From Acetofilamentum sp. (lineage in GTDB: Bacteria; Bacteroidota; Bacteroidia; Bacteroidales; DYOH01): a stretch of DNA of 38,125 nt. Position numbers and translations under genes: made by a program. Where the stretch lies: NCBI GenBank assembly GCA_020720625.1, contig DYOH01000032.1, positions 1 through 38,125 on the forward strand, in the 5' to 3' direction. Within the stretch, counting starts at the first letter, position 1; each line of letters starts with the position of its first letter. Positions 1 through 38,125 of this stretch are shown piece by piece. The notes under the pieces are model-generated. The model did not search any database. It was not told the origin of the DNA and was given only the letters and a program-made list of their open reading frames with translations.

Positions 1-202
1 AACTGATATCCAAATAAAAATAAAAGAATAAAATAGTAACTAAATCAATTTCAGTATATTTAAATACAGAATTATATAAAGTATTTATATATCTTTAGTT
101 TATAGCAACAATACAGTATAGCATGAAAATATGATTCTTATCATTTTATGGTTAAAATGCAGAAAATAAAGCTATTACGCACCAAAAAAACTTAACCCGA
201 AA

Positions 203-234
203 TTGCTTGTAATGCGAATAATAATTTACCTTTG
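203..234 (+). promoter_or_regulatory. Candidate Bacteroidetes-type promoter for the first gene
   Basis: TACCTTTG at 227-234 fits the Bacteroidetes -7 consensus TAnnTTTG. A TTG at 207-209 lies 17 nt upstream and could be the -33 element. Transcription would start near 240, about 35 nt before the ATG at 274. The rest of positions 1-202 is A+T-rich and shows no gene or other signal that I recognise. Confidence 0.55.
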
Positions 235-273
235 TAATAACCATAATATTTCAATGAACTAAAAAAAAACTGT

Positions 274-1605
274 ATGAAAAAAAAGGTTATTATTATTGGC
301 GCAGCCGGCCGCGATTTTCACAACTTCAATACCTATTTCCGTAATAACGAAGGCTACGAAGTAGTAGCATTTACCGCCGCACAAATACCCGATATAGATG
401 GACGTAAATATCCGGCCGAATTGGCAGGAAAACTTTACCCATCGGGCATTCCAATTTTTGCGGAGGAAGAATTGTGCCATTTAATCAAAACACATCAAAT
501 CGACGATTGTGTTTTTTCATATAGCGATGTTCCTTACGCAAGAGTAATGAATATGAGCGCTTTGGTAAATGCAGCAGGTGCCAACTTTATGCTTTTAGGC
601 CCCAAAGATACCATGCTGAAAAGCACCAAACCGGTAATCTCGGTTGTAGCTACACGAACTGGCTGTGGTAAGAGTCAAACTTCGAGAAAAGTAATCGAGT
701 ATTTAATGAATAAAGGCTTAAAAGTGATTGCAGTTCGACATCCTATGCCTTATGGAGATTTGGTTGCACAAAAAGTTCAGCGTTTTGCAACGATAGCAGA
801 TTTAGCCAAACACAAATGTACAATCGAAGAGATGGAAGAGTACGAACCACATGTTGTGCGCGGAAATGTAATTTACGCAGGTGTTGACTATGAAGCTATT
901 TTGCGCGCCGCCGAAAACGATCCCGATGGTTGCGACGTTATTCTATGGGACGGCGGAAACAACGACTTCTCGTTCTATAAGCCAGATCTAACCATTACCG
1001 TAGCCGACCCACACCGTCCGGGGCACGAAGTAAGTTACTATCCCGGCGAAGTAAATCTGCGTTTGGCCGATGTTGTGGTTATCAACAAAATGGATTCAGC
1101 ATCACCGGAAGGAATTCAAACCGTAAGAACAAATATCGAAAAAGTAAACCCAAATGCCATAGTTGTTGATGGTGCATCTCCAATTAGGGTTGATAATCCG
1201 GAGTTGATTAAAGGTAAACGCGTGTTGGTTGTAGAAGATGGCCCTACATTAACCCACGGCGAAATGAAAATTGGTGCTGGAGTTGTAGCTGCGAAGAAGT
1301 TCGGAGCTAAGGAATTGGTAGATCCGCGCCCCTATACTACTGGAAAACTGGCCGAAACATTCCGCATTTATCCTAATATTGGAATTCTGCTTCCTGCAAT
1401 GGGTTACAGCGAAACTCAATTGCGCGATTTGGAAACTACCATCAATAGCACCGATTGCGATGCAGTTGTTATTGGTACACCAATTGACTTAAGCAGAATT
1501 ATCAACATAAAAAAACCGCATACGCGCGTATATTACGACCTTCAAGAAATTGGCGAACCAAATCTAAAAGGCGTTTTGGATGAATTTATGAACAAAAATC
1601 TTTAA
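274..1605 (+). CDS. Cyclic 2,3-diphosphoglycerate synthetase-like P-loop GTPase
   Basis: This 443-aa cytosolic protein resembles proteins annotated as cyclic 2,3-diphosphoglycerate synthetase. An N-terminal Rossmann-like stretch (VIIIGAAGRDFHNF, about residues 5-18) precedes a P-loop NTPase core. The core has Walker A TRTGCGKSQTS (127-137), an acidic strand ILWDGGNNDF (about 223-232) and an NKMD guanine-specificity motif (271-274). In methanogens the named enzyme makes a phosphoglycerate osmolyte. Bacterial homologues are common but their substrate is mostly unproven, so the family is better supported than the reaction. The gene is monocistronic, with a TAnnTTTG promoter upstream and a strong terminator at 1641. 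The ATG at 274 begins directly with the first beta strand. Confidence 0.8.
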   Translation: MKKKVIIIGAAGRDFHNFNTYFRNNEGYEVVAFTAAQIPDIDGRKYPAELAGKLYPSGIPIFAEEELCHLIKTHQIDDCVFSYSDVPYARVMNMSALVNAAGANFMLLGPKDTMLKSTKPVISVVATRTGCGKSQTSRKVIEYLMNKGLKVIAVRHPMPYGDLVAQKVQRFATIADLAKHKCTIEEMEEYEPHVVRGNVIYAGVDYEAILRAAENDPDGCDVILWDGGNNDFSFYKPDLTITVADPHRPGHEVSYYPGEVNLRLADVVVINKMDSASPEGIQTVRTNIEKVNPNAIVVDGASPIRVDNPELIKGKRVLVVEDGPTLTHGEMKIGAGVVAAKKFGAKELVDPRPYTTGKLAETFRIYPNIGILLPAMGYSETQLRDLETTINSTDCDAVVIGTPIDLSRIINIKKPHTRVYYDLQEIGEPNLKGVLDEFMNKNL

Positions 1606-1640
1606 TAGTTACTTTCATTAATTAGCGTTAAATTGTTTTG

Positions 1641-1673
1641 CTCCTTCGGAATGCTTTTTTCGAAGGAGTTTTT
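1641..1673 (+). terminator. Rho-independent terminator after the DPG synthetase-like gene
   Basis: A perfect 8-bp stem CTCCTTCG (1641-1648) / CGAAGGAG (1661-1668) with a 12-nt loop is followed directly by TTTTT. It lies 36 nt after the stop codon. Confidence 0.85.
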
Positions 1674-2247
1674 CTTTATAAAACTTATTAAGAAAGGAAT
1701 AGCTTCGAAATATTCAGTAAAAAATACAAATGAACCAAAATTCATATACTTAGATACCTTGCAAACAAACGGGCGCAATTAGATTTTTTTATAATTGATT
1801 TATTGCGGCTCAATAGATGGAAAATAACTCCTTTGCATTTATATAATATGCAGTGCTTTATCCAAATACTATCTAAAAAAAAATCACCCACAAAAACATA
1901 AGCAGATTATTATCATTATTCTTCAAAATAAAAATGATTAACAAATGGCTGCCCCAAAAAATAATGGCTGGTTTTGCACTAACCCAATTAATTTAGGTTT
2001 AAATATTCCCCCCGATTTTATTTCATCAAACAAATAAAGTTGCCACAGATTCATATCAAAACAGAATAAAATCAATAAAAAAAAATATTTGCAGAAAAAA
2101 TTAGAATTACTATTTTTATCCATCCTACCAATTGCTTATTCCGAAAAAGAATGAACACATAAACTGTGTATGTTTTTTTTTCATGCGAACAAGTAAAACG
2201 ACGATTAAATCTATCTATTGAATAAAATAATGTCTAAAAATAACAAA
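1674..2247. other. A+T-rich intergenic region without recognised genes
   Basis: About 570 bp between the terminator and the peptidase gene. I see poly-A and poly-T tracts but no convincing coding frame, tRNA or stable hairpin. The promoter of the downstream peptidase should be here, but no clear TAnnTTTG box stands out. Confidence 0.4.
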
Positions 2248-4539
2248 ATGAAAAGAATATTTTTTCTGCTCATTGCTGCACTCAGCACGCAATTTTTGAT
2301 GGCGCAAGAATATAAAGCCAACCAATTTCAGCAGCTCGACAATTTGCTGCGTTCGCCCAACGCCTTTAGAACAGCCTCTGGCAAACCGGGTTACAAATAT
2401 TGGCAACAAAAAGCCGATTATAAAATGAGTATTGAACTCGACGACAACAAGCAAACACTAAAAGGCTACCAAACAATTACTTATACAAATAATTCGCCCG
2501 ATGAACTAGTTTATTTATGGGTTCAACTCGACCAGAATATCCAGGAAAAAACATCGTACCGCAACCAAAGTGCCCCTTCTGGAATTCGCGAAAAGCAGAG
2601 TTTAAACTCCTACAATTGGTTTTTTGGTAATTATGAGTATGATGGCGGATTTAAAATCGAAGAAGTAAGCGACAAAAACAAGCAAGCCCTTGCATATATT
2701 ATCAACAATACCATGCTGCGCATAGATTTGCCCCAAGCCCTAAAACCTGGCGAAAGCTATGAATTTAACATCAAATGGTGGTATAATATAAATAACCGCG
2801 AATTTGTAGGCGGCAGAAGTGGTTACGAACATTTTGCCGAAGACAACAATAATTTATACACTATTGCCCAGTTTTACCCAAGAATGGCACTTTATAGCGA
2901 TTTTCAAGGTTGGCAAAACAAGCAATTTACCGGAATTGGCGAGTTTACGCTCAGTTTTGGCGACTATGATGTGCAAATTACTGTGCCATCAGACTTTATT
3001 CTTGGCTCTACCGGGGTGTTACAAAATGCCAACGAGGTGCTCACAGCTGAGCAAATCAATCGATTAGAAAAAGCTAAAACATCAACAAAACCATTGATGA
3101 TAGTGGACCAGAAGGAGGCCGAGAAAAAAGAAAAAACAAAAGCAACAACAAGCAAAACATGGCATTTTAAAGCACAAAATGTGCGCGATTTTGCCTTTGC
3201 AGGTTCACGAAAATTTATTTGGGATGCCATGGGAGTAAAATCTGGTGCCAACGATGTGCTGGCCATGTCGTTCTATCCCAAAGAAGGCAATCCGCTGTGG
3301 GAAAAATATTCGACCATGGCCATTGCCCACACCTTAAAAGTATATTCGCACTTTACCTTCGATTATCCCTATCCGGTGGCCATTTCGGTGCACACCGACC
3401 GAATGGGCATGGAATATCCCATGATTTCGTTTAACGGCGGTAGACCCGAAAAAGACGGCACATACTCCGAGAATACCAAATATGGCATGATTGGAGTGAT
3501 AATTCACGAAGTAGGCCACAATTATTTTCCCATGATTGTAAACAGCGACGAACGGCAATGGACATGGATGGACGAAGGCCTGAACACTTTTTTACAAGGC
3601 CTTGCCGAGCGCGAGTGGGATAGAAACTGGCCCGAATGGGTTGGAAATCCGCGCAATATAGTAGAATATATGCGCACCGACCCCAATAAAATAGCGCCCG
3701 TCATGTCAATGTCGGAAACCATTATAAACAGGAGCGCCAATGCCTATCAAAAACCGGCAACAGCCCTTAATATTCTCAGAGAAACAATAATGGGCAGAGA
3801 ACTATTCGATTTTGCCTTTAAGCAATATGCAAAAACCTGGATGTTTAAACATCCCACACCCGACGATTTTTTCCGAATCATGGAAGATGCTTCGGCCATT
3901 GATTTGGATTGGTTCTGGCGAGGATGGTTTTTTACCACCAATCATGTAGATATTGATATCGACAAAGTAATTTCTTATCAGGTAAACTCCCAAAATCCGA
4001 GCAAAGAAAAAGCTTTTCAGAAACAACTGCAGGAAAAAGACCCAAACTATATTGCCTACGAGCGCGACTTAAACCGCAAAATGGTGGTAGACGAAAATCC
4101 GGAAATGAAAGATTTTTACAACTCCTACAATCCCTATAGCGTTAGCCCAATGGAAACAAGCCAATATAACAAGCTGATGGCCACCCTTTCGGCATCCGAA
4201 AAAGAAATATTCAACAGCACTTTATACCAAACCGAAGTGAGCTTTAAAAACATTGGCGGATTAGTAATGCCCCTAATCGTAGAACTTACCTATAAAGATA
4301 ATTCAACCGAACTGGTGCGTATTCCGGCAGAAATATGGATGAAAAACAACTACGAAACCAAACGGGTATTTAGTAGCAAAATGGAGGTGATTAAAGTAAA
4401 ACTCGACCCTTATCAGGAAACCGCCGATACGGACATGAGCAACAATAGTTTTCCGCAAGAAATACCACAATCGCGCTTCGAAATTTATAAACAACAATAT
4501 CCGCAAAGACCAAATCCGATGCAACAGCAAGGCCGGTAA
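2248..4539 (+). CDS. Exported M1 family (gluzincin) metallopeptidase
   Basis: This is an aminopeptidase-like zinc peptidase, probably periplasmic or surface-exposed. The zinc site HEVGH (residues 420-424) is followed after exactly 18 residues by the third ligand E443 in WMDEGLN. This is the HEXXH-x18-E arrangement of family M1. GMEYP upstream takes the place of the GAMEN exopeptidase motif. From the ATG at 2248 the protein begins with a signal peptide (MKRIFFLLIAALSTQFLMAQ) and has 763 residues. An in-frame ATG at 2230 and a TTG at 2218 exist but would put a polar extension before the signal peptide. The C-terminus is Pro/Gln-rich. The substrate cannot be inferred. The gene stands alone between intergenic regions and ends at a terminator (4568). 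Confidence 0.88.
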   Translation: MKRIFFLLIAALSTQFLMAQEYKANQFQQLDNLLRSPNAFRTASGKPGYKYWQQKADYKMSIELDDNKQTLKGYQTITYTNNSPDELVYLWVQLDQNIQEKTSYRNQSAPSGIREKQSLNSYNWFFGNYEYDGGFKIEEVSDKNKQALAYIINNTMLRIDLPQALKPGESYEFNIKWWYNINNREFVGGRSGYEHFAEDNNNLYTIAQFYPRMALYSDFQGWQNKQFTGIGEFTLSFGDYDVQITVPSDFILGSTGVLQNANEVLTAEQINRLEKAKTSTKPLMIVDQKEAEKKEKTKATTSKTWHFKAQNVRDFAFAGSRKFIWDAMGVKSGANDVLAMSFYPKEGNPLWEKYSTMAIAHTLKVYSHFTFDYPYPVAISVHTDRMGMEYPMISFNGGRPEKDGTYSENTKYGMIGVIIHEVGHNYFPMIVNSDERQWTWMDEGLNTFLQGLAEREWDRNWPEWVGNPRNIVEYMRTDPNKIAPVMSMSETIINRSANAYQKPATALNILRETIMGRELFDFAFKQYAKTWMFKHPTPDDFFRIMEDASAIDLDWFWRGWFFTTNHVDIDIDKVISYQVNSQNPSKEKAFQKQLQEKDPNYIAYERDLNRKMVVDENPEMKDFYNSYNPYSVSPMETSQYNKLMATLSASEKEIFNSTLYQTEVSFKNIGGLVMPLIVELTYKDNSTELVRIPAEIWMKNNYETKRVFSSKMEVIKVKLDPYQETADTDMSNNSFPQEIPQSRFEIYKQQYPQRPNPMQQQGR

Positions 4540-4567
4540 TTAAAAAGCACACCGCAATAAAGCACAA

Positions 4568-4606
4568 AACGCTCGGCAAATCACAAGCGCTGAGCGTTTT
4601 TATTTT
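4568..4606 (+). terminator. Rho-independent terminator after the M1 peptidase
   Basis: A 10-bp stem AACGCTCGGC (4568-4577) / GCTGAGCGTT (4589-4598), with one G-T wobble, runs into TTTTTATTTT. Confidence 0.85.
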
Positions 4607-4792
4607 CCCTGAAAATCAGAAAAACGCACATCCCAGAGTCAAAATTCTATAAAGCAAAGCAAAAAAAGGAACAAAAGCATGCCAATAAAATTGCTAGGCA
4701 ACGTAAAAAAAACAGAATTTGCATCATTTTTGCCATAATTTCATTAAATTAGCGGCAATTACAATTTTAAATATATCGTAAAGGTTCTGTCT

Positions 4793-7117
4793 ATGAAAAT
4801 GAAAATCAGAACAAAATTATTGGTTTATATCTTAAGCGTATCTATATTAATTTATCTGATATCAGTAGGTTATGTAAGCGTAAACTTAACTGCCATATCC
4901 TACAACAGCGCCAAAAGTCTGGCCATTAGCGAAGCAAAAAAATATGCAAACGCCGTAAAAGCAGACTTGGATGCAGATTTATCCGTAACACGCGGAGTGG
5001 CCAATGTATTTCAAGCCTACCACCAAATGCCACGCTCTATTTGGGAGCCCTTATTTATGGAAGCCCAAAAAAATCTGGTAGCATCAAACCCCGATTTTAT
5101 AGCCTTTGCTACTAGCTGGGAATATGCAGCCATCGACAGTGCTTACAAAAAAAATCATGGTCGTATACAAATGGGATACTACCGCACCGGCAAAGATTTC
5201 GGCATTTTGTATAAAGAAAAAAACATGGAAGCCGACGACCGCACAAGTTTATATTATCAGGCCAAATCGCAAAAAATTGAACTATTAACAGATGCCTACC
5301 GCGATTCCTATTCCGGTAAAGCAGAAGATTCGATATTAATGGCAAGTATTGTAGTGCCAATCGTTTATGAAAATACCTTTGCCGGATTGACCGGTGTAGA
5401 TATTTCGCTCGAACGTTTTCAGGATATGATTGGCGATATTCGTCCATTTCCGGAGAGTTTCTCATTTTTAGTAAGCAATAGCGGAATTTTTATTGCACAT
5501 CCCGACCCCTTTAAAATAACCGGAACCATTCTCGACGAATATACCGAACTCGACGAAAGGTTAGGAATGATGGAAAAAATTAAAAATGGTATTTCGTTTA
5601 GCACCGAATTCAAAGATATTCAAGGAACGAACTATTTCATATCTTTCGAACCCATTTTTCTGGACGGTAAATTGCAACCCTGGTCGATAGGAATTGCTGT
5701 TCCGTTAAAAGTTATTTATGCAGAAACCCGCGAAAATCTTACTATTTCTATTGTTGTTGGATTTATTGGTATGATTATTATGATTCTGGTTGTTTTCGTA
5801 ACAGCCGGACAAATAAGCTTTCCATTAGGCAAAGCCACAGAAGTATTAAGCATTCTCAGCAAAGGAGATATTCTTAATGCACCCGAATTACCTGTAAAAT
5901 CGGAAGATGAAATAGGAAAAATATCCGAATCGGTGAATATTCTGGTTAATGGCTTAAGCAAAATGGCCAAATACGCCGACGAGATTGGAAAGGGAAATTT
6001 TGATGCCCCGCTGGATATGCTGTCTAACAAAGATGTTATTGCTGCCACGCTAATAAACATGAGCCACAATCTATCGCGCTCGAAAGATGAAGAAGAAACC
6101 CGACGAAAACAAGAGCGCGAAGAAGTATGGGTTTCGCACGGTATTGCCAATGTAAGCTCCATCTTACGTAACCAATACACCGAGTTTGACACTTTTTCTA
6201 AAGATGTACTATCTTCGCTGGTCAAATATATCGAAGGCAAAGTTGCCGCCATTTATATTGTTGAACAGGATACAACATTGCCCGAACAGGTACATTTACG
6301 ACAAACAGCCAGTTTCGGTGCCGACGAAATACTAAGCCAACGCATTGACATTAGATTACGCGAAGGAATTATAGGCAGAGCCGTATCCCTTAAAAGTATG
6401 GTAATGCTTGACCCCATTCCTAAAGATTATTATAAAATTGCATCTGGCCTCGGCCGGCACACCCCAAAGTATGTATACGCTTTTCCTTTTGTTTTTAACG
6501 ATGAATGTTTAGGGGCAATCGAACTCGGTGAGATGAATCCTCTGGAAGATTATAAAATCGATTTTATAAACCGAATTTGCGAAAGTATTGCAATTACTAT
6601 CTTGCGACTAGGTTCCGGATTTGAAACCACAAGACTGCTGCAAGCTTCACAAATTAATGCAGCAAATTTAGAGGAGAAAGAGGAGGAATTAAATCAGCAA
6701 CTAGAAGAGGTGCAAAAAGTGCAACAAAGAATGTCGCTTAAAGCACTAGAAACACAAAACCTGCTAGAAGCCATAAATTCAGTAGCCTACGTTGCCACTT
6801 ACGATATGAATGGAATAATGATCGATGCCAACGACGCATTGCTTAAACTTTTCAATGTGAAAAGAGAAGATGTGGTTGGCCGCTATCAGGGTGCATTTAA
6901 AACCAGCCGAAAAGTAGACGAAGATATCGAATTTCAGAAGTTTTGGGCAGAATTGCACGCAGGCAAAACACAACGGCTCGTTCAGGATGTACTCATCGGC
7001 GGCAAGCAGATTAGCTTATCGGAAATTTACGCCCCGATTCTCAACGATGAAGGCGTAACGGTTAGGGTACTTAATCTTATTCTTGATATCACAGACAGTA
7101 TCATTTCGCATGGGTAA
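4793..7117 (+). CDS. Membrane sensor: Cache - HAMP - GAF - PAS, no output domain
   Basis: This 774-aa signalling protein sits in the inner membrane. TM1 is near residues 7-30. It is followed by a large periplasmic region resembling a double Cache sensor (about 35-310, with VVPIVYENTFAGLTGVDISL) and TM2 (about 315-340). A HAMP-like linker comes next (about 341-395), then a GAF domain (about 455-610), a Glu/Gln-rich coiled coil (about 620-660) and a PAS domain (about 665-770). There is no kinase, methyl-accepting, GGDEF or other catalytic output. The protein ends right after the last PAS strand (ILDITDS). It may signal through a partner, or its 3' end may have been lost when the downstream island arrived. 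The stop lies 23 bp before the WYL gene that opens the island. Confidence 0.8.
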   Translation: MKMKIRTKLLVYILSVSILIYLISVGYVSVNLTAISYNSAKSLAISEAKKYANAVKADLDADLSVTRGVANVFQAYHQMPRSIWEPLFMEAQKNLVASNPDFIAFATSWEYAAIDSAYKKNHGRIQMGYYRTGKDFGILYKEKNMEADDRTSLYYQAKSQKIELLTDAYRDSYSGKAEDSILMASIVVPIVYENTFAGLTGVDISLERFQDMIGDIRPFPESFSFLVSNSGIFIAHPDPFKITGTILDEYTELDERLGMMEKIKNGISFSTEFKDIQGTNYFISFEPIFLDGKLQPWSIGIAVPLKVIYAETRENLTISIVVGFIGMIIMILVVFVTAGQISFPLGKATEVLSILSKGDILNAPELPVKSEDEIGKISESVNILVNGLSKMAKYADEIGKGNFDAPLDMLSNKDVIAATLINMSHNLSRSKDEEETRRKQEREEVWVSHGIANVSSILRNQYTEFDTFSKDVLSSLVKYIEGKVAAIYIVEQDTTLPEQVHLRQTASFGADEILSQRIDIRLREGIIGRAVSLKSMVMLDPIPKDYYKIASGLGRHTPKYVYAFPFVFNDECLGAIELGEMNPLEDYKIDFINRICESIAITILRLGSGFETTRLLQASQINAANLEEKEEELNQQLEEVQKVQQRMSLKALETQNLLEAINSVAYVATYDMNGIMIDANDALLKLFNVKREDVVGRYQGAFKTSRKVDEDIEFQKFWAELHAGKTQRLVQDVLIGGKQISLSEIYAPILNDEGVTVRVLNLILDITDSIISHG

Positions 7118-7140
7118 GCAAGTGAAATCCAAAAAATTCT

Positions 7141-8151
7141 ATGGCCACAAATAAGCAGGCAATTATAAGATATCATGCTTTAGATCAATGTTTTTCAAAC
7201 TCAGGAAGAAAATATTTCATCGATGATTTACTTGAATCCTGCAATAATGCAATTTACACCTATACTGGTACAAAAAATGGAGTGAAACGCAGACAAATTT
7301 TTGAAGACATTAAATTTATGGAAAGTGATCAAGGCTGGTCAATCCCCCTGGAAAAAATTCGCGAAGGAAAAAGAGTATATTATAAATATTCCAATACAAA
7401 GTTTAGTATTAAACAATCATCCATTAATGAATCTGAAGCCAACCAAATAAAAGAAACATTGACAATTCTAAGTAGATTTAAAGGAATGCCGCAGTTTAAT
7501 TGGATAGAAGAGCTTCTTATTCGATTGGAAACTACATTCAATTTAAAGCAACAACCAAAACCCATAATTGGATTTGAACAAAACGTTTATCTTAAAGGCT
7601 TAGAATTTTTTAATTATTTATTTAATGCCTTATTTTATAAAATAGTTTTAAATATTACTTACAAAAGCTACAGACAAAAAATATCTGTTGATATTGAACT
7701 ACATCCATATTTTTTAAAGCAATACAATAATAGGTGGTTTCTATTTGGATATAATGAAAAAGAAAATGCTATCTCTAATCTTGCGCTTGACCGAATTATT
7801 TCGATTAATGAAATAAACAAAAACTTTATAGAAAATCAAGATATTGATTTTGAAGAATACTTCGATGACATTATTGGAGTTACAGTTAAATCAAATCTTG
7901 AAAGACAAAAAATTCTTTTGCAAATTAGCAATCAACTTTGGCCATATATAGAAAGCAAGCCAATTCATGGCTCACAAAAAGTAAAACAAAAAAATGATGA
8001 ATCAATAATCATAGAATTAAACTTACAAATCAATTTCGAGTTTATCTCTCTGATTTTTTCTTACGGAAGCGAAATTAAAATAATAGCGCCGGAAAGCTTA
8101 AAAAATAAAATAATTGACAAGGCAGAAAAGTTACTTCAACAATATATTTAA
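7141..8151 (+). CDS. WYL-domain transcriptional regulator
   Basis: This 336-aa protein is probably a DNA-binding repressor or switch. Residues 1-80 look like a winged helix-turn-helix (YFIDDLLESCNNAIYTYTG ... VKRRQIFEDIKFM). A WYL domain follows, with the core RWFLFGYNEKENAISNLALDRI at about 198-219. Residues 250-336 fit the WCX C-terminal extension. WYL regulators of the CapW/BrxR kind sit at the edge of many phage-defence loci and sense a ligand, possibly nucleic acid. The retron downstream has its own promoter (8162-8189), so this gene may control it in trans. The ATG at 7141 lies 23 bp after the sensor gene. Confidence 0.85.
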   Translation: MATNKQAIIRYHALDQCFSNSGRKYFIDDLLESCNNAIYTYTGTKNGVKRRQIFEDIKFMESDQGWSIPLEKIREGKRVYYKYSNTKFSIKQSSINESEANQIKETLTILSRFKGMPQFNWIEELLIRLETTFNLKQQPKPIIGFEQNVYLKGLEFFNYLFNALFYKIVLNITYKSYRQKISVDIELHPYFLKQYNNRWFLFGYNEKENAISNLALDRIISINEINKNFIENQDIDFEEYFDDIIGVTVKSNLERQKILLQISNQLWPYIESKPIHGSQKVKQKNDESIIIELNLQINFEFISLIFSYGSEIKIIAPESLKNKIIDKAEKLLQQYI

Positions 8152-8161
8152 TTTATGCAGC

Positions 8162-8189
8162 TTGATTGCACAATAAAGATATATATTTG
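8162..8189 (+). promoter_or_regulatory. Promoter of the retron ncRNA-RT operon
   Basis: TATATTTG at 8182-8189 matches TAnnTTTG exactly. TTG at 8162-8164 lies 17 nt upstream, the same spacing as at the promoter at 203-234. The predicted start near 8194-8197 falls at the base of the a1 stem (8198), where a retron ncRNA should begin. No direct or inverted repeat for the WYL regulator was obvious here. Confidence 0.65.
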
Positions 8190-8190
8190 C

Positions 8191-8448
8191 CCAAGTTCTT
8201 TGAAATACTTGCCTAAAGATATTGAATCGTGCATGCTGGTCCTGATTTTTTCAGGACAATGATTGGCATGACTTCCCGACAATGTGCGGGATGAATGTCT
8301 CTGACAAATTGATAAAGCCGGCAATCTTGTAATATTATATTACATGTTATTGATTATTATTTATTGATTTGTTTATGATAATTTAAGTACAATTATAGTA
8401 TAGTATTGTTCATACTTATAGAGTATCACGCAAGTATTTTCAAAGTTC
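8191..8448 (+). ncRNA. Retron msr-msd non-coding RNA
   Basis: This interval between the WYL and RT genes has retron architecture. Arm a1 (CTTTGAAATACTTGC, 8198-8212) pairs with arm a2 (GCAAGTATTTTCAAAG, 8430-8445) over 15 bp with one bulged T (8440), enclosing everything between. Just after a1 comes CTAAAGATATTG; G8218 is a possible branching guanosine. The msr part holds a 7-bp hairpin GTCCTGA-TTTTT-TCAGGAC (8239-8257) extended by CATGC/GCATG (8232-8236/8266-8270). A TCCCG/CGGGA hairpin follows (8274-8278/8287-8291). The msd part is very A+T-rich and contains hairpins at 8328-8344 (TGTAATA/TATTACA), 8378-8396 and 8399-8420. The exact msr/msd boundary and template end cannot be fixed without folding or sequencing of the cDNA. 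The RT ATG lies 18 nt after a2. Confidence 0.8.
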
Positions 8449-8463
8449 ATTTTGCATAAAAAA

Positions 8464-9672
8464 ATGAAAATAGAGCAGCAACATATTGACCAAATACGAA
8501 AGCAATTTGCTTCAATGCAGAACAAAGAAGATTTGCTTGCTCTGCTGAATGAGACAAAAACGATTCTTTATGCAAAAAAGACAAAACCATTTGAACTGAA
8601 AAGTCTCACCTACTATGCCAACCCGGAATTTTCAGCAAACAGATATATAAAATTCGTAGTGAAGAAAAAATCGGGTGGTGAACGATCCATACACGCACCG
8701 GTTAAAGGCTTAAAATCAATATTACGTGCGCTTAACTTTGTGCTCCAGTGCATATATGAGCCGCATAATGCAGCTACAGGCTTTGTTATAAATAAATCCA
8801 TTGTTGACAATGCCAAAGTTCACGTTGGAAATCACTATGTTTACAACTTAGATTTAAAAGATTTTTTTCACTCATTTAATCGCAACAGAATAAAAATGAG
8901 CTTTATGCATGAGCCATTTAATTTACATAGCGAAAGAGAACCATTGGCTTTTATGCTTGCAAGTTTATGCACCCACCCATTGGAATTAAATGGTCAAATT
9001 CTACATGTACTTCCTCAAGGAAGTCCTACTTCGCCGACCATTACAAATATTTTATGCAAAAAGCTGGATAAAAGATTAACCGGACTTGCCAATCGTTTTG
9101 GGGCAAAATATACCCGATACGCTGATGATTTAAGCTTTTCATCGCCACACAATATCTATAAAAATGAAGATTTTAATAAAGAATTAGAGCGCATTATAGC
9201 AGAAGACCACATAATAAATATCCGTAATAAAAAAGTTGAAATCGGCCTGCAATTGCATATCAACAGAAAAAAAACCCGTTTACAAAAATCTGTTTACCGT
9301 CAGGAAGTAACCGGATTAATTGTAAATAATAAAGTAAATGTAAACCAGCGATATTTAAAGCAAATACGCATGTGGATTTACTATTGGGAAAAATACGGCT
9401 ACGAAAAAGCACAGCAAATTTTTATTAAAGATTATTTGGCCGATAAAGGACATTTGAAAAAAAGAAACGCTAACTTAGGGAATGTTTTAGATGGTAAACT
9501 AGAGTTCTTGAAAATGGTAAAAGGGGAAGATGACTCTACATATAAAACACTAAAAAATAGGTATGATAAAATAATTGGCGCAATAAGCCCGATTAAAATT
9601 GTATTAGATATTTGGGAAAACGAAGGCATTGAAAAAGCAATGGAAGTCTTTACCAGATTAAAAAATAGTTAA
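8464..9672 (+). CDS. Retron-type reverse transcriptase
   Basis: This 402-aa RT would copy the upstream msd into multicopy single-stranded DNA. Motifs in order are KKKSGGERSIHAP (motif 1), NAKVH (116-120, the retron NAxxH motif), YNLDLKDFFHS (motif 3), LPQGSPTSP (QGSP 185-188) and YTRYADDLSFS (catalytic YADD 219-222). Motif 6 is followed by EVTGLIVN (VTG 282-284), a motif that marks retron RTs. There is no group II intron maturase or endonuclease part, and no diversity-generating repeat pair was seen. The ATG at 8464 is preferred over an in-frame TTG at 8452 because it leaves the a2 arm clear. The stop is 2 nt before the next ATG, which indicates a tightly coupled operon with the three accessory genes. 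Confidence 0.93.
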   Translation: MKIEQQHIDQIRKQFASMQNKEDLLALLNETKTILYAKKTKPFELKSLTYYANPEFSANRYIKFVVKKKSGGERSIHAPVKGLKSILRALNFVLQCIYEPHNAATGFVINKSIVDNAKVHVGNHYVYNLDLKDFFHSFNRNRIKMSFMHEPFNLHSEREPLAFMLASLCTHPLELNGQILHVLPQGSPTSPTITNILCKKLDKRLTGLANRFGAKYTRYADDLSFSSPHNIYKNEDFNKELERIIAEDHIINIRNKKVEIGLQLHINRKKTRLQKSVYRQEVTGLIVNNKVNVNQRYLKQIRMWIYYWEKYGYEKAQQIFIKDYLADKGHLKKRNANLGNVLDGKLEFLKMVKGEDDSTYKTLKNRYDKIIGAISPIKIVLDIWENEGIEKAMEVFTRLKNS

Positions 9673-9674
9673 TC

Positions 9675-10820
9675 ATGGCAGAAAAACAACAAATTAAAAA
9701 TATACAAGAAAAAAGTAAATTTGTTACTGATATTCTTGATTATAGCATAAAGAAAAAAGTTGATGATAAAATAAGAGTTAGGTTGATTAATCTTATCAGT
9801 AAAGAAATTGAAAAAACAGGAATAGTTGAAGCGGAGATAATTGAAAGGATTTCTAGAATTGAAAAAATGTTGACGAGGGATGATAAATTCCAAAATAAAG
9901 AAAAAAGTTTTTCAGGAAAATATCATAAACCTAAAGAAACATATTTATTACTTGATTTTTTCAGCAGTAATGAAGGAGGAATAAAGAATCTTACTCATGC
10001 ATTTAATCTTGACTCTATTGAATACGAAACATTTATAAATCAATGTAAAAGCGAATTTGAGCAAGGAATAAATAAATATCCCAATGTACCCGATGCATTA
10101 ATCAAAAGAATAGAAAATTTTGCATTTTCGAAAGAACCAAGCTGGTATATAAGGAAAGGTAAAGAAAAAATTGTACCAAAACTTGGATGGTCAGAACCAA
10201 GTTTCGTCGAATGGTATAAAAGTGATAAAAAACATCCTTGGTACAATGATAAGTATAAAAATGAAATGATTATACCATTCAGGGAATCAATCAGGGTTAG
10301 ATCCGATTCTGAATACTTATATAAATTAATTAGTGAAACCTTCGAATTGGTTTTTGGCACAGCATCAATTTGCCAAATAATCTTTGATGGAAAAAATTTA
10401 AAGCATGCAGATTTCTATACTGATGTTGATAATTTGGGACAGGCAATTTTTGAAATTTTTTCGACTATAAAAGATATGGCTATAAAAAACTTCTGTAACA
10501 AAATAGAAGTAGGATTTAATACCGAAGGAGACTTTAAATTTTTTTTTATCACACATATAGACTCTTTATCGACAAAAAGGTCTGATGATAAAGGCTTTTT
10601 GGGAGGTAATTTAAGAACTATTAGAAGTAAGCTTTATGGACTTTGTAATTATGAAATTAATGCAAAATTTCCAGATGGATATTTTAGAAAAATTATCTTA
10701 TCTGATAACGATAACGATAAAGATGAAGTTTTATCAAGCCGTGGTAATTGGATGGGAAAAAGCTATCCTATTGAAGAAAATGATGTTAATGGATTCACAC
10801 ACATTTTAAAATTCTACTAA
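9675..10820 (+). CDS. Retron accessory protein with degenerate histidine-kinase-like ATPase domain
   Basis: This 381-aa soluble protein has no clear signal peptide or membrane segment. Residues about 235-345 resemble a GHKL/HATPase_c fold. NLGQAIFEIFSTIKDM (from residue 254) sits at the N-box position but lacks the catalytic asparagine pair. FFFITHIDS sits at the G1 position. GGNLRTIRSKLYGLC (GG 310-311) with the following KFPDGYFRKIILS closely matches the G2 box and final strands of histidine kinases (GGLxxVRxxLxxL...GxGTxFxIxLP). The N-terminal 230 residues are unrecognised; no H-box phospho-acceptor is evident. It is probably a non-catalytic or weakly nucleotide-binding sensor. It sits 2 nt after the RT gene and 2 nt before the next gene, and a receiver protein lies two genes on. 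The fold call is by eye. Confidence 0.55.
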   Translation: MAEKQQIKNIQEKSKFVTDILDYSIKKKVDDKIRVRLINLISKEIEKTGIVEAEIIERISRIEKMLTRDDKFQNKEKSFSGKYHKPKETYLLLDFFSSNEGGIKNLTHAFNLDSIEYETFINQCKSEFEQGINKYPNVPDALIKRIENFAFSKEPSWYIRKGKEKIVPKLGWSEPSFVEWYKSDKKHPWYNDKYKNEMIIPFRESIRVRSDSEYLYKLISETFELVFGTASICQIIFDGKNLKHADFYTDVDNLGQAIFEIFSTIKDMAIKNFCNKIEVGFNTEGDFKFFFITHIDSLSTKRSDDKGFLGGNLRTIRSKLYGLCNYEINAKFPDGYFRKIILSDNDNDKDEVLSSRGNWMGKSYPIEENDVNGFTHILKFY

Positions 10821-10822
10821 TA

Positions 10823-11455
10823 ATGATTTTAATACTTGACGATACAGAATATCTCAGAAAGAGGTTTGATATAGAGTTTCTTTTTGATGATAAATACAAA
10901 CAAGTTTGTCAATTAATTGACAAGAAGCCATATAGTAGAGAGATAATGCAATTAGCTCAGAACCTAACTAACTTTATAATGGTTTGTCATCATAGAAGTA
11001 TAAAAATTCTGAAAGAGGAAGGAAATAATTCAAGTGATGAAGATATTTCGAAAATGAAAGAGAATTTTATTCGTAAAATTGATGCAACAAAAATAGCACG
11101 AATAGAGTTTGGCAGGGATATGCATACAAACTTTTCAGCTAAAACTATTGATAAGAATCTGTTTTATGCTAATCTTAAATACTTTATCGATTTCTATATT
11201 TTAAATAATATGCTTGAATTGAAAATTTTGTATTATGGTGAAAATTATAAGGAAATAGAAAAGATGACTTTAATTGATAAAGTAATTGATGAAATTAGAA
11301 GTTTAGATATTTCAAAGTTTAAAGACAATAGATTGATTCTTGATGGTTTAAAGTCTCTTTTCCCAAGCACGAACCCATTTGATATAATTGAAAATTGGCG
11401 CAAGAAGGAATTTAGTAAAAAAGAAATTATTCACATTTTTAATGAAAACCTATAA
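10823..11455 (+). CDS. Small retron accessory protein, possible pseudo-receiver
   Basis: I do not recognise a family in this 210-aa protein. It opens with MILILDDTEYLRKRF, which looks like the first strand and acidic pair of a response-regulator receiver domain. A second strand NFIMVCHHRSIKIL has histidines where the phospho-acceptor aspartate would be. The rest is mostly helical and charged (KYFIDFYILNNMLELKILYYG; KEFSKKEIIHIFNENL). It is locked into the operon by 2-nt gaps on both sides, so it very probably works with the ATPase-like and REC-HEPN proteins. A pseudo-receiver, an adaptor or an antitoxin-like inhibitor are all possible. No catalytic motif is visible. Confidence 0.45.
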   Translation: MILILDDTEYLRKRFDIEFLFDDKYKQVCQLIDKKPYSREIMQLAQNLTNFIMVCHHRSIKILKEEGNNSSDEDISKMKENFIRKIDATKIARIEFGRDMHTNFSAKTIDKNLFYANLKYFIDFYILNNMLELKILYYGENYKEIEKMTLIDKVIDEIRSLDISKFKDNRLILDGLKSLFPSTNPFDIIENWRKKEFSKKEIIHIFNENL

Positions 11456-11457
11456 CC

Positions 11458-13200
11458 ATGAACAAAACGTATATTATTTCAGATTATACTACAAAATTAA
11501 AGGGATTGATTAGTGATTTAAGAATTCCTGAAACAAATATTATTTCTAGAGAGGATTTCACTGATGAACGAGAATGTCATGATTGGACCGCAAAAGTATT
11601 AAAGAATAATGATATAGAAAAAATAATAATTCCGATTTCTATACCAACAGATGCACCGGTGATAAATAGTGACGGGTTACTTATTGCGCTGCATATCCGG
11701 TTAAACTTTGAACTTGATATCTCAAAAAGATTAATTCCAATAATATTCTTATCAAATTTCCCCGTTTCGAAAATAATTGAAATAAACAGTTTTGACGCAG
11801 ACAATAATCCCCAAAACTTAATATTTACAAAGGGAATTTATTTTTCTTCATTTGATAAAAATGATATTAAAACAACAATAGAAGGGACAAAACATTGTAG
11901 GCAGGAAGAATATCAAAAAAGCATTTTGAATAAATTAAACATCTTTCGAAAAGAAACCATAGGGGGACATGATATTGCGAATGCATGGGGATGTTTTAAA
12001 CTAGCTCAGGTAGTTGGTGTTAGTGATAAAGTATTTGAACTTGACTCCATATCAAAACATTTAAAGCAGCTTTACGCGAAATATTTAATCTGTAACAATG
12101 AATCCTTTAAAACAGAAAAAAGAATAGACCTTAAGCCCATAAAATGTGGTAGAAAGAAAATCCTTTTTATCGATGATAAATCGGATGAAGGTTGGAGCGA
12201 TTTAATGAAAAATATTTTTAAAGGAGCAGGAGATAACTTTGTTTTTGTTGATAGTGCAAAATATAAAACTTCTGATGAGCCGAAATTATTTAAAGATTTT
12301 GAAGGATTTCTGAATGAATGCCGCTCTTATATTGGCAAAGTCTTAGATTTAATAATTATTGACCTGAGATTGAATCCGGAAAAAGAAGATATTGACAATG
12401 AAATGATTCCCCCAACCGAATTTTCTGGTTATAAATTGATAGATGAATTTTTAAATGAAAATGAAGGATATCAGATAATCGTTTCAACAGCATCGAATAA
12501 AATTTGGAATATAAATGCTGCTCTGCAAAGAGGTGCATCATCATATTATGTAAAGGAATCACCTGAATTTAATTACTCTATTAGCGAAACAAACAAGCAT
12601 TATGAGAATTTCAAAACTGATGTAAAGAAATGCTTTGAAAGAAGTTATTTGTTTGAAATATATAAGGAAAACCAAAAACTATTCTCAATACTTAATAAGC
12701 ATAGCAATCCTTCATTTGCTAATGAAATAAAAAATCAATTATCAATTGCCTATTCCCTATTAAAAGAAGCGAAGAATGATATACAATTCGCTTATGCGTA
12801 TATTTCATTATACTTGATTATTGAGATTATTAATAATGAGTATTATACAAAAACGAATGATGATAAATGGGAAATTTTGGATGTTGGTAATTTATTAAAT
12901 TGGGAGCACGATAAAAATACAAGTACTTATTCTGAAACTGGTGTTGAATTTATTGGAAATAAGCCACCTGAATGGAAAAAATTTGCCGGTTTATATTATC
13001 AGAAATGGAAAATGAATGACCATAATTTCATACGACAACTTTATTTTCTAATAACGAAACGAAATGGATTTGTGCATGGTGATAAAGCACTCTTAAATAA
13101 ACGTGATGATAGCGGAAACTATTTAAATCACGATATATACAGTAATAAAGGCTATGAAAATCTATTCAACCATATAAAACAGATAATTAGATATTTGTAA
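11458..13200 (+). CDS. Receiver-HEPN fusion, candidate retron effector RNase
   Basis: This 580-aa protein appears to have three parts. Residues 1-135 resemble a degenerate receiver (TYIISDY; GLLIALHIRL; IPIIFLSNFP; NLIFTKGIYF) without a usable phospho-acceptor. Residues about 234-370 form a complete receiver: KKILFIDD (D239, D240), LIIIDLRL (D302), VSTAS (T344) and YYVKES (K366). The T-to-K spacing of 22 is normal; the D-to-T spacing of 42 is longer than usual. Residues about 400-580 are helical and contain ITKRNGFVHGD. Its R535-N536-x3-H540 matches the catalytic Rx4-6H motif of HEPN RNases, with the favoured polar residue after R. I infer a ribonuclease toxin gated by phosphorylation or by partner binding at the receiver. 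The gene is 2 nt downstream of the previous one. The ATG opens the first strand directly. Confidence 0.65.
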   Translation: MNKTYIISDYTTKLKGLISDLRIPETNIISREDFTDERECHDWTAKVLKNNDIEKIIIPISIPTDAPVINSDGLLIALHIRLNFELDISKRLIPIIFLSNFPVSKIIEINSFDADNNPQNLIFTKGIYFSSFDKNDIKTTIEGTKHCRQEEYQKSILNKLNIFRKETIGGHDIANAWGCFKLAQVVGVSDKVFELDSISKHLKQLYAKYLICNNESFKTEKRIDLKPIKCGRKKILFIDDKSDEGWSDLMKNIFKGAGDNFVFVDSAKYKTSDEPKLFKDFEGFLNECRSYIGKVLDLIIIDLRLNPEKEDIDNEMIPPTEFSGYKLIDEFLNENEGYQIIVSTASNKIWNINAALQRGASSYYVKESPEFNYSISETNKHYENFKTDVKKCFERSYLFEIYKENQKLFSILNKHSNPSFANEIKNQLSIAYSLLKEAKNDIQFAYAYISLYLIIEIINNEYYTKTNDDKWEILDVGNLLNWEHDKNTSTYSETGVEFIGNKPPEWKKFAGLYYQKWKMNDHNFIRQLYFLITKRNGFVHGDKALLNKRDDSGNYLNHDIYSNKGYENLFNHIKQIIRYL

Positions 13201-13251
13201 TGCACCACCACTGCACACATACAATACAATTTTGCATAAAACGATGAAGTT

Positions 13252-15447
13252 ATGAGCATATTTGACCATTTTAAGCATATCACTCTAAGCAACGACCAAT
13301 CCAATGCTCTGGAAATGATACAAAATTTCCTTTCGGGCGATTTACAGGTTTTTATTCTTAAAGGATATGCCGGAAGTGGAAAAACTACCTTGCTTAAAGG
13401 AATAGTAGACTATTTAAAAGCCACAGAAATAAACTATCAATTAATGGCTCCTACCGGAAGAGCAGCAAAAGTTATTAGTCAAAAAACGGGATTTGAGGCA
13501 ACAACAATTCATAAAGGAATATATAGTTTTGATGAATTAAAAGAGTCTGAAATTTACGAAAATGAAGAGTCCGAAGTAAGCTTTAAGTATTTTTATTCTA
13601 TTCGCAAAAATTCTTTTATAAATAACCCAATTCTTATTATTGATGAAGCTTCGATGGTTTCAGACATTGAAAGCCAGGCTGAATTTTTTGGTTTTGGTAG
13701 TGGCTTCTTGTTAAAAGATTTACTAGAATATGCAAAAATAAATTTGCCCGATTCAAACTCAAAATTGCTTTTTATCGGAGATCCTGCGCAGCTGCCTCCT
13801 ATTGGGATGAACTTTTCTCCTGCGTTAGATTCAAAATATTTAACTGAAAAGTACAATTTAAAAACTATAGAAACAGAAATTAGAGAAGTAAAACGACAAA
13901 CTACTGATAGTGGAATACTAAAATCCGCTACAAAAATTCGTCAAAGTTTAAGTGCCGGATTTTTTAATCACTTTAACCTATCGGATTACAGCCAAGACAT
14001 TAATAATATAAACTTTGAGCAATTTCTTGATAGTTATATTTCGAAAAATGAGCAAAAAATTGTTATCACATATAAAAACGAAACAGCCAATGACTTAAAC
14101 CAATTAATCAGAAAAAGGAAATATGGTGCAGTTGTGATTGTTCAAAAAGGCGATATAATGCTCATAAACGCAAATAATTACCAACTAGGCGTATTTAATG
14201 GAGAATTTGGTGTTATTTCAAATGTGGATGAAAATACTGTCCAAAGGGAAGTAAGGTATTACAAAAAAAACAAAGACTTAGTCAAAATAGAGCTTATTTG
14301 GCGAAATGTTGAGCTTTTCATCCCTGATGAAAACGGAAACACAAAAACTATCAAAGCCTATATGCTTGAAAACTTGCTGAATGAAAGTGAAAATAAATTA
14401 TACGACCTTCATTTAGCACTTTTCATTGATTTTAAAAATCGCTTTCCAAGAAAAAACAGTCATGAATATAAAAATGAACTAAAAAAAGACCCATTTTTAA
14501 ATTGCTTGTCTTTAAAATATGGTTACGCTGTTACCTGCCACAAAGCCCAAGGTGGTGAATGGGATACCAGTTATATTTTTTGGGATAAAGGAACCGACAC
14601 AAACTTTGATTTCTATCATTCGGCTCATAGTAATGCAAGAAAAACAAATGCTGAATTTTATCGTTGGGCTTACACGGCAATTACCAGAGCAACAAATAAA
14701 ATATATTGCATTAACCCACCCAAGTTTACTTCCTTTTCAACGATTTCTTTTATTGATATTGAGCTACAAGATTCTATAAAGCAAATTTCTGGTAAGGATT
14801 TAAGTATTAAAGAAATAACGCTAGATGAACAAAATCTGCAACTCCTAAAAACGTATGGTTTAGAAAATATGCCAATTGTTCTGCAAAATCATTTCTTACA
14901 AATGTATTTTATTACTAAAGACAACGGCATAGAAACTATCAAATGGGAAAAAATAAATCATGAAATAAGATATTATTTTAAGAAGGATAATGAAAAAGTA
15001 GCACTTAAATTTTGGATAAATGCAAATTTGCAATTCAACGCGAATTTTCAACAAATAGCAAAAGAGACAAATTCACTTTCATTATTTAATCACATTACCG
15101 GATTGAACAAAGAAGCTCATACGTTGATTATTAAAAGAAATGACCACAAAATAGACATCCCAGAAATAGAACTTGATGAAAAAATGAATGAAAATGCACC
15201 TTATTTAGGCTCATTATTTGACTCAATGAAATTGCAGTTAGTAAATACAGGAATTAGTGTATTTACCATTGAGCATTTCAATTTCAAAGAACGATATACA
15301 TTTATTAGAGATAATGAAAAGGCTGTAATAGATTTTACATATAATAATGCAGGATTTTTTGGATACACTACTCCGGTAGGAAAGTTATGCAATAGTCAGA
15401 ACCTTCTAAGTGATATAAAACAATTTATTTCTAAACTAAAAGAATAA
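13252..15447 (+). CDS. RecD-like SF1 DNA helicase (UvrD/RecD C-terminal type)
   Basis: This 731-aa protein is an ATP-dependent helicase of the RecD/Pif1 group. Visible motifs are the Q-like LSNDQSNALEMIQ, Walker A GYAGSGKTT (38-46), motif Ia APTGRAAKV, Walker B IIDEAS (DEAS 131-134) and motif III GDPAQLPPIG (176-185). Motif V follows as VTCHKAQGGEWD (427-438) and motif VI as YTAITRAT (474-481). About 230 residues after the helicase core are unrecognised and may bind partners. The gene starts 51 nt after REC-HEPN and is separated by only 3 nt from the TPR/cold-shock gene, so those two are a pair. An internal promoter before it is possible (ACAATTTTG near 13224-13238) but not convincing. Confidence 0.85.
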   Translation: MSIFDHFKHITLSNDQSNALEMIQNFLSGDLQVFILKGYAGSGKTTLLKGIVDYLKATEINYQLMAPTGRAAKVISQKTGFEATTIHKGIYSFDELKESEIYENEESEVSFKYFYSIRKNSFINNPILIIDEASMVSDIESQAEFFGFGSGFLLKDLLEYAKINLPDSNSKLLFIGDPAQLPPIGMNFSPALDSKYLTEKYNLKTIETEIREVKRQTTDSGILKSATKIRQSLSAGFFNHFNLSDYSQDINNINFEQFLDSYISKNEQKIVITYKNETANDLNQLIRKRKYGAVVIVQKGDIMLINANNYQLGVFNGEFGVISNVDENTVQREVRYYKKNKDLVKIELIWRNVELFIPDENGNTKTIKAYMLENLLNESENKLYDLHLALFIDFKNRFPRKNSHEYKNELKKDPFLNCLSLKYGYAVTCHKAQGGEWDTSYIFWDKGTDTNFDFYHSAHSNARKTNAEFYRWAYTAITRATNKIYCINPPKFTSFSTISFIDIELQDSIKQISGKDLSIKEITLDEQNLQLLKTYGLENMPIVLQNHFLQMYFITKDNGIETIKWEKINHEIRYYFKKDNEKVALKFWINANLQFNANFQQIAKETNSLSLFNHITGLNKEAHTLIIKRNDHKIDIPEIELDEKMNENAPYLGSLFDSMKLQLVNTGISVFTIEHFNFKERYTFIRDNEKAVIDFTYNNAGFFGYTTPVGKLCNSQNLLSDIKQFISKLKE

Positions 15448-15450
15448 AAG

Positions 15451-17061
15451 ATGTCGTTTAAAGAAGTACAGAGGTTAAGAAAATCAGGCAAACTTGAAGA
15501 TGCCCTAGCAATAGCAAATGAAGATTTGGAAAAAGACCAATTAAATATCTGGAACAAGAGGTCTATTGCTTGGGTATATTATGAGTTTCTTAAATTACAT
15601 AGTAATATTGAAAATATAGATAAGTCTATTGATTTTCTGACGAAATTAAAAGCTTTAGAGCTTCCTGAAGATGAAAGCATGATTTTTGATTCTTTCGCTT
15701 TTCAAATAGGTAAACTCATTTTCAATCTTGGACATGAAAAACATATTGATTTTATAAAACTCAATTCAATTTTTGAAACGATTAAAAATTTTCATTTTTC
15801 AAAACCGTCCGAAGGATATTCTTTTTTGCATAAAGCATTTCATAAAGGTCATAAGGGTTGGTCAAGATACTTAGAATTTGCCGATTGGTGGAACTTTGAT
15901 AACTTCCGAACAGAAGATTACTTGCCTGAAATTTATAACGATCAAAAATTAATGTCTCTTGTAGAACAAGGGTACATAGCCTATTCGAAGAAACTATTCG
16001 AAGGTACCATCGTACAATCAAATGAAACTTATCATAATCACCAACAGAAAGAAGTTAAGATTCATAGAGAAGAATTACCTCTGGCTGCATCCAGTGAGTG
16101 CGAAATTAGCCTTGCAAAAACTATAGACAAAGAAAAAGTTCAATCATTCTTACCAAAATTAGACCTAATTATAGAAAAACATCCGGAATACCAATATCCG
16201 CAATATTACAAAGCAAAATTGCTTTTAGCACTTGGTGGGAATGACGATATATTAGCAAATTTCATCCCTTTTGCCTTAAAAAATCGAAACAAATTTTGGG
16301 TTTGGGAAGTTTTGGCAGATATTTACCCAAATAAAAATGAAAATAAGCTGTCATGTTTATGCAAAGCGCTAAGCTTAAAAAACCCCGATGAGTTCACCAT
16401 CAAAACCCGTCAAAAACTCGCGGAATTACTCATCAGCTTAAACAAATTTAAGGAGGCTAAAACCGAAATACAGAAAATAATAAGCATTCGAAAAGAAAAT
16501 AATTGGGGAATACCTGAAAAAATAAATGAATGGACAAAGCAAAAATGGTATTTAAAAATTCAATCAAATAAAGACAATAAAGCGTTTTACTCTCTGCATT
16601 TAAGAAATGCAGAAGATATTCTTTATACTTATATCCCTGAAGAAACTGTTGCGATTGAATTCGTCAACGAAGACAAAGCAATGCTATCTTTTATACAGAG
16701 TAGAACTAAACATGGCTTTTTTAAATATGCAGGCTTAATTGATAATCCTAAAATCGGAGATTTATTAAAAGTACGATTCGCCAACAACAATAATAAAGAT
16801 GATTATTATAAAATTCTATCAGCAAAACTAGCATCAAAGGATGATTCTTGCGAAGCAATAAAAGAATTTAATGGCATATTAAAAATAAAAAGCACCGCTA
16901 GTTTCGGTTTCGTTGAAGATATTTTTATCCATCCAACGCTAATCGTTAAACATGAGTTAGATGCAAATACCTTAATCAGCGGTAAAGCTATTCTTTCTTA
17001 TAATAAAAAACAAAATCAATGGGGCTGGAAAGCTTTTGAAATATTGTCTGATTCTAATTAA
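15451..17061 (+). CDS. TPR protein with C-terminal cold-shock-like OB folds
   Basis: The N-terminus of this 536-aa protein (residues 1-50, LRKSGKLEDALAIANEDLEKD) is a TPR-like helical pair. More helical repeats run to about residue 360. Near residues 385-440 there is an OB-fold-like stretch (AIEFVNEDKAMLSFIQS). Residues about 474-536 read like a cold-shock domain: NGILKIKSTASFGFVEDIFIHP places F-G-F-V and D-I-F-I-H as in RNP1 and RNP2. It probably binds single-stranded RNA or DNA for the helicase encoded 3 nt upstream. TPR/CSD proteins next to RecD-like helicases fit the pattern of defence islands, but I cannot name a characterised system. It is the last gene of the island. Confidence 0.65.
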   Translation: MSFKEVQRLRKSGKLEDALAIANEDLEKDQLNIWNKRSIAWVYYEFLKLHSNIENIDKSIDFLTKLKALELPEDESMIFDSFAFQIGKLIFNLGHEKHIDFIKLNSIFETIKNFHFSKPSEGYSFLHKAFHKGHKGWSRYLEFADWWNFDNFRTEDYLPEIYNDQKLMSLVEQGYIAYSKKLFEGTIVQSNETYHNHQQKEVKIHREELPLAASSECEISLAKTIDKEKVQSFLPKLDLIIEKHPEYQYPQYYKAKLLLALGGNDDILANFIPFALKNRNKFWVWEVLADIYPNKNENKLSCLCKALSLKNPDEFTIKTRQKLAELLISLNKFKEAKTEIQKIISIRKENNWGIPEKINEWTKQKWYLKIQSNKDNKAFYSLHLRNAEDILYTYIPEETVAIEFVNEDKAMLSFIQSRTKHGFFKYAGLIDNPKIGDLLKVRFANNNNKDDYYKILSAKLASKDDSCEAIKEFNGILKIKSTASFGFVEDIFIHPTLIVKHELDANTLISGKAILSYNKKQNQWGWKAFEILSDSN

Positions 17062-17204
17062 TTGGTAATTAGTGGCAACTAAGTGATTAATTATATTCAA
17101 ATTATAATACTTGCACATTAAAGCAAAATTGATTATTTTTAGTGAAATAATTAAGAAAATCTGTTATATTGTTGTTTAAATTATCTTCTTTAAACCATAT
17201 TCCG

Positions 17205-17870
17205 ATGAAGAACAAATTGCCTAGTTTACTGCTGCTTATATTTGTGGTGATTAGCTACATGCATTGTGGGCCTGATGTATTTTTCACCCATCCACAGCCG
17301 GAACATCGAAGAAATATGGCCACAATTCCCGATCAATTTTTGGGAAAGTTTCGCAGCACTGAAGACAGTTCTATATTTCAGATTCAAAATAATACCATTA
17401 TCCGTGTATGGTCTGAGTTGGCGAAGGTTTCGCGCGAAGAGATTAGCAAAGAACTTGATACTCAGATAACCGAGAGCTTCATTTTGTATACCGATTCCAA
17501 CATGGTTTTCGATATACAGGTTATTGGCGATTCTGCCTTGGTAACCGCCACCCAAACAGATACCATTTTTATGCTGCAAAACGAAAACTTATTACGAAAA
17601 TTTAATGGTTATTTCTTTCTAAATCAATATATTGAAAAAAATAAATGGAGAGTAATGCTTATGCGTCTAAACAATGATACACTAGAATTTTGCCATGCTG
17701 TACAATCGTCGGTAATAGATTCTATTCGTAATTTTGTAGAGGTAGAAGAAACCCAAGACACAATTTCGGGCAAAATTGAATATTATACCCTGCACGCCGA
17801 CAACAAACAATTAAAAGCCATCATGAAAAAATACCTGATGCCGGAAAAATATATCAAACTAAATGAATAA
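17205..17870 (+). CDS. Small putative lipoprotein
   Basis: This 221-aa protein begins with a hydrophobic signal (MKNKLPSLLLLIFVVISYMHCG) in which C21 could be lipidated; the lipobox (YMHC) is imperfect. The mature part is a soluble beta-rich protein with no recognised domain. The ATG at 17205 is chosen over an in-frame TTG at 17169 because the hydrophobic segment follows it directly. Its composition resembles the chromosomal genes rather than the island. It converges with the receiver/ATPase gene on the opposite strand. Confidence 0.65.
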   Translation: MKNKLPSLLLLIFVVISYMHCGPDVFFTHPQPEHRRNMATIPDQFLGKFRSTEDSSIFQIQNNTIIRVWSELAKVSREEISKELDTQITESFILYTDSNMVFDIQVIGDSALVTATQTDTIFMLQNENLLRKFNGYFFLNQYIEKNKWRVMLMRLNNDTLEFCHAVQSSVIDSIRNFVEVEETQDTISGKIEYYTLHADNKQLKAIMKKYLMPEKYIKLNE

Positions 17871-17949
17871 TATCATTAGTCCGGAAACAAAATTCTGTAC
17901 ATGCCAAGTAATACCTTAAACCACTATTAATAAGTACAATAGCTTAAAC

Positions 17950-17977
17950 ATAGCGAAGGCAATTTAGTCTTCGCTAT
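17950..17977. terminator. Hairpin between convergent genes
   Basis: A perfect 9-bp inverted repeat ATAGCGAAG (17950-17958) / CTTCGCTAT (17969-17977) surrounds a 10-nt loop holding the stop codon of the minus-strand gene. Neither side has a real T-run, so this may be a weak terminator or only an mRNA 3' stabiliser. Confidence 0.4.
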
Positions 17978-18866
17978 CGATAGTTCGATTTACCAATTTT
18001 TTAATCCGCACCTGATTACCTTTTCCGAAATACTCAATCTCGTCGAATAAGAATTTACAGATAAAAATACCGCGACCGTTCAGATCGAAAAGGCGTTCCT
18101 GTTCGATATCCATTTGCAAAGATTTCCAGTCGAAACCGACCCCTTCGTCTTCGATAATCCAGGTACACATATTTCTGGTCATTTCAAACTGCACCCTCAC
18201 TTTTCGAGCAGCCATTTTCGAATTTGCCAGCCTATCTTCGTAAAGTTGTTCAAGTTTTCCGGCTTTTAAAGCTTCCGATTTCTCCTGAAAACTAATTTCG
18301 AGATTGCCGTGTTCAATAGCGTTTGTAAGTAACTCCACCAAACCTAGTTCAATGCTAATTTTATCGTCGCTGGAAAACAAATTTCCGGTTTCGTTAATCA
18401 GATAGTCAACTACTTTGGGCACCATTTCGGTATGTGTAGGAAACTCAATAATAAACTCACGGTGGAGCAAATTACCCGGCACCCTGGCCACAATAGCCCT
18501 TCGATTTTTAATGATGGCATCGTATTTCTGAAGCAATTCTATAAGATCGCTTTGGCGCACAGGTTTTTTAATATAATTATTGGCACCTAAATGAAAAGCC
18601 TTTACTGCATAATCTTCAGTACTAAAGGCTGTTATCATAATAAAGATGGAATTTGATTTTTTGCCCCTTACGGCTTCCAAAAGCTCAAGTCCATCCATGA
18701 TGGGCATTTGAATATCACATAAAACTAAATCCGGTTTAAATTCCGAGAAAAACTCGAGTCCTTCCCGTCCATTTTCTGCAGCTCTATATTCATGTCCTTC
18801 TATTTCGATGGCATTTTTCAAATATTCTCTCGAAGCTAAATCATCTTCAACTATGAGTATTTTCAT
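17964..18866 (-). CDS. Receiver domain fused to anti-sigma-type ATPase (RsbW/SpoIIAB-like)
   Basis: This 300-aa cytosolic signalling protein has a complete receiver at residues 1-120: D8, D9, D51 (CDIQMP), T79 and K101-P. After a linker comes a GHKL ATPase (about 140-295) of the serine-kinase/anti-sigma type. Its motifs are the N-box ELLTNAIEHGN (N182), the G1 box IIEDEGVGFD (D240) and the G2 box NGRGIFI. There is no H-box, so it is not a histidine kinase. It probably acts as a phosphorylation-controlled switch towards a sigma factor, an anti-anti-sigma protein or another partner not encoded here. A TATCTTTG promoter box lies upstream (18894-18901, minus strand). The M23 gene lies upstream on the same strand, 68 nt away. 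Confidence 0.85.
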   Translation of the reverse strand: MKILIVEDDLASREYLKNAIEIEGHEYRAAENGREGLEFFSEFKPDLVLCDIQMPIMDGLELLEAVRGKKSNSIFIMITAFSTEDYAVKAFHLGANNYIKKPVRQSDLIELLQKYDAIIKNRRAIVARVPGNLLHREFIIEFPTHTEMVPKVVDYLINETGNLFSSDDKISIELGLVELLTNAIEHGNLEISFQEKSEALKAGKLEQLYEDRLANSKMAARKVRVQFEMTRNMCTWIIEDEGVGFDWKSLQMDIEQERLFDLNGRGIFICKFLFDEIEYFGKGNQVRIKKLVNRTIDSED

Positions 18867-18893
18867 TTAATTATTTATTACGATGCTTAAATA

Positions 18894-18901
18894 CAAAGAT
18901 A
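18894..18901 (-). promoter_or_regulatory. -7 box for the receiver/ATPase gene
   Basis: On the minus strand TATCTTTG matches TAnnTTTG and lies about 27 nt before the ATG at 18866. No clear TTG element is seen at the expected distance. Confidence 0.4.
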
Positions 18902-18934
18902 CTAAATTTGTTTGGCTAAATTATAAAAAAAATC

Positions 18935-20608
18935 TTAATAAATTTTTACTGTTTCGCCTGCTATATTATTAAGTCGGTCAAAAACCACCATTTTCAGGCT
19001 TTGAGCGCTTAATAAGTCATTTTTATTTAATTTTACACTGATAATACCGTTTTTTTTATCCAAATAGGCAATTTTCCACTCATCGTCGAGATAAGCCGCA
19101 TACTCTTTTATGTAAGTCTTTCTGTCTTTGGCTCTAAACCTAAACTCAATGTCGTTTAAACCTTCGATTTTGCCTACATAGCTCAATTCAGGGGCTTCGT
19201 TATCAATTTCTACATAAAACACGCCAAATTCAGCGCTTTGAGCTTCAAGAAAATTGTCGTAAATATTTCCAAAAATGGCGGTTTTCTTACCATCCGGTTG
19301 CAGCAACTGCACAAAAGCTTTTTTTTGCCACTCCTGCGGCATATTCTTTAGCAAGAAACGCATCAAAACAGGCATTTTAAGCGGAATAGTTCTTTTTCCT
19401 ATACTAAAAGTTTCCGACCATGCACTGTATGACTGCGATAATTTTTCGAAAACTATTTGCTCATCAAAAAAAAGCGAATAGGATGGTAATTCTGCATAAA
19501 AATCGCCCGAATGGTAGCGCAAAGGCCTTTGAAACGAAAAAAAATCTCCAGTGGAAAAGGTTTTTTTAATGGCTCTGAATTTAAACTCAAGCACTGTTTT
19601 ATTACCGGAAAAATCTTCGAGAAATATTTCCACCAAATGCAAGTTATCATCAGCTATACTTATAAGCCCCCTGTTTTGTTGATATTGATAAACAAATAAA
19701 TCGTTATTGGGCGATTGATAAAAGGAATAGAACTTTTGATGATGATTTACAAACATTTCGTAATCCAAAAAAGCATTAATCCCTCTGGAGTTGAGAAAAG
19801 AAACACTATCGAAAGCAATTTCTGAATGCAATTTTTTATCAACAAAAAGTTTTAAACGATAAATTCCAAAAACATTCGGACTATTTGCCATTCTGTCGAG
19901 AGCAGCAACTGCAATACTAAAATGCTTATTTACAATAACAACATCTGTTTTTGGCTGATAAGTGCCATTTTTTGTTAGATAAAGCGGAACAAAGCTTTTT
20001 TGTTGAGGCGCATTATTACTTGCCTCTTCAGAAAATTCGTAAATAATCAACTGACTGGCCGTTGGTGCAATATTATCCAAAATTTGCGGATAAAATTGGA
20101 GTGCATTTAATGGATGCTCAGTTTGTGTATTCCTGATTTCGAAATGCAGATGCGGGCCATCACTTCGTCCGCTGTTGCCACTAAATCCAATAATCTCACC
20201 CTTTTCAATTTCAAAAAAGCCAGGCATCAAATACAATTCCGGTTCATTTTGTTTTAAAGCCAATTGCTTTTGTCTAATAAACTGCTCAATTTTGGGACTA
20301 AATTTTTCCAAATGAGCGTATACAGAGGTATGTCTGGTTGGATGATTAATATACACCACCTTGCCATATCCATCAGACGAAATTTTAATTCTAGCTACGA
20401 AACCGCTCTCAATCGAACGCAATGCATAGCCGGTTTTGCCGAAGGTTTTAAAATCCAAACCGGCGTGAAAATGATTTTTTCGCAATTCGCCGAAATTACT
20501 CGACAAAACAAAGCGAATATCCACCGGAAGCAAATACTCATAATCATTAGCCTTAGTATGACTTTGTAAAATTAATATAAGAAACAACAAGGATAGTAAA
20601 ATTTTCAT
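18935..20608 (-). CDS. M23 family metallopeptidase (LytM/NlpD-like)
   Basis: This 557-aa exported protein begins with a signal peptide (MKILLSLLFLILILQSHTKA). It is followed almost at once by an M23 domain that would cut peptidoglycan cross-bridges. Zinc and catalytic residues are in place: HAGLD (H48, D52), YAHL (H99) and HLHF (H153, H155). EKGEIIGFSGNSGRSDGPHLHFEIR is a classic M23 stretch, interrupted here by a moderately long insert (about 104-135). The remaining 390 residues look beta-rich and are unassigned, perhaps Ig-like or substrate-binding. It is probably a periplasmic hydrolase or a regulator of one. It is divergent from the zapB-zapA-rny cluster. Confidence 0.88.
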   Translation of the reverse strand: MKILLSLLFLILILQSHTKANDYEYLLPVDIRFVLSSNFGELRKNHFHAGLDFKTFGKTGYALRSIESGFVARIKISSDGYGKVVYINHPTRHTSVYAHLEKFSPKIEQFIRQKQLALKQNEPELYLMPGFFEIEKGEIIGFSGNSGRSDGPHLHFEIRNTQTEHPLNALQFYPQILDNIAPTASQLIIYEFSEEASNNAPQQKSFVPLYLTKNGTYQPKTDVVIVNKHFSIAVAALDRMANSPNVFGIYRLKLFVDKKLHSEIAFDSVSFLNSRGINAFLDYEMFVNHHQKFYSFYQSPNNDLFVYQYQQNRGLISIADDNLHLVEIFLEDFSGNKTVLEFKFRAIKKTFSTGDFFSFQRPLRYHSGDFYAELPSYSLFFDEQIVFEKLSQSYSAWSETFSIGKRTIPLKMPVLMRFLLKNMPQEWQKKAFVQLLQPDGKKTAIFGNIYDNFLEAQSAEFGVFYVEIDNEAPELSYVGKIEGLNDIEFRFRAKDRKTYIKEYAAYLDDEWKIAYLDKKNGIISVKLNKNDLLSAQSLKMVVFDRLNNIAGETVKIY

Positions 20609-20757
20609 AACAAATTAATGTTGCGCAAAAATGGGAATTTAAATAAGATTAAGAAAATAAATACGGAAATTGAAGCGAAAAAAAACGTAAAAATGTTGAA
20701 TTTTGTTAAGAAGTTTAAAATTGTATACCCAAAACTCCACAAAACAAAATAAATTAA

Positions 20758-20911
20758 TACCTTTGAATCTTATTTTTATTTAATCTAAATGAATATACAA
20801 AAATACCATAAGCATTGTTGTTGGCAAATTAAGAGGGATTTGAAGTAACAGAGATAATTTCAAAAAAATTAGTTTAAAGCCCTTACAACCTGTATTGGGC
20901 TGTTTTTTTTT
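20758..20911 (+). ncRNA. Candidate orphan small transcript with mini-ORF and terminator
   Basis: In the 578-bp gap between the divergent M23 and zapB-like genes there is a -7 box TACCTTTG (20758-20765). About 110 nt later comes a terminator hairpin AAAGCCC (20876-20882) / GGGCTGT (20897-20903) followed by a T-tract to 20911. The implied transcript of about 140 nt contains a 19-codon frame at 20789-20848 (MNIQKYHKHCCWQIKRDLK). It could be a small RNA, a microprotein gene or a leader with attenuator. No gene follows for 275 nt. The rest of the gap shows nothing I recognise except the zapB promoter region. Confidence 0.45.
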
Positions 20912-21122
20912 ACACATAAAGCACAAGAAAGATACCTTTCGATAGAAAATTTCATAGGATAAATATCGGCAAAAAAACAATCAAGCAATCAAAGTTGAAA
21001 ACCGATACATAAAAAAAATTCAGAATAAAAAGCGCAACTATAAATAATTAATTAAAAACCAAGAACATAATAGCCATCAATTAAAATATCCTAATAAATA
21101 AAGAAATTTTAGAAAAAAAGTT

Positions 21123-21166
21123 TAACTTTGCTAGCTAAAATAAAGAAATAATTGCTAACTTAGCAA
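21123..21166 (+). promoter_or_regulatory. Promoter region and palindrome before the zapB-like gene
   Basis: TAACTTTG (21123-21130) matches the -7 consensus and lies 56 nt before the ATG at 21187. A 7-bp palindrome TTGCTAA-C-TTAGCAA (21152-21166) follows, inside the predicted 5' leader. It could be an operator or a short mRNA hairpin. Confidence 0.45.
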
Positions 21167-21186
21167 AAGTAAACCAATAAAACTGA

Positions 21187-21477
21187 ATGGAGAGTAGTGA
21201 GCGTATAATTAAGGAATTAGCATCAAAAATTAATGAATTAAAATCACTATATATAACAGAAAAGGTTAAAGTAGATTTTTTAACGAAAGAATTAACTGAA
21301 ACTAAAAATGAGTTGTTGAAAACAAATTTGGCTAATGAAAAGCTGGAAAATGATTATAAAACACTCAAACTGGCAAAAAGTTTTGCACCCGAAAGCGAAG
21401 ATAAGCATCAGGCAAAACTAAAAATTAATCAAATTGTGCGGGAAATTGATAAGTGCATAGCACTTTTAAATAAATAG
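21187..21477 (+). CDS. Small coiled-coil protein upstream of zapA (ZapB-like)
   Basis: This 96-aa protein is almost entirely charged and helical with heptad-like Leu/Ile spacing (IIKELASKINELKSLYI; LTKELTETKNELLKTNL), so it should form a long coiled coil. Coiled-coil proteins of this size often precede zapA in Bacteroidetes and are thought to work with it at the division ring. That role is inferred from position. The gene ends 17 nt before zapA, suggesting one transcript. Confidence 0.7.
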   Translation: MESSERIIKELASKINELKSLYITEKVKVDFLTKELTETKNELLKTNLANEKLENDYKTLKLAKSFAPESEDKHQAKLKINQIVREIDKCIALLNK

Positions 21478-21494
21478 TTAAGGTTATTTTTTTC

Positions 21495-21797
21495 ATGGAA
21501 GACAATAAATTATCCATAAAATTGCAAATTGCAGAACGAACGTATCCATTATCGGTTGAAAGAACCGACGAGGAAAAGTATCGTAGGGCAGCAAAATCTA
21601 TCAACGAAATGCTAAGTACCTACAAAAAACGCTTCCCAACGCAAGATATACAAGATTTGCTAGGAATGGTTAGTTTGCATTTGGCCACCAAAAATCTGGA
21701 AAGAGAATTTGATGCCAATTTTACGGAAGTGCTTCAGGATTTGAAAGAAATGACAAACGAATTGGAAAGTTTTATAATTGAAAACAACGGTCTTTAA
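21495..21797 (+). CDS. zapA: Cell division protein ZapA
   Basis: This 100-aa protein matches ZapA in length and layout. An N-terminal beta strand pair (IKLQIAERTYPLSVERTDEEKYRRAAKSINEML) is followed by a long C-terminal helix. ZapA binds FtsZ and cross-links its filaments. The neighbours support the call: a coiled-coil gene upstream, then 6S RNA and rny downstream. This order is typical of the phylum. Confidence 0.88.
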   Translation: MEDNKLSIKLQIAERTYPLSVERTDEEKYRRAAKSINEMLSTYKKRFPTQDIQDLLGMVSLHLATKNLEREFDANFTEVLQDLKEMTNELESFIIENNGL

Positions 21798-21819
21798 AAT
21801 ATAGAGCAAGAAAGATTTT

Positions 21820-22021
21820 GCCCGCATTATTTCTATTTATTACTTGGAAACTCAACACTTTAAAAATTGAAGTCAAGCTCAAGTTACGTAGAACAGGCCT
21901 CATTCCGCTAGTCGGAATCATAATTTATTATGACAGTGGACGTTCGAAATTATTTGGCAGCTTCATAAATTACAATCTGGGGTTTTCTTCAGAGTCTGAT
22001 AGATTTAATGCGGGCTTTTTT
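21820..22021 (+). ncRNA. ssrS: 6S RNA
   Basis: Between zapA and rny a long-range 10-bp stem GCCCGCATTA (21820-21829) / TAATGCGGGC (22006-22015) closes an RNA of about 196 nt that ends in TTTTTT. An apical hairpin ATTCCG-CTAGT-CGGAAT (21902-21918) lies near the centre, with less paired stretches on both sides. Closing stem, central bubble, apical hairpin, size and zapA-adjacent position all fit 6S RNA, which binds the RNA polymerase housekeeping holoenzyme. The closing stem with its T-run doubles as a terminator, so rny must be read through or have its own promoter. Confidence 0.75.
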
Positions 22022-22044
22022 ATGAATTTTTTAAACATAATGTC

Positions 22045-23601
22045 ATGATTGAATGTATCGCAATAGGAATTGTAGCATTCGCAGGAGGTTTTTTTCTGAT
22101 GTTCTTACTCAGAAATAGCAGATTAGCGAAAAAAGCACAAAAAATTGTGGCCGAAGCAGAGGCTGAAGCCGAAATGATAAGAAAAGAGAAGATTTTGCAG
22201 GCAAAAGATAAATTTATTCAGCTTAAAGCAGAGCACGAAAAATTTATCAGCGAAAAAAACAACAAAATATTTGCTGCCGAAACCAAACTAAAACAGAGAG
22301 AAACTGGTCTTATTCAACGTAAAGACGAATTACAACGCAAAATCAAAGAAACGGAAGTGGCCAAAAAAGAAACCGACCTAATCCGTACCAATTTAAGCGA
22401 ACAATTAGAATTAATTGAACGCAAAAACGAAGAACTTGAGAAAATGCACCGTCAGCAGGTAGACCAACTTGAAAAAATGGCGGGATTATCGGCCGAGGAA
22501 GCCAAACTTCATCTTATTGAATCCATGAAAGAGGAAGCCAAGGCTGATGCTATGTCTTTTATCAATGAAATTACTGAAGAAGCTAAACTTACGGCCAACA
22601 AAGAAGCTAAACGTATTGTTATTCAAACTATTCAGCGCGTAGGAACAGAAGTGGCCGTGGAAAACAGCGTTACAGTGTTCCATATCGACAGCGACGAAAT
22701 TAAAGGTAGAATTATTGGCCGTGAGGGAAGAAACATTCGCGCACTCGAAGCTGCAACCGGTGTTGAAATTATCGTTGACGATACCCCGGAAGCTATTGTT
22801 TTATCTGCATTTGATCCTGTTCGTAGGGAAATTGCACGCTTAGCTCTCCATCAATTGGTTACCGACGGACGAATTCATCCGGCACGTATTGAGGAAGTGG
22901 TTACTAAAACACGTAAGCAAATCGAAGAAGAAATTATGGAAATCGGTAAACGTACAGTTATCGATCTCGGAATACATGGTATGCACTCCGAATTGATTCG
23001 TTTGGTGGGCAAAATGAAATACCGCTCATCTTATGGACAAAACTTGCTGCAACACTCACGCGAGGTGGCCAATTTGTGCTCTATAATGGCGGTTGAACTA
23101 GGCTTAAATGCAAAACTGGCCAAAAGAGCAGGACTATTACACGATATTGGTAAAGTTCCCGATGATCAGCCCGAATTGCCACACGCAATACTAGGTATGA
23201 AATTGGCCGAAAAATACAAGGAAAAACCCGAAATTTGTAATGCCATTGGCTCGCACCATGATGAAACTGAAATGACAACCCTTCTTGCTCCTATTGTGCA
23301 GGTTTGTGATGCTATTTCGGGCGCTCGTCCGGGTGCAAGACGCGAAGTGGCTGAGTCGTATATCAAACGATTACAAGATTTAGAAGCTTTGGCGCTATCT
23401 TATCCTGGAGTTTTACGTACTTACGCCATTCAGGCAGGTCGCGAACTTAGGGTTATTGTTGGAAGCGACAAGGTAGACGATACTTCGGCTGAAAAAATGT
23501 CGTATGAGATTGCCAAAAAAATTCAGGATGAGATGACTTATCCCGGACAGATAAAAATTACGGTAATCAGAGAAACTCGCGCTATTAGTTACGCTAAATA
23601 A
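22045..23601 (+). CDS. rny: Ribonuclease Y
   Basis: This 518-aa membrane-anchored endoribonuclease starts mRNA decay. An N-terminal membrane helix (about 3-22) is followed by a long coiled coil (25-190). A KH domain comes next (about 208-270, [27 protein letters not shown]), then an HD domain (LLHDIGK, H366-D367, with SHHDETE further on) and the conserved C-terminal [19 protein letters not shown]. Length and domain order are standard. The gene follows 6S RNA and ends at a strong terminator. Confidence 0.97.
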
Positions 23602-23631
23602 GATTCGATAAATCAAAACGAAAACGCAGGG

Positions 23632-23660
23632 AACCCGACAAATTTATGTCGGGTTTTTTT
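23632..23660 (+). terminator. Rho-independent terminator after rny
   Basis: A perfect 9-bp stem AACCCGACA (23632-23640) / TGTCGGGTT (23647-23655) with a 6-nt loop continues into a T-run ending at 23660. Confidence 0.92.
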
Positions 23661-23931
23661 GTGGCCAATTTATTGATTATTTAGCTGCATAATCCATTCG
23701 CTTTTAGCAGCTAAAACCAATCAATAAATGATAAAATATGCCGCTCCCCCAAAAAATCAACATTGGAATACTAACCTTATAACTTACATGAAATAATCAT
23801 TATAAAATATTTTGCTTAATGCAAAACACTTAATCCGGAGAATATTTTTTTGCCCCCCCCAACCCCACTCTACCGTCATTTGCATTTCTTGAGCATAATT
23901 AACAAATTTCCTAAAAAATTTAATCCAAAAT

Positions 23932-23963
23932 AAAAAGACTATAGAGTCTTTTTATTACATTTG
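23932..23963 (+). promoter_or_regulatory. Palindromic operator candidate before the Cu/Ag efflux operon
   Basis: A perfect 9-bp inverted repeat AAAAAGACT (23932-23940) / AGTCTTTTT (23945-23953) with spacer ATAG sits immediately upstream of a -7 box TACATTTG (23956-23963). It covers the place where a -33 element would be, and no TTG is found there. This suggests a metal-dependent regulator encoded elsewhere. The -7 box is only 4 nt from the ATG at 23968, so the transcript would be nearly leaderless. The remaining 23661-23931 is A+T-rich with an 8-C tract (23853-23860) and no gene. Confidence 0.5.
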
Positions 23964-23967
23964 TAGC

Positions 23968-24339
23968 ATGAAAATTGGCAATTTAAAATACATTGCAGCA
24001 CTTGCGCTTTTCTTATTATCTACAGTAGGAGTTTGGGTAAACAAGCATTACTCAAAAGGCAAGGTATTCGATGTATCTTTCTTTGTTGCCGCCGAATCTT
24101 GTTGCAGCACGCATTGCCATTGCTGCAAGGAAGAAACAATCGTTTTTCAGTTGTCTACCGAAAAAATAAGTTCATCTGCCACACAGCTCATTAAACTAAT
24201 TAGCGTAGAACTGGTTTTGCCATTCGTTTTGAGCACTGAAAACGATAATTCCATTTTGATTTTCAAAAAAGAAACAAAACCGCCGTTTTTGTTCATTTCG
24301 GACACTTCTCCGGGAGTACTTCAGGTTTTTCGTTGTTGA
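23968..24339 (+). CDS. Small Cys-rich membrane protein of the copper locus (HYC_CC_PP-like)
   Basis: This 123-aa protein has an N-terminal hydrophobic helix (about 7-24), then a cluster CCSTHCHCC (C45, C46, C50, C52, C53) able to bind Cu(I) or Ag(I). It has a PP pair in KPPFLF (105-106) and a final Cys. These features fit the HYC_CC_PP family, which precedes CusA-type pumps in Bacteroidetes. It is probably a periplasm-facing metal-binding or sensing accessory of unknown mechanism. An attenuator-like hairpin separates it from the pump gene. Confidence 0.65.
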   Translation: MKIGNLKYIAALALFLLSTVGVWVNKHYSKGKVFDVSFFVAAESCCSTHCHCCKEETIVFQLSTEKISSSATQLIKLISVELVLPFVLSTENDNSILIFKKETKPPFLFISDTSPGVLQVFRC

Positions 24340-24362
24340 TTTTTTCACAAAACAACGCATAA

Positions 24363-24390
24363 GGCTTTTTCATAAAGAGCCATGTTTTTT
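24363..24390 (+). terminator. Attenuator-like hairpin between the Cys-rich gene and cusA
   Basis: GGCTTTTT (24363-24370) pairs with AAAGAGCC (24374-24381) across a 3-nt loop with one wobble pair. ATGTTTTTTT follows. It may lower pump expression relative to the first gene. Confidence 0.5.
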
Positions 24391-24463
24391 TGTATTTTTT
24401 TTTTGTGTGTCAATAATACTCATTGGCACAAAAGATTTAGAACAACGCTAAATAAAATTATTA

Positions 24464-27400
24464 ATGAACAAGTTAATTGCCTTTTTTATTCAAAATAAAG
24501 CAGCAGCATACCTGTTGGCAGCCGCTATAATTGTTGGTGGAATTGCCGTAGCTCCATTTAACTGGTATTCGACTAAAGCATGGCGTAGTCCGGTAGCCAT
24601 GGATGCCATTCCAGACTTAGGCGAAAATCAGCAGATTGTAACAGCCGAATGGGCCGGTCAATCGCCCCAGGATATCGAAGATCAGATAAGCTTTCCGCTA
24701 AGTTCAGCCTTACTCGGATTACCCGGAGTAAAGACCATTCGTTCATCGTCGATTATCGGATTATCGAGTATCTACATCATTTTCGATGATGATTATGATT
24801 TCTATTGGACAAGAAGCAGAGTGCTCGAAAAGCTAAGTGCTTTGCCCAAAGGATTACTACCGGAAAATGTAACTCCAAGTTTAGGTCCTGAAGCCACTGC
24901 ACTCGGCCAAATATTTTGGTACACACTCGAAGGCCGCACAAATGAAGGAAAACCTGCCGGAGGATGGGAACCTCAGGAAATAAGAAAAGTGCAGGATTTT
25001 TTTCTATCTTATGCACTACAATCCGTAAAAGGTGTGGCGGAGGTTGGTTCTATTGGTGGAAATATTTCCGAATATCAGATAAACTTAAATCCCCACGAAA
25101 TGCGACAATACGGGGTAAGTCTGAATGATGTAATGCTGGCAGTTAAAAACGCAAACATCAATACCGGAGCAAGAACCATGGAAATAAACCGGGTAGAATA
25201 TCTCATTCGCGGTGTAGGAAATATCAATGGCGTCTCTGATTTAGAAATTGTACCAATAAAATTAATCGAAAGTAAAGCTGTTTATTTAAAAGATATTGCC
25301 ACCATAGCATTGGGGCCTGCCTTTCGCAGGGGCGGACTCGACAAAGATGGAGCCGAAGCTGTGGGAGGCGTTGTAGTAACACAATACGGAGAAAACCCTC
25401 TGGAAGTGATAAATAGAGTAAAAGCAAAAATCTCTGAAATTCAGCAAAGTCTGCCCGAAAAAACACTTCAGGATGGCAGTATCTCAAAGCTTACCATTGT
25501 TCCGTTCTACGACCGAAGTGAACTTATTTATGAAACATTAGGAACCTTAGAAACTGCGCTTTACGAAGAACTCCTGATTTCCATCATTGTAATTTTACTG
25601 GTACTATTCAGCATTAAAACTTCACTGATAATAAGTGCCTTACTCCCAATTGGCATGCTTTTTACCTTTATTGCAATGAAATTTTTTGGGATTGATGCAA
25701 ATATTGTGGCACTCTCCGGAATTGCTATTGCCATTGGCGTAATGTCGGATGTGGGCATTATTTTTACAGAAAACTTTCTCCGGCACAAAAAAATTGCCGA
25801 AGAAGAAAAAAATAGCAACAAAAAACTTTCTGTCATTATATACGAATCCATTTCGGAAGTGGCACCCGCTATCGTAACCGGCCTATTAACAACCATTATC
25901 AGTTTTTTGCCGGTTTTTGGTCTCGAAGCCGCCGAAGGAAAACTATTCAGGCCGCTCGCCTTTACTAAAACTTTTGCCATTGGGGCCTCTCTAATCATTG
26001 GATTATTTATCATTCCGGCATTTATTTACTTGGTTTACGCTTTTAAAATAAGAAAAAAAATTTACCATTGGATACTTTCCTCGCTACTTGCCGCATTAGC
26101 AGTTTATTTTTTATTCCATCAACAATGGCTGGCTTTATGGCTAATTTTCTATATAGTAACCCAAGTACTAAACGAACTAAATGTTGGCTGGACCCTAAAA
26201 TGGAAAAATCAGATTCAACTTGGTATCCTAGTTACACTTGTACTCTATTTATTCAGCCGCTCGTGGCTTCCGCTCGGTCCCGAAAATAGCGTATTAATGA
26301 ACTTTATCTTTAGTACCACAATTGTATTCATGCTGCTTGGCAGCCTAGTGTTGGTGGTGAATTACTATGTGCCGGTTTTGATGCTTTTGCTCGAAAACAG
26401 AGCCAAATTCTTTGCAATTATTGCGTTTCTGCTTCTTTTTTCCATGATAGCCTGGTTGGGTATAAATAAAACCTTATACTTTATTCCACAAACAGCAAAA
26501 AAACTAGATTTCGACATAAAATCGACGAAATTCTGGAAAAATCTTGAAACCAATTTTCCGGGCTTGGGTCGCGAATTTATGCCCACGCTTCAAGAGGGTT
26601 CTTTTCTTTTAATGCCAAGCACTATGCCACATTCGGGCGTTGAAGAAAACATAGAAACCATAGCCCTGCTCGACAAAATGATAAGCTCCATTCCCGAAGT
26701 AAAACAAGTAGTAGGAAAATGGGGCCGCGTAAATTCGGCGCTCGACCCTGCACCCATATCCATGTACGAAAACGTAATAAACTACAAGGCAGAATATGCA
26801 CTCGATATAAATGGCAGAAAATTACGCTTTAAAACAGATAAATATAGCCATTATGCGCTGAAAAATGGTAAATTCCTATCGGCAGAAGAAATAAGAACAA
26901 GGAAGATTCCGATATTGGAACTAATAGAAAACCCAAAAGGGAATTATTTAAGACAATGGAGAGCCCACATTCAAAACGAAAACGATTTGTGGCGCGAAAT
27001 TGTTGCTGCAGCGCAAATTCCGGGACTTACCTCAGCGCCAAAACTGCAACCCATAGAAACGCGTTTGGTAATGCTCCAAACAGGAATGCGATCACAATTG
27101 GGCATCAAGGTTTATGGCAATAATCTGAATGATATAGAAAATTTTTCTTTGAAACTGGAAAAAATACTAAAAAATACACCCTCCATTGAAGCGGCCAGTG
27201 TTTTTGCCGATAGAAGTGTGGCCAAACCCTATCTGGAAATTATTCCCAACAGAAAAGAGCTTGCCAGATTTGGCATCAGTGTAGCCGATTTTCAAACACT
27301 AACATCGGCAGCCATTGGCGGAAAAACACTTTCCACAAGCATAGAAGGCCGCGAAAGATATGCCATTCGGGTTCGCTATGCATTTGATTTCCGAAATAAT

Positions 27401-28282
27401 ATCAAAAAATGGAACAAAATTCTGATTCCGAGCCCTTCCGGGACACAAATTCCATTGGAACAGCTGGCTAAAGTGCAATACAAACAAGGTCCGCAAATGA
27501 TAAAAAGCGAAAATGGGTTCCTTGTTTCTTATGTATTATTCGATAAAAAAACCGAAGCTTCGCCGGCAGAAGCAGTAGAAAATGCCCAAAAATTCATCAA
27601 TAATGCCATCGAAAACAATAAGTTAGAGATTCCTGCCGGCTTGCATTATCAATTTGCAGGGGAATACGAAAACCAAAAACGCGCCAACGAGCGCCTTAGT
27701 GTACTTATTCCCTTAACCATACTCATTGTATTTATCATCGTTTACACATTGTTCAAATCTTTTACCGTTAGCATCATTGCCTTTGGTGGCATTTTTCTTG
27801 CTACGGCAGGCGGTTTTATAATGCTTTGGCTTTACAGCACCAATTGGTTTCTAAACTTTTCGATACTGGATATTCCGTTGCGCGAGCTATTCCAAATTAG
27901 AGAAACCAATATAAGTGTAGCAGTTTGGGTTGGATTTATTGCCCTTTTTGGTATAGCTACCGACGATGGAGTGCTTGTTGCATCATATCTCGAACAAGTT
28001 TTTAAAGGCAAAAATGTTGAAAACTACGATGAAATCAAAAATTTGGTACGTCAAGCCGGAAACAGACGTGTTCGTCCGGCCATTATGACAACAGCCATTA
28101 CCCTAATTGCACTGGTTCCGGTGCTTGGCTCAGAAGGCAAAGGAAGCGAAATTATGATTCCCATGGCCATTCCTTTCTTTGGTGGTATGCTGCTACAAGT
28201 AATTACAATTTTTACAGTTCCGCTACTTTACGCAAGCTGGAAAGAATATCAATTAAAAAAATCGAAAAAATTGCCAAAATGA
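24464..28282 (+). CDS. cusA: CusA/CzcA-family heavy-metal RND efflux pump
   Basis: This 1272-aa inner-membrane proton antiporter belongs to the HME subfamily. The N-terminus (AMDAIPDLGENQQIVTAEWAGQSPQDIEDQ) and the pore regions match CusA. A transmembrane helix carries the proton-relay aspartate in AIAIGVMSDVGIIFTEN, and the second copy reads FGIATDDGVLVASYLEQ. It is about 200 residues longer than enterobacterial CusA. Much of the extra length is an additional hydrophobic block, about residues 530-670, between TM6 and the second porter region. The Cys-rich neighbour and the adaptor's metal domains argue for Cu/Ag rather than Zn/Co/Cd. The gene overlaps the next one by 4 nt (ATGA). Confidence 0.92.
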   Translation: MNKLIAFFIQNKAAAYLLAAAIIVGGIAVAPFNWYSTKAWRSPVAMDAIPDLGENQQIVTAEWAGQSPQDIEDQISFPLSSALLGLPGVKTIRSSSIIGLSSIYIIFDDDYDFYWTRSRVLEKLSALPKGLLPENVTPSLGPEATALGQIFWYTLEGRTNEGKPAGGWEPQEIRKVQDFFLSYALQSVKGVAEVGSIGGNISEYQINLNPHEMRQYGVSLNDVMLAVKNANINTGARTMEINRVEYLIRGVGNINGVSDLEIVPIKLIESKAVYLKDIATIALGPAFRRGGLDKDGAEAVGGVVVTQYGENPLEVINRVKAKISEIQQSLPEKTLQDGSISKLTIVPFYDRSELIYETLGTLETALYEELLISIIVILLVLFSIKTSLIISALLPIGMLFTFIAMKFFGIDANIVALSGIAIAIGVMSDVGIIFTENFLRHKKIAEEEKNSNKKLSVIIYESISEVAPAIVTGLLTTIISFLPVFGLEAAEGKLFRPLAFTKTFAIGASLIIGLFIIPAFIYLVYAFKIRKKIYHWILSSLLAALAVYFLFHQQWLALWLIFYIVTQVLNELNVGWTLKWKNQIQLGILVTLVLYLFSRSWLPLGPENSVLMNFIFSTTIVFMLLGSLVLVVNYYVPVLMLLLENRAKFFAIIAFLLLFSMIAWLGINKTLYFIPQTAKKLDFDIKSTKFWKNLETNFPGLGREFMPTLQEGSFLLMPSTMPHSGVEENIETIALLDKMISSIPEVKQVVGKWGRVNSALDPAPISMYENVINYKAEYALDINGRKLRFKTDKYSHYALKNGKFLSAEEIRTRKIPILELIENPKGNYLRQWRAHIQNENDLWREIVAAAQIPGLTSAPKLQPIETRLVMLQTGMRSQLGIKVYGNNLNDIENFSLKLEKILKNTPSIEAASVFADRSVAKPYLEIIPNRKELARFGISVADFQTLTSAAIGGKTLSTSIEGRERYAIRVRYAFDFRNNIKKWNKILIPSPSGTQIPLEQLAKVQYKQGPQMIKSENGFLVSYVLFDKKTEASPAEAVENAQKFINNAIENNKLEIPAGLHYQFAGEYENQKRANERLSVLIPLTILIVFIIVYTLFKSFTVSIIAFGGIFLATAGGFIMLWLYSTNWFLNFSILDIPLRELFQIRETNISVAVWVGFIALFGIATDDGVLVASYLEQVFKGKNVENYDEIKNLVRQAGNRRVRPAIMTTAITLIALVPVLGSEGKGSEIMIPMAIPFFGGMLLQVITIFTVPLLYASWKEYQLKKSKKLPK

Positions 28283-29493
28283 GAAAAATAATCATTCTAC
28301 TACTTATCATTCAAAGCTATAAAGGTATTTCGCAAGATTATCAAACCTATATAACCCCATTTTTACAAAGCGCTTTGGAAAAAAATCCGGCAATTAGCGC
28401 AGCAGCCCTTGAGCTAAAAGCATCCGAAAACTATCAGGCACAAGCTTCGGTATTTCCCGATCCGGCTTTCGTACTGTCATGGTTTGGAAATATTATGCCT
28501 AAGCAAGCTCTTCAGCAAACAGCCAGAATTAGCTATATGCAAGCCATTCCGTGGTTCAACCAGGTTAAAACACAAAAAAATTTGGCCAGTGTAAACACCG
28601 AAAAAGCAGAGCTAAACTATTTATATACAGTACAAAATGTTTTTTTAGAGCTATACAAAAGTTTTTTTGATTTATACTATCGCAAAAAGCAAATAGAATG
28701 GCTACAAATAAATTACAAACTGATGCAACAGCGTAAAGATTGGGTAAATGCCTCATACATCACCGGAAAAACTAGCTTGGTATCGGCATTATTGCTCGAT
28801 ATTTTGTTGCTCGATTTGCACGCCTCGATTGAGAATAAACAAGCAGAAATTCTCACTATTGAATCAAATTTTATTAAACTTATCGGAGATGACAGCATCA
28901 AGCTTGAATTGCCAGCAATACTCCTGTTTCCGGAATTAGACAAAGAGCATGATTCTTTGATTAATAGCATATTAGAATATAACTTAAGATTAAAAATCAG
29001 CAAAACACAAATTCAACTAGCAGAATATTTAAGCATTTTAGAGCAGAAAAAATATGCTCCATCGCTTTCGTTAGGAATTGAATACAACCTGAGCAGCACA
29101 GCTGAACATTTTTCTTTGCCAATGCCCATGATTTCGGTAAAACTACCTTTAAGGCGAAAAATCTATGCACAAACCATAGCGGCAAAAAACCATGAATTTG
29201 AAGCTAGCATTTATCAATTCGAAAACGAAAAAATGAGATTATTGCAACAATTTGAAAATTTATGGACAAGCTATCAGAACAATCATAACAACTGGAAAAC
29301 AAGCCAGGAAATACTAATAATAAACGAACAAGCCCTAGCGCTTATGCAATCGTCGGTATTAGGAAACGAAGCCACATTTGCAGATTGGGTATATCTGCAA
29401 GAAAAATATATTAATACCCGCTTAAACCAATTGTCTTTGGAAAATGAAATAAGGAAAAACATGGCAGAAATTCAGTTCATGCAATCATTTTAA
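28279..29493 (+). CDS. TolC-family outer membrane efflux channel (CusC-type)
   Basis: This 404-aa outer-membrane factor has a signal peptide (MRKIIILLLIIQSYKGISQ) and the helical-hairpin pattern of TolC proteins, including NPAISAAALELKASENYQAQASVFPDPAF. It is translationally coupled to the pump by an ATGA overlap and followed by the adaptor gene. Together they would form the three-part conduit across both membranes. It is slightly shorter than E. coli CusC and has no lipoprotein cysteine at the expected site. Confidence 0.88.
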   Translation: MRKIIILLLIIQSYKGISQDYQTYITPFLQSALEKNPAISAAALELKASENYQAQASVFPDPAFVLSWFGNIMPKQALQQTARISYMQAIPWFNQVKTQKNLASVNTEKAELNYLYTVQNVFLELYKSFFDLYYRKKQIEWLQINYKLMQQRKDWVNASYITGKTSLVSALLLDILLLDLHASIENKQAEILTIESNFIKLIGDDSIKLELPAILLFPELDKEHDSLINSILEYNLRLKISKTQIQLAEYLSILEQKKYAPSLSLGIEYNLSSTAEHFSLPMPMISVKLPLRRKIYAQTIAAKNHEFEASIYQFENEKMRLLQQFENLWTSYQNNHNNWKTSQEILIINEQALALMQSSVLGNEATFADWVYLQEKYINTRLNQLSLENEIRKNMAEIQFMQSF

Positions 29494-29536
29494 AGGTTCA
29501 AAAAATATCTTATATCAAACAGATAAATATATAAAA

Positions 29537-31258
29537 ATGAAAAAGATACAAATCAGTAAAAGAGAATTCATTATAGCCGCATTGGCTCTATTGATAGGAA
29601 TAATTATAAGTGCAATTCCAGGCCGAAACAATAATTATAAGGATAAAACGGAGGAACATGCGCATCTAAACGAAGCAAGTATCTGGACATGCTCCATGCA
29701 TCCACAGATAAGACTTGAAAAAGAAGGTGATTGCCCTATTTGCGGAATGGATTTAATTGCCATCAGCGAAAACACACAAAAAACTTCGCCCAATGCATTA
29801 TCTATCAGCGAAGAAGCCAAAGCCTTGCTCAATCTGCAAACCTATAAAATGAGCTACCGTTTGCCCATATCAGAAATTGAGCTCACTGGCAAAATTGAAA
29901 CAAATTCATCAAAGAATTACCATCTAAGCGCCAATTACAGCGGTAGAATAGAAGAATTATATGCCAACTATGCCGGGAAAACGATAAAAAAAGGCGAAAA
30001 AATAGCACTCATCTATTCGCCCGAATTAATAGAAGCCCAACAGGAATTGTTCGAAGCAGCCAAACTAAAAACGAGCCATAGTGCATTCTATCAGTCTGTA
30101 GTCTCAAAGCTTATGCTTTGGGGGCTCAGTGCATCACAAATTGAAAATATGCAAAAAAGCGGAAAACTAAATCCGCGATTCGAATTGCTCTCTCCTACTT
30201 CGGGGACAATCGAAAATCTGGCCATTAATGCTGGAAACTATATCAACAAAGGACAAATGTTGATGAGCATTGCCGATTTATCGACAGTTTGGCTGCATTT
30301 AGATGCTTACGAAAACGATTTGCCGTATCTGCAAATTAACCAGGAGGTAGATTTTTCCATAAAAGCTTTTTCGGGTACCCAATTTTCCGGAAAAGTAAGC
30401 TTTATTGAGCCCTTTGTAAACTCAAAAAATCGAACGAGTATTGTAAGAATCGAGGTAAAAAATGCGCAATTTCAACTCAAACCAGGAATGGTGGTTTCGG
30501 CCAGGCTTCAGCATCAAAATAAGAGCGAATTGCAACTTATGCTGCCCAAATCGGCGCTATTATTCGCCGGTAATAGATATGTTGTGTATGTAAAAGATAC
30601 CAAAGCTGAAGGTTTGGCTTTCTTATACCGCGAAATAATTCCGGGAGCAGAAAATAGCCAATTTGTGTGGGTAAAGGAAGGCCTGAAAGAAGGCGAAGAA
30701 GTATTGATAAACAGCGTTTTTAAGGTGGATGCTGCCGCCCAATTGGCCGGATTGCCAAGCTTGATGAATCCACCACTTCGACATTCAGACCTGCAAAGTG
30801 ATGCATCAAAATTTATGTTATCGCATTTGTCTCAAATTACATCCATTTATTTAGAATTACAAAACGCACTTTCGAAAGACTCCTTGCTTCTGGCCAATGC
30901 ACTTAGCAATAAAATTCGAAATGTGATGCTAAAGCTAAATACCTTAAATTTACAAACCGAAGAAAGAATGTATTACGAAATAGTACTATCGGATATCGAT
31001 AAAAAATTGAGTAACCCGGCACCAAAACAGAACATAATGGAGCTAAGAGAAGATTTTTACGAGATATCGGAATTAATCATCAAACTGAATTATCGCTATA
31101 AACAAAACGAAATCCCGCTGTATTTGGCATATTGTCCTATGGCCAATAATTCGGCAGGAGCATATTGGCTTAGCCGCGATAAAATAATAGCAAATCCATA
31201 TTTTGGAAAATCAATGTTGCGATGTGGCGAAGTACGCGATAGTTTGCCAATTTATTAG
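29537..31258 (+). CDS. cusB: CusB-type periplasmic adaptor with two added metal domains
   Basis: This 573-aa membrane-fusion protein has an N-terminal membrane anchor (about 10-28). A heavy-metal-binding domain follows (50-76, WTCSMHP ... CPICGMDLI; C52, M54, H55, C66, C69, M71). Then come the barrel-sandwich and beta-barrel adaptor core (about 100-405). The last 150 residues match the DUF3347 type, ending in YCPMANNSAGAYWLS and NPYFGKSMLRCG. Cys and Met there may bind Cu(I). Having both metal modules in one chain suggests direct metal hand-over to the pump. Last gene of the operon. Confidence 0.9.
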   Translation: MKKIQISKREFIIAALALLIGIIISAIPGRNNNYKDKTEEHAHLNEASIWTCSMHPQIRLEKEGDCPICGMDLIAISENTQKTSPNALSISEEAKALLNLQTYKMSYRLPISEIELTGKIETNSSKNYHLSANYSGRIEELYANYAGKTIKKGEKIALIYSPELIEAQQELFEAAKLKTSHSAFYQSVVSKLMLWGLSASQIENMQKSGKLNPRFELLSPTSGTIENLAINAGNYINKGQMLMSIADLSTVWLHLDAYENDLPYLQINQEVDFSIKAFSGTQFSGKVSFIEPFVNSKNRTSIVRIEVKNAQFQLKPGMVVSARLQHQNKSELQLMLPKSALLFAGNRYVVYVKDTKAEGLAFLYREIIPGAENSQFVWVKEGLKEGEEVLINSVFKVDAAAQLAGLPSLMNPPLRHSDLQSDASKFMLSHLSQITSIYLELQNALSKDSLLLANALSNKIRNVMLKLNTLNLQTEERMYYEIVLSDIDKKLSNPAPKQNIMELREDFYEISELIIKLNYRYKQNEIPLYLAYCPMANNSAGAYWLSRDKIIANPYFGKSMLRCGEVRDSLPIY

Positions 31259-31271
31259 CGTATAAACTAAA

Positions 31272-31314
31272 AAATACCTTGAGATTGCATTCATCAGGCA
31301 ATCTCAAGGTATTT
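31272..31314. terminator. Long inverted repeat after the efflux operon
   Basis: A perfect 17-bp inverted repeat (31272-31288 and 31298-31314, core ACCTTGAGATTGC/GCAATCTCAAGGT) with a 9-nt loop lies 13 nt after the cusB stop. A-rich and T-rich ends make it a plausible terminator in both directions, although the T-run is short. Confidence 0.7.
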
Positions 31315-31499
31315 ATCGCATGGGCATTTTTTTGTCTTTTCTTATGTATAGTTGCATATCCTTGCGCAATATCAGATTAAAAGCGGAAAATTCATCGTAC
31401 AAACTAATTTTTCTTTTTGGAAGCTTTTGCTCCAGGCAAAAAAGCCCTTTCTATTAGCTAAAAAATATCTAATTTAGCACATCAAGAAAAACAAAGCAC

Positions 31500-34319
31500 A
31501 TGAGAGTTTTTAGCATCCTTTTTCTATTATTGCAAGTACAATTTACTTATAGTCAGGCATATATTACTGATGTTTTAATCAGTGATAATCAGAGTGGTCA
31601 GCCAATTGCCAATCAGAGTCTAAAAAGCACCTGGGCTGCCATATCTGCATCCAACGAGCAGGGCATTTGCCGCCTGAGCTTTATTCTCAATCCCCACGAT
31701 AAATTTTTACCTATCGACTACCGGATATCAGAATATTATCCGGCATCGTTTAAGCTACTGTACCTGCCGGTAAGTCATAATCCGGCGTATCCATACATGC
31801 TGCCCTTGGTACAACAATCCATGCGCGAAAAAGACTATTTGCAGCTTTATTCGAAACTAGAGGCGCCTTTACTTGAAATACACAAAAAAAATAGTGAAGA
31901 ATTTAAAGCCCGTGCTTTTTTCTTTGCGGCGCAAATCACCACAAATCAATTACTCGAAATGCAGTATCAAAACAAATTCAGGCCAGTGCAATTAGCAATT
32001 AATCAATTAAAAAACGGCACATTGAGCACAGCAGTTCAGCAATTAGATACGGCAAAAATCAACGAATACAAAGATGAATTGAATTACGAGAAGCAGCAAC
32101 TCAATATTTATGCACCTGATTATGCCTATAGCTTAATACAAATTGAACAAAAACAAGCACAAGCCACCGAAGCGCTAAAATTGCGCAATTTGCTGCTATG
32201 GCTCGATAATAAGCCAACAAGCGATTCGGGCATGTTTATATTGACCCACACATTATTAAACAAAACTGCCGAAGATGCTGAAAATCTATATCAACGCCAA
32301 AATTCAGTAGAAACAAACCCTATTTTCCAGATAGAACAAAAATTAGCACTGGCATTTATGTATACCGACAACAATATGCCAGAAAAAGCCTGGCAAGTAG
32401 TGTCGGATATAAAAAGTAGCTATTTTGCCGACGAAGAAATTCTACAAGATTTTCCATATCGCATGCAAACAGATTTTATGCTCGATTTTCTTAAATTCCA
32501 ACTCAATGCCACAGATTTTGATTTAGAAAAATTTACGCAAAGCCTACAAAACTACAATTTAAAACAATTACCAGATATTGAATGGCTTGCACTTATATCT
32601 AGTCAAAACAAGAATAGTTTACAAAATACACCTAAAATAAATCACACCGAGTTAATAAAAATAATGGTGGATCAGCGCTTTTTGTACGATACCGTAATGC
32701 TGCACTATCTAAACTACAATTTTAAGGATGCTACTTTACTGCTAGAGAGCAATTGGAACCAGATTCTCCAATTAAATCTGCCCAACAAATGGAAATCAAA
32801 CTACCTAACAAGCAACATCATACTGCAATTTATAACCCACGAATTGGCCGAAAGCAATGCAAATTTTATAAAAAAACTTGAGCAATATAAACTTCAGCTA
32901 ACGGCCGCCAAAAACCCGGAATTGACAGCCATTCTGCAATTTTTGAAAGATTATTCGCAGCAAAATTTTACAGTTCTGCAAAACCAAACCATTGCTCTGC
33001 CCATGGTGCAATTTTTGCAAAGTTTGGCCGCAAAAAATCCAAATATAAACGTATTATCAGCAGAAAAATCAATACTCATAAAAAACTGGGCATGCATACA
33101 AAGCTCTGTTCTCAATATCCAGGCAGAATTAAATTATAGCCCAAATTCATGCGAAATAAAAGAATTCAGCCAACAATATCCTTGTTTGAACAGTTCGAAA
33201 GAGTTATTTCTTAAAGAAAATCCCTGGTTTAGCTTATATTTCGACAAGATAAATCTACAGTTTTTAAATTGCCTTCTGAATGAACAAAATTACCCTTCGG
33301 CCCTAAGTCTGATTGAAGAAAACTACCAAAAGTTATTGGCAGACACAGCACGCCCAATAGTTCAAAGACAAAAGTATTTGTATAGCTATCAACTTAAACA
33401 AGGCATTATTTTTGCCAAACTCGAGCAAAAAGAACTTGCGCTGCAAACCCTAAAATCAATTCCCGAAGCAGCACTCACCGGGCTCCCCCAAAATGAAGCA
33501 GCCGAATGGTATCTGAATATGGGAAATATAGAACTCTCCATGCAAAACAACACCGAGGCACTAAAATTTTTGAGCAAAGCATCCAGCTTGGAAAAAAACC
33601 TTACAAATAGTCAGATTATTCAATTAATAAACAATAAATCAGACATATATATTGCACAAAAAAATATAGCACAAGCATCTATTGAACTTCAAAGCGGAGC
33701 AAAAAAAAACATTTCGGAAACAGATAAAATATTGCTGCAAATAAAACTTGGCAAATTACAAACAGAGCAAAATCTTTTGCCCCAAGCCATTATTACGCTT
33801 AAAAATGCAGAAAAAAATAATGATTTTGAAAATCTTGAAGATACCGAAAAGCTAAAACTTTACCTATTAAAAAGCATTATCAACCAAAAACAATTAAAAT
33901 ACAGTGCTGCCTTACAAGAGAGCGACTCCGTTTTGCAAGCCTTCGAAACTTCATTTTCGCCCGAAGCACTAGAAATAAAATCTCAAATCAACTTTCTAAG
34001 GTCCCAAATATTCAAAGCAAAAAATCAATTCGAGAACAGCCTTTTGGCGTTGAATCAATGTTTACAAAGCAGAAAACAAGCTTACGAACAAATGCCGGGA
34101 GAATACGAATTGCAGTTGGCATGGCCTTATCTGGAAATAGCAGAACTGGCTTATAGCGAGATGCAAAAAAATAAAACCAAAGAGATGCATCAGTTGGGAG
34201 AAGAAAACGCAGGACTTGCCGTTTCTATCCTAAAGAAATACACCCATTATGCGAATGCCAAAAACGCACTGCAAAGAGCCCTGTTTCTAAAGAATTATTA
34301 TGAAAATATTTTCTGGTAA
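31500..34319 (+). CDS. Large exported TPR protein of unknown function
   Basis: This 939-aa protein has a signal peptide (MRVFSILFLLLQVQFTYSQ). A short beta-rich module follows (about 20-65, ITDVLISDNQSGQPIANQSL), resembling a carboxypeptidase-regulatory-like fold. The rest is a long helical solenoid, with recognisable TPR helices from about residue 635 onward (ALQTLKSIPEAAL; EAAEWYLNMGNIELSMQNNTEALKFLSKASSLE). No enzymatic motif is seen. It is probably a periplasmic or surface scaffold. It lies alone between an inverted repeat and the hemN promoter region. A weak TAATTTAG box is found about 25 nt upstream. Confidence 0.65.
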   Translation: MRVFSILFLLLQVQFTYSQAYITDVLISDNQSGQPIANQSLKSTWAAISASNEQGICRLSFILNPHDKFLPIDYRISEYYPASFKLLYLPVSHNPAYPYMLPLVQQSMREKDYLQLYSKLEAPLLEIHKKNSEEFKARAFFFAAQITTNQLLEMQYQNKFRPVQLAINQLKNGTLSTAVQQLDTAKINEYKDELNYEKQQLNIYAPDYAYSLIQIEQKQAQATEALKLRNLLLWLDNKPTSDSGMFILTHTLLNKTAEDAENLYQRQNSVETNPIFQIEQKLALAFMYTDNNMPEKAWQVVSDIKSSYFADEEILQDFPYRMQTDFMLDFLKFQLNATDFDLEKFTQSLQNYNLKQLPDIEWLALISSQNKNSLQNTPKINHTELIKIMVDQRFLYDTVMLHYLNYNFKDATLLLESNWNQILQLNLPNKWKSNYLTSNIILQFITHELAESNANFIKKLEQYKLQLTAAKNPELTAILQFLKDYSQQNFTVLQNQTIALPMVQFLQSLAAKNPNINVLSAEKSILIKNWACIQSSVLNIQAELNYSPNSCEIKEFSQQYPCLNSSKELFLKENPWFSLYFDKINLQFLNCLLNEQNYPSALSLIEENYQKLLADTARPIVQRQKYLYSYQLKQGIIFAKLEQKELALQTLKSIPEAALTGLPQNEAAEWYLNMGNIELSMQNNTEALKFLSKASSLEKNLTNSQIIQLINNKSDIYIAQKNIAQASIELQSGAKKNISETDKILLQIKLGKLQTEQNLLPQAIITLKNAEKNNDFENLEDTEKLKLYLLKSIINQKQLKYSAALQESDSVLQAFETSFSPEALEIKSQINFLRSQIFKAKNQFENSLLALNQCLQSRKQAYEQMPGEYELQLAWPYLEIAELAYSEMQKNKTKEMHQLGEENAGLAVSILKKYTHYANAKNALQRALFLKNYYENIFW

Positions 34320-34396
34320 ATGAGCTAAATCATTAAATAAACATCCGTATATCCCTAATTTAGACGGCGGTTTGGAAATAAAAGCCAATATTTTAT

Positions 34397-34404
34397 TAGC
34401 TTTG
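34397..34404 (+). promoter_or_regulatory. -7 box for hemN
   Basis: TAGCTTTG matches TAnnTTTG 32 nt before the hemN ATG. TTTG at 34371-34374 could be a -33 element with a long spacer. The leader also carries AGAAGGAGA (34421-34429), 7 nt before the ATG. This is a near-perfect Shine-Dalgarno sequence, rare among the genes of this window. Confidence 0.5.
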
Positions 34405-34436
34405 CAAATTCAAAATGCAAGAGAAGGAGATTTATC

Positions 34437-35807
34437 ATGACCATAGAAGAATTAATAAAAAAATACAACGTTCCGGTGCCGCGCTACACAAGCTATCCCA
34501 CTGTTCCCATGTGGGATACAGTAGATATTAGCAGCGCACAATGGCTACAAGCCGTGAACAAATGTTTCGACGAAACCAACGCTAACAAAGGAATAAGCCT
34601 ATATATTCATTTACCATTTTGCGAGTCGCACTGCACCTATTGTGCATGTAATAAGCAAATTACGCGCGACCACACCGTAGAAGACCCTTACATAAGCAGT
34701 GTGCTACGGGAATGGCAAATTTATTTAAATAGCTTTAAAACAAAGCCCATTATACGCGAATTGCATCTTGGCGGCGGCACACCCACTTTTTTCAGTCCCG
34801 AAAATCTGAGCCTTTTAATTTCGGGAATCCTGAAAACTGCCGATTTGCATCCCGATCATGAATTTAGTTTCGAAGGCCACCCAAACAATACTACATTTAA
34901 TCATTTAAAAACGCTCTACGATTTGGGTTTTAGACGAGTAAGCTATGGAGTGCAGGATTTAGATATCAAAGTGCAAACCGTAATAAACCGTATTCAACCA
35001 TTCGAAAACGTGCAACGTGCCACTTTAGATGCCCGCAAAATTGGATATACGTCGGTAAACTTCGATTTGGTTTACGGCTTGCCTTTGCAAACACTCCAAA
35101 GTATTGAATTTACCATTGATAAAATTGCAGAACTCAAACCCGACAGAATAGCTTTTTACAGCTATGCTCATGTGCCCTGGGCCAAAACCGGACAAAGAAA
35201 ATTCTCAGAAAAAGATTTGCCTTCGGACGCTGAAAAAAGAGCGTTATACGAATTAGGCAAACAAAAATTGATGGCTCTTGGCCTTGCCGATATCGGTATG
35301 GACCATTTTGCACTGCCGGGCGACGAAATGTTTGCTGCACACAAAGCAGAAAGGCTGCACCGCAATTTTATGGGCTATACCACTTCGCAATCTGAGCTGC
35401 TGCTGGGTTTAGGCACCTCATCCATTAGCGATGCCAAATATGCTTATGCACAGAATCTAAAAGAAACATCTCTCTATCAGGCACAAATAAAAACCAACGA
35501 TTTAGCCGTTTTCAAAGGCCATATTCAAACCGAAGAAGACCGTATTTTGCGAAAAGTTATTTTGGATATTGCCTGCAACGGAAAACTCCAATTAAGCGAG
35601 CAAGTGAGAAAAACCTTACCTCCAAATGCCTTCTTGGTTTGGAAGGAAATGGAAAAAGAAGGAATTGTAGAACTAAGCGAAACATACCTAAAACTAAGCC
35701 CAGAATTGGGCAAAATGTTTTTGAGAAATGTTTGTTCGGTGGCCGATAAAAAATTATTCGGGCATGCCGGTGTAAATGAAAAAAATATGTTTAGTAAATC
35801 AATATAA
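34437..35807 (+). CDS. hemN: Oxygen-independent coproporphyrinogen III dehydrogenase
   Basis: This 456-aa radical-SAM enzyme of haem synthesis converts coproporphyrinogen III to protoporphyrinogen IX without oxygen. The [4Fe-4S]/SAM motif PFCESHCTYCACN has C62, C66, C69 and C71, the CxxxCxxCxC pattern of true HemN. LHLGGGTPTFFSP and SFEGHPNNTT follow as expected. Length is normal. The ATG is fixed by a strong Shine-Dalgarno sequence. The protoporphyrinogen oxidase gene starts 1 nt after the stop codon, so the two consecutive pathway steps are made together. Confidence 0.95.
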   Translation: MTIEELIKKYNVPVPRYTSYPTVPMWDTVDISSAQWLQAVNKCFDETNANKGISLYIHLPFCESHCTYCACNKQITRDHTVEDPYISSVLREWQIYLNSFKTKPIIRELHLGGGTPTFFSPENLSLLISGILKTADLHPDHEFSFEGHPNNTTFNHLKTLYDLGFRRVSYGVQDLDIKVQTVINRIQPFENVQRATLDARKIGYTSVNFDLVYGLPLQTLQSIEFTIDKIAELKPDRIAFYSYAHVPWAKTGQRKFSEKDLPSDAEKRALYELGKQKLMALGLADIGMDHFALPGDEMFAAHKAERLHRNFMGYTTSQSELLLGLGTSSISDAKYAYAQNLKETSLYQAQIKTNDLAVFKGHIQTEEDRILRKVILDIACNGKLQLSEQVRKTLPPNAFLVWKEMEKEGIVELSETYLKLSPELGKMFLRNVCSVADKKLFGHAGVNEKNMFSKSI

Positions 35808-35808
35808 A

Positions 35809-37185
35809 ATGTCTGAAATTCAAGAGATAGTAATAATTGGCGGAGGGATTTCGGGTTTATCAACACTGGCATTTCTCAATAAATTCGGGAAAAAGGCCAT
35901 TTTACTCGAAAAACAGCTAGAGCCGGGAGGCGTTATGCGAAGCAAAAAAACTGCTGATCATATTTTGGATTTTGGCTCCAACTCGGCGATTGAAAAAAAT
36001 TTGGCAGTAAGAGAGTTGATAGAGTTTCTTGAATTAGAAAACGAAGTAATGTATGCCAGCCGGGCTTCATCGAAACGTTATATACTAAAAAACAATAAAT
36101 TACAAGGTTTAAAAGGCCCCATTTCTATTGCTTTTGGTGGTTTATTCAGTTGGAAAGCCAAATTCAGGGTAATCAAAGAAATCTGGATTGCGCCACGCAT
36201 GAGTCAGGAAGACGAATCGGTGGCCAGTTTTGTAGAACGACGCCTTGGGCGGGAGATTGTAGACTATGTATTTAGTCCGATAATCTCCGGAATTTATGCC
36301 GGTAGACCCGAAGAAATTAGCATGAAAGCCAATTACCCAAAAATGACTGCCTTAGAACAAAACTACGGCTCCATAATAAAAGGTGCTTTTGGAAAAATGC
36401 GCGAATCAATGAAAAACAAAGCCCCGAAAGAACCAAAACCTTCGAAAAATATTTTTTCGTTTAAAAATGGGATGCAGCAATTTGCCCAAAGTATTGCCAA
36501 CAAATACAAGGAGCAAATCTATTTTGGGGCGGAAGTGCAAAAAGTAGAAAAATATCACAATAATTATTTAATTACCTATCGCACAAACAACGAAACTAAA
36601 ACCATTACAAGTAAATACATAATCTCAGCCGCTCAGGCTTTTGTGGCAAAAGATTATTTTTCGCCCTTATCGCAAAAACTTTCGCTGGCGCTGGATAAAA
36701 TTTATTACCCTCCGGTGGCCATTCTTAATTTAATTTTCAACAGAAGCGATATAAAACAAAAGTTAGATAGTTTTGGCTTTTTGATACCCGAGAAGGAAAG
36801 AAAAAAATTTTTGGGTGCAATCTGGAGTTCAGTAGTATTTCCTAACCGTACAAGCACCGATAAGGCTGCCTTTACACTATTTGTGGGCGGTACTGTAAAT
36901 AAATCTTTTGTAAACAATCTCGAAGATAGTTTGGCCATTGCAAAAGCCGAATTTATGCAAATAATGGGAATTTCGGCTCAACCCTTGGTAGAAAATCACA
37001 AACTTTGGGAGAAAGCTATTCCCCAGTATAATTTGGAATATCCGCCCATTTTTGATGCCATTCAGGAATTCGAAAAAGAGCATCCGCAGATTATCATCTC
37101 CGGAAATTATTACAAAGGTTTTGCTACCGGCGATTGCATTCAAAATGCAAAAGATAATGCATTAAAATTAAGTAAGTTACAGTAA
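35809..37185 (+). CDS. hemG: FAD-dependent protoporphyrinogen oxidase (HemY/PPOX type)
   Basis: This 458-aa flavoprotein would oxidise protoporphyrinogen IX to protoporphyrin IX. It opens with the dinucleotide-binding motif IVIIGGGISGLS (GxGxxG 11-16), then LEKQLEPGGVMRSKK. Further support is YVFSPIISGIYAGRPEEISMKANYP and the C-terminal FAD contact SGNYYKGFATGDCIQNA. The ATG at 35809 is preferred over an in-frame ATG at 35776 because the Rossmann strand follows it and it sits 1 nt after the hemN stop. The earlier start would overlap hemN. The enzyme is the hemY type although Bacteroidetes entries often use hemG. Confidence 0.92.
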   Translation: MSEIQEIVIIGGGISGLSTLAFLNKFGKKAILLEKQLEPGGVMRSKKTADHILDFGSNSAIEKNLAVRELIEFLELENEVMYASRASSKRYILKNNKLQGLKGPISIAFGGLFSWKAKFRVIKEIWIAPRMSQEDESVASFVERRLGREIVDYVFSPIISGIYAGRPEEISMKANYPKMTALEQNYGSIIKGAFGKMRESMKNKAPKEPKPSKNIFSFKNGMQQFAQSIANKYKEQIYFGAEVQKVEKYHNNYLITYRTNNETKTITSKYIISAAQAFVAKDYFSPLSQKLSLALDKIYYPPVAILNLIFNRSDIKQKLDSFGFLIPEKERKKFLGAIWSSVVFPNRTSTDKAAFTLFVGGTVNKSFVNNLEDSLAIAKAEFMQIMGISAQPLVENHKLWEKAIPQYNLEYPPIFDAIQEFEKEHPQIIISGNYYKGFATGDCIQNAKDNALKLSKLQ

Positions 37186-37208
37186 TTATATCGCTAAAAT
37201 ATTAGTTT

Positions 37209-37246
37209 AAAAAAGGTTTCCGAATTATATTAGAGACCTTTTTTTT
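37209..37246 (+). terminator. Rho-independent terminator after hemG
   Basis: AAAAAAGGT (37209-37217) pairs with ACCTTTTTT (37236-37244), continued by further T. It lies 23 nt after the stop codon. Confidence 0.8.
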
Positions 37247-37282
37247 GTATGATATTTAGGCTAATTTTAAGCCAAAAATAAT

Positions 37283-37750
37283 ATGGCGCAAGAAATAGAA
37301 CGAAAATTTTTGGTACAGGGAAATTATAAGGCATTTTCAAAGAAATCAACGCGAATAACGCAAGGCTACTTATCTTCAGTTCCGGAAAGAACGGTGCGGG
37401 TAAGAATTAAGGGAGACAAAGGATTTATCACCATCAAGGGAATTGGCAATGCATCGGGAGCAAGCCGCTACGAATGGGAAAAAGAAATACCGGTGAGCGA
37501 AGTGGATGAATTGCTCAAAATATGCGAACCGGGGGTAATCGACAAAACCAGATATTTGGTAGAAGCCGGAGCTCATACTTTTGAAGTTGACGAATTTTAC
37601 GGCGATAATGATGGTTTGGTTGTAGCAGAAATAGAGCTTTCGTCTGAAGACGAAACATTTGAAAAACCACAATGGCTTGGTCAAGAAGTAACCGGAGATG
37701 CCAAATATTACAATTCTAACCTGATGAAAAATCCTTTTAAAAATTGGTGA
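37283..37750 (+). CDS. CYTH-domain triphosphatase-like protein
   Basis: This 155-aa protein starts with MAQEIERKFLV, the ExExK signature (E4, E6, K8) of CYTH proteins. TVRVRIKGDKGFITIKG, YEWEKEIP and FEVDEFYGDNDGLVVAEIEL carry the alternating basic and acidic residues that line the triphosphate tunnel. The family hydrolyses triphosphate compounds such as inorganic triphosphate or thiamine triphosphate, using a divalent metal. The substrate is not predictable. Length is normal for the single-domain bacterial type. Confidence 0.9.
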   Translation: MAQEIERKFLVQGNYKAFSKKSTRITQGYLSSVPERTVRVRIKGDKGFITIKGIGNASGASRYEWEKEIPVSEVDELLKICEPGVIDKTRYLVEAGAHTFEVDEFYGDNDGLVVAEIELSSEDETFEKPQWLGQEVTGDAKYYNSNLMKNPFKNW

Positions 37751-38071
37751 AGAAACAGGAATTAACAAAATAATTATCTTAGCCCAACTTTTAAGATATG
37801 TTTGCAATAATTCTCACAATCTATACCAAATATATTGATTTCGGAACATTATTATCTTTTTCATAAATGGCTGAAAAAAAAAGGCAATATCAATTAATGG
37901 AGAAATATATTGGTGAAATCCCAATTCAGATAAACAAAAAAGTAACTTACCCCATTTTACGTTTACAATAATTGCTTTACAAAATTTGCGTAATAGTTTT
38001 TAGTTTAAATAGGGGCTGCTGAAATAACGCTAATAATAAGTTCCTTAGGACATTACTTCTATAGATTATCA
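37751..38071. other. Intergenic region without recognised genes
   Basis: A+T-rich sequence after the CYTH gene. A 34-codon frame at 37867-37971 (starting MAEKKRQYQLMEK) is the only short reading frame noticed. It has no recognised family and no clear promoter, so it is not called as a gene. Confidence 0.35.
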
Positions 38072-38109
38072 TTTCGAGTGCAAGCTTTTTAAAGCAGAAC
38101 TCGCGAAAA
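38072..38109. repeat. REP-like palindromic intergenic element
   Basis: TTTCGAGT (38072-38079) and ACTCGCGAAA (38099-38108) are imperfect inverted arms around the perfect hairpin GCTTT-TT-AAAGC (38084-38095). The wording ATTTCGAGTGCAAG resembles repeated intergenic palindromes of Bacteroidetes genomes. Only one copy is visible in this window. Confidence 0.35.
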
Positions 38110-38125
38110 CCTTATACTTATATAG

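Follow-up and report, generated by a model that had tools for sequence, protein, structure and literature searches.

A kinase-like gene, a single-receiver gene and a receiver-effector gene make up the Detocs systems. In its published account Detocs is a defensive two-component system and a three-gene family (PMC11249213). Among retrons, the type IX system retron-Kva2 is reported to keep a HEPN RNase without the canonical motif silent until a phage protein binds the msDNA and releases it, with tRNA loss and growth arrest, and to include a winged-helix protein (PMC13405049, a 2026 preprint). A preliminary description of the locus examined here had supposed that no retron with HEPN was known, a view contradicted both by type IX as described in that preprint and by our own scan, in which 77 of the best 80 reverse transcriptase (RT) loci carry either the module presented below or a lone HEPN-like gene.

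The window, that is the whole stretch of DNA analysed (38,125 nt of Acetofilamentum sp., Bacteroidota; GCA_020720625.1, contig DYOH01000032.1, positions 1–38,125, forward strand), contains a cassette at 8188–13200 in the order retron RNA, RT, HisKin-conflict, pseudo-receiver and iREC-receiver-HEPN. Its four + strand ORFs (8452–9672, 9675–10820, 10823–11455 and 11458–13200) are separated from their neighbours by 2 nt, in agreement with the spacing given earlier for the three genes following the RT. The features of the locus are as follows.

7141–8151, + strand: WYL-WCX regulator (PF13280/PF25583), associated, not core
8188–8450, + strand: retron non-coding RNA, msr-msd (covariance model 155.2 bits, the window being a training member; covarying helices; fold z)
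about 8198–8214, + strand: a1 (inverted repeat, alignment)
8231–8238/8264–8271, + strand: msr stem (covarying helices)
8274–8276/8288–8290, + strand: second hairpin of the RNA (covarying helices)
8428–8445, + strand: a2 (inverted repeat, alignment)
8464–9672, + strand: retron RT, 402 aa from ATG (RVT_1 E 3e-15; PADLOC profiles; NAKVH, YADD, VTG)
9675–10820, + strand: HisKin-conflict protein, a helical N-terminal part and a degenerate GHKL/CA domain at residues ~205–381 (PF22561 E 9.5e-53)
10823–11455, + strand: small pseudo-receiver-like protein, 210 aa (34-member alignment: acidic N-terminal pair kept, His57 at the assigned phospho-Asp position)
11458–13200, + strand: iREC-receiver-HEPN protein, 580 aa (PF22563 E 9.8e-13; sub-cutoff Response_reg E 0.0064), with an inactive receiver at ~1–130, a helical linker, a receiver at 231–399 and a HEPN-type region at 396–580
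12643–13197, + strand: HEPN-type region with R535 and H540 (R-x4-6-H motif; single-member HEPN family matches)
13252–17061, + strand: TOTE pair, a RecD-like helicase with TBP-TOTE and a DUF7017 protein with two S1/CSD-TOTE (Pfam; PADLOC PDC-M16A/B), associated, not core

On balance we favour reading this cassette as a retron defence system in which an RT-msDNA sensor is combined with a HEPN RNase under the control of a two-component scaffold that is largely pseudo-enzymatic. The combination recurs across one bacterial phylum, the Bacteroidota. A scan of a genome collection, from which the best 80 RT loci were kept, found the module gene set in the same order in 43 of them, and all 43 HisKin-bearing RT loci also have the pseudo-receiver and receiver-HEPN genes. 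RT and HisKin are fused in 18 of the 43, and 19 of the 25 unfused module loci have a gap of ≤10 nt between them, which argues for a physical RT-HisKin coupling. Among the 37 of the best 80 loci without the module, 34 have a stand-alone small HEPN-like gene, a gene seen alongside the module in none of the 43 module loci, and HEPN thus appears to be the shared endpoint of both arrangements. The 80 include L059, an 18-kb duplicate of L044 (100% identity) from the same contig, which was left out of the neighbour-gene and motif counts (79 scan loci).

The earlier characterisation of the gene following the RT as a degenerate histidine-kinase-type protein is borne out by its PF22561 match and by the G1 box, where Asp occurs in only two of 23 HisKin homologues and the window has His (column assigned by eye). 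In an AF2 model (pLDDT 83.4) the CA domain matches 8dwz (Z 12.4, rmsd 2.6, 124 aligned) and 6lgq (Z 12.4, rmsd 2.4, 134 aligned), and has the GHKL CA-domain fold. DxGxG is absent from all 23 HisKin strings printed; the residues by which a kinase would bind nucleotide can no longer be recognised in the protein, and ATP binding therefore appears doubtful. His108 is invariant (23/23), and the model places it in a non-helical stretch rather than in a DHp-like helix.

The small protein had been proposed as a pseudo-receiver, in keeping with its His57, invariant in all 34 homologues at the assigned phospho-Asp position. Pfam recognised no receiver family at E ≤ 0.01 in any of the 34 members and gave no meaningful match of any kind for the 210-aa protein of the window, and by hhalign the small protein aligns weakly with the receiver encoded by the following gene (prob 60.7, E 8e-5, 48 columns). 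In the iREC-receiver-HEPN protein (AF2 model, pLDDT 88.7), PF22563 is detected in 24 and Response_reg in 32 of 34 homologues. The receiver has the full residue set, with D239/D240/D302/K366 invariant and position 344 Thr or Ser throughout (34/34), and linker residues H171 and N175, placed by the model in the helix after iREC, are likewise invariant (34/34). R535 and H540 are also invariant across the 34 aligned homologues, consistent with the earlier description, naming D302, R535 and H540, of a complete receiver and a HEPN-like region in one protein. The receiver fold predicted for this third protein was recovered (2qr3: Z 12.9, rmsd 2.2, 119 aligned); the match list for the full-protein structure was taken up by the receiver and did not confirm a HEPN fold.

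The HEPN-type region is mostly helical and of high confidence in the AF2 model, and its R-x4-6-H motif occurs in all 34 homologues (x4 in 18, x5 in nine, x6 in seven). Across 27 aligned regions, single members matched HEPN_RiboL-PSP (E 2e-5), Csm6 HEPN (E 7.8e-4), HEPN_Apea (0.029) and Cas_Csm6_HEPN (0.094); the other seven of the 11 families listed are non-HEPN at E 0.011 or worse, and the region of the window member matched none of these families. In the lone-HEPN arrangement, ORFs >200 aa all have R[ND]x2-3HR (33/33, including the viral L088 and excluding the identical copy L059), and 19 families match weakly, among them HEPN_Apea in 2/33 and HEPN_Swt1 in 1/33, the lowest E being that of a non-HEPN DUF. 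Profile searches of PDB structures with both HEPN alignments gave one chance-level match each. The two alignments matched each other weakly by hhalign (prob 9, E 0.0035, 44 columns), which does not establish that the two HEPN forms share an ancestor.

Intact receiver residues would be odd if the scaffold were purely structural. It is conceivable, and we propose it tentatively, that the msDNA sensor signals via a rebuilt His/Asp relay made up of an RT-joined pseudo-kinase, a pseudo-receiver with His at the phospho-Asp position and an intact receiver that switches the HEPN RNase, and that this arrangement, in which the whole relay and a lone HEPN gene replace each other en bloc within a single RT clade, represents an undescribed retron type. 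An actual phosphorelay, with a phosphoryl group reaching D302 (perhaps via H171, H57 or H108) to switch the HEPN dimer on or off and the retron as input, as in a defensive two-component system, seems unlikely: the receiver residue set and the invariance of H171/N175, H57 and H108 speak for it, but the near absence of the G1 Asp, the lack of DxGxG and the position of H108 away from any DHp-like helix all speak against it.

Beyond the scaffold, neighbouring genes could in principle belong to the same system. Where the available sequence was long enough, 24 of 39 loci with the module and 11 of 27 with a lone HEPN have a WYL gene ≤900 bp upstream of the RT; for a TOTE helicase downstream the corresponding counts are 19/36 and 11/26, and for both TOTE genes 18/36 and 8/26. 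These frequencies would suit a larger unit comprising the WYL regulator and the TOTE helicase/S1 pair, a reading we regard as improbable given that WYL and TOTE genes are missing from about half of the loci and that L007 has no WYL or TOTE match within its 20 kb.

For the gated retron that we favour, linkage also holds in the reverse direction. In two Bacteroidota samples the RT adjoins HisKin in all 11 genomes with an above-cutoff PF22561 match (9/9 without G000 and G730, which are sample centres and not independent), and all four parts were recognised in 10 of the 11; forward and reverse counts share three loci, namely L054 (in G730) and apparently L062 (G1039) and L066 (G1079). The three genes therefore accompany the RT as first described, and the outcome is the opposite of the contrary case raised at that time, in which their homologues would mostly occur without a retron RT. 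A third sample (198 genomes) yielded a match in its centre G731 (L032) only, where the set is present. Five strong iREC matches in 395 genomes all lie inside the same cassettes, and the window HisKin as a single query found two matches in 395 genomes of the phylum, the window's genome among them. Plasmids gave no match to the window HisKin and only the two known plasmids with a Chryseobacterium HisKin; in viral contigs the HisKin scans turned up no relative and the RT scan one locus, L088, of the lone-HEPN type. A weak PF22561 match in G774 (below cutoff; by eye a topoisomerase-type protein) and weak PF22563 matches in G708 and G466 (by eye a hybrid kinase and a fragment) had no cassette gene around them and were rejected.

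Exchange of the module is also seen. Distances among module genes correlate in both pairs tested (r 0.68 and 0.78), whereas those between the RT and HisKin (r 0.20, 11/2000 permutations as high, 23 loci), receiver-HEPN (r 0.12, 39/2000) or the small protein (r 0.10, 125/2000) hardly do, and the module thus seems to be exchanged as a block. The RT tree, from which L006 and L059 were left out, requires 15 changes between module and lone HEPN, 10 of them on well-supported branches. The weak correlation does not imply a specific RT interface and speaks against a highly specific one. Such weak co-evolution and repeated exchange, together with the many loci flanked by WYL and TOTE genes, would fit an independent defence module merely lying beside retrons in defence islands, yet this is quite improbable in view of the adjoining RT in every PF22561 genome of the reverse test, the RT-HisKin fusions and the confinement of strong iREC matches to these cassettes. 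As to the titles of individual loci, the RT of L009, titled 'archaeon', sits among Bacteroidota rows in the tree. Planctomycete membership of L032, titled Phycisphaerales, was rejected because G737 had been drawn both for the phylum of L032 and for the Flavobacteriales sample, which places L032 in the Bacteroidota.

The RT and RNA of the favoured reading are those of a retron, with a predicted msDNA. NAKVH, YADD and VTG are present as previously noted, and 84 loci have NAxxH in 78, YxDD in 84 (pattern [YF]xDD) and VTG in 79. The mechanical ORF begins at TTG 8452; ATG 8464 is the likely start because homologues start MKIEQQHID. RVT_1 is the sole convincing Pfam match, with no protease or TIR domain found on the RT, and the best PADLOC profiles are RT-Protease_XI (324.1 bits) and RT-TIR_XII (305 bits). 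When seven reference RTs were included in a tree, six of them clustered and St85 had a branch of 8.8, the program warning that long branches meet, and placement among retron types is consequently based on the profiles only.

Upstream of the RT, an RNA bounded by a1 and a2 is confirmed, its previously proposed start at 8162 giving way to a later one, with a1 beginning at about 8198. The fold of 8192–8452 is better than 200/200 shuffles (z −4.41), and the msd probably lies within 8302–8427. Single-locus inverted-repeat tests were noisy (60/82 loci outscored every one of 12 letter shuffles, and the window, at 30 against a shuffled maximum of 32, did not), and we therefore relied on alignment-based covariation. 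The a1/a2 helix shows two-sided changes at 8/8 pairs in an alignment of 22 sequences (21 distinct) from loci picked where an inverted repeat had already been seen, a choice that favours pairing; the whole-structure covariation score is 0.645 against a shuffled mean of 0.264 and at most 0.171 for slid versions. A covariance model from these 22 loci was run on 69 other sources: 43 gave a match at E ≤ 0.001, among them L107 and L109, apparently repeats of L062 and L066, and 26 gave none at that threshold. Of 65 matches, 59 were script-checked and 58 of these end ≤180 bp from the RT ORF start. An Rfam search of 7900–13400 returned nothing credible. That the RT acts without msDNA, as in DRT systems, is very improbable: the msDNA itself is a prediction, but the covarying a1/a2 helix, the conserved RNA immediately 5′ of the RT gene and the retron profiles as best RT matches oppose it.

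We thus hypothesise that, in the gated retron, the RT-msDNA complex would act as both sensor and restraint and the HEPN RNase as toxin, with HisKin as an adaptor tying the effector branch to RT-msDNA. It is from linkage that we infer a toxic effector restrained by RT-msDNA; the proposed gating by the kinase-like and receiver proteins is plausible. The type IX retron of the preprint offers a precedent for a HEPN RNase set free when msDNA is bound by a phage protein. The pseudo-receiver and the iREC-receiver part would keep the HEPN domain inactive until a phage protein, by attacking the msDNA or binding to it, causes the scaffold to be remodelled. A shift in the dimer state of the receiver could then allow two HEPN domains to build a composite RNase site, and cutting of RNA, probably tRNA, would stop growth of the infected cell.

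The cassette connects retrons with components of two-component signalling and provides a natural experiment, in which the same RT clade and RNA occur with either a bare HEPN-like gene or a three-gene gate. Comparing both arrangements would reveal what the gate contributes (threshold, reversibility or a second input) and the roles of the pseudo-kinase and pseudo-receiver, at a time when a review calls the switching of pseudo-receivers a mystery (PMC12632262). We found no description of a retron with a two-component-like HEPN module, a provisional result as Mestre 2020 and Aravind 2022 stand outside the comparison. In combining RT, RNA and a HEPN-type effector the locus resembles the type IX retron as far as the preprint describes it, and it differs in its canonical HEPN motif, its kinase-like and receiver genes and its RT, which scores 134.7 bits with RT_IX vs 324.1 with RT-Protease_XI; a winged-helix partner was recognised by neither Pfam nor PADLOC among the genes at 8464–13200. 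The closest RT profiles are those of types XI (RT-protease) and XII (RT-TIR) in PADLOC naming (324 and 305 bits), from which the RT differs in having no protease or TIR domain recognised by Pfam. With Detocs it shares a kinase-like gene, a small single-receiver-like gene and a receiver-effector gene; unlike Detocs, the kinase is degenerate rather than an active sensor kinase, the Asp of the small receiver seems to be missing, and a HEPN-type effector is joined by a retron RT and RNA. The sister arrangement of RT and lone HEPN-like gene shares the RT clade, the RNA, similar surroundings and a HEPN-type motif with the window, and differs in having no kinase-like or receiver genes. Finally, the window proteins are members of HisKin-conflict (PF22561) and iREC (PF22563), two conflict families whose Pfam descriptions name no system; both map to a retron here, which is likely to be their home.

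The cassette, on the forward strand of the window, comprises a structured RNA followed by four genes with two bases between each gene and the next (8464–13200):

8188–8450 (+), structured retron RNA of 263 bases, directly before the four genes
8464–9672 (+), reverse transcriptase (RT) gene, Pfam RVT_1; nearest PADLOC profiles are retron types XI and XII
9675–10820 (+), HisKin gene (degenerate GHKL kinase-like), Pfam HisKin-conflict PF22561, E 9.5e-53
10823–11455 (+), small pseudo-receiver gene, no meaningful Pfam match
11458–13200 (+), iREC-receiver-HEPN effector gene, Pfam iREC PF22563, E 9.8e-13; no meaningful Pfam match for the HEPN part

Among these four genes, the RT alone is named by PADLOC. 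Querying genome contigs with four RTs returned 221 relatives, and among the best 80 of these the HisKin, pseudo-receiver and receiver-HEPN genes (the module) lie downstream of the RT in 43 loci, with RT and HisKin forming a single fused protein in 18 of the 43 and the pseudo-receiver fused to effector sequence in six; the receiver-HEPN gene is absent from the remaining 37 loci. Two Chryseobacterium plasmids carry the full four-gene set. The converse search, starting from PF22561, gave above-cutoff matches in 5 of 395 genomes of Bacteroidia and in 6 of 395 of Flavobacteriales, with each sample's centre genome counted in its total. From a third sample, of 198 genomes, the centre alone was recovered. 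An RT adjoins the PF22561 gene in 11/11 above-cutoff genomes of the first two samples and all four parts were recognised in 10, the eleventh (G941) having a divergent, partly masked locus with an unrecognised small gene. An iREC family search of 395 genomes gave five strong matches, all inside these retron cassettes, together with one marginal and one sub-cutoff match, both without neighbouring cassette genes. At one module locus (L078, 12621–13742) a second HisKin-like gene lies 3' of the receiver-HEPN gene.

The RNA was aligned between its bounding inverted repeats, a1 and a2, across 22 loci (21 distinct rows) picked after the inverted-repeat list had been made. In this alignment the a1/a2 helix shows two-sided changes at 8/8 pairs, and 95.8% of its cells are paired. 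Covariation across the whole structure scored 0.645 compared with a shuffled mean of 0.264 (0/500 shuffles as high) and values of at most 0.171 in slid controls, the score being somewhat favoured by a structure taken from the same alignment. A covariance model searched across 91 sources (1.42 Mb) matched 65 at E ≤ 0.001, consisting of the 22 training loci and 43 of the other 69; among these 43, L107 and L109 seem to duplicate L062 and L066. The match ends at most 180 bp from the RT ORF start in 58 of the 59 matches checked by script (of 65), the exception being L010 at 635 bp. The RNA occurs at module loci and also at lone-HEPN loci, in which one small HEPN-like gene takes the place of the module.

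The HisKin model (pLDDT 83.4) has a histidine-kinase CA domain after a helical part, with VanS among the kinases matched at Z 12.4. None of the 23 aligned sequences contains a DxGxG motif, and the presumed G1 (ATP-binding) position, assigned by our own reading, holds Asp in 2/23. The small protein has an N-terminal acidic pair (D/E at position 6 in 34/34, D7 in 32/34) and His in 34/34 at the presumed phospho-Asp site, a position assigned from the alignment together with a weak match between profiles. The effector model (pLDDT 88.7) comprises iREC, a helical linker with invariant H171 and N175, a receiver (Z 12.9) whose catalytic residues are conserved in 34/34, and a mostly helical C-terminal region with R-x4-6-H in 34/34. 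Its top Foldseek matches are PleD, with tandem receivers, and VIA rows cover residues 1–398 at large rmsd. Single members of the C-terminal region match four HEPN families, of 11 families listed; the motif, the helical model and these scattered matches are the basis of the putative HEPN name.

In type IX retron-Kva2, according to a preprint (PMC13405049), a HEPN RNase stays silent while held in an RT-msDNA complex and becomes active once the msDNA is bound by a phage protein. By analogy, RT-msDNA would be the sensor and HEPN the toxin, and HisKin, to judge from its fusion to the RT, would be the adaptor. A degenerate kinase combined with an intact receiver allows two variants of the switch. 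We prefer a conformational gate; the alternative is real phosphoryl transfer, from a donor other than the degenerate kinase.

A small HEPN-like gene occurs in 34 of the 37 loci lacking the module (best 80 of 221), mostly immediately 3' of the RT, which makes a simpler layout within one and the same RT clade. Examples with an RN..HR motif are L011 3050–4057, L013 2514–3398 and L034 10348–11229, with 31 more among the 80 loci. Seven of these proteins had no meaningful match in PADLOC 2023, and the putative HEPN name comes almost wholly from the motif. The three exceptions are L022, whose contig stops 85 bp past the RT, L042, with a 1224-aa RT fusion (8986–12660) that includes ~800 extra residues without a Pfam name, and L047. 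At L044, a protein of 869 aa (10193–12802) lies between the RT and the lone HEPN gene; its GHKL match falls below cutoff, and it is possibly another gate. L044 and L059 are 100% identical 17,995-base copies on one contig (NZ_QMDV01000006.1), each with a retron; one copy is at the contig end and a 63-bp repeat is present, and the pair may represent a recent duplication, a mobile element or an assembly artefact. On a cyanobacterial Geminocystis plasmid (L112, 2420–4382), an RT 44% identical to that of L008 precedes a protein of 262 aa that carries the motif RNIASH, and the RT and HEPN pairing may thus extend beyond Bacteroidota; the retron RNA model had no match at this locus.

In a quick IQ-TREE phylogeny of 83 RT rows (SH-aLRT support only, without bootstrap), the lone-HEPN label requires at least 15 changes, 10 of them forced by branches of support ≥95, versus a mean of 26.6 for shuffled labels, indicating that it is clustered yet far from a single origin. 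The window RT, with the module, and the L011 RT, with a lone HEPN gene, are 65% identical. Distances, calculated from plain identities that saturate at low identity, correlate within the module (small protein and effector 0.68, 34 loci; HisKin and effector 0.78, 16 loci; 0/2000 permutations as high for each) and weakly between the RT and the effector (0.12; 39/2000 permutations as high), small protein (0.10; 125/2000) or HisKin (0.20; 11/2000). On these sequence comparisons the module looks like one unit moving between RT lineages. L008 and the window share 75% of the RT and 22% of the effector.

Two observations concern neighbouring genes. A TOTE helicase/S1 pair (PDC-M16A/B; 13252–17061 in the window) is recurrent downstream of this RT clade, and a signalling gene near the cassette (17964–18866, reverse strand) encodes a receiver joined to a HATPase_c_2 domain.

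In the parts of the literature on retrons, receivers, HEPN, HisKin and iREC that were searched, with Mestre 2020, Aravind 2022 and Burroughs 2020 outside this coverage, we found no description of a retron with the kinase-like/receiver/HEPN set. Pfam describes the domain as "observed in conflict contexts", a wording which shows that curators had already seen it. Compared with retron types IX, XI (RT-protease) and XII (RT-TIR), the cassette has no recognised counterpart of the defining partners of those types, and we file it as a retron by its RT and RNA, one whose effector module is assembled from pieces of two-component systems.

Follow-up and report, generated by a model that had tools for sequence, protein, structure and literature searches.

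The window (the whole 38,125-nt stretch of DNA that was analysed) carries on its forward strand a non-coding region at 8191-8448, followed at 8464-9672 by the gene for a retron reverse TRANSCRIPTASE (RT) of 402 aa. The RT, a predicted HisKin-conflict histidine kinase (9675-10820), a small receiver-like protein of 210 aa (10823-11455) and a response regulator (11458-13200) are encoded in succession with 2-nt gaps between them. Genes for a RecD-like/PIF1 helicase with a TBP-TOTE domain (13252-15447) and for a protein in which TPR and DUF7017 regions precede two S1/CSD-TOTE domains (15451-17061) come next on the same strand. Upstream of the non-coding region, again on the forward strand, lies the gene for a WYL-domain (WYL+WCX) regulator (7141-8151; Pfam WYL 7.5e-11, WCX 2.6e-9).

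The RT matches Pfam RVT_1 (3e-15), and its nearest relative with a solved structure is that of retron Ec67 (1.7e-35). NAxxH and VTG are retron-specific RT motifs; both are present in the window RT (NAKVH at residues 116-120 and VTG at 282-284) together with YADD (219-222), and the three are conserved in nearly all relatives, as expected of a retron RT. The closest PADLOC models were those of type XI (RT-protease; 4.5e-97) and type XII (RT-TIR; 2.3e-91), which were matched over their RT part only. In types XI and XII, one protein combines the RT with a protease or TIR domain, whereas the window RT ends after the RT part: the type XI profile is matched only as far as position 327 of 506 and the protease domain is absent, and the match to type XII stops at position 330 of 475, misses the NCBIfam cut-off and leaves no fused TIR domain. 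Unlike types XI and XII, the relatives of the window RT are accompanied by a kinase or by a protein with an R..H motif. Retron Ec67/Eco2 (RT-Toprim, type I-C) also differs from the window in that its Toprim effector is fused and it has no kinase or receiver.

RT relatives were collected by whole-genome searches (relatives, class, phylum and order) and from GTDB contigs and plasmids. A pattern search of viral contigs found no relative, and phage records contained only distant RTs, mostly on unannotated fecal contigs. The region upstream of the RT could be aligned for 15 loci, the window among them, across which RT identity falls to about 45%. In L023 (10179-12644), L041 (8521-10068) and L064, a long insertion of about 100 aa separates the early RT motifs from YADD. 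The more distant RTs of L056, L059, L060 and L065 have C-terminal extensions without a Pfam match, and these are possibly further effector types.

The kinase is identified by Pfam PF22561 (9.5e-53) and has an invariant H108, which lies in its LTH box. Gene order identical to that of the window was found in the Chryseobacterium plasmids NZ_CP033935 and NZ_CP094531 at 45% RT identity, and the operon order is wholly or partly kept in L018, L019, L033, L035, L023, L054 and L062. In loci with the kinase, the 210-aa protein occupies the same position after it. This protein starts with DD or ED, has an invariant D7 and H57, and carries a His at the position of a receiver's phospho-accepting Asp; neither Pfam nor a PDB profile search gave a match for it. 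The response regulator begins with an inactive receiver (Pfam iREC, 9.8e-13), which is followed by an intact receiver with matches to CheY/Spo0F profiles. The residues D239, D240, D302 and K366 of the intact receiver are invariant and, with the invariant H108 of the kinase, make up the signature of a two-component pair.

The C-terminal domain of the regulator contains R535-x4-H540. This RX4-6H motif was found in all 14 homologues examined, and residues 372-580 gave a mostly helical AF2 model (pLDDT 77.5), as expected of a HEPN RNase. When the model was used in a blind fold search of the PDB, HEPN toxins ranked first and made up seven of the nine best matches. The best of these was weak (prob 0.75, E 0.36, TM-score (target) about 0.5), and Pfam detected no HEPN domain in the window regulator and in one homologue merely a match at 0.007. 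The assignment of this domain as HEPN-like is thus weakly supported by the model, and its RNase activity is inferred.

In eleven other RT loci, the cassette is replaced by one gene of about 250-300 aa directly after the RT. The invariant residues of its product include R213 and H218 in an RN-x3-4-H motif. Because AF2 modelling followed by a Foldseek search against the PDB matched nothing, its reading as a HEPN protein rests on the motif alone; a PDB profile search also found nothing. On an RT tree of 23 tips, the distribution of the kinase and single-gene states needs at least six changes, and we therefore infer that effectors have been swapped on a conserved ncRNA-RT chassis. In L034, a second gene (10605-11642) follows the single-gene effector and encodes a PD-(D/E)xK nuclease-like protein of 345 aa.

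The helicase and the TPR protein correspond to PADLOC PDC-M16A and PDC-M16B, respectively. Together they contain the TPR, OB (S1/CSD) and TBP elements of the TOTE (TPR, OB, TBP, Effector) conflict systems, with PF22721, PF22707 and PF22708 above their cut-offs, and are the same pair as in PADLOC PDC-M16. The pair in the window clade differs from TOTE systems (review cited in PMC12458937) in being optional and in lying downstream of a retron RT. We regard it as accessory, because it was found in 12 RT loci and also occurs without a nearby RT. The latter arrangement was seen in L090 and L091, where the helicase-TBP and TPR-S1/CSD genes had no RT within the fetched stretch. In L061, a protein of 1724 aa, not the TOTE pair, follows the kinase-receiver cassette.

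Absence of a nearby RT from some TOTE loci, and the presence of another gene in the cassette's place in relatives, would also fit a retron that consists of the ncRNA and RT only, with the kinase-receiver-HEPN cassette as an independent defence system next to it. Such an arrangement has a precedent in Retron-Sda1, where a retron RT likewise stands beside a kinase cassette and not beside a usual effector, and where the neighbouring HipA/DUF3037 genes are reported to defend without RT or ncRNA (PMC12548924). That kinase is a HipA Ser/Thr-type toxin kinase in a self-sufficient cassette, and it is not known to be fused to the RT (PMC12548924). In contrast, four loci of the window clade (L023, L054, L062 and L038), scattered across the RT tree, carry the kinase as a fusion with the RT, and in the window the RT and cassette form one operon with 2-nt gene gaps. 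The best evidence came from a search for HisKin-conflict domains in 198 genomes of the same order: all five matches (L061, the window, L023, L062 and L018) lay beside or inside a retron RT and none occurred without one, which favours the kinase being part of the retron. The same search of 14 control genomes gave no match. The tie is one of adjacency or fusion to the RT, from which a role as effector is inferred. An independent cassette therefore seems unlikely to us, although it is the rival that survives best.

The non-coding region has the structure of a retron ncRNA. The first-pass annotation had proposed, from the window alone, that a 15-bp pairing of 8198-8212 with 8430-8445 brackets an msr-msd locus whose a2 arm ends 18 nt before the RT start codon, with inner hairpins at 8239-8257 and 8274-8291. 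The sequence agrees with each of these points: the a1 arm (CTTTGAAATACTTGC) forms 15 bp with the a2 arm (GCAAGTATTTTCAAAG) with one bulged A, the ATG is at 8464, both hairpins are present, and the type of RT and the order a1-msr-msd-a2-RT hold. When folded alone, 8191-8448 reached -67.3 kcal/mol (z -4.6) and was more stable than every one of 200 dinucleotide shuffles; in this fold the whole element is closed by a1/a2. The arms by themselves were only moderately unlikely, as a helix of at least 15 bp was obtained in 31 of 3000 dinucleotide shuffles when G-U pairs were allowed. In a single sequence of such A+T-rich composition, arm helices this long are no great rarity, and the case must therefore rest on comparison.

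In the predicted folds of all 15 loci, a1/a2 close the element. Within the 8-bp core of the arm helix, five of the eight pairs have changed on both sides, and 97.5% of the cells are paired across the 15 loci; the double changes include U-A/C-G/A-U, A-U/G-C and C-G/U-A. The core columns were aligned manually with an invariant CnUG as the anchor, and this anchoring favours that helix; the double changes within it were not produced by the anchoring. When 20 pairs in three helices were scored over the 15 loci, the covariation score was 0.60 as compared with 0.27 +/- 0.03 in shuffles, none of 500 of which reached it. Sliding the partners by one to three columns reduced the paired cells from 92.7% to 33.7-53.0%. 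RNAalifold independently recovered the a1/a2 and msr helices. Lack of compensatory changes in a1/a2 had been named beforehand as the result that would refute the retron reading, and the strong covariation means that it was not refuted.

The msr core (8215-8298) matched a covariance model at 78 bits and contains invariant columns. In stem-loop 1 (8232-8270), the hairpin at 8239-8257 is enclosed by an outer stem (8232-8236/8266-8270) that had been overlooked; four of its five pairs have changed on both sides and 97.3% of the cells are paired. Stem-loop 2 (8274-8291) also covaries, with six of seven pairs changed on both sides. Its fraction of paired cells, 83.8%, is lowered by a misalignment of one column. 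The covariance model, R1, was trained on loci of the clade, and RNAalifold retained only stem-loop 1 in it, because five of the sequences had stem-loop 2 displaced by one column. A search of 344 genomes with R1 gave five matches, all just upstream of this RT. Since all five are training loci, they show specificity and not new discovery. On two loci that were not used in training (L061 and L038), R1 gave weak matches at the right place.

Downstream of the msr, the predicted msd template (8299-8410) is variable, folds into a long predicted hairpin and has 21% G+C. It is A+T-rich, as had been noted, but not unusually so, because the msd of relatives (79-150 nt) ranges from 11 to 41% G+C. The 3′ end of the template (8411-8429) carries a conserved CATACnnAnAGArTA element with invariant AGA and TA columns. 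This element lies directly 5′ of a2, where cDNA synthesis is expected to begin, and would mark the 5′ end of the cDNA. With inverted a1/a2 arms around an msr and an msd, upstream of the RT, the region meets the definition of a retron ncRNA. We consider it nearly certain from sequence comparison that 8191-8448 specifies a retron msr-msd RNA.

The site of branching was less clear. G8218, which had been suggested as the branching G, is a G in only 11 of the 15 loci and is replaced by C or A in L018, L019, L035 and L055, so that it was rejected as unconserved. In contrast, G8224 is the same in all 15 loci, as is the whole TTGA (ending at 8225) in which it lies. Because of this invariance, G8224 is the best candidate and a likelier branch G than G8218; branching itself is inferred from the sequence. 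An AGC context surrounds the priming G in characterised retrons, and one characterised retron is also without an apparent priming G (PMC6868368). This exception makes the AGC context a common and not a strict feature. The clade of the window lacks this context: in the window, the stretch from a1 to stem-loop 1 contains no AGC, and the invariant G stands in TTGA instead.

The missing AGC motif would also fit a DRT-type system, in which cDNA synthesis, protein-primed or otherwise, uses the RNA as template or scaffold and no 2′-5′ branched msDNA is made. DRT2, DRT9 and DRT10 are RT-ncRNA defence systems that are reported to work in this way. However, NAxxH and VTG occur in nearly all relatives, the best matches of the RT are to retron RTs, and the RNA is closed by a1/a2 arms and has a conserved element next to a2, and we judge a DRT-type mechanism improbable. 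A cis-acting leader of the RT operon (an attenuator or riboswitch) that is no RT template would agree with a stable fold placed between the promoter and the first gene, but it is very unlikely, as an Rfam search of the ncRNA region found no match, the five R1 matches in 344 genomes were all upstream of a retron RT, and the a1-msr-msd-a2-RT order with a variable msd inside invariant arms fits retrons.

For the promoter of the retron RNA, a box ending at 8189 had been claimed, and a Bacteroidota-type -7 box, TATATTTG (TAnnTTTG), was indeed found at 8182-8189. Its TTTG stands at an equal distance upstream of a1 in most loci. A palindrome, TGCA-N7-TGCA (8156-8170), overlaps the -33 region and is a candidate operator. 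It was found with equal spacing in 14 of 15 loci, compared with 0.07 expected, and with one mismatch in the 15th; in most loci its start is 30 nt upstream of the TTTG of the -7 box. A WYL homologue is encoded near the RT, on either strand, in most close loci. The WYL protein probably regulates the retron promoter, with its binding to the palindrome being inferred.

A known system with an output like the one proposed here is Retron-Kva2 (type IX), in which the RT-msDNA complex silences a HEPN RNase and binding of a phage protein to the msDNA ends this silencing (PMC13405049). Both would combine RT and ncRNA with a HEPN RNase output. The HEPN protein of Kva2 is without the canonical motif and is paired with a winged-helix protein (PMC13405049), whereas the HEPN-like domain of the window has RX4-6H and sits in a response regulator under a kinase. 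No winged-helix family was matched among the proteins of the window operon, and the Kva2 RT is distant from the window RT (3.8e-12). By analogy with Retron-Kva2, the window retron most likely silences its kinase.

Our preferred reading is that the window contains a retron outside the modelled types XI and XII, in which a kinase-receiver relay, itself inferred, gates a HEPN RNase; we hold this to be somewhat better supported than an even call. Transcription would start shortly before a1, and its promoter is probably controlled by the neighbouring WYL protein. The a1 and a2 arms would pair and the RT would bind both msr stem-loops, prime from a 2′-OH (best candidate, G8224) and copy the A+T-rich msd; this synthesis of msDNA is an inference. 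From what is known of other retrons, the msDNA would stay bound to the RT. The putative effector is the cascade encoded in the same operon, i.e. the kinase, the receiver-like protein and the regulator with its HEPN-like RNase domain. In an uninfected cell, the RT-msDNA complex would silence the kinase and hence the HEPN output. Disturbance of the msDNA by a phage protein, a trigger that is likewise inferred, may cause phosphate to pass from kinase to receiver, and the phosphorylated receiver may then free the HEPN domain, leading to RNA cutting and growth arrest; phosphotransfer and RNA cleavage are both presumed. The TOTE helicase and TPR-S1/CSD proteins would be accessory. More broadly, the loci may represent a retron lineage, mainly of Bacteroidota, in which the msDNA acts as sensor for a phosphorelay that runs from kinase through receiver to HEPN RNase, and in which one HEPN-like effector with direct coupling has repeatedly taken the place of this relay. 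We regard this wider proposal as evenly poised.

Retrons have been divided into 13 types (PMC12548924). Our literature search found no paper that joins a retron with a histidine kinase or receiver; the comparison with the 13-type classification and with described TOTE systems rests on the PADLOC models and on general background. With kinase-RT fusions, exchange of the effector on one conserved ncRNA scaffold and a small covarying ncRNA, both the relay and the branch site lend themselves to direct tests. In known retrons, the RT-msDNA complex is believed to hold the effector itself. To our knowledge, no retron that signals by phosphotransfer is known, and that of the window would be the first, and one with an unusual priming-G context. 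HisKin-conflict, iREC and TOTE domains have so far been known mainly from sequence, and a relay, if true, would explain their co-occurrence. Such a relay, placed between complex and effector, would also imply that signals can be amplified or integrated by retrons. As a new ncRNA-RT pair from Bacteroidota, the retron may in addition be of use in genome editing of that phylum.
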